DNA of 64,000 nt from Terebella lapidaria. Taxonomy: Eukaryota; Annelida; Polychaeta; Terebellida; Terebellidae. Under the pieces are notes generated by a model. That model had not been told where the DNA came from. It searched no databases and saw only the letters and a list, made by a program, of their open reading frames with translations. The stretch lies in the NCBI GenBank assembly GCA_949152475.1, contig OX424568.1, positions 14,545,667 to 14,609,666 on the forward strand, read 5' to 3'. The translations under genes were made by a program, and so were the position numbers. Positions 1 to 64,000 of the stretch are shown one piece after another; position 1 is the first letter of the stretch; each line of letters begins with the position of its first letter.

Positions 1-3000
1 CATAACATTTGATGCGAGTACGTCTCATTGAGTTAATTAAATTAATTAAATAAGTAAATGTTTAATATGAATTTAGTTTTAAAAAAATATTGCCTGCTTT
101 CGAAGGCAGTTGCTTTAAGTGATATGTAGTAAAGGTACCACTCTAATTTCATTTATATTCCTAATTGACCAAGGAATCTCGTTTTATCTGTTCCAGTTTC
201 TCGTTGCATCAACACGATATGAGGACCTGCCTTATTTTCCCGGGGATGCCAGCTTCTGGAATTTTCAATTATATACAAGCACATAAATTAAGCTACACAA
301 CAAACTACATTACGTAAATCATTTTCTGTGGATTGTAAATGTGAATTTTGATGATAACAATGTCAGAAGTATAAATGGTCCCTGGTGAAGCCAGTGTGGC
401 TAAGGCTATGTTGTGGCTTGGTTGGATTTTCGTACCTGTTCCAAAGAATACCTTTTGTTTTAAATCTTCATCTCAATACGAATGCAACAGAAAACAAAAT
501 AGTGTTTTAGTGTGTGTAGAATTGATTGTCAGGGACACATGGCACTGTTCCTATCATACTGTTCATTAATTTACCACAAGTGTCAGGAAATATAGTAAAA
601 GACATGTGTCGCCTCCCAGCAGTGCATAGCTCGATTCCAATGTGGGGATTGGGAAGTTTATTTGAGTGCATTGCTGTAGTTTTGACATACTGCAAATATA
701 ATCACATAGTTTTCACTATTCTGTGAATAACAAGATCAGTGACTTTGCAGACTCAAAATGGAACAATTTCCATGTACCTTTTCCAGACCCATATCAATTC
801 GAAACACCTATGTACGATAGCTCGTTAATATAAATTTAACATGCTACATAAACTTAACTTGTACGCTTAGGCTCCATTATTCAATCTATACATATAGTAT
901 TCGACTTGTGAAACAACATTTTTTTGTGAAATTTTTCGTCAAACTGCATCGAACGAGAAAAAAATCGCTATAAAATATATTTCCGCAAAGCACTGTGCAC
1001 CCTGTCACCAGGTCCAGTACCGAGTAGAAGTCACCAGGTCCAGTACCGAGCAGAAAATCGATACAGACACAGCGCCGTGTCAGCGGTGTTTGATCACCCG
1101 TCCCCTTTTGCCTGTTTTCAACTGACTGTCATATCAATATAATTCCATAAAGATTGTGTAGATTTGAAGAGATTACTATAAATACAAATGCCTTATATTT
1201 CTAAGTTCTCGTTAACTGCTGCAAAATAAATGCCCATTCAATCATGTTCAAAACTTCATGATCGCAAGTATATGTTGCGTGATAAATACCAGCCGTTATA
1301 CTGGGTACATCGGTTGATCAGAAGGGAACCGGTTCGTGCATGAATATTTTTTGACAAACTTTTTCCCGACAATTTGAATAGTGGGCAATACGTTCTCATT
1401 CAAGAATGACATCTTTCCGAGCAGTGCTCAAGCCATGATGATCAACAAGCCATCCCTACGGAGTTTGGGAATTCCAGGGAAGCCGCTGTCTGATCGGTCA
1501 AATCTATCGAAGTACTCGCAATATTTTGCGGTTGTCAGGCATGACGAAAATTTGAGAACGTTTCACAATCTAACTGGAATATATGTTTTAGTGATTGTTT
1601 CCATCTGTTTGTTGACACTAAAAATTTTAAACAAATGCTGCGGTACTATTGCAGGACCGGACCAACCCATCTATTCATGGGCCGTTTTAATCGTCTTTGA
1701 GTATGTCGCCTCCTGATGGAGGCGACAATAAAACTGTGAATTGTAACAAATTTGAATATATCGACTTCCCGACACAATTTTTGTTTTGTTTTCTAAGTTC
1801 TTGGCTTCCAATTGTATTTTGCAGAGGTGATCAGTTCGTGCCATTTTTCTTTGTATCACATGTGATATATATTTGGGAGATTTATGGGTATTTACACAAA
1901 TTAACTGATAGTTCGACGGTCTCATGTCCAAAAATCCAATCAAAATCATGTCCTGTCATGTTCTGAGTAAAGGGAAGAGGACCAGCATTTTCTGTGTAGG
2001 AATAAGAACCATTCAACGAGACAAGTATCAGATAGTAGTCTACACTTGCCTTTTTTGTTTCGTTAGTTATCTAACTCTGAAGTCCTCAACCTTGGACAGA
2101 TTCATGAGGGACATTCCGGGAGAAATTTACTAGACGATGTAGTGGTCTTATTGGCACCTTTCTTTTCTGAATTGCATCTATCGCACACATATTTGTCATA
2201 ATTTTTTACATAGTACATATCCACATAAAATGTTTTAACACGCGAGTGTTTGTTCACATACCGACAAAATCGATACCGCCTGCAGCATCGAATGCATTTT
2301 GATTATTAGTGTAATGAAAGAACGGCTCATAGTCAATAAATAATCAGAACAATATCACGATGAATGTTGCTCTCGTAATTTAAGCAAATTAATATTCTGA
2401 TTTTCAAATAAAGCAGGGGCAAATTAGAACATTTTCTCAACGGAAACTATTGGAATGTCACACAGATATATTCTTGTATAAGCCTAGCACCAAACATACC
2501 ACAAAACTTTAATGATAACAATCAAAATGAAGCAACTTTGGAATAGAAACGAAGCACGACCGACCAACACGAAGGCGACTCACTCACTGGCATCATCTTC
2601 CATATCATGATATCATGTTAAAGTATGTGACATATATCATCTGGGAGTTCATACGAGACAATGACTAATGTCCACTTCTCTATTTTAGCTCGCTGGTTGG
2701 TCATTCAGTGTAGGTACATTATGTATGTAAGTATCAATCCATTTCCACCAATTCAACTAGATTTCGATTATGACAATAACAAACATAAAATACAACATTT
2801 TGCAATAGAAACGAAGCCCGACCATTTAGTTTATCCAAACACAAACTGGCGTCATCATGGGCAGACAGTATCTGACTAGTAGGGCTTTTTACATACCAGT
2901 TGAAGATTTTCGAAATCGGGAAAAATGAGGGCGAAGGACAATTTTGATGATTAAAAACCTAATGTCACAGGGAGCCTGATATCAAACACTTTTGGAATAG

Positions 3001-6000
3001 AAACAAAGCCTGATTGAACATTACACCCTGCAACATATCATAACTCGGTGACCGACCTAGTTCTCTTGTCTAGGAGTCAGGTCATGTTACTGTCACGGAC
3101 TTGATCTCACATTTGTGGACGGAATATCGATACACGGCAAGTGTAATTGCAATTTCTGCAACATAAAGCATATATATATAGTAAATGAACGGAGTGATAC
3201 GATGTCCGAAATAGTACTACTCATTTACATAATTCACAAGTGTTAGTAGCGGTTGATCTTACAAAGAAATAGCTTTTTCCGTCAATATTTACCCCAATTT
3301 CGACACGGTGATCAGGTTCATCTTCATTTTAAAAAACGTATAGACACTGTATTTCAACAATCTCTGACACGTGTAGTCTATACTAGTATGTTGTAAACGT
3401 CCATGTCCCTGACCCAATATGAAAATGGACACCTCTGTGACCACGACCTCCAATGTGTTGTTAGCCTCCTTAGTCTCATGTCCTACTTTATAAGGGTCAA
3501 ACATCCTTTCCCAGGTTTAGTATGGCTGAAATTTTTGATCATATCCGTTGTTTCAGTATTTTGGGATCACCTGCGGGCGGTACTTCGCCATTTTGGATGT
3601 GATTTGAACGTGATTTGCGTGTGTGTTTGGTCCTTGTTGAGAATACTGGGTATTGCCATTCTCGACACCCACCTTTAGTGGAAGAAATTGCCTGCATTGG
3701 AACATCTATTTCTGGTGGTCATATCACGCATACCCCATTCAGCTGAGCTGAAATTGTAAACATGTTCCCCTTTCTTTGTTTCAACAAACTGCGTCGGACA
3801 AACATATTCCGAACACATTTCATGCAGGGCCGAGTGAGTAAAGAAATAGTAATTTGCAAAACACAGTGTCGTCTGTACCATAATAAATCTATTAAATATG
3901 TGTAAAGTTTGACACCTTCCTCCTAATAGTTAATCGATATAGTGCAGACACAATAAACAGACATCTGAGTAAGTGGGCCTGGAGTCAACTGTCGGTTGCA
4001 CTGTCGTGGTCTGAGCCAAACCATTGTCGCCATTGTCAATAGAAATCAAGGTAACCATGTCCTATTAATTTCGCTTTCCGTACATGCGAACGACATCATC
4101 TTCAAGCCATTTCTCTATAGGTTATGAGGCCCACTCTGGTACCATCATGGACAGACAGTGTGCACTAATTAGTTATTTGTACGGCTTACGTTACCTGGCG
4201 AATTTAGCACACAATTGTCTCAACAACCGATTAGAATAATTTGATTTTCAATGCACACCGTCTTGATATGTGTACAGGTGTGGGTCCATATACATACTAG
4301 TATATTTAAAAAACGCAACTGAATGATTTGACCCCATGATGAGAGTGAAAAACTTTTATGATTGCAAGTATCAACCTCTTGCCACGAACACGAGCAGGTT
4401 TTGATGATGACAACTGCAATCCTAAATTCAAAAATTTTGAATAGAAACAAAGCCCGAATAAATAATTTATTCGAAACATACTTTCATCATCGGTAGCCGC
4501 GTGTGAATGTAGTTGTTTCTACTTTAACATGGAGTAGTTAGTGTACAACTGCACAAACACATTCTGAAACGATCTGCAACCTCATGAAATATGTGTATAA
4601 GTACCAAACCACAAGGCTAAATCTAATACGAGGGGAATTAGTCACGTAATTACAATTGACAAGAGATGTCATTATGTACTGTCAAAACGTTATTTGCCAT
4701 TTATTTTTCCAGTGGTAATATGGATACCGGACTTGAACGACAAGAGCTGGACAATGTTTTTTGTCATAGCATATTCACAACACATATAGTGATGTGATAT
4801 TGCCATCATTTCAACAACAAACAGTTTTCATTTCATCAGTGCAGCTCTGTTTTTTCAAGAAATATCGTTATATACATGACTATATCCTGTCTGAACAAAA
4901 ATATGTCTCGCCTATTCCAATATATCTTGAACATGTCGAATACATCTTGCGATTGTTCAACTATCCAGGAAAATTTTTCATTGAAATATTACAGCGACCC
5001 TGTTCAGCATACCAAGAGCTCCTCTTGAGGGATTCGTAATAAGGATAGAGCAAGGCGCCAGCATTCAGTCTACGAAATGATTCGGTGATAAGTTGTAACA
5101 ATGGAAGGGAATGTCCTGCTGTTAATGTGTAATTCTACCATGGGGACGTATGATGTGGAGGCAGCTTTGTATTTTGATCTGTTTTTATTAGCGCTTTTCT
5201 TTTGCGTTGATGTGGTTCTGGTACTCTGATCATTAGTAATCACATCAAATGTCATTCATTGCGTTTACCCGATATACACAGTTCCAGAATAAAAACATAT
5301 GTATCTACATATTTTAGTATTTACACATGTATGTATCTACATAATTTTAGTATTTAGTGGTCCAGGAGTGCCGTGTTTACCTTGGAATGTGGTTCCATTC
5401 GCCGAATGGCCGTTGATTGTAACATAGTTCACGGGAAATAGTCCATCAAGTTGACGTGCAATGACTCTGTACCAGGAAATGTGTATCTGAATTCGCCGAA
5501 TATCTTTGTCCTTTACATAATCTGTAACTGCATGAATAATGTGAATAATATATACATATATTACTATAACTGCATAGCAATTGAGTGCGTGACGTTCTTA
5601 TTCCAGGAATTGTTTTCAATGTCTATTGGCTTAATCCTAATCCCGTGGTATCTGCTTCACTTTCCCGCGAATTCCGTTACCAATATCTTAAAACAAAGCT
5701 GATTTCTCAAGGGATACCAAGATTTGGGTGTTTCATTTATATACACGCATACGAACTAGGGTTTACATTAGACAGATATCTGTGAATTGTAAATGTGGAT
5801 TCCACTGATATAAACAGTGCCAGAGGTCACAATCAGTTTGAGATAACGCTTGTGATACTGGTGTGGCTTTGCTTATAAATGTTTGGTTAGATCACATCTA
5901 TTTCAAAAATTGTATCATTTCAGGTAATGTTAATACCTGAGATACCTGGATACTGATGAACCGAAATCACTCAATGCGATTGTGCTAAAAGAAAACTTCT

Positions 6001-6535
6001 ATCCCTGCAAAAATGTCTTGACCAATATTTTCGTTGTCACCTCTCATCATATATTCTAGGACACTCTGAGGGGAGTGGGTGAATTTTTCTGAAACGACCT
6101 CCACCCCTCGGAGTGGGGTATGTGTCGAATGATGTCAGGAACCTGTGTAATCAAATTGCTGTGATAAGTACTAAAACGGTATTCGCAAATAACTGTTTGG
6201 CATATTCATGAAATTTATTATTCCAAAAGTACATATTTACAGATGATGTAACGAAAGCTTTTTAGTTTCCAATAGCTTTTGATGTTTGTGAGATAATTTA
6301 TTTTTTTATTCAGATCCAGTAACAGTCAAGCTTCCAAAACGAGATCCATTTCTCCTGACGTGCCCGCTGTGATTTCTCGTTCATCCGAAGAGATGATAAT
6401 AACTGAGTTAGTATCATATTAATTGAGAAATCTTGAGTTATTCCCAAATTCATCTAGTCCTATCCAATTCAATGTTTCACTTCTTCTAGTGGCTCAAAAT
6501 GCAGTATTGCTTTGACGAACATGTGCAAAAGTCCA
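1..6535. other. Gene-poor region with old dispersed repeats
   Basis: No ORF here resembles a known protein or shows a convincing exon structure. A 26-bp unit is tandemly duplicated at 1005-1056, and a unit of about 32 bp occurs twice at 5299-5357. A short dispersed family containing AATAGAAACRAAGC recurs near 2540, 2800, 2990, 4440 and again at 30425, often next to a GATGATGACAA-like string. A diverged copy of the CCTGGAGCCAAC repeat, common further right, lies at about 3960-4050. An open frame at 1381-1716 with one hydrophobic stretch is unrecognised and starts at GTG. Confidence 0.6.
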
Positions 6536-7523
6536 TTGAAATCACTTTCAAATGAATTAGGACAACACAGACATCGATGTTGCGTCCTCACCAGGGATAT
6601 GGCATAGGCCTTTGGTGAAAAGAATGAAGCCCATAGGAGGTGACTGTGACAGGGCAGTGGTCATCCCAAGGATGAACAAGGAGCAATGAAATGGATCACT
6701 TACAGGTTCGCGAAGCGGTACAAGCGAGCAGTGTGCATTCGAGCCATCTCACACACTATCATGGACGACAGATTCCTGAAGCGTGCACCCGTACTAGATG
6801 CACCGGGTTCAAGGGGCGAGAAAGGTGGTACGGGGCATCCTACTTAAGCAGGATTAGGTCGGAAGGAATATCCTGAAGCAACTGGTCCATCATGGTCAAC
6901 GATTAGTCCAAGATTTTGGTGAAGGCTGACCTCTATTGGTTGACCAGGTCTAGGATGCCGCTGAAGCAGTGCAGTTACATGGGATGATCTAATCGGAACT
7001 GTTGTCGAACAATCCGGATGACATCTGCGTTGAAATCACTTTCAAATGAATTAGGACAGCACAGACATCGATGTTGCGTCCTCACCAGGGATATGGCATA
7101 GGCCTTTGGTGAAAAGAATGAAGCCCATAGGAGGTGACTGTGACAGGGCAGTGGTCATCCCAAGGATGAACAAGGAGCAATGAAATGGATCACTTACAGG
7201 TTCGCGAAGCGGTACAAGCGAGCAGTGTGCATTCGAGCCATCTCACACACTATCATGGACGACAGATTCCTGAAGCGTGCACCCGTACTAGATGCACCGG
7301 GTTCAAGGGGTGAGAAAGGTGGTACGGGGCATCCTACTTAAGCAGGATTAGGTCGGAAGGAATATCCTGAAGCAACTGGTCCATCATGGTCAACGATTAG
7401 TCCAAGATTTTGGTGAAGGCTGACCTCTATTGGTTGACCAGGTCTAGGATGCCGCTGAAGCAGTGCAGTTACATGGGATGATCTAATCGGAACTGTTGTC
7501 GAACAATCCGGATGACATCAGCG
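6536..7523. repeat. 494-bp near-identical tandem duplication
   Basis: Copy 1 is 6536-7029 and copy 2 is 7030-7523. By eye they differ at about four positions (for example GACAAC/GACAGC near 6565/7059 and GGGGCGA/GGGGTGA near 6815/7309). The unit contains the 3' part of a TatD-like pseudogene on the minus strand and an unrelated short open frame on the plus strand. The single equivalent at 9480-9680 is much more diverged, so the duplication is recent. A copy-number error in assembly is the other explanation. Confidence 0.9.
6686..6847 (+). CDS. Unrecognised short basic ORF, repeated in the tandem copy
   Basis: An ATG-started frame of 53 codons runs to TAA at 6845-6847. It contains the string KWITYRFAKRYKRAV and a later DDRFLKRAP, is rich in Arg and Lys and looks more protein-like than other frames here. 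The frame is open upstream to a TGA at 6647. The same frame is present in the second tandem copy at about 7180-7341. I recognise no family. It may be an exon remnant of the repeat it lies in, or chance. Confidence 0.2.
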   Translation: MKWITYRFAKRYKRAVCIRAISHTIMDDRFLKRAPVLDAPGSRGEKGGTGHPT

Positions 7524-7830
7524 TAGACGGTGTCCTGGTCTTGATCCCACCAGGCATAGATCACCACAGGCTTGTCCCGACGCTTAACGTGTGTGGTGAT
7601 CTGGCCTAGAATGTCGTGCTGCTGCTTCTTTTCTTCCCGGCTATGGTGTCGGTGGTAGTCCAGTCATATCTCTTCGATGGTAAGACAACGTGGGTCCTCA
7701 ATCAGGCGCAGAAACTTGTCCCAGTTTCTCGTAGGCGTCGGGCCCGAGATATATTGGTGTCTTTGTTGAACCCATCCAGAGCTCCCCGTCGAAGGAAACA
7801 TGAAGACGTTATCACCAGCAATTAGGACAG
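7332..7830 (-). pseudogene. Broken TatD-like metal-dependent hydrolase fragment, copy 1
   Basis: Reading leftwards from 7830, conceptual translation gives IAGDNVFMFPS, a WDKFLRLIED segment, then EEI-stop-LDYHRHHSREEKK, RRDKPVVIYAWWDQDQD and LHCFSGILDLVNQ. This is the motif order of TatD-family hydrolases (GEIGLDYHR, KPVVIH, LHCFSG, LLESDAP). TatD enzymes are TIM-barrel metal-dependent nucleases of the amidohydrolase superfamily. An in-frame TGA replaces the Gly of the GLDY motif and further stops follow, so it is not functional. The N-terminal D-x-H-x-H metal motif of TatD proteins was not found. The 3' part is duplicated at 6840-7029. Motif recognition is mine; no search was run. Confidence 0.6.
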
Positions 7831-9400
7831 AGCTCCCAGTCTACGAGATAGTCTGAGGCTAATTTGTCCAAATGGGAGGGAGTGTTCTGTTGTGTACTGC
7901 AGTGATTTTGGAAACGAAAATAAACTTCCACGTTCGTGATAAATAATTTGGCATATCGGTAGTGTTAACTCTTGGGTTTCATTTACTGTTTTTGAGTAAG
8001 TGAGCGCGTTTGTCGTTAGATATGTCGTATGTCGTCGCCGAACCGGGCGAGTGGGTTTTCGACAGGTTCTCAAAAACAAAACATGTTAACAAAAGATGTT
8101 GATGTATGTATAAGTTTATGTTTATTCATCAGTTGTTGTATCATAAATAAAGGTTGAAGTTTAATGGGCATGAATGGTGGAGAATGAGTGTGTGGATAAG
8201 CAGTGTAACATGAAACATGTATTAAATAATGTAACATTCATAAAGATAGAATCTCGGAAGCATCAGCATCGAGAGTGATGCTTGAAATTTTACATAGTTT
8301 AAATAGTGATATTTGTTTCCAATTTTGTGATGTCACGTCCATTGGTAAGACATGTGTGAAAAATGATCTGTCTTTGATATAAGGTTTGATGAGCACTTTC
8401 TGGTATCGACCATTTTACGTAATGTTTGATATGATACATGTGAAAAATCATAATAATCATATCAAATAACTATCAAATATAATTTGACATGTTATTGTTA
8501 GTTAGGTTTCAGGAAGCAAAGCATAGTTGATTCCCAGCATCTACGAATCGACAGTTTTGTGCTGCATTGAAGAAGGAACTATTTAAAATAACCTTTTAGG
8601 CATGTTTGGTCGGAGCAATTGGTCAACCATCCATTACATTTTATGTGTCAATACCGAATATTTAAATTTTGTTGACATTTCATTGTATGTCGCATGATAT
8701 CTGATTCCATATTACGGTAATTTCTATCAAATGGTGGACAAAAGAGCACAGCGTATATTGTCATTCACTGTGAACGATATTTGTAGTTCACCTACTCAAA
8801 GAAAAAATGACTGGGTATAGAATAAGTTACCAGGTGGTAGGTTCAAGGGTTCCTTGACAAATGTGTGTGATATATACCATATGGGACTTTCATTGAAACA
8901 TCATTGCTAACATTTTCACTACATCGTAGCTTGCTGAATACCCATTAATTGTACGTTGCATTGATGCGAACAGCATATGCCCTGATGGGCAGCAAAATGG
9001 ACAATCCCACGACCTTCACCATACTGCAATGCTCCCTGGACATGAGTGTTCTTTCTGCATATTTTTTCTCCACAATTATACTGCATGCTATATCGACCTA
9101 TTTCGGACACAATGGACCGTTATTATGCAATAATCTTCGGAAGCAGGCCTGGAGCCAACCACTGTTGTAGTGTCGAGGTCTGATCCAGACCAAGTGCCAT
9201 TACTGTGAGAGTAATGATTTCTAGATAGCTTATCTTTTATGGTGCAAGGCTTGGTACAAGTGCTACCTAACGAGTAATGGCCATGATTGTGATGGGAGAC
9301 GTTGAAATTCGTATTTTTAAGGAGGTATTCAGGCCATAATTGTGGCAATTAATTCAAATTAGTTTCTGTCATTTTATCATTGAAAATCGGAACTCATATA
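7826..9400. repeat. Repeat module A, copy 1
   Basis: This segment is colinear with 9962-11570 and partly with 17337-18240. Landmarks are TTTATGTTTATTCATCAG at 8117, TGGATAAGCAGTGTAACATG at 8192, ATTGTACGTTGCATTG at 8948 and the CCTGGAGCCAACCACTG block at 9149. Several short frames stay open in two copies, such as minus-strand frames at 7822-8079 and 9968-10237, but indels shift them, so I call no gene. It looks like a diverged relative of module C. Confidence 0.8.
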
Positions 9401-9404
9401 CCAC

Positions 9405-9975
9405 TTAGCATTTTTTTTCACTGCGAGCAATTTGTTTAGGTTCTGGAGGTTTGTCGTAGAACACGTAGACAGGGGCGTCCGACTTAAGCAGGGTATGGTC
9501 GAAAGGAATATGCTGAAGCATCTGGTCCATCATGGTCAACGAGTATTCCAAGATGTTGTTGAAGGCTGACCTATATTGGTTGACCAGGTCTAGGGTGCCG
9601 CTGAAGCAATTCAGGTACATGGGATGATCTAATCGGAACTGTAGTCGAACAATCCGGATGACATCTGCGAAGATGGTGTCCCGGTCTTGATCCCACCAGA
9701 CATAGATCACCACAGGCTTGTCCCGACGCCTAACGTGTGTGGTGATCTGGCTTAGAATGTCGTGCTTTTGCTTCTTTTCTTCCCGGCTATGGTGTCGGTG
9801 GTAGTCCAGTCATATCTCTCTGATGGTGAGACAACGTGAGTCCTCAATCAGGCGCAGAAACTTGTCCCAGTTTCTCGTAGGCCTCAGGCCCGAGATATAT
9901 TGGTGTCCTTGTTGAACACATCCAGAGCTCCCCGTCGAGGGAAACATGAAGACGTTATCACCAGCAATTAGGATA
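9405..9975 (-). pseudogene. Broken TatD-like metal-dependent hydrolase fragment, copy 2
   Basis: The 3' part (9713 down to 9405) is an open frame of 102 codons containing VIYVWWDQDRDTIFADV, YLNCFSGTLDLVNQ and LLKSDAPVYVF. Upstream, NWDKFLRLIEDSRCLTI leads to REI-stop-LDYHRHHSREEKK. These align with the TatD-family blocks GEIGLDYHR, KPVVIH, LHCFSG and ESDAP. The same in-frame TGA as in the 7.6-kb copy interrupts the LDYHR block. The two His expected at KPVVIH and LHCFSG are Tyr and Asn here, so the metal site is lost. The module joins repeat module A at 9962. It is a dead, repeat-borne fragment. Confidence 0.65.
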
Positions 9976-11594
9976 GAGCTCTCAGTCTACGAGATAGTCT
10001 GAGGCTAATTTGTCCAAATGGGAGGGAGTGTTCTGTTGTGTACTGCAGTGATTTTGGAAACGAAAATGAACTTCCACGTTCGTGATAGATAATTTTGCGT
10101 ACCGGTAGTGTTATCTCTTGGGTTTCGTTTACTGTTTTCGAGTAAGTGAGCGTGTTTGTCGTTAGATATGTCGTATGTCGTTGCCGAACCGGGCGAGTGG
10201 GTTTCGACAGGTTCTCAAAAACAAAACATGTTAACAAAAGATGTTGATGTATGTATAAGTTTATGTTTATTCATCAGTTGTTGTATCATGAATAAAGGTT
10301 GAAGGTTAATTGGCGTGCATGGTGGAGAATGAGTGTATGGATAAGCAGTGTAACATGAAACATGTATTAAATAGTGTAACATTCATAAAGATAGAATCTC
10401 GGAAGCATCAGCATCGATAGTGATGCTTACAATTTTACATAGTTTAAATAGTGATATTTGTTTCCAATTTTCTGAATGTCATTTCCATTGGTAAGACATG
10501 TGTGAAAAAGATCTGTCTCCGATATAAGGCTTGACAGGCACTTTCTGGTATTGACCATTTTACGTAATATTTGAAATGATACATGTGAAAAATCATCATA
10601 GTCATATTAAATAACTATCAAATATAATTTGACATGTTATTGTTAGTTAGGTTTCAGGAAGCAAAGCATAGTTGATTCCCAGCATTTACGAATCGACAGT
10701 TTTGTGCTGCATTGATAAAGAAACTATTGAAAATACCCTTTTATGCATGTTTGGTCTGAAACCGTAGCGATTGGTCAACCATCCATTACATTTTATGTGT
10801 CAATACCGAATATGTAAATTTTGTTGACATTTCATTATATGTCGCATGATATCTGACTCCATATTACGGTAATTTCTATCAAATGGTGGACAATAGGAGC
10901 ACAGCGTATTGTCATTCACTGTGAACGATATTTGTAGTTCACCTACTCAAAAAAAAATGACTGGGTATCGAATAAGTTACCAGGTGGTAGGTTCAAGGGG
11001 TCCTTGACAAACGTGTGTGATATATACTATATGGGACTTTCATTGAAACATCATTGCTAACATTTTCACTACCTCGTAGCTTGCTGAATACACATTAATT
11101 GTACGTTGCATTGTTGTGAACAGCATATGCCCTATGGGGAGCAAAATGGACAATCCCACGACATTCACCATGCTGCAATGCTCCCTAATGAGTGTTCTTT
11201 CTGCATATATTTTCTTATATTTATACTGCATGCTATATCAACCTATTTCAGAAACAATGGACCGTTATTACGCAATTATCAAAAGCAGGCCTGGAGCCAA
11301 CCACTGTTGTAGTGTCGAGGTCTGATCCAGACCAAGTGCAATTACTGTGAGAGTAACGATTTCTAGATAACTTTTATGGTGCAAGGTTTGATACAAGTGC
11401 TACCTGAAGAGTATTGGCTATGATTGTGATGGGAGACGCTGAAATTCGTATTTCTAATGAGGTATTCAGGCCATAATTGTGGCGAATAATTCAAATTGGT
11501 TTCTGTCATTTTATCATTGAAAATCGGAACTCATACACCACTTAGCTTCTTTTTCACGGCGAGCAATTTGTTTGCGTTCTGTAGGTTAGTCGTA
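9962..11594. repeat. Repeat module A, copy 2
   Basis: Colinear with 7826-9400, with scattered substitutions and small indels. It passes at about 11595 into module B (GTAGAACACGTAGACATATT) without a visible junction. Copy 3 at 17337-18239 has the same A-to-B continuation, so A followed by B is the inherited order. The first copy instead leads into a TatD fragment at 9440. No gene is supported in it. Confidence 0.8.
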
Positions 11595-13016
11595 GAACAC
11601 GTAGACATATTCAAATTCAATTTTGAGTTACCGTAAAAGCCGGATGTAAGTCTCGACCTATTTCCACCAATACATCCAAATACTGACGATGCCAATAGCA
11701 AACAAAAAGTTCAACATTTTGGAATATAACTTGACTGCCCTGTCATTTTATATAAGTGTGCTTCGCAAAATATTACTGACCCAGATATCAATCTTGTGTA
11801 TAAAGAGGTCTAATGACCCATCAAATCATCTGTAATAACATTATGTAAATTGGCACCAAGCACTTTCCACACCCGTTCTCGGTCTAGCCCATTCCACCAC
11901 ATTTATTGGTAGAAAAGTGGCTCCCTGAAAGCATCACGCTTTATTTGTCACGCATTTGTGTTTGAACATTTTGTATACAAGTATATACAGTGGCATACAC
12001 GATTCCATATTTTTGTGATGTCACAGTGGGTAAGTGAGTCACGCCAATGTAACGATTGTGTTTTCATTAGAGAAAGATACGTGATGACTGCACGTCAGCA
12101 AACGTACTAAGACTAATGGGTATTAGTACAGACTACAACAGGGTCTACCACAAACTAATTGGTATTTTGTCAAATTATTACATGTGACGTTGTGACAATC
12201 CACACATAAAGAGACAATTACTAAGTGAATATCAGGGAATTATTTTGCCAATTATAGCACCATTGTAATCCAGACAGACTGCTCAAACTGACCACTTCGT
12301 CATTACCTGTCCCCAATAAAAGTATACAATTGCTTTGGAAATATAAGTACAAAATGACACTTGCGCAGGAATATTATATGAACCATGGTATTGATTTGTC
12401 ACATGGATAATGCCATAACAATTCGCCAATCAATGAAACCGAGGAGTGCAATATCAATAAGAGGTCGCACTCCCACAAAAATGCGTGACTGAGCACTTCG
12501 GTAGAGAAATTGGGGTAACTATAATGCTAAAAGACATCTCCCTCTCTGTCGAATTGTTTACCACTCCCTCACGGGCGAAGGTTCTAATCATCTCGCTTGT
12601 CACAGGACTTTATAGGAATATATAGAGCCCCCCCATTGGTAAATTACTGATGTACTTATAGGACACCGTCAGATTAGCAGCTAATTTTTCCATGTCTTTA
12701 AGGTTATCTAGTCATAAAAGAAAACATCTGATGATGCCAGTTTGTTGCTATTCGAAACAAGACTTGTGCAGTGTAATTCATCTGAAGTTTTCCACTGACT
12801 TCAATCAGAATCTTGATTTGGAAATGGTATTAAACCCATACTGTATAAAAAGTATTTGCCTGATGCAATGGCAACGTGGAAGTGTAGATATATTGAATAT
12901 ATCGAGAGAAATGTGCTATCATTTAGCAGGTTTGCTGTAAAACATTACACAGATTGGAACACAAACTTTAATCATTGTGAATAGCAACTTCGGGTGTCAT
13001 GGGGGTGTTTCACGGG

Positions 13017-13126
13017 TGTACGCTCTACTTGGACCCACTCAGAGGGGCTAAAAATTGTAATTTATTTGATTCATGCAATGAATTTCAAATTCTAACCCCT
13101 CTGAGTGGGTCTAGGTGGAGCGTTCA
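13017..13126. repeat. Long imperfect palindrome, copy 1
   Basis: The left arm (about 13017-13057) contains CTTGGACCCACTCAGAGGGG and the right arm (about 13086-13126) contains its reverse complement CCCCTCTGAGTGGGTC. The arms pair over about 40 bp around an AT-rich loop. Copies occur in the same module position at 19530-19648 and 21045-21157, so this is one old insertion or hairpin carried along by module duplication. It may be a palindromic MITE; no separate target duplication is clear. Confidence 0.75.
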
Positions 13127-13438
13127 TCCTTACAAATGTTAATGGTATCCCTGATGTAACACACATAAACATACTATTCAGGAATTACAATATATACAGA
13201 TAGGGTATGTATGCTTCGATAAATATGACTGACAGCACTATCAGTGTCGCATATCAAGAAAGTTGTCACAATTCGTATTCAGTAGTGATTCAATCTTTAT
13301 TTCTTTTGTTTTTACTTCATTTCATTACTGTGTTCTCACAGGTGATGTGTCTTTTCATCATTTAAAAGGAGTTACACTATCTAAGCCCACAATGTCCTTT
13401 ACCCCTGCTGAGCAGATTATCAGATGAACGGCCTCCAT

Positions 13439-14045
13439 CTAGGGATCACTGAATTCGCGTGTTTCGAAATCCCAAGTGGTGTTTACTAATTTCATGCAAT
13501 CGCTGATGTAAAGATTTTTGCCAATTTTCTGTGGGATATTTTGCTTTATCATAGTCAATACAAATTTGCAAGATTTATATGCGTCTGTATGGAATAACTG
13601 TTGCATTCCAACGTTTAAGTCATCAATCATATTAATGGAATGAGTGTCATACCAAGTTATCAGAAAAGATCTTGAAGGGAAGCAGTCTTTCTGCCCGAGA
13701 TTTCTATGCTAGCCTAGTCCATGGTGTCAAGGTGATCAGATCAATCGTTTCTTGGCTTTCGTGAAGTACCATGTTCTTCATTGTCCTCAAGGAGATAACG
13801 AAGAAAATGGCACAAATCTGTGTGGGTACGTGTTACTGATCCAAATTTATCCCATCACCCTCAATGACAAGATACCTCTCCTTGACATCACATCTATGGC
13901 CAAATCTCAGAAATCGATGTTCCCATGTGAAGTATTTATCTTATTGTCTATGGGACATTTGTTGGCCTAGATCGGGGTAACCTCGTAGAACCCATCCAGA
14001 GCTTCCCTCGAGGGAAACATGAAGACATTATCACCAGCAATTAGG
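13439..14045 (-). pseudogene. Broken unrecognised gene fragment, copy 1
   Basis: Reading leftwards from 14045, the fragment starts with DNVFMFPSREALDGF and passes through frames such as EHRFLRFGHRCDVKERYLV and NMVLHESQ, separated by stops and frame changes. It ends in a 63-codon frame with MIDDLNVGMQQLFHTDAY and a terminal WDFETREFSDP. Two further copies (21478-22085, 30790-31400) keep parts of the same frames, which suggests a real gene that was multiplied and decayed. It shares its FMFPS start with the TatD-like fragments. I recognise no family. Confidence 0.4.
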
Positions 14046-16214
14046 ATAGATCACGGCACCAGCATTCAGTCTATGAGATTGTTTGGGGATAATTTGTCCA
14101 AATGGAAGAAAATGTTCTATTGTTAACTGGTTACTGCAGCGATTTTGAAGTGAAAAAAATAAAATTCAATGGCTCTCGTCAATCTCTTCTGTGTCTGACA
14201 TAGATGCTATCTCTATACTATTTATGCTATGCGTTTTATTATGCACTGTCCTTTTTATATGGGTGTTTATACCTGAGGTAAAGCATTATTATTATATTAT
14301 TATTATCAATGGCATATCAATGGCCAACAAAACGACCGTTATATCAATGGCCAACAAAAATGTCATTATAGGCTTGTGCTTCTTAATCTATTGTGAATTT
14401 AATAAAGTGTGAAGTTTCAGGGGCGTAAACTGAAGAATGAATGTGTGGATAAGCAGTGTAACATAAACCAGACATTCAATATTGTTGCATTCTTCAAAAT
14501 GGAGTTGTGGAACCCTAATCATTGACAATGATAATTTTTAAATACTGATATGTGTTTCTAATTTCTGTGAATGTCACTTCCATTGTTAAAATATTGATCT
14601 GTAACATTGGTTCGTTTTCAAACGAACCTTAAACAGCATTTTCAACCCATTTACAAAATTTTTGAGAATATACATGTGAAAACCATAAAAAAAACCCATA
14701 CTAATTAACTCTCTATACTAATTGGCATGATATTGTCAGTTAACCTCCAGGGAACCAAGCGCAGTACCTGCCATTTCCTTATATGTCACATGGTTTGCGA
14801 TTCCATATTTTGGTAATTGTGCAGCTAACTATATCTGTTAGTCTATTTTTAGCCCCGTGGTGCCACTGATGAGGAGCTTGCCCATGCATGGACGTGTTGC
14901 TACCGTCTTAAGCCTCTTTAACGACATTACCCATATGCTATGTCACAACATCACATTACAGAACAACTAAGCAGCAAATATTTAGCAAAGAATACATACA
15001 CCATGATTTTTTGTGGAAAGTGCAACTAAAACACAGCACAGCGAACAAAACAGCAAGCATCATATGCAACTCGACAGAACTTGCGGATGAGAATCAATAT
15101 ACGCATGGACAAACTCCACCGCAGTAATGGAGGTATTAGTGTAGTGAGGAATATTTACGAGAACTGATCTCTGTGAGAGGGAAATCTGCTTCCGGCCAGA
15201 GAGTTAATAATACTACAATACGAGTTCACTAATCGGAATAGTATTCATTTTTTTGTGATCCCTCAACCACAAAAACAGTTATTATGTGTTCACTCATCTT
15301 TAAAAGTTTTTGTGTTCACTCAGCCTGAAGTATTCGTTCCGGTCTCAATTGTCCCCGTGGCCGCATACAAAATCCTTAGTTCTGCTGTTGCGATGCTTGT
15401 TTCTACAAGGAACAAAATGCTAGCACAACGTATACTGTTTGCGCTGTGTACGATATTCGTATCTCACCTACTTTCAAATAGGATCGGGCGTAGAATGTTA
15501 CCCAACTCGATAGGTTTGAGGGGTCTTTGACAAAATTTGCAATCATATCCGTTGTGACAGTATTAGACTAAGTTTGGGAAGGTATATTGGCCTGGTTAAT
15601 ATGTTGATTAACGAAACCCTTTCGATGTTCATATCATTCTAGACTCCTTAAGCACATTTATCTAGAGCACGTTATTTTCCACAAAATTGATACCTATTAG
15701 AGCGATTAGTGAGATATGAGCTTGAAATACAAATTATTTGAACAAGTTTTTTTTTCGGACATAGATCTATAAGATATGTGTAGTTATGCTATTTTACTCC
15801 CCAATCGTTCGTCACCATTTCGTAGAAACAATGGACCGTAACTAAGCAGTAATCTTTGATAGTAGGCCTGGAGCTAACTGTCTATTGCAGTGTCGAGGTC
15901 TGCGACAGATCAAGTATCTACACTGTGAGAGAAATCACAGAGTAATCATTTATAGATAGCCTACCTTTTATGGTGCAAGGTTTGGTGCAAGTCTTACCTG
16001 TGCATACTGCTCACAATTGTAATGGAGACGATGAACCTCATAAGTCTAGGGGGGGGGGGGCATTCAGGTAATAATTGTGGCAATTAACTTAATCGATTGT
16101 GGCAATTAATTCAAATTGGTTTCTGTCATTGTATCATTGAAAATCGGAACTCATATACCACTTAGCATCTATTTCGCTGCGAGCAATTTGTTTCCGTTCT
16201 GTGGGTTTGTCGTA

Positions 16215-17336
16215 GAACAGGTAGACAGATTCAAATTCAATTTTGAGTTACCGTGAATGCCGAATGTAAGTCTCGACCTATTTCCACCAATACAACCAAA
16301 TACTGATGATGCCAATAGCAAACAAAAAAGTCAACATTTTTGGAATATAGCTCAACTGCACTGTCATTTTATATAAGTATGCTTCACTAAATATTACTGA
16401 CACAGCTATCAGTCATTTGTATAAAAAAAGACCTGATCACCCGTCAAATCATCTGTAATAACATTACATATATGTAAAATGACACCAAACATTTTCGACA
16501 CCCGTTCTCGGTATCCCCCTTTGCGTCGTCTAGCTCATTCCACCATATTTATTGGTTGAAAAGTGGCTTTATTTGTCACGCTTTTTTGTCAAGCATTTGT
16601 GTTGAACATTTTGTATACAGGTATATAAAATGGCATACTCGATTCTATATTTTTGTGATATCACAGTTGGTAAGTGAGTCACGCCAATGTAAGGATTGTT
16701 TTTTCATTAGAGAAAGATACGTGATGACTGTGCACGTCAGCAAACGTACTAAGACTAATGGGTATTAGTACAGACTACAACAGGGTCTACCACAAACTAA
16801 ATGGTATTTTGTCAAATAATTACCTCTGACGTTGTGACAATCCACACATCAAGAGAAAATTACTCCGGAAATATCAGGGAATTAATTCGCCAATTATAGC
16901 ACCATTGTCATCCAGACAGACTGCTCAAAATAACCACTTCGTCATTATCTGCCCCAATCAAATAGTATACAATTGCTTTGGAAATCAAAAATATAAACAC
17001 AAAATGACACTTGCGCAGGAATATATGAACCATGGTATTGATTTGTCACATGGATAATGCCATAACAATTCGCCAATCAGTGAAACCGAGGAGTGCAATA
17101 TCAATAAGAGGCTGCACTCCCACAAAATGCGTGACTGAGTAGAGAAATTGGGGCACCTACAATGCTAAAAGACATCTCCCTCTCTGTCGAATTGTTCACC
17201 ACTCCCTCACGGGTGAAGGTTCTAATCATCTCGCTTGTCACAGGACTTTATAGGAATATATAGAGCCCCCCCTCCCCGCATTGTTAAACTACTGAGGTAC
17301 TTATAGGACACCGTCAGATTAGCAGCTACTTTTTCA
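16215..17336. repeat. Repeat module B, copy II (partial)
   Basis: Matches 11595-12700 from the GTAGAC start to the CAGATTAGCAGCTAC block at 17318. Near 17337 it switches abruptly into module A at AATTCCCACCATTTACGAAT. The B-to-A junction points to recombination or unequal exchange between copies. No gene is seen in it. Confidence 0.75.
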
Positions 17337-18239
17337 ATTCCCACCATTTACGAATTGACAGTTTCGTGCTGCATAGAACAAGGAACTATTAAAAATACCC
17401 TTTTATGCATGTTTGGTCTGAAACCGTAGCAATTGGTCAACCATCCATTACATTTTATGTGTCAACACCGAAGATGTAAAATTTTTTGCCATTTCATTGT
17501 ATGTCGCATGGTATCCGATTCCATATCACGATAATTTTTCTCAAATGGTGGACAGTAGGAGCACAACGTATATTGTCATTCACTGTGAACGATATTCGTA
17601 GTTCAAATACTGGGTATAGAATAAGTTACCAGGTGGTAGGTTCAAGGGTTCCTTGACAAACGTGTGTGATATATACTATATGGGACTTTCATTGAAACAT
17701 CATTGCTAACATTTTCACTACATCGTAGCTTGCTGAATACCCATTAATTGTACGTTGCATTGATGCGAACAGCATATGCCATGATGGACAGCAAAATGGA
17801 CAATCCCACGACCTTCACCATGCTGCAATGCTCCCTAATGAGTGTTCTTTCTGCATATATTTTCTTATATTTATACTGCATGCTATATCAACCTATTTAA
17901 GACACAATGGACCGTTATTACGCAATTATCAAAAGCAGGCCTGGAGCCAACCACTGTTGTAGTGTCGAGGTCTGATCCAGACCAAGTGCCATTACTGTGA
18001 GAGTAACGATTTCTAGATAGCTTATCTTTTATGGTGCAAGGTTTGATACAAGTGCTACCTGAAGAGTATTGGCCCATGATTGTGATGGGAGACTTCGTAT
18101 TTCTAATGAGGTATTCAGGCCATAATTGTGGCGAATAATTCAAATTGGTTTCTGTCATTTTATCATTGAAAATCGGAACTCATACACCACTTAGCTTCTT
18201 TTTCACTGCGAGCAATTCGTTTGCGTTCTGTAGGTTAGC
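17337..18239. repeat. Repeat module A, copy 3 (5' truncated)
   Basis: Colinear with about 10690-11594 of copy 2 and nearly identical over long stretches, for example the block at 17690-17990. The first 700 bp of the module are missing. It continues into module B at 18240 as copy 2 does. Confidence 0.8.
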
Positions 18240-19822
18240 CGTAGAACACGTAGACATATTCAAATTCAATTTTGAGTTACCGTAAAAGCCGGATGTAAGT
18301 CTCGACCTATTTCCACCAATACATCCAAATACTGACGATGCCAATAGCAAACAAAAAGTTCAACAGTTTGGAATATAACTCGACTGCCCTGTCATTTTAT
18401 ATAAGTGTGCTTCGCAAAATATTACTGACCCAGATATCAATCTTGTTCATAAATAGTTCTAATGACCCATCAAATCATCTGTAATAACATTATGTAAATT
18501 GACACCAAACACTTTCCACACCCGTTCTCGGTCATGCCCATTACACCATATTTATTGGTTGAAAAGTGGATTCCTGGAAGCACCACGCTTTATTTGTCAC
18601 GCATTTGTGTTTGAACATTTTGTATACAGGTATATAAAGTGTCATACTAGATTCTATATATTTTTGTGATATCACAGTCGGTAAGTGAGTCACGCCAATG
18701 TAACGATTGTTTTTTCATTAGAGAAAGATACGTGATGACTGTGCACGTCAGCAAATGTACTAAGACTAATTGGTATTAGTACAGACTACAACATGGTATA
18801 CCACAAACTAATTGGAATTTGGTCATTACCTATGACGATGTGACAATCCACACATCACGAGAAAACTACTCCGGAAATATCAGGGAATTAATTTGCCACT
18901 TAGAGCACCATTGTCATCCAAACAGACTGCTCAAAATAACCACTTCTTCATTACCTGCCCCCAATCAAATAGTATACAATTGCTTTGGAAATCAAAAATA
19001 TAAACACAAAGTGACACTTGCGCTTCGTCACATGGATAATGCCATGAAAGTTCACCAAGCAATGAAACTGAGACCGCACTCCCTAAACAAAGCGTGACTG
19101 AGCACTTTGGTAGAGAAATTGGGGTAACTACAATGCTAAAAGACATTTCCCTCTCCGTCGAAGGTTGAAATGTTTACCACTTCCTCACGGGCGAAGGTTC
19201 TAATAATCTTGCTTGTCACAGGAATTTATAGGAATATATAGAGCCTCGCCCACCCCCCCCCCCCCCAATTGGTCAATTTAATGTTATCTTTGTGTTTTTA
19301 ATGTTATCTAATCATGACAGATGACATCTGATGAGACCAGTTTGTTGCTATTCGAACGCATACGGTATATAAAAGTCTTTGCCTGATGCAATGTGGAAGT
19401 GTAGATATCTTGAATATATCGAGAGCAATGTGCTATCAGTTTGCCGTAGAACATTGACCAGCTTGAAACACAAACTTTAATCAATGTGAATAGCACTCGG
19501 GTGTCATGGGGTGTTTTAAGGACATTTTCAAGGATGTACGCTCCACTTGGACCCAATTGAGGGGCTAAAAATTGTGAATATTTTGATGCATGCAATGAAT
19601 TTCAAATTCTAGCCCCTATGAGTGGGTCTAAGTAGAGCGTACATCCTTAACAATGTTAAAATGTATACCTGATATAATTCGCATGAATGTGCTATTCAGG
19701 AATTAGAATATATACAGATTGGGTATGTATGCTTTGATAAATATGACTGACACCACCATCAGTGTCGCATATCAAGAAAGTTGTCACAATTTGTATCCAG
19801 TATTGATTCAGTCTTTATTTCT
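18240..19822. repeat. Repeat module B, copy III
   Basis: Colinear with 11595-13310, including the palindrome at 19530-19648. It then jumps at about 19823 back into the middle of module B at GCAAACAAAAAGTTCAACAG. A poly-C tract of about 15 bp lies at 19250-19266. A frame at 18819-19097 is open here and in part at 20290-20550 but closed in other copies, so I do not call a gene. Confidence 0.75.
19530..19648. repeat. Long imperfect palindrome, copy 2
   Basis: Arms AAGGATGTACGCT (19530) and AGCGTACATCCTT (19636-19648) pair at the outside and the GGGGCTA/TAGCCCC strings pair inside. It is equivalent to 13017-13126. Confidence 0.75.
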
Positions 19823-21044
19823 TTAGCAAACAAAAAGTTCAACAGTTTGGAATATAACTCAACTGCCCTGTCATTTTATATAAGTATACTTCGCTAAATA
19901 TTACTGACACAGCTATCAGTCTTGTGTATGAAAAAGGTCTGATCACCCATCAAATCATCTGTGATAACAGTATGTAAATTGACACCAAGCACTTTCCACA
20001 CCCGTTCTCGGTCTAGCCCATTCCACCACATTTATTGGTAGAAAAGTGGCTCCCTGAAAGCATCACGCTTTATTTGTCACGCATTTGTGTTTGAACATTT
20101 TGTATACAAGTATATACAGTGGCATACACGGTTCCATATTTTTGTGATATCACAGTTGGTAAGTGAGTCACGCCAATGTAACGATTGTGTTTTCATTAGA
20201 GAAAGATACGTGATGACTGTGCACGTCAGCAAATGTACTAAGACTAATGGGTATTAGTACAGACTACAACAGGGTCTACCACAAACTAATTGGTATTTTG
20301 TCAAATAATTACCTCTGACGATGTGACAATCCACACATCAAGAGAAAATTACTCTGGAAATATCAGGGATATAATTTGCCACTTAGAGCACCATTGTCAT
20401 CCAGACAGACTGCTCAAACTGACCACTTCGTCATTACCTGCCCCCGATCAAATAGTATACGATTGCTTTGGAAATCAAAAATATAAGCACAAAATGACAC
20501 TTGCGCAGGAATATTATATGAACCATGGTATTGATTCGTCACATGGATAAGGCCATGAAAGTTCACCAAGCAATGAAACCGAGGCCGCACTCCCACAACA
20601 AAGCGTGACTGAGCACTTCGGTAGAGAAATTGGGGTAACTACAATGCTAAAAGACACCTCCCTCTCTGTCGAATTGTTTACCACTCCCTCACGGGCGAAG
20701 GTTCTAATCATCTCGCTTGTCACAGGAATTTATAGGAATATATAGAGCCCCCTCCCCATTGGTAAATTACTGAGGTACTTATAGGACACCGTCAGCTTAG
20801 CAGCTACTTTTTCGATGTCTTTAAGGTTATCAAGTCATAAAAGAAAACATCTGATGATGCCAGTTTGTTGCTATTCGAACCCATACTGTGTATAAAAGTC
20901 TTTGCCTGATTCAATGTAGAGGTGTAGGTATCTTGAAAGTATCGAGAGAAATGTGCTATCATTTTGCAGGTTCGCCCGTAGAACATTATACGGCTTGAAA
21001 CACAAACTTTGATCAATGTGAATAGCACTCGGGTGTCATGGGGT

Positions 21045-21157
21045 GTGTACGCTCCACTTGGACCCACTTAGAGTTAGAGGGGCTAGAATTTTTAACTAAT
21101 GCAATGAATTTCAAATTTCAGCCCCTCTGAGTGGGTCTAGGTGGAATGTACATCCTT
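21045..21157. repeat. Long imperfect palindrome, copy 3
   Basis: The left arm, starting TGTACGCTCCACTTGGACCC, and the right arm, ending GGGTCTAGGTGGAATGTACA, pair with mismatches. It occupies the same module position as the copies at 13017 and 19530. Confidence 0.7.
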
Positions 21158-21477
21158 AACAATGTTAAGAGGTATTCCTGATATAATTCACATAAATGTG
21201 CTATTCAGGAATTACAATATATACAGATTGGACATGTATATTCTTTGATAAATATTACTGACACCACCATCAGTGTCGCATATCAAGAAAGTTGTCACAA
21301 TTTGTATCCAGTATTGATTCAATCTTTATTTCTTTTCTGTTACCTTATTTCATTACTGTCAACTGTGTTATCAATGGTGATGTGCCTTATGATAATTTAA
21401 AAGGGTTTACACTATCTATGCCCACAATGCCCTGCAAGGCTGCTGAGCAGATTATCAGAACCGCCTCCATCTAGAGG

Positions 21478-22085
21478 TCACTGAATTCGCGTGTATCGAA
21501 ATCCCAATTGGTGTTTAATAATTCCATGCAATCGCTGACGTAAAGAGCTTATACCAATTTCCTGTGGGATATTTTGCTCTGTTATAACCGATACAAATTT
21601 GCAAGATTTATAGGCGTTTGTGTCATGTAACTGTTGCAATTCAATGTTTAAGTCATCAATCATATTAATGGAATGAGTGTCATACCAAGTTATCAGAAAA
21701 GATCTTGAAGGGAAGCAGTCTTTCGCCCGAAATTTCTACGCAAGCTGAGTCCATGGTGTCAAAGTGATCAGATCAATCTTTTCTTGTGTCTTGGCTTTTG
21801 TGAAATACCATGTTCTTCGTTGTCCTCAAGGAGATAATGAAGAAAATGGCACAAATATGTGTGGGTACGTGTTACTCATCCAAGTTTATCCCATCACACT
21901 GAATGACAAGATACCTCTCCATGACATCACATCTATGGCCAAATCTCAGAAATCGATTTTCCCATGTGAAGTATTTCTCTTATTGTCTATGGAACATTTG
22001 TTGGCCTAGATCTGGGTAACCTCGTAGAACCCATCCAGAGCTTCCCTGGAGGGAAACATGAAGACGTTATCACCAGCAATTAGGA
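21478..22085 (-). pseudogene. Broken unrecognised gene fragment, copy 2
   Basis: Equivalent of 13439-14045. It retains DNVFMFPSREALDGFYEV at the upstream (right) end. A 61-codon frame starting MIDDLNIELQQLHDTNAY lies at the downstream end, with a frameshift before the terminal WDFETREF seen in copy 1. No intact reading frame remains. Function unknown. Confidence 0.4.
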
Positions 22086-23778
22086 TAGATCACGGCACCA
22101 GCATCCAGTCTACGAGATGTTATGGGGATAATGTGTCCAAATGGAAGAAAGTGTTCTATTGTTAATTGGTTATTGTAGCGATTTTGAAGTGAAAAAATAA
22201 AAACTCAATGGCTTTCGTCAATCTCTTCTGTGACTGACATAGATGCTATCTCTATACTATTTATGTTATGTGGTGTTATTATGCACTGTCCTTTTTATAT
22301 GGGTGTTTATACCTGTAGTAAAGCATTATTATTATATATTATGTTATTATTATCAATGGCATATCAATGGCCAACAAAACGACCGTAGCCAACATAAATG
22401 TCATTATAGGCTTGTGCTTCTTAATCAATTGTGAACTTAATGAAGTTTCAGGGGGCGTAAACAGTGAAAAATGAATGTGTGGATAAGCAGTGTAACATCA
22501 ACCAGGCATTCAATATTATTGCATTCTTCAAAATGGAGTTGGGGAACGCTAATCATTGACAATGATGTTTGAAATTCCCCAAATTTTCAAATACTGATGT
22601 GTTTCTAATTTCTGTGAATGTCACTTCCATTGTTAAAACATTGATCTATAACATTGGTTCGTTTTCAAACGAACCTTAAACAGCATTTTCAACCTATCAA
22701 CACAATTACATAATATACATGTGAAAACCATAAAAACCATACTAATTACCTCTCTATACTATTTGGCATGATATTGTCAGTTAACCTCCAGAGAACAAAG
22801 CGCAGTACCTGCCATTTCTTTGTATGTCACATGGTTTCCGATTCCATATTACGGTTTATAATTGTGCGGCTAACTATATCTGTTAGTGTAATTGTAGCCC
22901 CGTGATGCCACTGACGAGGAGCTTGCCCAAAGACTTACTGCTACCGTCTTAAGTCGCCTCTTATGTCGCCTCTTTAACGACGTTATCCATATACTATGTC
23001 ACAAACTCACATTACAGAACAACTAAGCAGCAAATATTTAGCAAGAAATACACACACGATAGTTTTTTTTTTGTGGAAAGTGCAACTAAAACACAGCACA
23101 GCAAATAAAACAGCAAGCATCATATGCAACTCGACAGAACTTGCGGGTGAGAATCAATTTACGCATGGACAAACTCCACCCCAGTAATGGAGGTATTAGT
23201 GTAGTGAGGAATATATACGAGAACTGATCTCTGTGAGAGCGAAATCTGCTTCCGGCCAGAGAGTTAATAATATTACAATACGAGTTCACTAATCGGAATA
23301 GTATTTATTTTTTTTGATCAGTTAATTTGTGTTCACTCATCTTTAAAAGTTTTTGTGTTCACTCAGCCTCAAGTATTGGTTGTGGTCTCAATTGTCCCCG
23401 TGGCCGCACACATAATCTTAAGTTCTGCTGTTGCGATGCTTGTTTCTACAATGGTAGGACGATATGAACAAAAGGCTAGCACAACGTATACTGTCTTGCG
23501 CTCTGTATGATATCCGTATCTCAGCTACTTTCAAATAGGATTGGGCGTAGAATGTTACCCCCATTCGATAGGTTTATTGGGTCTTTGACAAAATTTATAT
23601 TGGCATGGTTAAAAGTTTGATTAACACATTTCTTTCGTTGTTCCTATCATTCTAGACTCCTTAAGCACATTTATCTAGAGCACGTTATTTTCCACAAAAT
23701 TAGTACCTAATAGAGCGACTGGTGAAATATGAGCTTGAAATACATATTATTTGAACAAGTCATCTATTTGAACATTAG

Positions 23779-23780
<2 letters not shown>

Positions 23781-23814
<34 letters not shown>
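23781..23814. repeat. (AAT)n microsatellite, LINE 3' tail
   Basis: Eleven AAT units sit exactly between the old repeat (ending at 23780) and the LINE 3' end. This is the short-repeat tail left by target-primed reverse transcription in this LINE class, not an independent microsatellite. Confidence 0.85.
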
Positions 23815-23815
<1 letters not shown>

Positions 23816-23843
23816 AGCATTTGTACAAGGCGCCCTTTCAAGC

Positions 23844-26800
23844 CTAGAGCTTTTCAAAGGCGCGTTGGAACAGATGTGCTTTGAGTTGTTTTTTGAAGGC
23901 CTCTCGATTCGAACACAGTTTGAGTGACTCCGGAAGTCCATTCCACCACTTAGGTGCAACAACGCTAAAAGCCCTGTCCCCATAGCTTCGAAGATTCGTG
24001 CGCGGAACTCTCAACAAGGAGGCAGTGCTGGACCGAAGGTGTCGACCTGGTGCATATGGAGTTAGCAGCTCACACAAGTAGTCAGGAGCCTCACCATGTA
24101 ACGCCTTCCACGTGAGAAGCAGCACCTTAAATTCAATCCTCTGTCTGACCGGAAGCCAGTGGAGGTCAAACAATGCCTGTGTTATGTGGTCTGATTTGCG
24201 GAGGTGCATGACTGTTCTGGCAGCTGCATTTTGCACCAGTTGAAGCCTCTGAAGCTGTTGGCTGGATATTCCTGCAAGCAGCGAATTGCCATTGTCCAAC
24301 CGCGACGTGACGAAGGCATGGATGAGAGTTTTCACAGATTCCTTTGAGAGCACATTCCTCACATTGTTGATGTTCCTCAGATGGTAGAAGGCACTACTGC
24401 AAATTGATGATACCTGTGTGTCCATCTTCAAGGTGTTATCAAACATCACCCCTAAATTTCGGGCTGATTTCACTGCTTGAACAGCACAGTCCCCAATGGT
24501 GATACAATTGGTTGTGATCTTATGCTGCTGCTGTAGAGATGACAACACAAGAAACTCTGTTTTTTCGTTGTTGAGCTTTAATTTGTTTTGTGCCATCCAC
24601 ACTCTGATTTCCTCGATGCAAGCTTCCACGCGAGTCAACGCCACGTCCTCATCTCCAGACACAGATACGTCAAAAGAGAGGTAGATTTGCGTGTCGTCTG
24701 CATAAAGATGTACATCAAGACCATGTCTCTTACATATACCAGCTACTGGTGCTGAGTATATAATAAAGAGCTGGGGTCCTAACACGGAACCTTGAGGCAC
24801 TCCAAACAAGAGATCAATTGAATTTGCGACGGTATGTTTGACGATCACAGCTTGAGAGCGATCTGCAAGATATGACCGGACCCAGGCCAGTACCACTCCT
24901 TGGAAACCACATTGCTGGAGGCGTTGGATAAGGATATTATGGTCCACCGTATCGAATGCTGCAGATAAATCTAACAGCACCAGATAAACACCACGACGCT
25001 TATCCAAGGAACACAACATGTCATTCTGGACATGCAGCAGGGCAGTTTCTGTACCATGAAACTGCCTGTAGGCTGACTGTAAGGGCTCATAGAGGCGATG
25101 CTGTTTCATGTGGGTAGAGATCCTCCTGGCTACCAGTCTCTCAATCACTTTTGACAGAAACGTCAAATTTGAAACTGGTCTATAGTTTTTCATTTGCTCT
25201 GGGTCAAGTGTTGGTTTTTTCAAAAGAGGCGTTACCAAAGCTTTCTTCATCGAGCATGGAAAAACACCAGTTGCCAGCGACAAGTTGACTACCTTGGTTA
25301 TGACAGGAACAAGCAGTTTTATGTGTTTTTTCAACATCCATGTTGGCAGAGGATCAGACGAGCAACTTTTGGTTGGTGATTCAGTTATGGTCTTCAATAC
25401 CTCATCCTCTGTGGCTGTGGAGAACGTTGCAAGAACAGAAACATCAGAGAGATCAAGACATGCCGATTGGTCTAGTTCACCTGTTACTACATGTAGGTTA
25501 CGGCGTATCTGCTCAATTTTCTCCGTGAAGTAGGTGTTGAATCTGTTTGCGAGTTCTACTGGATCATCATGAAGTGGCAATTTGGACTTTTCTTTTCTTG
25601 GAAGAAGATCGTCAATGATCCGGAAGAGACTCTTTTGATTCTTGCAGCCATTTATTAGCTCAGAGTAGTATTCAGATTTAGAGGCCCTGATCATGGTGTG
25701 AAGTTCGTTCCGACCCTGTTGAAAAAGCAGCCTGTCTGACTTCAGTCTAGTTCGTCTCCATTTCCGTTCCAGCTTTCTGCTGGCTTTCTTCAGAGCTGTA
25801 ATCTTGTCATTGTACCAAGGTGCCTTTGGTCTACTCGTGATGACTCGTGTTCTCACGGGTGCATGGCGTTCCAAGATGTCGGCAAGTGTACTGTTGTATT
25901 GATCAACTAGTTCATCAATGTCATCAGAGGGCGAACAGAGCAGTGGACTATCGATGATGTCCTCCACAAAAGCATCACTGTCAATGGATTTTGTTTTCCG
26001 GTACACAAGCTCCTCTTTTGGGAACGATGGCTTTACTAGGTTCAGGGAGCAGTGTACTGCCGCATGGTCTGTGACGAAGCATGGTGTAGATACATCTTTC
26101 ACTATGTCATCAGCTTTCCTGCTGATAACTAAGTCGAGCGTGTGACCGCCAATGTGAGTTGTAGTGGTGCAATGCTGTGTCATCTGAACAGTTTCTAACA
26201 GACTCAACAATTGCCTTGTATCCTTGTCATCCGCGATATCCAAGTGAATGTTAAAGTCCCCCACAATAAGGAGATTATGTTTACACATTGCAATATCAGT
26301 TAGAAATTCAGCGAATTCAGTGAAAAACTGAGATTTGGTGAAATTGTTCGTGGATGAAGGTGGTGGGCGGTAGATTACTGCCAGTTTGATCACAGAACAC
26401 TTGTACTTCAAGTCACATATCATGCTTTCAAATGTCACGGCATCATAATTTGATTTCGGTCCACTAACAAGAGAACTCTTGTGAATGACTGCTACCCCTC
26501 CACCGGTTGTGGGTCTTGGGATGTGCACCAGATCATATCCAGTCGGAACAAGGCCAGCAATTGTCTGGTTATGCCTATCACCATCAGACAGCCATGTCTC
26601 TGTGAGAGCCATTATGTCAATATTGTGTTCCATGATGTAATCAACAATCAAGTCAGTCTTGTTACATACTGATTGCGCATTCAATAGGCATATACTTGTA
26701 AACAAATCCCGTTTCTTGTTTACAAACACAGGTGGCCTTGGCCTTGCTTTTGACTGTCCGCCTCTACACCCCCTATGTGTAGGTGATTTAGAGCATATTC

Positions 26801-26957
26801 CAAGTCTTCTCAGTTTGAGAAGTATGTCCAGTGTAACACTAGTAGCATTGTTTGAATGTCTCAGCATGCTGAGTTCTCCTCTACTGTACCTTAGTCGAGA
26901 CATGGCAGCAAAACACAAACACAGGCACAACAATGAAAAAATCAATGAACCATTCAT
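23844..26957 (-). CDS. LINE ORF2: endonuclease and reverse transcriptase
   Basis: An uninterrupted frame of 1037 codons. Residues about 87-305 form an AP-type endonuclease: LLNAQS (N93), ALTETWL (E120), YRPP (196-199), GDFN (233-236) and TDH (296-298). Reverse-transcriptase blocks follow: NYRPVSNL (591-598), LLDLSAAFD (661-669), GVPQGSVLGP (719-728) and the active-site YADD (752-755), then a C-terminal region ending in the usual KAHLFQRAF. The enzyme would nick target DNA and copy its RNA into it. The first 18 residues are hydrophobic; the Met at residue 19 (codon at 26903) is the more natural start, giving 1019 aa. All expected catalytic residues are present, so the copy looks young and potentially active. 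Confidence 0.93.
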   Translation of the reverse strand: MNGSLIFSLLCLCLCFAAMSRLRYSRGELSMLRHSNNATSVTLDILLKLRRLGICSKSPTHRGCRGGQSKARPRPPVFVNKKRDLFTSICLLNAQSVCNKTDLIVDYIMEHNIDIMALTETWLSDGDRHNQTIAGLVPTGYDLVHIPRPTTGGGVAVIHKSSLVSGPKSNYDAVTFESMICDLKYKCSVIKLAVIYRPPPSSTNNFTKSQFFTEFAEFLTDIAMCKHNLLIVGDFNIHLDIADDKDTRQLLSLLETVQMTQHCTTTTHIGGHTLDLVISRKADDIVKDVSTPCFVTDHAAVHCSLNLVKPSFPKEELVYRKTKSIDSDAFVEDIIDSPLLCSPSDDIDELVDQYNSTLADILERHAPVRTRVITSRPKAPWYNDKITALKKASRKLERKWRRTRLKSDRLLFQQGRNELHTMIRASKSEYYSELINGCKNQKSLFRIIDDLLPRKEKSKLPLHDDPVELANRFNTYFTEKIEQIRRNLHVVTGELDQSACLDLSDVSVLATFSTATEDEVLKTITESPTKSCSSDPLPTWMLKKHIKLLVPVITKVVNLSLATGVFPCSMKKALVTPLLKKPTLDPEQMKNYRPVSNLTFLSKVIERLVARRISTHMKQHRLYEPLQSAYRQFHGTETALLHVQNDMLCSLDKRRGVYLVLLDLSAAFDTVDHNILIQRLQQCGFQGVVLAWVRSYLADRSQAVIVKHTVANSIDLLFGVPQGSVLGPQLFIIYSAPVAGICKRHGLDVHLYADDTQIYLSFDVSVSGDEDVALTRVEACIEEIRVWMAQNKLKLNNEKTEFLVLSSLQQQHKITTNCITIGDCAVQAVKSARNLGVMFDNTLKMDTQVSSICSSAFYHLRNINNVRNVLSKESVKTLIHAFVTSRLDNGNSLLAGISSQQLQRLQLVQNAAARTVMHLRKSDHITQALFDLHWLPVRQRIEFKVLLLTWKALHGEAPDYLCELLTPYAPGRHLRSSTASLLRVPRTNLRSYGDRAFSVVAPKWWNGLPESLKLCSNREAFKKQLKAHLFQRAFEKL

Positions 26958-27187
26958 GGTTCAGTGATCACCATTGTCCAATCTCTCACAATTTGAAATC
27001 AGTTTGTGACTAATATTTCTATGTAAAAGATATCCAACGGTCATATATTCGATCAAATGAATCCCAGGATGTTTAGAGACATCATGGTACCAAATTCTCA
27101 CTGTAACTCGCGAAATAGCCAGAGAAATTCAAACTATGAATGAGAGTTCACAAAAGCACACTGGCAGCATAAGCGCACAATTCCGAT

Positions 27188-27510
27188 ATATGTAGTTATG
27201 CTATTTTACCCCCTAATCGTTCGTCACCATAGCGTAGACACAATGGACCGTAACTACGCAGTAATCATGGATAGTAGGCCTGGAGCCAACTGACTGTTGC
27301 AGTTTCGAGGTCTGAGACAGATGTAATGGAGACGTTGAACCTCGTATTTCTAAGGGTATCTTCAGGTAATAATTGTGGCGATTAACTTAATTGGTCTCTG
27401 TCACTTTATCTTTGAATATTGGGATCCATCTGCATCTAAGCTTCATGAATACATTAAGAGCAATATGTTATCATTTTGCAGTTATGCCGTAGAACATTTC
27501 ACATTTCATG
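27188..27510. repeat. Continuation of repeat module C after the LINE
   Basis: Picks up the module at ATATGTAGTTATGC and carries the CCTGGAGCCAACTGACTG block (27279) and AATAATTGTGG (27368). It then leads into GGATCCATCTGCATCTAAGC (27422), whose counterpart at 39652 is split by the reverse-transcriptase insertion. No gene is seen. Confidence 0.75.
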
Positions 27511-27835
27511 CTTGGACACTACATATTTGTAGGCCAGGGCCTATTTCTGAACAAGTCAGACTCAAATGGATAATTGGACAGCATGAGTTTGTACATTGGT
27601 ATCTCGGACACTGCATCGAATACCCATTCCAAGGTTATATGGTCAATATTTTGCAGAAGAATTATTTTACTCACACTGTGTCGGCATCAGCGTCCAAAAC
27701 GTTAGACTTGCAGCGTTGACAGCGACATGACATGACCCCTAAACAAATGAATTAGTTCGGTCAACGCTCTATGCCATTTGGTGGGGTGAGTAATATAGAT
27801 TTTGATATGGTATATAAACATTTGATTGAGTCAGT
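27511..27835. repeat. Module D, copy 1
   Basis: Starts at TTGGACACTACATATTTGTA and ends near TATAAACATTTGATTGAGTC (27810). It is about 95% identical by eye to 28873-29200. A 114-codon frame spans it (27375-27719) but is broken in the second copy, so it is not called a gene. Confidence 0.8.
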
Positions 27836-28680
27836 TGATGTCTTGTCAGCAAGGTTTCTGATCACAGACTAATGGGTATTATTGTGTCAAATAATCACCT
27901 CTAACGATGTGACAAGCTACCCATCGCGAGAATGGAAAATTTCAGGGGTAATATCAGGGAATTGATCTGGCAATTATAGTGCCATTGTCATCCAGACTGC
28001 CTAATATGACCACTGGGTGATTACTCCCCGCGAAATAAACGGTATACAATTGCCTGTGGAATCATCGGTGCACACACAAAATGACACCAGTCTGTAAGTA
28101 GGAGTATATGATATAATCATGGTATTGATTTACATGATTTATCGCGTGGTTATTGTCATGGAAATTCGCCACTCAAGGAAACCGCGGTACGTGTAGGACA
28201 CCGTCGGATGTCAGTTACATTCTGTATGTTTTAAAAATAAGTTACTCATAAACGAAAGCACCTTTTGATTCAATTTCGTTGCTATTATCGTGCCACGTAT
28301 ACTACTGGTTTTCTTCGCATTATGTTTTCTTGTTTTGTACGAATGTACAGATTTTGATGATGACAATTCGAATGTCTGAAATATATGCAAACTGTTTTGG
28401 TTCAAGAAACAAAACGCAAAAAAAATCCCTCGTTTTTTTTAAAAAAAGAGAAACCAAGCTCATGTTTCGCAGTGGATTCATTCTTTGTTGAAGCCATGTT
28501 TGACAGAATGGACCCAACATAACAAAGATGATTAGCGATATCATCAATAGTCAGTTTTCGTTCATATGGTAACATTTTTGGCAATCACTTATTCCGTCCC
28601 GTGAGCATTGTTATGATCATATATATTTATGAGAACGCAGAGGAACTAAAATGAAACCACAAAGTAAATCAATCTCAAAT
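27836..28680. repeat. Module H, copy 1
   Basis: Colinear with 41105-44345 after two differences are removed: 389 bp (41555-41943) present only in copy 2, and the 1977-bp element at 42254-44230. The sequence GTTCATATGGTAACA at 28562 is the empty site that dates and bounds that element. Landmarks are CAGCAAGGTTTCTGATCACAG (27846) and CAGTGGATTCATTCTTTGTT (28471). No gene is seen. Confidence 0.8.
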
Positions 28681-28872
28681 CTCAAAGGCAGCCTTAGAGC
28701 ATGTCTTTAGTTGGCACGCCACCAGCGATATAATAATACATTTTTAGAGCCCTAATTAGATGACGTTGCGCCTTTATATTGCTCACGAATGAAGTTTGAA
28801 GTATTTGAAAACCTCCAGTTCCTACAATTTTACTGTACATGGGCCATAAGTATCGAAAACATTGTGATCAAT

Positions 28873-29152
28873 GTTTGGACACTACATATTTGTAGGCCAG
28901 GGCCTATTTCTGAACAAGTCAGACTCATATGGATAATTGGACAGCATGAGTTTGTACATTGGTATCTCGGACACTGAGTCGAATACCCATTCTAAGGTTA
29001 TATGGTCAATATTTTGCAGAAAAATTATTTTACTCACACTGTGTCGGCATCAGCGTCCAAAACGTTAGACTTGCAGCGTTGACAACGACATGACCTGATC
29101 CCTAAACAAAGGAACCAGGTCGGTCAACGCTCTATGCCATTTGGTAGGGTGA
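28873..29152. repeat. Module D, copy 2
   Basis: Near-identical to 27511-27790. It runs into module E at about 29153 without a visible break. Confidence 0.8.
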
Positions 29153-30357
29153 ATAGTATAGGTTTTGATATGGTATATAAACATTTGATTGAGTCGGTTG
29201 ACTAATGACGCGTCTCTATACACATGTGTAGAATCAAGTACTTGAAATGCTATCATACTTTTGTATCAGCTGATTATTACATTTCATTCAATACATTATG
29301 ATGCTATGCAGTTTGCATGTCAATATTGATTTTATGAGAGTCTGCATCTTCCAAGTAAAGTATGGAACGCTCGACAAATGACCATGCATCAATAGCAATT
29401 CGTGTACGAGATGAACCAATCGGTCGCATTAAACACCACACCCAGTCTCGCCTGATCCAACGGTATTTATTGCAGTACCCCGAGATTTGATTTACAGTGA
29501 TTTTGACACCATCCTAAATTTCCAGGGAACGACAAATTGTCTGACTGTACATAAAACAGTTACTACACAGGGGTGTGAGGTTAACGGGAGGATTTCCATG
29601 AATAGAGGGGAAGGGTGTACATATTCGACACTGGACCTTATGCATAGCAAATTTAAACCTGTTGTCAAATCAATGCAATCAGCATATACGATCAAAGGGA
29701 ATAGAAATAAGAATGAAGTTCCTAAAACAGTTTTCAGCACTAATGAATTGTTACTTAGAGAGGCATAATAGTGTGTCAATCAGGTGGCTGTCTTTTACAT
29801 GAATGACTACCTCATGTGAAGATTCCAGGCGTTAATTTATCCATGTGCATACTTGATCATAAGTAGTGTAGATACTGTCACAATGTAGATAGTAATGTAA
29901 TGTTATAATGCAGATTGTTTCATTCATCGGTGAATCAATATTATATATCCAATTTTATGATATATCACGACAAAAAATTTTTGTATTCATGCAGTTGTTC
30001 ATGCAGTTTGTATTGCATTAAATATTTCTCGAGATGTATGGATTTTCAGATTCAGTTTATATTCTCTAAGATATATGGCTATATCGAGCACACATATGTT
30101 CTTGATAAAAGCATATCTGACATTTATGTTCTGACACAAGAACAATCAAGAAACACCATTGAACACTTCTTACAAGTGTCAAATCCATTATGTGATGTCA
30201 ATATTTAATGATTTCTTCCAGGTTTCCCTAGTTTCGCAGATGAAGAGTTGTGTGTAACGGACTAAGTATCTTCGTCGGGTTCACTTTTTTTCTGATAAAA
30301 TGGTGCTGTACTTTCTTCAAATATCTGTAGATAATACAGGGCTTATGGACGTAAATG
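29153..30357. repeat. Module E, copy 1
   Basis: Colinear with 44508-45690 and 50000-51170. Landmarks are TCTCTATACACATGTG (29212), TTTATTGCAGTACCCCGAG (29466), GGTGTGAGGTTAACGG (29571) and TGTGTAACGGACTAAGTATC (30250). A plus-strand frame near 29487-29768 is open over similar stretches in all three copies but reaches different stops, so it is not supported as a gene. Confidence 0.8.
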
Positions 30358-30716
30358 TAAGAATCAACCTATTACCACTAATAGTCAAGATTTTGATGAT
30401 GCCAACACGAACGTAATATACAACATTTTGCAATAGAAACAAAGCCCGACCAAATAGTTTCTCCAAAGACACACTGGTGTCATCAGGGGCAGACAGTGTG
30501 TTAAATGCAGTTGTTTCTACTGTACACATGATGGAAATAGTATACAACTGCCCAACAACCTATGAAAATAATTCAGAAATCTGAAACAAACCCCATGAAA
30601 TAGATATATTACAAGTAATACTAAGTACCTAATCACAAGCCAGAAGGCTACTGAGTTAATGGTATACTCGGGGACAGATTTAACGTCCACCAGCAGTGAC
30701 ACCGACTCAGTCATAT

Positions 30717-31757
30717 AAAAGGAGTTACACTATCTAAGCCCAGAATGTCCTGCAAGGCTGCTGAGCAGATTATCAGAACCGTCTTCATCTAGGGATCACT
30801 GAAGACGGATTCCCAATTGGTGTTTAGTAATTTCGTGCAATCGCTGATGTAAAGATCTTATTTCCTGTGGGATATTTTGCTTTATTATAGTCGATACAAA
30901 TTTGCAAGATTTATATGCGTCTGTATAAAATAACTGTTGCATTTCAACGTTTTGACATGTTTAAGTCATCAAACATATTAATGGAATGAGTGTCATTATA
31001 TACCAAGTTATCAGAAAAGATATTGAAGGGAAGCAGTCTTTTTGCCCGAGATTTCTATGCTAGCTGAATTTATGGTGTCAAAGTGATCAGATCAATCCTT
31101 TCTTATTTCTCGGCTTTTGTGAAGTACCACGTTCTTCATTGTCCTAAAGGAGATAATGAAGAAAATGGCACAAATCTGTGTGGGTACGTGTGACTAATCC
31201 AAGTTTCACCCTCAATGAGATACCTTTCCTTGACATCACATCTATGGCCAAATCTCAGAAATCGATATTCCCATGTAAAGTATTTTTCTTATTGTCTATG
31301 GAACATTTCTTGGCCTAGATCTGGGTAACCTCGTAGAACCCATCCAGAGCTTCCCTCGAGGGAAACATGAAGACGTTATCACCAGCAATTAGGATAGATC
31401 ACGGCACCAGCATCCAGTCTACGAGATGGTTTGGGGATAATTTGTACCAATGGAAGAAAGTGTTCTATTGTTAATTGTTCAATATTGTTGCATTCTTCAA
31501 AATGGAGTTGCAGACTAATCATTGCCAATTATGTTTGAAATTTTCCACATTTTTAAAATACTGAAAATTGTTCTAATTTTTGTGAATGTCACTTCCATTG
31601 TTAAGACATTGATCTGTAAAATCTGTCCGTTTCGATCTAATTTAAGCCTTGAACAGCATTTTCAACCTTTTGCATAATTTGTGAGTATATTCATGTGAAA
31701 ATCATAATAACCATACTAATTAATTCTCGATAATATTTGGCATAATATTGTGATTTA
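30717..31757. repeat. Repeat module C, copy V, first segment
   Basis: Begins at AGGAGTTACACTATCTAAGC (matching 13368) and runs colinear with copies I and IV up to TTTGGCATAATATTGTGATT. The module then continues at 32748, 32937, 35316 and 38874 between successive insertions. This is the most heavily invaded copy. Confidence 0.8.
30790..31400 (-). pseudogene. Broken unrecognised gene fragment, copy 3
   Basis: Equivalent of 13439-14045 and 21478-22085. The DNVFMFPSREALDGF start is intact near 31375 and the YKSCKFVST-like segment is recognisable near 30900. Small indels break every frame, for example around 30855 and 30955. Confidence 0.4.
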
Positions 31758-32747
31758 AGGATGCTTATCAGTCAGGATCCATGCCTTATCAGCAGAATTC
31801 TGGTATGTTTTGTTTGGCCTATAACTCTGCAGTTTGGGAATGGATTGCGCTGAAAATTGTTGTGTAGGTTCTATCGACGACTACAATACTTGTCCAATGG
31901 CCATATTGAAGACCCAGTCGATATTCATACAGATCCTGAACGTTATACACCGCCAATGAAATGTAACTTACATAGAAAACTGACAGCGTTTTAGGGTACA
32001 GTTTCTTGACTATGGTTAGATTACCTATCATAGAACAATAACCTACTGCCTGTTTTGGGATTTACCTAAACACTTGATGGGAGTTTGATGGTGAAAATAG
32101 CATGTTATGTACCATCCGCATTGAAAATACACTGGGCAAAAGAAATAGATTGTCAATCGTATTAATAACGTCTATATCCGTTGGCATTGTAAACTCAACC
32201 GCAAACAACATCAAGAATTCAGCGACTCTAATATTTTCTAAGTGCAGTATAGAACCAAAATCACAACAACAACTCACTCCTGAGTACAACGTTCTCGACA
32301 GCTGAGCATTGACGGTATTTGCCATACGAATAATCCGCTGATCTGTACTTAGCGCTTCACTGATCAGCAGCACAAGACATTTTTGCGGGATTGCAATAGA
32401 TATACACATTTGCGCATCAATTTGACATGATTATCGATGGATACTTAAAATTTAAGGGTAGGTTATTTATCACGGATATGTGCATTCGCTGCAGTTAAGA
32501 AACTACACCATGTTATGCTTCGTGTACGCAACGTAAGTTACATTTGTTCAAGCAACATTCAACTCCATTTATATACTAAGTTATCAATGAAATCTTCAAT
32601 CTCTTATTCAAGTCAGCTTCATAGATATATACAGAATATATATTCCAAATTTCACGAAAGTTTGTCATGAAGGGGCCGAGATATGAACCAAAACTGCACG
32701 TGGTATGAAACCATTGAAATTACGTGGATCGTGCTCGATACTCAATC
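31758..32747. other. About 0.99-kb insertion in module C
   Basis: In the other copies GATATTGTCAGTTAACCTCC is continuous (14734, 22772). Here the halves lie at about 31745-31757 and 32748, with unrelated sequence between. A minus-strand frame of 115 codons (32062-32409) starts MCISIAIPQKC and continues RIIRMANTVNAQLSRTLYSG. I recognise no family and see no terminal repeats, so the nature of the insert is unknown. Confidence 0.55.
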
Positions 32748-32834
32748 TTAACCTCCAGGGAACAAAGCGCAGTACCTGCCATCTCTTTTTAGCATATGTC
32801 ATATGGTTTCCGATTCCATATCACGGTAATTGTG

Positions 32835-32927
32835 AGTAAGGTGCGGTATTCGACTTTCACCATGGTGATCTAACCCCCCTCATTGGTTAGATAGACCCCT
32901 AGCACCAACTCAAATATACCATAGCTC
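32835..32927. mobile_element. 93-bp insertion with 9-bp target duplication
   Basis: GTAATTGTG occurs on both sides (32826-32834 and 32928-32936). The other module copies have it once, followed directly by the GCGGCTAACTATATCTG-like sequence (14813 and 22858). No terminal inverted repeat is evident. A 9-bp duplication would fit a Mutator-like MITE, but that is a guess. Confidence 0.55.
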
Positions 32928-33000
32928 GTAATTGTGCGGTTAACTATATCTGTTATTGTAATTTTAGCCCCGTTGTGCCACTGACAAGGAGCTTGTCCAC

Positions 33001-33720
33001 TTATTGCGTGGACCCTAGCTACCCAGTTAATGACGAACTGCATGTAAAATCCCGAATCTGGATTGCGCGAGTTCTCCATTCACTTATAACAAAATCATGA
33101 ACTTGCAAACATCCATTTGGCACCAGAATTTACTGTGGCGACATATAGCCATCAAGGATCACCAACCGAGACTTGGTTCTTGACTAAATATGATTAAATG
33201 ACTGATAAATGTCATTTTCAAATGTCATTTTGTGACTTATTTCTCAAAAGACAAGGTACACTCAAAACATGCCCAACGACAGGATTATTTCTTACTGCGG
33301 AAAACTAGTAATGCTAGTAAAGCTCACTGCTCGCTCGGGTGCACCAAATCCGCCTATTGTATTCCTCTCGCAGAAATTCAAGCGTATACGCATCTATTAT
33401 TGGATGGTCACACAACAAAACGTACATACCAAAAACAGCTTGTTTGTAACGGTGAAGATACGACGCCTTGTTTGTTGACGCGTGTAAAAGTGATATCCGT
33501 AATCATCAATTGTACAATTCCTGTGATACTTTTTATGGAACCATGTCTCGGTTCATCATCCACGGGTATACATATCTCTGTCAATGAAGTTTCGGGCAGA
33601 AAGGTTGGGTAGTCTTGCTGATTTTGTTACCTATATGTTTACATTATAAATGAATGGGACAGCGGCTCACTGCAGTGTTTGGTTTGTTACCCGAAGTCAA
33701 TCCTTAAACCCGCGACGACA
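33001..33720. other. Replacement/insertion of about 0.7 kb in module C
   Basis: The other copies read from GAGCTTGCCCA to AACGACRTTAYCCATATRCT in about 60 bp; here about 720 bp lie between the equivalents. Parts resemble, in inverted order, the interior of the 42254-44230 element: ATCAAGGATCACCAACCGAGAC at 33152 against GTCTCGGTTAGTAATCCTTGAT at 42923. Parts resemble it in direct order: GTTACCTATATGTTTACATT at 33626 against 43006. It may be a rearranged, non-autonomous relative of that element. Confidence 0.45.
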
Positions 33721-33734
33721 ATACCCATATACTA

Positions 33735-33935
33735 CACTGGTCAAAAAAAATAAGACTCAAGAAATATTTTTTTGAATTTTCAACCAAATTGAATTTTTTT
33801 CTCTTCTGTGTTATATCTACACTCTTATTGTTTCTTCAACTAAACTATTGGGTGTGTTTGGTTTGTCAAGATCTCTTAGTTTTTGTGCAACAGACTGGAG
33901 TGTGGGATTCCCACAAAATCACCGTTCACATGCCA
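33735..33935. repeat. Tc1-like element, left inverted repeat
   Basis: About 200 bp, imperfectly complementary to 35113-35315. The outermost 28 bp are almost identical, after which small indels and substitutions appear. Confidence 0.85.
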
Positions 33936-34005
33936 CAAATCATAAACATGTTTTTCTTCAAAAACAAACTACTTTATTGGAAAAAATAATGACTCAGATT
34001 GTTCA

Positions 34006-35201
34006 CTAGTAATGGGTAGATGCACCATTCAAGTTTACACATTCCAGACACCGTCTCCGCATCGAAACAACAGTGTTCCGGATCACCGCTCGAGGAATAT
34101 CGTTCCACTCCTCCTGGAGGGCTGTGGTTAGGGTTGCAACGTTTGTTACGGCGGGATTTCGGTTCCTGACCCTTGTCCCCAACATTGCCCAAATGTTTTC
34201 TATGGGATTAAGGTCAGGAGACATCGCTGGCCACTCTATCCGCTGAATATTGTTGTCCTCAAGGAACGTCGTAATGATCCTGGCTCTGTGTGGAGCAGCG
34301 TTGTCGTCCATAAGAAGGAACCTGTCACCCACACGGTTTCTCAATGGTAGCACAATGGTCTGAAGAACACTGTCACGGTAGTAACGTGAGTTCATGTTGC
34401 CTTGAACGATGTGCAAATCAGTTCGCTGAGTCACGGAAATTCCGGCCCACACCATTACGGATCCACCACCCCAGCGGTTAACAGAAACTGAATATTGAGG
34501 GTTGTTACGTTGTCCAACACCTCTCCACACACGTAAACCACCATCAGCATGGTCCACAGTGAAAGGGACTCATCCGTGAAGAGCACGTTGGACCACTGTG
34601 CAACGTTCCAACGAGAGCGTGCCCTGGCCCACTCAAGACGACGTCTCCTGTGATCAGCTGACATCCTTGGAACAACACGCGGTACACGAGAGTGAAGACC
34701 AACTTCTCTGAGTCTGTTACGTACAGTTTGGGAGCTGATTGTGATGCGTGTAGCTTGCCTGAACTCATTCTGGATCCGTCGTGCACTCTGGAATGGGTTT
34801 CGTCGAGCCGAAAGCGTCAGATACCGGTCATCCCCAGCAGTTGTGGCCCTTGGTCTACCAGAACCACGACGTCTGCGATAATCCTGGGTCTCCTGGAATC
34901 GTCCCCAAACATTCCTGATGCAGCTTTGACTGACCCCTAACTCGATGGCCACATCACGCTGAGTTCTGCCATCCTGGAGCATCTGACATGCTCTCGCACA
35001 CTGTACTTCACTCAAATGCACTCTAACACTTATCACACACACAACAAAGCAAAATCCCATAAAAAAATTCACTGTCAAATGCATTTTCGTGTTTTGAAGC
35101 ATTGCCCTGGGAATGCATGTGAACAGTGATTTTGTACAGAGTTTCACACTCGAGCCTGTTGAGCAAAAACCAATGAAGCATGACAAACAAAACATACCCA
35201 A
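34006..35201 (-). pseudogene. Tc1-like DD34E transposase, one frameshift
   Basis: The upstream frame (35201-34455) carries the paired helix-turn-helix region (QMLQDGRTQRDVAIELGVSQ, then a GRPR linker) and the first catalytic Asp in LFTDES. The downstream frame (34557-34006) carries the second Asp in LLMDDNAAPH and the Glu in SPDLNPIENIW. Thirty-four residues separate the last two, so the class is DD34E. The frames overlap and change at about 34565-34570, where one base seems missing just after the TDES codons. Apart from that break the gene looks complete. The real start is probably downstream of 35201, near the MHLTVNFF or MLQDG Met codons. Confidence 0.9.
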
Positions 35202-35315
35202 TAATTGAGCTCAATTATCAACAAAAGTGTACACATAACACAGAAAAATATTTTTCTCAATTTGGTTGAAAATTGTAACAAAGATTTCTTGAGTCTTATT
35301 TTTTTTTGACCAGTG
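35113..35315. repeat. Tc1-like element, right inverted repeat
   Basis: Imperfect inverted copy of 33735-33935. It ends in GACCAGTG next to the TA target duplication at 35316-35317. Confidence 0.85.
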
Positions 35316-35835
35316 TATGTCACAAACACAAATTACGGCACAACTAAGCAGCAAGTACTGAGCAAGGAAAACACACACCATGATTCTTTGTGGAAAGTGC
35401 AACTAAAAGACAGCACAGCAAACAAAACATAACAAGCATGAACTTGCGGGTGAGAATCACGCATGGACAAACTCCACCCCAGTAATAGCGGTATTAGTGT
35501 AGTGAGGAATATTTACGAGAACTGATCTCTATGAGAGAGAATTAGCTTCCGGCCAGAGAGTTACTAATATTACAATACGAGTTCACTAATTGGAATAGTA
35601 TTCATTTTTTATGATCTTTTAACCATGGAACAGTTATTTGTGTTCACTCAGCCTGAAGTATTGGTTCCGGTCTCAATTAACCTATCGCAGAACCAGCTGG
35701 TCCGAGTCTTTTTACGTCATTCTCGACGCATTCTGCAAAACGTCATTATTGGCCAAAGAGAAGTTTGCTGACGTAAAATGTGTAACACAGACAACTTTTA
35801 AGGGCTTTGGCGATATAGTCCAGTTGCCAGACAAC

Positions 35836-36183
35836 GAACCTAGAAATTGTTGAAACAGCAAGGTTTTTTGATTGATTTGCATTCATATGTGTCTCCAGGT
35901 GATTTTGAGCTTTGTTGGCACTGCGCCAACTTTGGGGAAATTTTTTTATTCGCTAATTAGCATAATAACCGCTACATATGGATAATTAGCATAACCAAAA
36001 TATAACTTTTTTAGTAATAGGCCTACAATCAAGTGTGATAGCACTTTTCTACACAAGTCTGACCCAAGGAATTCATTTCTGGTGATTTTTTTGCGATCCA
36101 AGGTCAAGGTCACCGTATAAGATCGAGGTCAAGGTCAGTTTTCACATAAAATTGTCACAATTCCCGGTTTTAGGGGATATGGA
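35836..36183. repeat. Foldback element, left arm
   Basis: Begins GAACCTAGAAATTGTTGAAA and runs to AGGGGATATGG. Its reverse complement, with about 10-15% mismatch by eye, is 38489-38835. The arm includes GCTAATTAGCATAATAACCG and a repeated GGTCAAGGTCA motif. Confidence 0.88.
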
Positions 36184-38488
36184 CATTCATCCACACCAGT
36201 TGATATTACTTTTTCATTTCTATGTGTAGTTCGCATGGTTGGAATGATAATTGTTACCTGGTGATGGTGTATCGATTACTTATGTGTGATAAACCATTGA
36301 GCAATGATCACTCTGAGCAAAGTCAAACGGAAATTTCCTACCAAATTTCAGACTTCTATCGCAAAATTTGAAAAAGTTGGCATTCTTTCCCAATATTAAT
36401 TTTAGTTCCATCATTGAATTTATTGGTTCGCTTACAACTTTGTGTAATTGCTTGCTTTTTACAAAATCAATATGTTTGTGTAGGATACAACCTAATGTGT
36501 TTTTTGTTCCAAAACTACAACAATACTTCCAACTCTAATAAATGTAAACATGACCATTTACTGGAATATGATCAGATTTCTGTTTGGGGTGAAATTCATA
36601 TTTGGGTCGATAGTTAATTTTTGTTATAGAGGTCTGAGATTCGTTAAAAAAGTGCCATTTGACTGCCCGATGAAGTATGACAAGTTATAATACAATATCG
36701 TCAAGCATTTCAAAAATATCTGCAAAACAAACGATGTAAATGAGTTAGAATAAATATCAGAGAATATCGTTTTGTAAACAAACGTGGCTTCCGATTTACA
36801 ACATTTATCTTCAACTACGCAATAATGACAACAAACAGTGCAACTGCCAGTAATATATAAAGTCAATTCATGACCCTTCAAGCATTCACTACATTTTTTA
36901 GATTCAGTTCTGATGGTGACAACCGCAGCTGGTATTCTAGCAGGCCTTGTCCTTTGCTCAGCAGCCGCAACTGATGGCCCTCATCAACAGTGGTGGTCCA
37001 GGTGGGCCTCTTCTTACACAATGTCACCTGTCATTTCCCAACCATATTCCATATTCCTAACCATACTCTTTGAACGCATTTTGTCAGCTGCCGACTATAG
37101 CAGCATATGAATATGAGCACAGCACCCATGAAGAGACAAGTTGTCATATGTCCGTGGTTGAGAGACTTGTGTTATTGAAGTATCAATCCGTTACCCACAT
37201 GACACCTGCAAAAAAACTGCTGTCCAACACCAGCTTCTGTTGCACTGTCCTCATCTAGCATGTGCAGAGTCTTCAGCTTCTTCAGGAATGAAACCTTTAA
37301 TTGCTTTGGTAAGCAAGGTCGCATGGGCACAAGCAGCTGGGAGCAGAGCCTCTCAAGTTGGCATATGTGACGTTGGCATCGAGTCCGTTCCTACTTCTTC
37401 ATCGGAACAGCAACTCTGTAGATCACATCACGCACGTCCAATAACTAGAAGCACTGAAATATCAGTGTAGTTGCTGAGAACTCTGACCACCTGACAGAGA
37501 GAATCAACGGCTTGGGACACCAGCTTCATCATGCAAGACGATGCCTGACTTTGGAGAAAGGTGACTCTCATAACTGTTCGACTTTACAGGTGAGGATAAT
37601 GTAACAGAAGCAACATCGGACCAGTTAGGGAGCATGTTTTTGCAGTGCCGTATTGACAACCGATTGATACCCCAACAAGTAAAAAAAAATTGTGATAATC
37701 TGTATGTCGAGAGAAGATGCCTGACTTTGGAGAAAGGTGACTCTCATAACTGTTCGATTTTACATGTGAGGAAAATGCAACAGAAGCAACATCGGACCAG
37801 TTAGGGAGCATGTTTTTGCAGTGCCGGATTGACAACCGATTGATACCCCAACAAGTAAAAAAAATGTGATAATCTGTATGTCGAGAGAAGGGGCCGCCGC
37901 TACGGATTGTGTCACTAACTCGGCCAGACAAGAACTTGTAACTTCAGAGGCCTCCTACTCATCTATGCTGCTATGCTAGGCACTTGAAATTGTGTCCTCT
38001 AGATGTCAGCATAAAAGATTATATTTGGGAAATGGAAGATGATATTTCATCTCATTGTATCAACAGAGTCCCATCTGGACCATAACTGTTAAGAACATGC
38101 ACATATTGCAAATGCACAGTGAACCGGTTCGTGATGTTCGCTTTTACGTTGTCCCAAAAAGAGAAGATGGTAGTGAACAGTGAGGATGAGCAATTGATCA
38201 AGCAGTAATGGACATGAACTTAAGAGTACACATTATAGTCAGATTTTATCGTTTGTTTGCACCAAATAATGACAAGAATTATAAAAGACTACGAACAGCA
38301 ACTCTGTAGATCAAATCAATGCCACATGTCAAGCCAACGCCACGATGAAGGCTATTTGAATATTGGTCAACGATATATTGCACATCAGTAATTAATGAAC
38401 CATCTTCAGTTAATTCAAAAGGCATTCATGTAGCAGTATTACAAAACACAGGAGTGAATCAGTGAAATCTAGAAATGCAAGAAAATAG
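36184..38488. other. Interior of foldback element, no recognised gene
   Basis: Short frames are present, for example 36913-37110 (VTTAAGILAGLVLCSAAATD) and 37240-37470, but none matches a family I know. CAGCAACTCTGTAGATCA occurs at 37408 and again at 38298. The part around 36900-37500 is less AT-rich than its surroundings and might be captured host sequence. Confidence 0.5.
37540..37890. repeat. 176-bp tandem duplication inside foldback element
   Basis: Copies 37540-37715 and 37716-37890 start GATGCCTGACTTTGGAGAAA and end GTATGTCGAGAGAA. They differ at a few positions and in the length of an A run. The minus-strand frame spanning them (37584-37931) is a by-product. Confidence 0.9.
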
Positions 38489-38835
38489 CCATATCCCCTT
38501 AATCCAGAAGTTTTGACAAGTTTGTGTGAAACTTGACCTTGATCTTGATCTTATGTGGTGACCTTGACCATGGATCACAGAAGTTTCACCAGAAATGAAA
38601 TCCTTGGGTCAGACTTGTATAGAAAAGTGCTCTCACACTTGATTCTAGGCCTAGTACTAAAAAAGTTATATTTTTATTATGCTAATTATCCATATCTGGC
38701 GGTTAGTATGCTAATTAACGAATAAAAAAATTTCCCCAAAGTTGGGGCAGTGCCAACAAAGCTCAAAATCACTTGGAGACACATGTTAATGCATATCAAT
38801 CAAAAAACCTTGCTGTTTCAACAATTTCTAGGTTC
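38489..38835. repeat. Foldback element, right arm
   Basis: Inverted counterpart of 35836-36183, ending TTTCAACAATTTCTAGGTTC. Between it and the target duplication lie 38 bp not matched at the left side, where 157 bp precede the arm. Confidence 0.88.
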
Positions 38836-38873
38836 ACTGTGGAAGGGATATAACCCACAACTCGACTAATAGG

Positions 38874-39670
38874 TCAATTGTCCCCGTGGTCGCACACATA
38901 ATCTCAAAATCTGCTGTTGCGATGCTTGTTTCTACAATGGTAGAACGATAGGAACAAAAGGCTAGCACAACATATACTGTCTTGCGCTGTGTACGATATT
39001 CGTATCTCACGTACTTTCAAATAGGATTGGGCGTAGAATGTTACCCCACTCGATAGGTTTAAGGGGTCTTTGACAAAATTTGCAATCATATCCGTTGTGA
39101 CAGTATAAGACTTAGTTTGGACAGGTATATTGGCATGGTTAAAAGTTTGATTGACACAATTCTTTCGTTGTTCATATTATTCTAGACTCCTTAAGCACAT
39201 TTATCTAGAGCACGTTATTTTCCACAGAATTAGTACCTATTAGAGCGACTAGTGAAATATGAGCTTGAAATACATATTATTTGAGCAAGTCATCTATTTG
39301 AACATTAGATATATGTAGTTATGCTATTTTACCCCCTAATCGTTCGTCACCATAGCGTAGACACAATGGACCGTAACTACGCGGTAATCATGGATAGTAG
39401 GCCTGGAGCCAACTGACTGTTGCAGTGTCGAGGTCTGAGACAGATCAAGTATCATTTCTGGGAGAGAAATCACGGAGTAATCATTTATAGATAGCTTATC
39501 TTTTATGGTGCATGGTTTAGTACAAGTCTCACCTGTGTCTGGTGCTTACAATTGTAATGGAGACGTTGAACCTCGTCTTTCTATAGGGGCGTTCAGGTAA
39601 TAATTGTGGCAATTAACTTAGTTGGTTTCTGTCATTTTATCTTTGAATATCGGGATCCATATACATCTAA
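38874..39670. repeat. Repeat module C, copy V, last segment
   Basis: Resumes at TCAATTGTCCCC and includes GAACATTAGATATATGTAG (39299), the empty site of the LINE insertion, and the CCTGGAGCCAACTGACTG block (39402). It is interrupted after ACATCTAA (39663-39670). Confidence 0.8.
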
Positions 39671-40448
39671 TAGACGTGGAATCAATACCCAGTATTAAGT
39701 ATTCCGAGCAAACAAAACAGGGTCCGTTGTCCAATCTCATAGTCCGGGGACAGAAAGTCATATCAGGCATACGAAGTGAGAGAAGACAAAAATGACAGGG
39801 AAAACTCATGAACCCCCAAAAATGGCCATTAGGAGGTGAAATCAGGTGTTCCGGAAAGAGTGAGCATTCCCTGCCCCACTAGTGGCACCCGTCATCACTA
39901 GTGGCACCCGTCATGAATTCCCCAAAATTAACATGAAAATAGATCTAGTTGCATGGCAGATATGGATTTGCTGTATTTATCAACCAGATCATGATGACGT
40001 CCATAGAATTTCTTAAACGCAGCTATAAGTCTTGGTAAAACATGTCCTTGTCGTAGCGGTTTAGAGACTAGCTGGGCACTTCGATAGACAAAGTCCTCAT
40101 ATTTGCAACTAGCTCTGGAATAGCGTATAAGTTGAGAAACAAACACACCATATGCCGGTGACATAGGAATGTTGCTGCTTAGAAAAGGGAAATTGACTAT
40201 GGAAAAATTGAAATCATCACGTTTGTCATATAAACTAGTTGACAGGTTAGAATCATTATCAATCTCCAACGTCAGGTCTAGATAGTTGGAAAAATTAGCG
40301 GATTCTGTAGTATCCTTAATTTCAAGTTCCTTAGGATATATGACATCCAAATAATCACCAAACTTGGGATTATTTAGCGACAATACATCATCTATGTATC
40401 GGAAAGTGAAATACACAGATGATGTTAATACTACATGGGCATAGTAAT
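39671..40448 (-). mobile_element. 5'-truncated retroelement insertion
   Basis: TCTAA is found on both sides (39666-39670 and 40449-40453). The unbroken paralogue CATCTAAGCTTCATGAATAC at 27433 shows the empty site. The insert carries a reverse-transcriptase 3' half on the minus strand and about 257 bp of 3' sequence, in which CACTAGTGGCACCCGTCAT is repeated (about 39877 and 39897). Fragments similar to this 3' sequence (AGGAGGTGAAA..TGTTCCGGAAA) occur at about 49500-49575 and 52920-52985. Confidence 0.75.
39928..40416 (-). pseudogene. Reverse transcriptase fragment (YIDD type)
   Basis: A 162-codon frame begins inside the catalytic domain at FRYIDDVLSLNN, where YIDD is the polymerase active-site box. 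It continues through SNYLDLTLEI and SSNIPMSPAYGVFVSQLIRY to KPLRQGHVLPRLIAAFKKFYGRHHDLV and a natural stop. Everything upstream of the active site is missing; the frame stays open only to the insertion edge. The arrangement resembles Penelope-like or related reverse transcriptases common in invertebrate genomes, but I cannot place the clade. No endonuclease is present. It is a dead, truncated copy. Confidence 0.7.
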
Positions 40449-41104
40449 TCTAAGCTTCATGAATACATTAAGAGCAATATGCTATCATTTTGCAGGTTTG
40501 CCGTAGAACACTCCACAGTTTGTAAGGGAAATTTGAATCACTGTGAACTTTCCATATTTCCACCAATACGACCGGATACTTATGATGCAAATAGCAAACA
40601 GAAAATTCATTTGGGAATATATGTGGCTTTCACAACAACTCGAGCGTTATGGAGTGTTTCAACAGATATCCTAGTATAATTAACGGAGTGCAATATATAT
40701 TGTATACAGTATGTATGCTATGATACTGACAATACAATCAGTCTCGGATATCGAGAAAGTGGTCATCACTGGTACCCAGTATTGATTTAATCATCATATC
40801 AATTGTAAAGCTTCCCATCAAATTATCTGTAATGACATTATGGACATTAACACCACCCTTTTTCCACACCCGTTCTCGGTCAACTCATTGCGACGTTGAA
40901 CCCATTCAATCACATTTATTGGATGGAAATGTTATCACTGAAGGCACCACGATTCGCATGCATTTGTGTTTACCTTTCTCGCCCATATACAAAGGACATA
41001 CACGATTATGTATGTTTTGTTATGATATTAGAATAATGCCAATATGATGATAGTATTTCTTTGGTGAAAGATACGCGACTGTGCAAGCAGCAAATGTACC
41101 AAGA
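40449..41104. repeat. Diverged module B/D sequence
   Basis: AAGCTTCATGAATACATTAAGAGC at 40451 equals 27437. Farther on, TATTTCCACCAATACGACC (40555), TCTGTAATGACATTATG (40828) and CACCCGTTCTCGGTC (40867) match module B landmarks in the same order. No gene is seen; the frames at 40419-40679 and 40832-41047 are not shared between copies. Confidence 0.6.
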
Positions 41105-42253
41105 TAATGTCTTGTCAGCAAGGTTCCTGACCACAGACTAATGGGTATTATTGTGTCAAATAATCACCTCTAAGATGTGACAAGCTACCCATCGCGAGAA
41201 TGGAAAATTACAGGGGTAATATCGGGGAATTGATCTGGCAATTATAGTGCCATTGTCATCCAGACTGCCTACTGTGACCACTTGGTGATTACTCCCCGCG
41301 AAATAAACGGTATATAATTGCCTGTGGAATCATCGGTGCATACACAAAATGACACTAGCCTATAAGTAGGAGTATATGATATAATCATGGTATTGATTTA
41401 CATGATTTATCGCGTGGTTACTGTCATGGAAATTCGGCACTCAAGGAAACCGCGGTACGTGTAGGACACCGTCGGATGTCAGTTACATTCTGTATGTTTT
41501 AAAAATAATATACTCATAAACGGAAGCACCTTTTGATTCGATTTCGTTGCTATTCGAATCCATTCGCGATGTAAACCATTCGCATAGTGATCCGGCGCGT
41601 GAAGGGTCTTCTCTAGGATTTCTGTGACTGCCATGAAAATACATGTGTTATCGTGGTACTTGCGGCCCATGTAGCGCAGCTTACTATTTCTTCTAAATTC
41701 AATGAAGAATAAACATGTGCCAGATTAAATATGGTATACATTCAGTGGCTGAGTAGTATTAACAGAGTTAAATGGGCCGCACTAATTGCGGCGCTACTTG
41801 GGCCGCACTGGCAGTCGATACATTTGTTTGTGAAATTTCTTGGGTCAGTCTTGCCCGGTATTGAGCCGCGAATTCAGAACTTGTTTGTGGTTTGCTCTAC
41901 CGAAATATTCGATAGCTGGGTAGTGGTGACGTTATGATCTAATATCGTGCCACGTGTACTACTGGTATTCCTAGCATTATGTTTTGTTGTTTTGTACGAA
42001 TGTACAGATTTTAATTATGAAAATGCTAAAGCCGAAAATATATGTATTTGTAACAATATTGTAAATATCTTGTAACTTTTTTTGATACAAGAAATAAAAC
42101 GCAAAAAACCCTCATTTGTAAAAAGATAAAAAAAAATCCGAGCTCGTGTTTCGCAGTGGATTCATTCTTTGTTGAAGCCATATTTGACAGAATGGACTCC
42201 AACACGACAAACACGATTAGTGACATCATCAGTAATCAGTTTTCGTTCATATG
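41105..42253. repeat. Module H, copy 2, part 1
   Basis: Colinear with 27850-28570 except for 389 bp at 41555-41943. The junction GCTATTCGAATCCAT resembles module B (GCTATTCGAACCCATAC at 20872), so the extra sequence is probably ancestral and was deleted from copy 1. Within it, a minus-strand frame (MGRKYHDNTCIFMAVTEILE) is unrecognised. Confidence 0.7.
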
Positions 42254-42269
42254 CATTGGAGGGACACCT

Positions 42270-42295
42270 GATTCGGTAACTGCAGTTACCAAATC
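42270..42295. repeat. 26-bp palindrome in left terminal repeat
   Basis: GATTCGGTAACTG (42270-42282) is followed directly by CAGTTACCAAATC (42283-42295). It is palindromic except for one base and is centred on CTGCAG. The counterpart is 44189-44214. Confidence 0.85.
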
Positions 42296-43198
42296 ATTTT
42301 CAGAATGGAAGCGGGGTGTACTTATATTCAAATCGTGTGTTTTTGGCATTTATAACGTATATTAAGGTGTGATTGCACGTAACTTACCGGTGGCTGCACT
42401 GAGGCACTTTTCCATTGACTTATAATGTGAAAGTAAAGGTAACAAAATCACCAAAACAATACAATCCCCTGACCTAAAACTTGGCTAGCACACACACACA
42501 TACTCATGGATGATGAACCGAGACAAGGTTTCATAAATGATATCACGAAAGCTGTGCAATTTGATGATTAGATAAATCATTTTATACGTTTCACCAAAAC
42601 GAAGATTCGAGTGTTCTGCTTGACAAGCACTGGCTGTTGCATATATTTATTCCTTGTTGTCGTCAAAATAATGAGAATATCTAGGGCTATACTTTCTGTG
42701 AGGTGAATGCAATGAGCTGAACATTCATAATCCCAAACACCTCGGTGCACCCGAGTGCATATCACCTGTGAGTTTTACTGGCCTCACTAGCTATTTGCTG
42801 CACAGCATAATCCTTTCGCTCGCCCTGTTGTGAGTGTATTTTGTAGACTGAGAAATAAGTTGGAAAATGACATATGAAAACGATGAATTTAACAAATTTA
42901 ACATTGATTAGTAAGAAACAGAGTCTCGGTTAGTAATCCTTGATGGCTAACAATCATAAAGGCAAAGTTTTACGTTGATTGGAAGTGTGTAAATTCATGA
43001 ATTTGTTACCTTTATATTTACATTATAAGTGAATGGACAGCTGGTCAATGTCAGGTTCATGACCATCACATGCAATCAATCCTTAACCTTATTTTTTGGT
43101 CAATATCTACTCATTCGTCGTGTCTGAATCAATATAGTGAGATTCTGTCGTGTTCCATGTGTAATTTCACTGATATGACTGTTATAAATATCAGTGAT

Positions 43199-43265
43199 GA
43201 TTCGGTAACTGACATAGCTTCAGCTAAATTGATTCGGTAACTGTGACATTGGGATTCGGTAACTG
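43199..43265. repeat. Cluster of three direct GATTCGGTAACTG motifs
   Basis: Copies at 43199, 43231 and 43253, all in plus orientation, with spacings of 32 and 22 bp. They are likely protein-binding sites, by analogy with subterminal transposase sites of other DNA transposons. Confidence 0.7.
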
Positions 43266-43933
43266 ACAATTCGCAAGACCATTGAGATCCAGTCTCAGCA
43301 CGTGTGAACCACCCCAGCACTGGCTAAAGATACGTATTGTTGGTAATAATGTATAACCATTTTGGTTGGGATTTCATATCTTGCAGTGCCTGTAGCTGAC
43401 GTTTCGGTGATCGAAGTTGGCGTATTCACACTTTATTAAATCGTTACTAAAGTGGCCGTGAAAATAGCTAATTGTTATTCATCGGCGCATTTATTTAGAA
43501 CCTGATCCTGTTACCTATCAGAATTCTCGTTTCGTCAAAATAATGGTTGGTAGTTCTTGTTTTTTTTTTATCTATTTTTCCGTTTCTTTCTATTTAACTG
43601 ATAAATCGGAAGTCAATTGTCAACAAGGAAGGGTTTGGGGGGGGGGGGGATACATACGATCGTATGTGTTGCTAGAGTTGTAGTATACTATATAGGAATG
43701 AATACTAATGTCCCTGTACACAGGAACATATGGGGTATAGGGTATGATGTTGGAGAGAAATAGTTGAGAGTGATCATATTTAAAACACAGTGCCGTGAGA
43801 TTTCCAGTTATGTGCTCCCACATTTATTGCAGTAATGCTGGATAAACTCACTGTCATCTGAATAAATATAATTTTGGATTGATTTACTCCACAGATGTCT
43901 GAAAAATCGAAGTCAATTTTTTTAAATAAGTGT

Positions 43934-44000
43934 CAGTTACTGAATCATTTCATGATCTGTACTTTGAGTTACCGAATCAGGACAAGTCAGTTACCGAATC
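43934..44000. repeat. Cluster of three inverted GATTCGGTAACTG motifs
   Basis: CAGTTACTGAATC at 43934, GAGTTACCGAATC at 43966 and CAGTTACCGAATC at 43988, in minus orientation. The spacings are again 32 and 22 bp in the same left-to-right order as the first cluster. Confidence 0.7.
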
Positions 44001-44188
44001 ATCATCAATTTGTTTTTAATAAACAATCATATCTGTGAATTTGCACATGAAGCTAGGCAGAACCTCACTCGATTTCGTTCAAACACGATAAAAGAGTAAA
44101 TATTGACAAAAAAATAGCGCTAATATACGTTTTAAATGCAAAAACACACAATTAAAATATACGTACTCGCCGCGTCCATTCTGAAAAT

Positions 44189-44214
44189 GATTCGATAACT
44201 GCAGTTACCGAATC
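44189..44214. repeat. 26-bp palindrome in right terminal repeat
   Basis: GATTCGATAACTG (44189-44201) followed by CAGTTACCGAATC (44202-44214), one base from perfect symmetry. It lies at the same distance from the end (16 bp) as the left palindrome. Confidence 0.85.
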
Positions 44215-44230
44215 ATGTGTCCCCCCAGTG

Positions 44231-44446
44231 ATATGGTAACATGTTTGGTAATCAGTCATTCCGTCTCGTGAGCGTTATTATAATCGTGTATATTCATGAG
44301 AACGCAGAACCAAAATGACACCATGAAGTAAGTAAATCCCAATTGAATGAGTTATCGTGATCCACTATCAAACACTATCGAACAATTGCAAACACTGAAA
44401 AAGTTTTTTTATTGAAAATTATAGATTGGTGGATTTCGGGGATTTT
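44231..44446. repeat. Module H, copy 2, part 2, and AT-rich junction
   Basis: Resumes at ATATGGTAACATGTTTGG and matches 28564-28680 (for example ATTCATGAGAACGCAG at 44291). It is followed by unmatched AT-rich sequence with no gene. Confidence 0.65.
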
Positions 44447-46458
44447 AGGTTGCATAAAAAAAAGTACATTAGCCAATTGTATTGCGGACCAAAGTCTGCA
44501 TCCATAGGTTTTTATATGGTATAAACATTTGATTGGGCCAGTTAACTAGTGACGCGTCTCTATACACATGTGGAAAATCAAGTACTTGAAAATACTGTCA
44601 TGCTAGTGTACAAAATATTGCTTTTGTAAGAGTCTGCATCTTCCATATAAAGTTTGTACTGCTTGACAAATGACCATGCATCAATAGCAATTGGTGTACG
44701 AGATGAACCAATCGGTCGCATTAAACACCACATCCAATCCCGTTCTCTCCTTGGCCTGATCCAATGGTATTTATTGCAGTACCCCGCGATTTGATTTACA
44801 GTGGTTTTGACACCATCCTAATTTCCCAGGGGACGACAAATTGTCTGCCTGTACATAAAACAGTTTCTATACAAGGGTGTGAGGTTAACGGAAAGATTTC
44901 CATGAATAGAGGGGGAGGGTGTACATATTCGACACTGTCCCTTATAACATGTATAGCAAATTTAAACCTGTTGTCAAATCAATGCAATCAGCATATACCA
45001 TCAAAGGCAATAGGAATGAGAATGAAGTTCCTCAAACAGTTTTCAGCACTAATAAATTGTTACTTAGAGAGGCATAATTTTTCAGTAGCCTGCGAATTAA
45101 CGAAACGGACAATGTGTCAATCAGGTGGGTCTTTTACATGAACAGATGAATGACAAGATTCCAGGCGTTATTTTAGCCATGTGAATACTTGATCATGAGT
45201 AATGTAGATATTGTCATAATGTGGAACGTAATGTAATGTTATGATGCAGATCGTTTCAATCATCAGTGAATCAATATTATATATCCAATGTTATAGATTT
45301 TACATAATTCAATATATTACGACGAAACTTTTTTTGTATTCATGCAGTTCCTTCTTGTATTGCATTAAACATTTCTCGAGTCAGATTGTATATAATTCAC
45401 TAAGATATATGGCTGTATCGAGCACACATATGTTACTGATAAAAGCATATGTGACATTTATGTTCTGATACAAGAACAATCAAGAAACACCATTGAACAC
45501 TTCTTACAAGTGTCAAATCCATTATGTGATGTCAATATTTAATGATTTCTTCCAGGTTTCCCTAGTTTCGCAGATGAAGATTTATGTGTAACGGACTAAG
45601 TATCTTCGTCAGGTTCAGTCTTTTCTGATAAATGGTGCTGCATTTTCCTCAAGTCTATGTGAATAATACAGGGCTTATGGCCGTAAACTTGATAAACTGG
45701 CACAAACTCGATAAACCGGCACAAAGTTAATGGCAGTTAACATTTTATCCAAATATATTCAAATCTACTAACTATCGACGGTGTTGTGCTGGAGTTCATT
45801 CGTATAAATTTAAATCTGCAGCGGTTTCTATACTAGCATACATGGTCGATAACATATATAATATCAATAAACAATCACTGCAAAGTACATCCAAGATAAT
45901 GTGCAAATATAGGCACAGTTTGTCCCAGGCAAGCCTAAACATTTGCAGATATTAGTCCATAAAGAGTGAAGCACTATCTTCCACTGGGACAACTCATCTT
46001 CACAACATCTTATGCCAGAGAAGGGAGCCTGGGTTTTGACGCCGTGGTCTATCCTAATTGTTGGTGATAAAAGTCTCCATGTCTCCCTTGGGATTCCCTA
46101 TTCCTGGGTTCGGCAAAGTCACGGAGATAGCTTGGGCTACAACTGCTCCCAGGATATCTGGCTAATCATGAGGAATATCACAGGGACATTTTTTTACGTT
46201 TCCATAGTTTACGGAAGTCTAAAACGAAATAAAATACCAGGCAGAAGTTCATGGTTCAGTGTTATCGTTGCATACGTTTGCCCATCATACATAATTTATA
46301 TTGGAGGTTAGTTGTTCACACGTTGGTGTTTCAGAGTAGTATTTCTTTGAAGTGATTGGTTCGTAATGTGGGGAAATACAAATTCATTCTAAATCACGGC
46401 CCTTTCTTGTTTTCTAGTGTTCGGCACGTATAAGACATTAAACAAAAAAGTCCTCATT
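44447..46458. repeat. Modules E and F, copy 2
   Basis: Colinear over 2 kb with 49926-51957 at roughly 95% identity by eye. Landmarks are CCAATTGTATTGCGGACCAA (44474), TTTATTGCAGTACCCC (44770) and the 99-codon frame at 46012-46311. That frame differs between the copies by five bases, of which four change an amino acid, so there is no sign of selection for protein. Confidence 0.85.
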
Positions 46459-46806
46459 GTGAGAGATACGGTTGGCGTTATCCAAGCCTGAACGCAAGGG
46501 TTTCTTCTGCCTATCCGGGTATTTGTGCAGTATTGCTTCCTGTTGTCATTGTATTGCAAGTGTTCCAAGCTGGAATTATTCCAGCAAATATTTATAATTG
46601 CAGTTGAAGACAAAAGTCTTAATATCATTACAGTGAGAGATACGGTTGGCGTTATCCAAGCCTGAACGCAAGGGTTTCTTCTGCCTATCCGGGTATTTGT
46701 GCAGTATTGCTTCCTGTTGTCATTGTATTGCAAGTGTTCCAAGCTGGAATTATTCCAGCAAATATTTATAATTGCAGTTGAAGACAAAAGTCTTAATATC
46801 ATTACA
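46459..46806. repeat. 174-bp perfect tandem duplication
   Basis: Copies 46459-46632 and 46633-46806 appear identical, starting GTGAGAGATACGGTTGGCG and ending in CTTAATATCATTACA. Module copy 3 has the unit once (51957 on), diverged. The unit length is a multiple of three, so the minus-strand frame 46389-46802 repeats in phase; it is not a gene. Confidence 0.93.
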
Positions 46807-48190
46807 TCACCAGCTAAATATTACGTATGAAAACATAAACACATTCGAAAGGGGGTGCACAAATGGTCAGTACATATTGGTATCAGTAATGACAGCTTCA
46901 CTACGTGTGAATGGAACAAAACAAGAATCAAGGAGAATAAAAGGACAGCTCATCAAAACAATTGTTCTCATGATTGAAATCGCATTCTTATAATAACGTC
47001 CAGGGGTCGGTATACTTATCTGGTGTCATACTTAGGAACAATCCACTCGCGGCCACCCTCAGTAGATCACTGGGCCTTTAAATCGAACTCTCACACAGTC
47101 TAATAAGACACCAATTTTTAGGAAAATTGCTGGATCATTTCCACGATAATTGAGTGGTGTGAATTCCACATTCACCTCTGGATATGGTGGATAGTCGAGT
47201 ACCCTGGCTTCCTGGCGCCAGAATTTCTGTCATGATTAAGATTTATTGAATCAGTAATAGTAGGACGATTAGTGTGCACTAACGTTTAAAACCTCTGCAA
47301 TTCAATGACAACTGTTTAATTTCAAACAACGTTTCATGTCGACATTTTTTCTCATAATGACGATGATTATGTGCGTTACGCTGTGTTCTACTATTTGAGT
47401 TCACGATCACATAAACACTCATCACTGTGTTACAGAGCATGAATGTCCGTCTTGTGGATATGGAACAACATATTGTGGATATAGGGCTGGACAGTCTCGT
47501 TTCATTTACGTCCTAAGTGACGTTTTCATGACGTCATAAATTCATTTTGGAGATGAACATTGCCACGTGGTCATTGTTCCTGATTTTCTGTGATTTCACC
47601 TGCACCCCACGAAAATAAAATTCGTCCTATTTTTCGGATTCTTTCTTTAGGTCAATAAAGATATTCTGAATAAGTCGCTGGCAATATTGGAATACGTATA
47701 TGTTCAAAGTATTACCTTCAAAATGCTGCCTCTCAAGAAAGTGTTTTGGCGTGCTGTTTTTAACTACAAATGTATTTAAAACACAGGTTGTCATGTGCTG
47801 CTAATACTCATTTTGTACTGTATATGTGCAACAAAGGTGTTTGTCTCCAGAATGACGAAATCACGTAAAATAACGCAACGTTTCAAATCTCACTGTCCAG
47901 CCCTATTAACTCTGTGTTCAAGATGGCTACATTATTGGGCACTTGTACCTACTGTACATCTGCTTTACACGGCTGGCCAACGAGGAAATAAAAGAGTATA
48001 GAAATTTGTCATATGTTGACAATGATATTAATAATTATTCTTATTATAACAATTGTAATCACGAAATAGCGCTTTCTCTATATATCACACGTTCAAAGCG
48101 CTTTAAATTATAACTAGGTAAATGTCGCCGATGCCAATAAACAACGGTTGGTTGTTTAAAATAGTTTATTCTGTGCCGGTCTATGTACAG
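46807..48190. other. Unique AT-rich region without a recognised gene
   Basis: No frame matches a known protein and no terminal repeats are visible. A TTATTATAACAATTGTAATC stretch at 48041 adjoins short direct repeats. Confidence 0.5.
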
Positions 48191-48508
48191 GTGTCTGCAA
48201 ATACAAATGAGTGGTGATGAATAAATATATATGTATACGTCCATCCGTCAATTGGAAAACAGCAAATGACGTTAAGATAAACTTAAAAGAGACGGATGGC
48301 ACTATTACATAACACTAAGTACTTGAGAAATATATCTAACCTAGAGAGAATAACCTATTCAGTAATATAGTGAGCTATCATAAACGTGATCACACCAATG
48401 ATCTTATTACCAAACTGATTTACTAACCTGCAAATACAAATGAGTGGTGATGAATAAATATAAATGTATACGTCCATCCGTCAATTGGAAAACAGCAAAT
48501 GACGAATG
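48191..48508. repeat. Direct repeat of about 80 bp
   Basis: CTGCAAATACAAATGAGTGG starts both copies (about 48193-48272 and 48428-48508). Both run through GTATACGTCCATCCGTCAAT to AACAGCAAATGACG with very few differences. About 155 bp lie between them. This may be a target or terminal repeat of a small element. Confidence 0.8.
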
Positions 48509-48659
48509 GAAATGGCGCGAAGTTACTTTTATACGGCAAACACTTATAGAAAGGAGGCAAAAGCCAACAAAGGGGATTATTAGACTGGCGGGAACTACCA
48601 CGTAATTGCGGACTGTAGAATCAACCTGTAAAAATATATATATATGGATGCTGCAAAAT

Positions 48660-49925
48660 AGCCCTCTGCTACATAAATGTAGGCTTAAATCAGAGTTGTC
48701 ATCATTGCTGCTTCAAAAGTTTTAGGCGGTTTTCATTTGGGCATGCCCAGGTGTGTTTGGTTGAGAATAACATCGGACTACAGTCATGTACTAGTAGGTT
48801 ATGATATTATGCTACGCGATAATCCATTATTATTGTTCCGATTACTGATTGAAATATTGCTAGATTACTAGATTATTTATATTACCATGATTACCGATTA
48901 CTAAATTATCTATATCTAGGCATACCGTTCGTATTTACACTGTGATATATGAGCACCACAGGAACATATTCAGGTTGATATCCTGGTGATCTTGTTGCAG
49001 GTTGGATGCATGGATGAGTGAGCTCAGGAGAGCATGCATAGGTTGCTTCAAATGATATTAGTTGCAAGACCCAGTGATGTGATGAGCAACTGGAAAGGAA
49101 TGGTTCTTGGATGATGGTCGCATATCGGCAAAGGTACACTTCTTTTGGAAACGCGATCCATATTGCCCTCTGAGAAATTCACCATATCCTAATTCAAGTT
49201 TTCAAGATTGCCCTCTGAGAAACTCACCCCATCCTAATTCAAATTTACAATATTGACTAGAGACGATGTTCTTTGAAATTTAATATTTTTTTCATAGATA
49301 TCTCGCAAAACGTGTTGCATGCTTCTGGTGCACGAACCAAAATCTTATGTGGTTTGAAACTGTTTTAGCCTAATTTCCCAATAGCTACTCTGGATTATTA
49401 TTTCCGTATATTTATCAAGATCGTGCCTGGTACGGTAACCTTTAGCCTGGTACGGTATTCTTTTTTTTCCAATTCAATTATTCAGTGCCAGATAAATTCG
49501 GGAAGTTTCAAGAGAATGCATGAACCCCGTCCAATAAGGAGGTGAAAATAATATGTTCCGGAAAAAGTGGGTAATTCCTACTACATATTAATATATATAA
49601 CCTACCCATACGAAAGTAACACACGCGTATCCATGTGTTGATGTTCATATGGAGCTCCCATTTAATGATGTGTTAATTGATAATTGTTGTGACTAATTTC
49701 CACCCAAGAACCACAAGATGTTTACTTTCTTTTTTTTCACTTCACTTGAAATAAATACAATCACAATTTTGCTGAAATCTGCGGTGAACAACCCCCCCCC
49801 CCCACCCCTCCCCCACCAGCACTCATACGATAACGTGAACTCTACGACGTCACTGAAGATACGGTATATACTATGGGAGAAAGTTGGAGCATATCATGGT
49901 ATCATGGATTCTTACATGGATTTTT
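48660..49925. repeat. Module G, copy 1
   Basis: Colinear with 52258-53290. Landmarks are GCCCAGGTGTGTTTGGTTG (48746), GCAAGACCCAGTGATGTGATG (49063) and CTAATTTCCCAATAGCTACTCTGG (49370). It includes a 45-bp tandem duplication of TTGCCCTCTGAGAAAYTCAC (49162 and 49208) and a poly-C tract near 49793. No gene is seen. Confidence 0.8.
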
Positions 49926-52110
49926 GGTTGCGTCAGAAAAAAAAGTACATAGCCAATTGTATTGCGGACCAAAGTCTGCATCTATAGGTTTTTATATATG
50001 GTATAAACATTTGATTGGGCCAGTTGACTAGTGACGCCTCTCTATACACATGTGAAAAATCAAGTACTTGAAAATACTATCATGCTAGTGTACAAGATAT
50101 TGCTTTTGTAAGAGTCTGCATCTTCCATATAAAGTATGTACTGCTTGACAAATGACCATGCATCAATAGCAATTGGTGTACGAGATGAACCAATCGGTCG
50201 CATTAAACACCACATCCAATCTCGTTCTCTCCTTGGCCTGATCCAATGGTATTTATTGCAGTACCCCGAGATTTGATTTACAGTGGTTTTGACACCATTC
50301 TAATTTCCCAGGGGACGACAAATTGTCTGACTGTACATAAAACAATTTCTACACAGGGGTGTGAGGTTAACGGAAAGATTTCCATGAATAGAGGGGAAGG
50401 GTGTACATATCCGAAACTGTCCCTTATAACATGTATAGCAAATTTAGACCTGTAGTCAACCTAATGCAATCAGCATATAAGACCAAAGGCAATAGGAATA
50501 AGAATGAAGTTCCTCAAACAGTTTTCTACACTAATAAATTGTTACTTAGAAATGCATATTTTTACAGTAGCCTGCGAATATCACGTTACGAACAATGTGT
50601 CAATCAGGTGGGTATCTTTTACATGAATGACATGATTCCAGGCGTTATTTTAGCCATGTAAACACTTGATCATAAGTAGCGTAGATACTGTCATAATGTT
50701 GATCGTAATATAATGTTATAATGCAGATCGTTTCAATCGCCAGTGAATCAATAATATGTTTCCAATGTTATGGATTCTACATAATTCAATATATTACGAC
50801 GAAACTTTTATGTATTCATGCAGTTCCTTTTTGTATTGCATTAAACATTTCTCGAGTCAGATTGTATATAAGTCTCCAAGATATATGGCTGTATCGAGCA
50901 CACATATGTTACTGATAAAAGCATATCTGACATTTATGTTCCGATACTAGAACAATCAAGAAACACCATTGAACTCTTCTTACAAGTGTCAAATCCATTA
51001 TGTGATGTCAATATTTAATGATTTCTTCCAGGTTTCCCTAGTTTCGCAGATGAAGATTTATGTGTAACGGACTAAGTATCTTCGTCGGGTTCAGTCTTTT
51101 CTGATAAATGGTGCTGCATTTTCCTCAAATATATGTGAATAATACAGGGTTTATGGCCGTAAACGTAGATAAACCGGCACAAACTCGTCACAATAGCCTT
51201 TAGAAGTTATTGGCAATGGCAGTTAACATTTTATCCAAATATATTTGAAATCTACTAACTCTCGACGGTGTTGTGCTGGAGTTCATTCGTATAAATTTAA
51301 ATTTGCAGCGGTTTCTATACTAGCATGCATGGTCGATAACAGATATAATATCAATAAAGAATCACTGCAAAGAACTCCAAAGAACATCCAAGATAATGGG
51401 TAAATATAGGCGCAGTTTGTCCCAGGCAAGCGTACACATTTGCAGATATTTGTCCATGAAGAGTGAAACACTATCTTCCACTGGGACAACTCATCTTCAC
51501 AACATCTTATGCCAGAGAAGGGAGCCTGGGTTTTGACGCCGTGGTCTATCCTAATTGTTGGTGATAAAAGTCTCCATGTCTCCCTTGGGATTCCCTATTC
51601 CTGGGTTCGGCAAAGTCACGGAGATAGCTTGGGCTACGACTGCTCCCAGGATATCTGGCTAATCATGAGGAATATCTCAGGGACATTTTTTTACGTTTCC
51701 ATAGTTTACGGAAGTCTAAAACGAAATAAAATACCAGATAGAAGTTCATGGTTCAGTGTTATCGTGGCATACGTTTGCCCATCATACATAATTTATATTG
51801 GAGGTTAGTTGTTCACACGTTGGTGTTTCAGAGTAGTATTTCTTTGAAGTGATTGGTTCGTAATGTGGGGGAATACAAATTCATTCTAAATCACGGCCAT
51901 TTCTTGTTTTCTAGTGTTCGGCACGTATAAAACATTAATAAAAAAAGTCCTCATTGTGAGGGATACGGTTATCCAAGCCTGAACGCAAGGGTTTCTTCTG
52001 CCTATCCGGGTATCTGTGCATTATTGCTTCCTGTTTTTATTGTATTGCAAGTGTTTCAAGCCGGAATTATTCCAGCAAATAATTGCAGTTGAAGACTGCA
52101 TAATCAAGAG
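49926..52110. repeat. Modules E and F, copy 3
   Basis: Colinear with 44447-46600. It follows module G copy 1 and is followed by module G copy 2, giving the order E-F, unique, G, E-F, G. The 99-codon frame recurs at 51509-51808. Confidence 0.85.
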
Positions 52111-52257
52111 ACACGTGATTATTTCTCATTCAGTTAATTTAGCATGTATGAAATATAAATGAAAAATGAAATATGAAATATAGTTTTCAAACAATATTAA
52201 ATGGTTTCGAAGGCAGTTGCTTTAACCTACTTGAAGTCGAAGGTTTGGAAATTTCTC

Positions 52258-53290
52258 AGTCCTACGTAAATGTAGGCCTGACTCAGAGTTGTCATTATTA
52301 CTGCTTCAGAAAGATGTTTTCATCTGGGCTTGCCCAGGTGTGTTTGGTTGGTAAAGTCATGTAATGATAGGTTATGGTATTATGCTACACGATAATTTAA
52401 TATTATTGTTCCGATTACTGATTGAAACAATATCTATATCTAGGCACATCGTTCGCATTCACTGTGATATTCCATATTTGTATGGATAAATGATATCAGT
52501 AAAGATCTACTGTTGCAAGACCCAGTGATGTGATGAGCAACTGGAAACGAATGGTTCTTGGATAATGCTCACATATCGCCAAAGGTACATTTCTTTTGTA
52601 AACTCGATCCATATTGGCCTCTGTTTCGTAACGATGAGAAGTTCACCAGATCCTAATACAATTTTACAAGATTGACTAGAGACAATGTTCTTTGAAATTT
52701 CCTATCAATTGGCATCGATATCTCGCTAGACGTGTTGCATGTTTCTTCTGCAGGAACCCAAATCTTATGCGGTTTGAAATTGTTTTAGCCTAATTTCCCA
52801 ATAGCTACTCTGGATAATATTTACCGTATATTTATCAATGTATGCCTGGTACGGTAGTCTTGAGTTGTTGTTGTTTCAATTGAAGTATTCAGTCTCAGAT
52901 GAATTCGGGAAGTTTCAAGGGAATGCATGAGCCCCAACCAATAAGGAAGTGAGAACAATGTGTTCCGGAAAAAGTGGGTATTAATTCCTACTACATATCA
53001 ATATATAAAACCTACCCATACGAAGGCAATACATGCGTATCCATGTGTTGATCGTCATCTGGAACACCCATTTAGTGGTACGTGAATTGATAATTGTTGT
53101 GATTAATTTTAACCCAGTAACCACAAGATGTTTACTTTCCTTATTTTCACTTGGAATAAATACAATCACAATTTTGCTGAAATCTAGAGTAGACATGCCC
53201 CCCCCCCCCCCCCCCCGATACGATAACGTGAGCTCTACGACATCATTAAAGATATGGTCTGCCATGTGAGAAAGTTGAAGCATAGCATGA
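52258..53290. repeat. Module G, copy 2
   Basis: Shorter and more diverged than 48660-49925. It ends near GAAAGTTGAAGCATAGCATG (53270), with the poly-C tract at 53198-53216 in the equivalent position. Confidence 0.8.
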
Positions 53291-53567
53291 AGATCTTTAT
53301 CATGGTAAATTGGCGTTTACAGAACTGAATTATCTTATAATACGTAACACAGATATACACGTTTCATTGTTCAAAATCGGTGTGAAAATTGATCATTCAT
53401 GAAATAGGTCCAGTGATAAGTACTCTTGACGTGGACTAGTGACGTTCATTTAATTAGCGATTTCAAATGCCTATTGTGATTTACAAGTCGTTGATATTTC
53501 TTGACAACCATCAACATAAAAACGTAAATGCGCCATTTAGTTCATTTTCCTTTTGTACTTGCATGCG

Positions 53568-53575
53568 GTTCTAAG
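53568..53575. other. Left target-site duplication of P-like element
   Basis: GTTCTAAG here recurs at 60855-60862 on the other side, if the terminal G at the right is counted with the flank; otherwise 7 bp (TTCTAAG). P-superfamily elements make 8-bp duplications. Confidence 0.8.
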
Positions 53576-53606
53576 CATAGACCTGAAGGAGAGGGATAGC
53601 CGACTG
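53576..53606. repeat. P-like element, left 31-bp terminal inverted repeat
   Basis: Starts CATAGACCTGAAGG and ends GATAGCCGACTG. It matches the inverted right end at 30 of 31 positions (CGACTG here, CAACTG there). Confidence 0.92.
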
Positions 53607-53660
53607 TGACGTCACTCACACTATCTGCAGTTTGCGTATCACAATTATTTGGGGGCGCCC

Positions 53661-53683
53661 CCATCGGTCGTCATAGAAAACTG
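53661..53683. repeat. P-like element, left subterminal inverted repeat
   Basis: CCATCGGTCGTCATAGAAAA followed by CTG, inverted at 60763-60785 with one mismatch. It lies 85 bp from the left end and about 88 bp before the transposase start codon. Likely a transposase-binding or promoter site. Confidence 0.85.
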
Positions 53684-53770
53684 ACATTCCTCATTTATCG
53701 CCCACAAGGTCAACATAAACAAGTGGTTCGTCTTTTGATATTTCGTTGGATTTCGTTTATATTCGTTTTC

Positions 53771-56700
53771 ATGGGTGGTGACCATTGTTGTGTTGTCGGA
53801 TGTCACAACAATAGTATTAAAACTAAAGGCACGGGTGTCAGTTATGTGAGATTCCCGAAGAAAGGCGTGAGCCAGATCCAGGATTCATGGAGGGCTAAAC
53901 TGATAGCGGTCGTAGCCAGATGTGACAAAAGCTTCAACCCGGACACCATGAAAATCTGCACCACGCATTTTGAGCGTACATCCCTGCTATTCCATGGTAA
54001 GAAAATAATAACTCAAAGTAGATTTAGTTGTCGACAGGTACTTGCATCAGGAGATAGAGATAATGAAGCCTACAGCTATTCAATGTATTACAATGACATT
54101 ACAGTCTACGGTACCTATACATTTTGATAATATGTTTAGTATAGCATATTTAATATAACCATGAGGAAGCAGCAATTAATTATCAGGTTAATTTGAGTTT
54201 ACTTCTGACAACTAGTTTAAATTACCGGTAATATCGCACCGACTCCCCCCCCCCCCCCATCAATAAAATTCACAGGTGGTGGTTTTAAGTTAGTCCCTGG
54301 CAGTCTACCAACGTTGAACATGCCCCAAAAGAGTATTGTTACACCACAGCCAATACCTAGACAGATGCCAGTGAGATATATTTAAGAGAATAATTAGCAT
54401 ACAATATTTATTTCAGATACATGTGCTGTTTGTTGTTTTGTGAGTTCACTTCCCATGTTCATATTTTGCCTTCCACATTTTAACTGTTGTGTTTTAGCTG
54501 TATTCAAACATGATTAAACATATTATATATTTCACACAGATTTCTACAAGATTTTAAAAACTAGACGATTGTCCGAACTTTGTTCGAGGGATACAATTAT
54601 TAAACAGATAAAAGTCTCCTAATCACACTTCACAAAAGCCTGTTGCAAGTATCGTTGCTATATTGTCATGAAACATCTACATGTACATACAACATTAAGT
54701 TTCTATCTGTATTGTCAACATGTTCAGTGATATAGGGTCATAACAAAAATAGCATACCATTATCATACTTAATTTAGTGACATTCATTTATTTTCTGACA
54801 GAAAGTAAGGCCCCCTCCAGTAGTACCAGAGAAGGTCAGCTACTACAACCTGGATGAGGTGCGGCGTGATGCGGCGGCAAATGCTGGTCGATGGACGGTG
54901 TTGAAGTCATCCGAGTCTATCCTAGTATTGGGGTTGTACGAGCATGATCATGGGCAACTGACGAGAAAAGTTACCATCAGAGATGATTTGAGCACTTTGG
55001 TCAATTTTGGAGGTAATGATATGGTAACAGATATGCAATATATGAAATAATATTACATTTTCCTTTCTTTATATTATATGGGCGATACAGAAACAAAGTC
55101 ATTCACATTCACAGTATTTTTATGACTATACATGTAATCTAGATGTAGTTATATCATTATGAATATCAATTCAAAGTTTCTGTAGGTAGTATCTATCAGG
55201 CAGGCATTGTTCACAAAATATATAATAGTGATCTTATACTACATGTACAATCATTTGTCTTTGCACAACATACACCTTTTGCTTTGTGATGTTTAAACAA
55301 CCTTGTCATTTACAGAGGTAACAGTGAACAGAAGCTGGTGTCTTGAGAAGCAGCCCCTCAAGATCTTTCTGCGCTCTGTCGACGACCTTCGTAAATGTGA
55401 TGGCATTTGTGATCCACGCTTCCAAGACCTCCACTGTGGGCAAGCTTACAGATTCCTGAGTACAATCATCAGTGATGGCAAGCCTGTCTCAACATCAGTG
55501 ATGCGGTCTAAGTCATGTGAAGGAGCCGTGACAGCAGATCACTCTCGATGTCCCCCTTGTGAAAAACTACTTGCAGTGATGGAAGGTTTACACAGTGGCT
55601 CCCAATCTCAATCAGTCACAGTTCACCCGAAGACGCCATTGTCAAATTTGTCACGTCAGCAACTGGTTCGCGAAGTCAAAACGAGTAGGGCTAAAGTCCA
55701 GAGCCTCAAATCGAAGATCAAGTCTTTGAATATCTCGCTGCATGGGGTGGCCGTGTCAACAGAAGTCAGTGAAGGGCTTACCAGCGTCATCGACAATCAC
55801 ATTGACAAGGAAAATGAGATGATGTCACTCTTCTGGAGCGAACAGAAGAAAGCTTTTTCATGCCACACAAATGGTATGAGATGGCATCCCATGATGATCA
55901 GATTTGGGATTTTCCTCCACTATCACAGTTCTCGTGCCTACGATGCTCTACGTGAGTCCGGTGTGTTACGACTCCCAAATAAATCAACACTCAAGGACTA
56001 CACCAATGTTATCCAACCCCGTGCTGGCTTCCAGCCACATGTATTCAAGGTAATTTTAGTGACTGTACTAGAGTGTTAGGATGCAGGCATGTAATGGACT
56101 AATTGTCCATGGAACATCTACAGTAACATACTAACACTGATGAAAAAACATCAAAAACTATTGTGTATTGATCCAGTGAGTAGTATTCCTTATTGAAAAT
56201 CCATAATATGCCATATGTCACACTACAGGAACTTCAACAGCAATGCTCCAGTCTACCTGAGGACAAAAAGTTTGTAGCCTTACTACACGATGAGATGAAG
56301 CTCCGGTCTGACCTGGTCTATGACAGAAGGAGTGGCGAGGTGGTGGGTTTTGTTAACCCAGCCAGTTGGACCTTCGACAAGGTATGTACCACATATAAAT
56401 ATCTTGAAATTAATTCTACTGGATTGCTTTTGAAGATACTTGGACTTTTTCGCTCCATACACACTATTAGTGACGGTGGCATGATATATTATTGCAATTT
56501 GTTGCAGGATCTGTGTGATGAAATTGCATCGTACGTCTTGGTCTTCATGGTCATCGGGTTAAATAGCCATATAAAGATGAGCATCGGGTACATCGCGACA
56601 AAGACTGCGACTGGTGGCGAACTTTTTCCTCTCATGTGGAAGGCGGTATCGTACCTGGAAATCGTCTGTGGTCTCAAGGTATAGACATGTTCCATGTGAT

Positions 56701-58459
56701 ATGTGTACAGATATATAAATAAATTTATTTCAAAGTATATTTATATTAAATTTGTTGTAGGTGATTTCCTCAACTAGTGATAAAGGATCACCTAATATGA
56801 AGCTGTACAAGCTACACAAGCTGGCACACAATGAACCAGGCACCATCACCTACAAGGCTCTCAATCGCTTCGCCCCAGCCGATGAGCAGAGATACCTGTA
56901 CTTCATCTCCGACCCACCTCATCTCATTAAAACGATACGCAACAACGTGCAAAAATCCCAACCCGGTGGAACGAGATATCTATGGGTAATATGGATATTT
57001 TGTTATGTTCATTGTTCTTGTGCAATAATACATGTAAATCCTCCACTAAAATGCCAAAAAAAAATTGTGCAATTTTGTCATGTTCTCCACTGTCATATCA
57101 AACTGACAATAAATTTAATTACTCCTTCACTTTTTTTCAAGAACCAGGACAAGTACATTTTGTGGTCTCATGTGTATCGTCTGTACTCGGATGACACGAG
57201 CAAGGAGCTTTACCGAACCAAACTGACGTACGACCACGTAAACCTTACGCCTTCGTCTACAATGAGTGTCCGGCTTGCAGCACAGGTAACATTCAACTGT
57301 AACTTTATCGAGATTGTACACACTAGAAATTTAAAATCATGTAGCCGTTTTTACTCGCTGCACTATTTTTTTGGTATGTAAACAATATTTATTGGATTGA
57401 AAGACATAATTCCACGACGTTGCTACACTATTTTTGATACTGCATCAATATGCTTGATGTTCATCTATTCAATAACTTTGCAGGTCCTCAGCAGGTCTGT
57501 ATCACAGGTGATGTTGCAATACTACTCTCCCGAGATGGATGAAACCGCCAAGTTCTTCGGGCTATGTAACATATTTTTCGACTGTCTGAACGTCAGATCA
57601 ATGCGAGAGGGAGGCTTCAAGCGGAACCCTGATCTGTCCCCTTATCGATCTGTAGAAGACCCTCGGTTTCAGGTAATTTGTGGCATGTTTTTTTTTTATC
57701 AACTGTGTCAGTAAGTACTGCACGAAATCGCGAAAATTAATGCCCATTGAATGTATTCTTATTCTTTCAGTTCTTGAGCGAGTTTGTGACCTATCTTGAC
57801 AAGTGGTGGCAAGCTATTGTCGAGCGAGAGGGGTACTCGAAGACTGAAAAAAACAAGATGTTCATTTCATTGCAGACTTATGATGGCATTGTTATGACAG
57901 GTAGATAGCTTCCACATGCATGTTGTCTAATGACTATAACTGGTGTTCAAAGGCATATCAAATACACTCATGAATCTGTTTCAAACAGAGATCTTCATTT
58001 ATTAAACATTTTTTAACGGATATCCATTTATATTCTTTTTTTTTTTGCTTTACAGTCCATGCGTTCACAGAAGCCACTCAGTATCTTCTCTCCAAGGGGG
58101 TCCCATACGTTCTCAGCAACGACTTCTGTCAGGACCCCCTAGAGGAGCACTTTGGGCGCCACAGGGGACTGGCCCTTCGCGACACCAACCCTAATCTTCA
58201 CCAGTTTGGGTAAGAATACAAGGATATAATAAATAGTGGTGAATGACATATCCAGTGTTAGTAGAAATGAGTATGTTTTTTTTTTCTCAACAAATATATT
58301 TATGTACCTTATATATTTGTTCACAGTTATCAAGAAAACAAGTTGCGGTTGCAGCGCAGCCTGGCCTTCAAGTTCACTCCTAAAGGGAACACGAGCAGTG
58401 GCGGGAAGCGCAAGGTGGTAATCAGCCACAGCCCAATCAAGAAACTAAAGCGACATTGA
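53771..58459 (+). CDS. THAP-domain P-type transposase, 12 exons
   Basis: Exons 53771-53996, 54276-54370, 54802-55012, 55316-56049, 56229-56381, 56508-56678, 56761-56985, 57142-57285, 57484-57672, 57771-57900, 58056-58209, 58327-58459; all introns are GT-AG, phases fit, and 854 aa result. Residues 1-75 are a THAP C2CH zinc finger (CCVVGCHNN, SYVRFPKKG, SWRAKL, KICTTHF), a DNA-binding domain. A LVPGSLPTL box follows. About residues 290-325 form a Lys-rich predicted coiled coil. The RNase-H-like core has candidate D443 (LLHDEMKL), D537 (STSDKGSPN) and E789 (DPLEEHFG). Between the last two, FISDPPHLIKTIRNN (from 578) marks the GTP-binding insertion of P transposases. The C-terminus is basic (KKLKRH). 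Only 65 residues follow the Glu, fewer than in usual P-type proteins. The start is the Met directly before the zinc finger. Confidence 0.9.
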
Positions 58460-58618
58460 ACGATATACATAATAGAAGGAATTTTGTGAATCTGAAACCG
58501 ACGTCATGATGAATAACACATTTTTTCAAGTTTTAATGCAGGCTATGATTGTTGTTTCTGCCATATTGTGTGGAGATTGTCTGTGGAGATTGTCTGCAAA
58601 TTTCATAACAATTCTCAG

Positions 58619-58624
58619 AATAAA
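58619..58624 (+). promoter_or_regulatory. Polyadenylation signal for transposase gene
   Basis: AATAAA 160 bp after the stop codon. Another AATAAA lies at about 59028 (TATAATAAACATC). Confidence 0.5.
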
Positions 58625-59186
58625 AAAGGGCCTACAAGAATCCTCATGTCTTGATGTTTACATGATTGTGTGAACTGACTCCACCTTGAGCTCTCTGCAA
58701 GGATATTTTGTATTCAATATCAATTTGCGAACCTTGTTTCCAGATTATCACTGAATATCTGTTTCAGTTCTGATTGTATAAATATTGTCTCCAGCCTAAG
58801 TAACTGAAGCAGTTATTTTGTCATCCATGAACTTAAATGTTACATGTAAGAAATCTATATGTTGTCATATGCATGAAATGTTGTCTGAATAACTATTCAA
58901 GTAATGTGTGAGACTGTTCATAAAATGTTCTTTTGGACCAGTGATCTGCATTGAAATTGTTACTCATTTTGGTAATCTACTGTGGACATTCACCGGTACT
59001 GTGTGTCATACAGCGTACTCTATGTATAATAAACATCATGAAATCAATTGGTGTAGTCCTGTAATAATTTGATGAAATCAATTTGCCTTTGTCTCGGTTT
59101 GATGAAATCATTTATTTATGTCACTTCACATCACATATTGTGATATACAAGTGCCCACTAAGTCACTAGGTATCAGTTTCAACCTG

Positions 59187-59212
59187 CATTTATTCAAAGC
59201 TTTCTATTTATT
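59187..59212 (-). promoter_or_regulatory. Polyadenylation signals for second element gene
   Basis: On the minus strand AATAAA occurs as TTTATT at about 59189 and 59207, 85-110 bp beyond the stop codon of the minus-strand gene. The two convergent transcripts would end close to each other. Confidence 0.5.
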
Positions 59213-59295
59213 GACAAATAAACATATCCGAAACAAGTAGTACACCATCAATCTCCTGATAATATTATGGTAACACCAACACACATGATGATACA

Positions 59296-60719
59296 TTAGT
59301 CATCTTCGGCTTTAGTAACACTCTTTCGCAAAGCCTTTTGTTTCTTAACTGAGTTCGTTTTCTGAGATCGAATTTCTAAAAACTGCCTGCATTTCGCATG
59401 GCACCTTAAATGGAAATAGAGCTGCAATACAAACAACAAAACCTTCTCTTGAACGTCGGTCTCCACGCTCGAGTGATAGGTACAGGCATAAAATAGTGAC
59501 ACAATATCATCCCTGCTACAAATTGTATCAATAAACGCCTGTAAAGAAACCTCAATAAATGAGAATTGTTCTCTGAAAACTGACTCGCACAATACAAAAA
59601 ATGATTTCATGTCGACTGTTGGTTCACATAATCCTCCTCTTGTTTTGGCAAGAATTAATTTGTTTGTGAACATTTTCTCATCACTGATCATCATTCTTGA
59701 GATAATAGGTGATTGTGGAAATTTATGCTTACATCGGAATAAAACAAAACCCCCAACATATACAACAATGTCCCGTTCATCATCTGTGATTTCAGCAGGA
59801 GACGAAGGTGTACATGGGAGCTGTCTGAAGTTGATACGGATGAGAGTTTCCATGGCTTGGAAGGCGATGAGAGAGGACAGTTGTGGATGATTCAGTAAGG
59901 TGTTAATAGAGGGTACGATCTGTTCCAGGGCGCGATGAAATTCTCCCCACGTCTTCTCTATGCATGATGGCGAGAATACACCTTCGATGATGCATTCGTT
60001 GAGTGGTGATAATTTCACCAACAGTTCATCCACTGCAATATTCATAGAGAAATATACTACATATTTGCAAATGAAAAAAAATACAACACGATATTTTGAT
60101 ATCCAGCTAGCAGAAAAAATACATGTCATATATCTTCGCTCACCATTGACAAATGAGAGCACATCTTCAACACTAAATGGTGCCAGCTGCAGGACTGGAT
60201 CATTGCTGACATCTCTGAGGATCTCTTGCAGCGTATCATTTGTCAGTGTCTTCTTTGGGGGTGGTTTAGGGAGAGTTGCACGTGAACTTTTCCTCTTACG
60301 TCGATTATCTGTTGACTTACTGCCAGACTTGGGTGAGGAAACCTGCCCCTGGTCCTGGTCATTTTGTATGGCAGCTGGCACCAGGTCATTGATACTACCA
60401 TCTCCTTTGACCTCCTCAGTGTCCAGTTGCTGGAATAAAATCAAGAGGAATAACACTAAATGGGCATCCAACTGCCCGTTCAGATCAAATGATGTATCAT
60501 ATTACAGATCTGGATGTATCTCGACGCAACGACAATAGCAATCCAAGCTAATAAACACCCTATTATCGCCCAAATCACCCAGTTGTCAAGATCATTTAAC
60601 AAGACTCAAACTTCCCATCATCACTGAATACAACACAGAAATATAAAAATATGCCTTTATATTATAGCAGAAGGTGTTCCTACCTGAGAAGCCAGGAGTA
60701 GATCGTCGTAAATGTCCAT
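59296..60719 (-). CDS. Second gene of P-like element: possible detached transposase C-terminal domain
   Basis: Exons, in transcription order, 60719-60684, 60429-60144 and 60032-59296; introns are GT-AG (CAG/GTAGG, TTCCAG, AATG/GTGAG, TTGCAG), phases fit, 352 aa. It starts MDIYDDLLLASQ, has an acidic N-terminus and a basic nuclear-localisation-like stretch (NRRKRKSS). A mostly helical body follows. A later block reads DIVVYVGGFVLFRCKHKF..., then AKTRGGLCEPT and VFREQF. This resembles the conserved YIAGYVV(R/K)KL ... GGL.xPS block found after the catalytic Glu in many P-type transposases, which the plus-strand protein lacks. The C-terminus is Lys-rich. I infer a transposase partner or regulator; the homology is pattern-based and unverified. 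The second intron is 111 nt without in-frame stop. Confidence 0.75.
60033..60143 (-). other. In-frame stopless intron of second gene
   Basis: The donor GTGAGCG at 60143 and acceptor ATTGCAG ending at 60033 give a 111-nt intron, a multiple of three, with no stop in the reading frame. Retention would insert 37 hydrophobic, aromatic-rich residues (including VVFFFICKYVVYF) instead of truncating the protein. Splicing is favoured because the retained segment has intron-like composition, with a pyrimidine-rich stretch. Confidence 0.7.
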
Positions 60720-60762
60720 TTCCAAAAACCAAACAAAAACGAACCGTGCATGGGGGAAACCC

Positions 60763-60785
60763 CAGTTTTCTATGACGGCCGATGG
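60763..60785. repeat. P-like element, right subterminal inverted repeat
   Basis: CAGTTTTCTATGACGGCCGA followed by TGG, the inverted copy of 53661-53683. It lies 70 bp from the right end and about 44 bp upstream of the minus-strand start codon. Confidence 0.85.
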
Positions 60786-60824
60786 TGGCGCTGTGCAAAC
60801 AGCCACATATTTCCCGCCATTCAC

Positions 60825-60855
60825 CAGTTGGCTATCCCTCTCCTTCAGGTCTATG
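60825..60855. repeat. P-like element, right 31-bp terminal inverted repeat
   Basis: Inverted copy of 53576-53606, starting CAGTTGGCTATCC and ending AGGTCTATG, followed by the TTCTAAG direct repeat. Confidence 0.92.
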
Positions 60856-60863
60856 TTCTAAGG

Positions 60864-61935
60864 AACGTATAAAAATCATTCTGTTTTCGAATGTACCTAG
60901 TAAGTGTTTGGAAGATGTAGATTCTAGGCACGTGTACTGACTAGTACTGGTCATCGCATCAACGGATGAATGTTGTTTAATTCACCAATAGGTCAGTACC
61001 TCTGAAAGATCTTTTAACTTACATTTTCATGTACAGCGCACAGAAGCGTTTGTGATAACGACGCTTCATTCATCAATAGACTTCCTTGTGGATTATTGGT
61101 ATGTGGGACAACCGTTGCTGTGAAATTCACACTTCCATGTGTTATGTTACGCATGCTTGCCACACACTGAATATTGACGAACCTTTTGTCGACACATCCG
61201 GACAAATTTAATGACTGACAGAAGCAGTTCTACCATTCTGTAGTTCCCAATTTCTTGATTTTCATTTCTCAGGACTTCTATCAAAACTGTTCATGTATTG
61301 AATAAAAGACAGATGGTAGTTCTATTGAATCGGGTTAGGAGTACGATGGCATTATAGTAATGCAACTATTTAAATCAATATTGAGTGTACCTCGTGGAAT
61401 GGTTTCTCTATACGGTGGGCCGTTTTTGCAACAACTACATTAATTTCTCTCATTGTCGAGATGCAAACATTCTCGTCCCAAATCGAATGTTCCAGAAACT
61501 ACGCCAACGTTTCAGTTGAGATCTAAATATTACGGTTGCAGTGGATAATGGGACAGTACTCGCCATCTGATTCTCCTGCACATGCTGCACATAGAGCAAC
61601 ATGTAATTCCAACGGGATTTTGAGAACCTAGCATTAGACCGTTAATTGGATTAATTACGGTCTAATCTTATTTTGATTTCTATATCCATGTGTACTCACT
61701 ATATTATGTCACTGAGCTACGACGCCATCCAATCACAGAGTATACTATTTGTATAACGCCGGAAACATTTACGTCGCGCTGGAAACATTTACACCACGCT
61801 AGGAACATGTGCGTTGCGATGATGATAGTACATCATGTAATTATGGCGATAACAAGCCACCGTACAAGAAGAAGTCAACGTACAATATAGCCAGATGTGC
61901 GATTCAGTTTACTAAATTCATTTTAATCGTCATTG
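60864..61935. other. Intergenic region without a recognised gene
   Basis: No convincing coding frame. A hairpin at 61633-61666 has 10-bp perfect outer arms (ATTAGACCGT / ACGGTCTAAT). Three imperfect 20-22-bp units with GGAAACATTTAC lie at about 61749-61812. Confidence 0.6.
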
Positions 61936-62211
61936 CAATATCCCCAGGAGCGGCTTATGTAGCCGCTTAGGAGCGGCAATATCCCCAGGAGCGGCTTATG
62001 TAGCCGCTTAGGAGCGGCAATATTCCCAGGAGCGGCTTATGTAGCTGCTTATGGAGCGGCAATATTCCCAGGAGCGGCTTATGTAGCTGCTTATGGAGCG
62101 GCAATATTCCCAGGAGCGGCTTATGTAGCTGCTTATGGAGCGGCAATATTCCCAGGAGCGGCTTATGTAGCTGCTTATGGAGCGGCAATATTCCCAGGAG
62201 CGGCTTATGTA
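61936..62211. repeat. Minisatellite, 41/42-bp unit, 6.6 copies
   Basis: Two 41-bp units (61936, 61977) are followed by four 42-bp units (62018, 62060, 62102, 62144) and a partial one from 62186. Each contains CCCAGGAGCGGCTTATGTAG. In the 41-bp type AGCGGCT and AGCCGCT form a perfect 7-bp stem around TATGT; in the 42-bp type one pair is lost. The array is about 250-520 bp upstream of the GALNT start codon. Confidence 0.95.
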
Positions 62212-62457
62212 TTCCTGACTCTACACCTCTTGAGGTGATATTCAGGGGGGATTTGAACGGCACTACGGTAAACGGTGTCGCAGAGTAAAATTTGATTGTA
62301 ATTATTTGAAACAATTTGAAATACCTCTTCTCAAATACAGCTTGTACCACAGATCGGTGAATTGTGGTTAATGACAAGAATAAGACATCACCATCTCTCA
62401 TGAGAAAGGCATGTCAAAGAACACTTTCATCAATTATAATTAAAATATCGATCAAAG

Positions 62458-63962
62458 ATGTTCGTTGCGCGACCGTGTGTTCGCCAGTGTAGATACACAC
62501 ATTGTGGAAACGGGCGGATAGTCGGGTTAACGGTATGTGCGTTGTTCACCCTTTGGATTTTATTCTACACCGACACACTGAAAAGCAGTGATAGTGTGTT
62601 ATCACTGAGATATGAGAGGTATATCAAGTATCAGGCTGGAGAAGCCTTCCGCCAGGGACCTGGTGAGATGGGGGATGCAGTCACACTGTCGACAGAAGAC
62701 GCCGAGAAATATAAGGAAATCAATGAGAAGGAAGGCTTCAATTTAAGAGTCAGTGAACTTGTGGCTTTAGATAGGTCTTTGAACGACACGAGACCGCAAA
62801 AGTAAGAGGGTTCACTTTATATGTAGTTGTCATGAAATTTGAATACTTGTGATGCACATCAAATTCACTTAGGCAAATAATGATACCCTCCTTGCAGATG
62901 TAAGGAAATAAAATATCCAAATGATCTGCCCAAAGCCAGTGTGATAATTGCATACTTCAACGAAGCGCCCAGCGTGATCCTAAGAACGGTCCATAGCGTC
63001 GTGAACAGGTCTCCACCTCAGTATCTAGAGGAGGTGGTGCTACTCGACGACAGCATTGATAGACGTTCGAATGCTTTCGAATGATTTCAAATAACTCTTA
63101 ATTTCTTCCAAATATCACTCTTCCAGGAATACTATCACTGTAATAGCAAAACACTGACATAATATACCACATCAGCTTGTATATTGTATTTCAGAGAAAA
63201 TATTTCCAACAATGATACATCAAACACGTATTAAATGTGCATAAATATACATTTATAACCCACATTTGGTTGAGATATTGTTGGTGCCTGTAATATCAAT
63301 CCCTCAGGGGATTTTCCATGGAGTGAATTCAGTCCATCTAGAGTGTTGTTGAATTCTTTGAAGCTGTTTTCTTTGGTAGCCGACGTGCTGGAGCCGATGC
63401 ACGAGTACATCAGACGGACGAGGCCTGATGATGTGGTGAGAGTAGTCCGCACGCCCGAGCGCTATTTGCTCATCAAAGCCAAGTTGTACGGGGCACAGGC
63501 TGCTCGTGGTCCTGTCCTCATCTTCCTAGACGCCCACTGTGAGGCTGCTGCCGGCTGGATCGAACCAATCCTCGCTGAGATTAAGGAGGACACCACCAGG
63601 GTTATTTGTCCGTTCATTTGGAATATCGACCCTAACAGTTTGAAATTTGAGGTCTATGATGTCAAATTTAGAGGCGGCTTCAGCTGGAGAATGTTCTACA
63701 CTTGGGAGATGCCATCGCCTGCACAAATTGCTGCATCAAAAGGTCCTCAATATGCTTATCCGTAAGTATTTTTGCCAATTCACATGATACTTGTGAGAAA
63801 CAAAATTTCAGTTGAGGGTCAGACTATTTGTTCATCTTTGTCAGTTCACCGACGATGGCTGGGGGTCTGCTCGCTGTCAACAGAGATTTCTTCTTCAAGA
63901 TCGGCGCGTACGACGGTGAAATGGAGATCTGGGGCGCTGAGAATCTGGATCTGTCCTTCAGG
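62458..63962 (+). CDS. GALNT: Polypeptide N-acetylgalactosaminyltransferase, 5' part
   Basis: Exons 62458-62801, 62898-63064, 63380-63761 and 63845-63962, phases consistent; the gene runs on past the window, 337 residues being visible. It would be a Golgi type II membrane enzyme that adds GalNAc to Ser/Thr of proteins (mucin-type O-glycosylation). Seen: a short Cys/Arg-rich cytoplasmic tail, a membrane anchor at about residues 21-38 and a stem. The GT-A domain has ASVIIAYFNEAPS and LRTVHSVVNRSP, then VVLLDD, the metal-binding DAH at 221-223 (FLDAHCE), PTMAGGL, and YDGEMEIWGAENLDLSFR with the GalNAc-T motif at 327-331. The lectin domain would lie beyond the window. Oddities: FNEAPS and WGAEN deviate from the common FNEAWS and WGGEN. 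The exon-2 donor, GTTCGA, is weak. Which GALNT paralogue this is cannot be told. Confidence 0.92.
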
Positions 63963-64000
63963 GTAACATTCTTCTACTTTGTGGCAGTTGTATCAATGCG

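Follow-up and report, generated by a model that had tools for sequence, protein, structure and literature searches.

Two convergent genes between inverted ends

The window analysed here is a 64-kb stretch of DNA (C15:14545667-14609666 of a 761.6-Mb genome in 438 contigs), and all element coordinates are given as window positions. An element of 7.3 kb occupies positions 53576-60855. Its ends are 31-bp terminal inverted repeats (53576-53606, plus strand, and 60825-60855, minus strand) in which 30 of the 31 pairs are complementary (97%), and both recur at 100% in other copies. Between them lie two genes that face each other. Gene 1 (53771-58459, plus strand) has 12 predicted exons with GT/AG sites and encodes 854 amino acids with no stop; gene 2, on the minus strand, has three predicted exons (60719-60684, 60429-60144 and 60032-59296) and encodes 352 amino acids, likewise with no stop. 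The exon structures of both genes are predictions from splice sites and homology. The 31-bp inverted ends, the spliced THAP transposase gene without stops and the second spliced gene on the opposite strand were all features of the original prediction and are borne out. That prediction also allowed a flanking direct repeat of 7-8 bp, of which the 7-bp version stands: TTCTAAG is repeated directly outside the inverted ends, at 53569-53575 and 60856-60862. The 8-bp version was rejected, as the window copy permits it only if the two ends are cut one base apart, and other copies have 7 bp with ends of the form CATAG...CTATG.

Target duplications are 7 bp in all ten elements that could be read with both ends, comprising six copies of the window family and four others (two from family B and one each from C and G). 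The duplications of the six window-family copies (window, C16, C14, C2, C1 and C3) are all different. Another four family loci were read, and both ends are present in L061 only. Terminal inverted repeats with 7-8-bp target duplications, a feature of the P superfamily, are therefore present here (31 bp and 7 bp), and the 8-bp duplication of the canonical P element is not.

Inside the termini is a subterminal inverted pair of 29 bp (53655-53683, plus strand, and 60763-60791, minus strand; 93% complementary) whose GCGCC core is offset by 79 on the left and by 64 on the right. Counted from the left end, this core is at 79-80 bp across families A, B and C, and counted from the right end at 64-65 bp (80 and 65 in B, 79 and 64 in C), which gives an asymmetry of 15 bp each time; the first 150 bp of family G contain no such core. 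The two ends share their outer 31 bp and differ in a conserved manner just inside (53606-53615 versus 60810-60818, and the ends of L018, L021 and L016). In families A, B and C the gene 1 end carries GTGACGTCAC and the gene 2 end GGCGGGAAA; family C has GTGATGTCAC. We take GTGACGTCAC to be CRE-like and GGCGGGAAA to be E2F-like, and the differing inner ends may reflect separate control of the two genes. The family C element at L016 also contains strong nested inverted repeats with 46- and 34-bp arms (3844-4011), perhaps another insertion.

The window holds other mobile sequences. A 1,038-codon open frame at 23844-26960 (minus strand) with endonuclease and reverse transcriptase domains resembles a non-LTR retrotransposon. 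Tc1/mariner-type transposase domains at 34006-35210 (minus strand) are split over two overlapping frames, and this transposase is probably broken for that reason.

Gene 1 encodes a P-type transposase core with no detectable C-terminal domain

All gene 1 exons lie on the plus strand. Exon 1 (53771-53996) encodes most of a THAP domain (PF05485, residues 6-90; 34.5 bits against a cut-off of 23.9), which runs on into exon 2 (54276-54370) and ends there. Exon 3 (54802-55012) is followed by exon 4 (55316-56049), which contains an HTH-like stretch (PF12017, residues 345-404) scoring 22.9 bits, marginally below the cut-off of 23. Beyond this is an RNase H fold interrupted by a P-type GTP-binding domain; the Pfam RNase H N-terminal and GTP-binding domains both score above cut-off (PF21787, 107 bits; PF21788, 58.7 bits). 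The Drosophila P transposase (6p5a_A) aligns with gene 1 at an E-value of 5e-10, and its catalytic DDE residues D230, D303 and E531 align to D443 in exon 5 (56229-56381), D537 in exon 7 (56761-56985) and E789, within the motif QDPLEEHFG, in exon 11 (58056-58209); exon 6 (56508-56678) lies between the first two. The GTP-binding insertion (PF21788, residues 584-700) begins in exon 7, continues through exon 8 (57142-57285) and ends in exon 9 (57484-57672), which is followed by exon 10 (57771-57900). Exon 12 (58327-58459) contains the stop codon, and the protein ends 61 amino acids past the catalytic motif with no C-terminal domain (CTD). A hidden CTD in gene 1 was considered and rejected, the gene-2 profile finding no match there. 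In canonical P and THAP9 transposases a single polypeptide carries both the RNase H fold and the CTD; here the CTD is on the facing gene.

This truncated architecture is the rule among the 120 listed relatives of gene 1, whose named sources include Priapulus, Biomphalaria, Ptychodera, Mytilus, Haliotis, Dreissena and Frankliniella. The catalytic motif is readable in 94 of them (26 have none that can be read), and 92 of these 94 end 45-90 residues past it, the exceptions being P0121, which is longer, and P0034, which is shorter. The C-terminus of gene 1 (58420-58459) has an SP[LM]KK-type ending, and such an ending, of SPxK[KR] type, closes 29 of the 94 measurable relatives. It could possibly serve as a nuclear signal or as a docking site for the gene 2 protein.

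Gene 2 matches the C-terminal domain of P transposases

The start codon of gene 2 is in exon 1 (60719-60684), exon 2 (60429-60144) includes a basic stretch, and exon 3 (60032-59296), with 244 full codons and the stop, encodes a helical region followed by a P-type CTD. As a single protein, gene 2 has no match in Pfam, and the one match from a PDB sequence search (E-value 0.21) is unrelated and was set aside. Because these plain searches were uninformative, profiles and folds were needed. An AF2 model of exon 3 has a mean pLDDT of 84.8, and model residues 79-224 (59359-59796, minus strand) superpose on residues 617-734 of the Drosophila P transposase, with whose CTD gene 2 shares the motifs YxxGxV and GGLxxP. 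The match to 6p5a_B leaves out about 185 residues of gene 2, comprising exons 1 and 2 and the helical start of exon 3. By computed homology and fold, gene 2 is a match to the C-terminal domain of P transposases.

Further evidence for this assignment comes from one-protein P transposases in the same genome. A search with PF22824, named THAP9_C, found 15 genomic places above cut-off, and in all four that were read (L064-L067) the CTD and the adjoining transposase pieces share a strand. At L064 a single 627-residue frame (760-2640, minus strand) contains RNase H, the GTP domain, the end of RNase H and THAP9_C. Profile-profile comparison of gene 2 with the four fused CTDs aligns 137 columns at an E-value of 3.9e-12. 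The gene-2 profile also matches the end of P0163, where the GTP domain, the RNase H end and THAP9_C share one frame, and the ends of two gene models, P0109 and P0121, the only ones it matches among the 120 listed relatives of gene 1. Given fused CTDs on the same strand as well as gene-2 elements, one-protein and two-protein P lineages coexist in this genome. A midpoint-rooted tree of 29 transposase cores (26 picked from the 120 listed matches, plus those of the window, L064 and P0163) sets the two fused transposases, L064 and P0163, off from all the others; the cores of P0109 and P0121, whose ends are CTD-like, fall among the CTD-less ones.

Near-identical copies and linkage of the two genes

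The left outer 201 bp of the element has 15 genomic matches, eight of them at 95-100% identity including the window itself, and the right outer 201 bp has ten, eight at 96-100%; each end has 100% matches elsewhere. Three uninterrupted copies are 99.5-99.6% identical to the window copy over their length, and the C8 copy is 98.6% identical over 7.0 kb. The exons of both genes are free of stops in six of the eight family copies (window, C16, C14, C3, C2 and C8), where exon integrity outside the window copy was judged by stops and gaps, splice sites being read in the window copy. The C8 copy has a gap of 3 bases in exon 4 and a right end that is unmatched at its last bases, exons 9-11 of gene 1 are missing from C1, and a damaged fragment is left at C10. 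This last copy (C10:1024117-1069159) looks old, its two ends now being about 45 kb apart. The near identity of the copies fits a family that is perhaps still mobile.

With 150 of 159 candidates scored, gene 2 exon 3 has at least 143 genomic matches, whose identities range over 25-100%; gene 1 exon 4 has at least 157 (150 of 255 candidates scored). We used 150 exon 4 matches for the linkage analysis, and merging left 130 gene-2 loci and 135 transposase loci. Among the matches listed, 108 of the 130 gene-2 loci have a convergent transposase within 15 kb at a median gap of 3,377 bp, one has a divergent transposase, none has one on the same strand and 21 have none. When the gene-2 loci were rotated along the contigs 200 times, 1.4 on average and 8 at most fell near a transposase. 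Conversely, the matches listed place no gene 2 within 15 kb of 22 of the 135 transposase loci. We also sampled 23 gene-2 sequences from the genome, which form 20 families at 80% identity; a convergent transposase accompanies 18 of the 20 among the matches listed. In the other two, the facing strand carries the last transposase exons (L062) or only scattered transposase pieces (L063). The proposal of a two-gene lineage of P elements is thus supported from two sides: both termini recur genome-wide with differing duplications, and gene 2, far from being a single-copy host gene, is convergent to a P transposase within 15 kb at most of its loci.

The two genes have also diverged in parallel. Across seven families the identities of the transposase (residues after 300) follow those of gene 2 with a Mantel r of 0.81, which 11 of 5,040 permutations reach. 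For the four diverged gene-2 family pairs that are more than 45% identical, pN is 0.31-0.38 and pS 0.75-0.93, synonymous sites being saturated between diverged families. Between close copies the dN/dS of gene 2 is 0.48, 0.53 and 1.39, with one pair having no synonymous change, values that say little as the changes are few.

Discussion

We consider it likely that this is a cut-and-paste transposon of the P superfamily in which gene 1 supplies the transposase core and gene 2 the CTD as a separate protein. We infer that the two proteins bind each other and that transposition needs gene 2. Each gene would read inward from its own end. The core (the THAP DNA-binding domain, the HTH-like stretch and the RNase H fold with its GTP-binding insertion) would bind the ends, and the CTD protein would join it in trans, taking the place of its Drosophila counterpart. 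The complex would then pair and cut the ends and reinsert the element with a 7-bp stagger. In the Drosophila enzyme a flexible, disordered linker connects the CTD to RNase H, and the CTD sits between RNase H and the GTP domain of another subunit, in contact with transposon and target DNA (PMC7776569). A split of the gene inside that linker would have been made at a cheap place to cut.

Of the competing explanations, the one that survives best is that gene 2 is a CTD-derived regulator which damps transposition by a gene 1 protein active without a CTD. Truncated P products do repress in Drosophila, although those products retain the N-terminal part (PMC7776569), and the 22 transposase loci with no nearby gene-2 match among those listed also speak for it. 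Against this, the listed relatives as a rule have a core without a CTD, and since gene 1 itself is without a CTD there is no cis domain for gene 2 to compete with. The parallel divergence of the two genes and the retention of gene 2 in 20 sampled families also argue against a repressor, which would be expected to be lost more often, and we regard this explanation as unlikely. Less probable still is that gene 2 works as an accessory factor that has taken on another function, for instance in choosing targets or binding chromatin, like the partner of RAG1, its CTD likeness being only ancestral. In its favour, RAGL transposons have the same convergent two-gene layout (PMC7204232), and some 185 residues of gene 2 are unmatched; against it, the conserved part of gene 2 is a CTD fold with both Drosophila P motifs and the core is without exactly that domain. 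That gene 2 is a host gene, or the gene of another element, captured or nested by accident in this copy has a negligible chance of being right: we found no point in its favour, and it is contradicted by the other copies, which also carry gene 2, by diverged families, where gene 2 keeps its orientation, and by the 108 convergent loci.

Returning to the split transposase, we lean towards a broader reading in which a widespread animal P lineage has an obligate two-subunit enzyme, core and CTD coming from facing genes with their own promoters. This draws on the 20 sampled gene-2 families of one genome and on CTD-less cores in named molluscs, a priapulid, hemichordates and others. Were it true, mobility could be licensed by co-expression of both genes, and the lineage would parallel RAG1-RAG2 independently, with a partner that had broken away from the transposase itself. 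A CTD moved into a second gene would offer a natural test of the role of that DNA-binding domain, and a split transposase a possible two-key control of mobility; the near-identical copies with open genes make both directly testable in cells. Annotation that keeps the transposase only will miss half of such elements.

Comparison with known systems

Where the available portions of the literature describe a P-type transposase, it is a single protein, and a search of the open-licence literature, with Repbase outside its range, found no two-gene P element or split P transposase (passages from PMC10983969, PMC7776569, PMC4411706, PMC7204232 and PMC4168063 included). The Drosophila P element shares with ours the THAP domain, the RNase H fold with GTP-binding insertion, the catalytic residues, 31-bp terminal repeats, the CTD fold and subterminal sites at unequal distances from the two ends (PMC7776569); it differs in having one gene with the CTD on the same protein, 8-bp duplications (PMC7776569) and a length of 2.9 kb, as against two convergent genes with the CTD on the second, 7-bp duplications and 7.3 kb. 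THAP9 and zebrafish Pdre2 are likewise P-type transposases with a CTD, and ends beginning CATA, but each is a single protein with its own CTD, and they have 13-bp terminal repeats and 8-bp duplications (PMC10983969). Galileo, of the P superfamily in Drosophila, has mostly 7-bp target duplications as here, but long terminal repeats, and the available part of its description mentions no second gene (PMC4168063).

RAGL has a similar layout: its genes RAG1L and RAG2L converge between terminal repeats, an arrangement that has lasted through long evolution (PMC7204232). Its components are different: RAG1L groups with Transib transposases, RAG2L is a kelch/PHD protein and not a piece of the transposase, and the target duplications are 5 bp (PMC4411706, PMC7204232). 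In our element Pfam identifies P-type domains in gene 1 and nothing in gene 2, not a RAG1/Transib core with a RAG2 kelch partner, and the duplications are 7 bp. Together with RAG1-RAG2, it would make two examples of animal transposons that carry a pair of facing genes.
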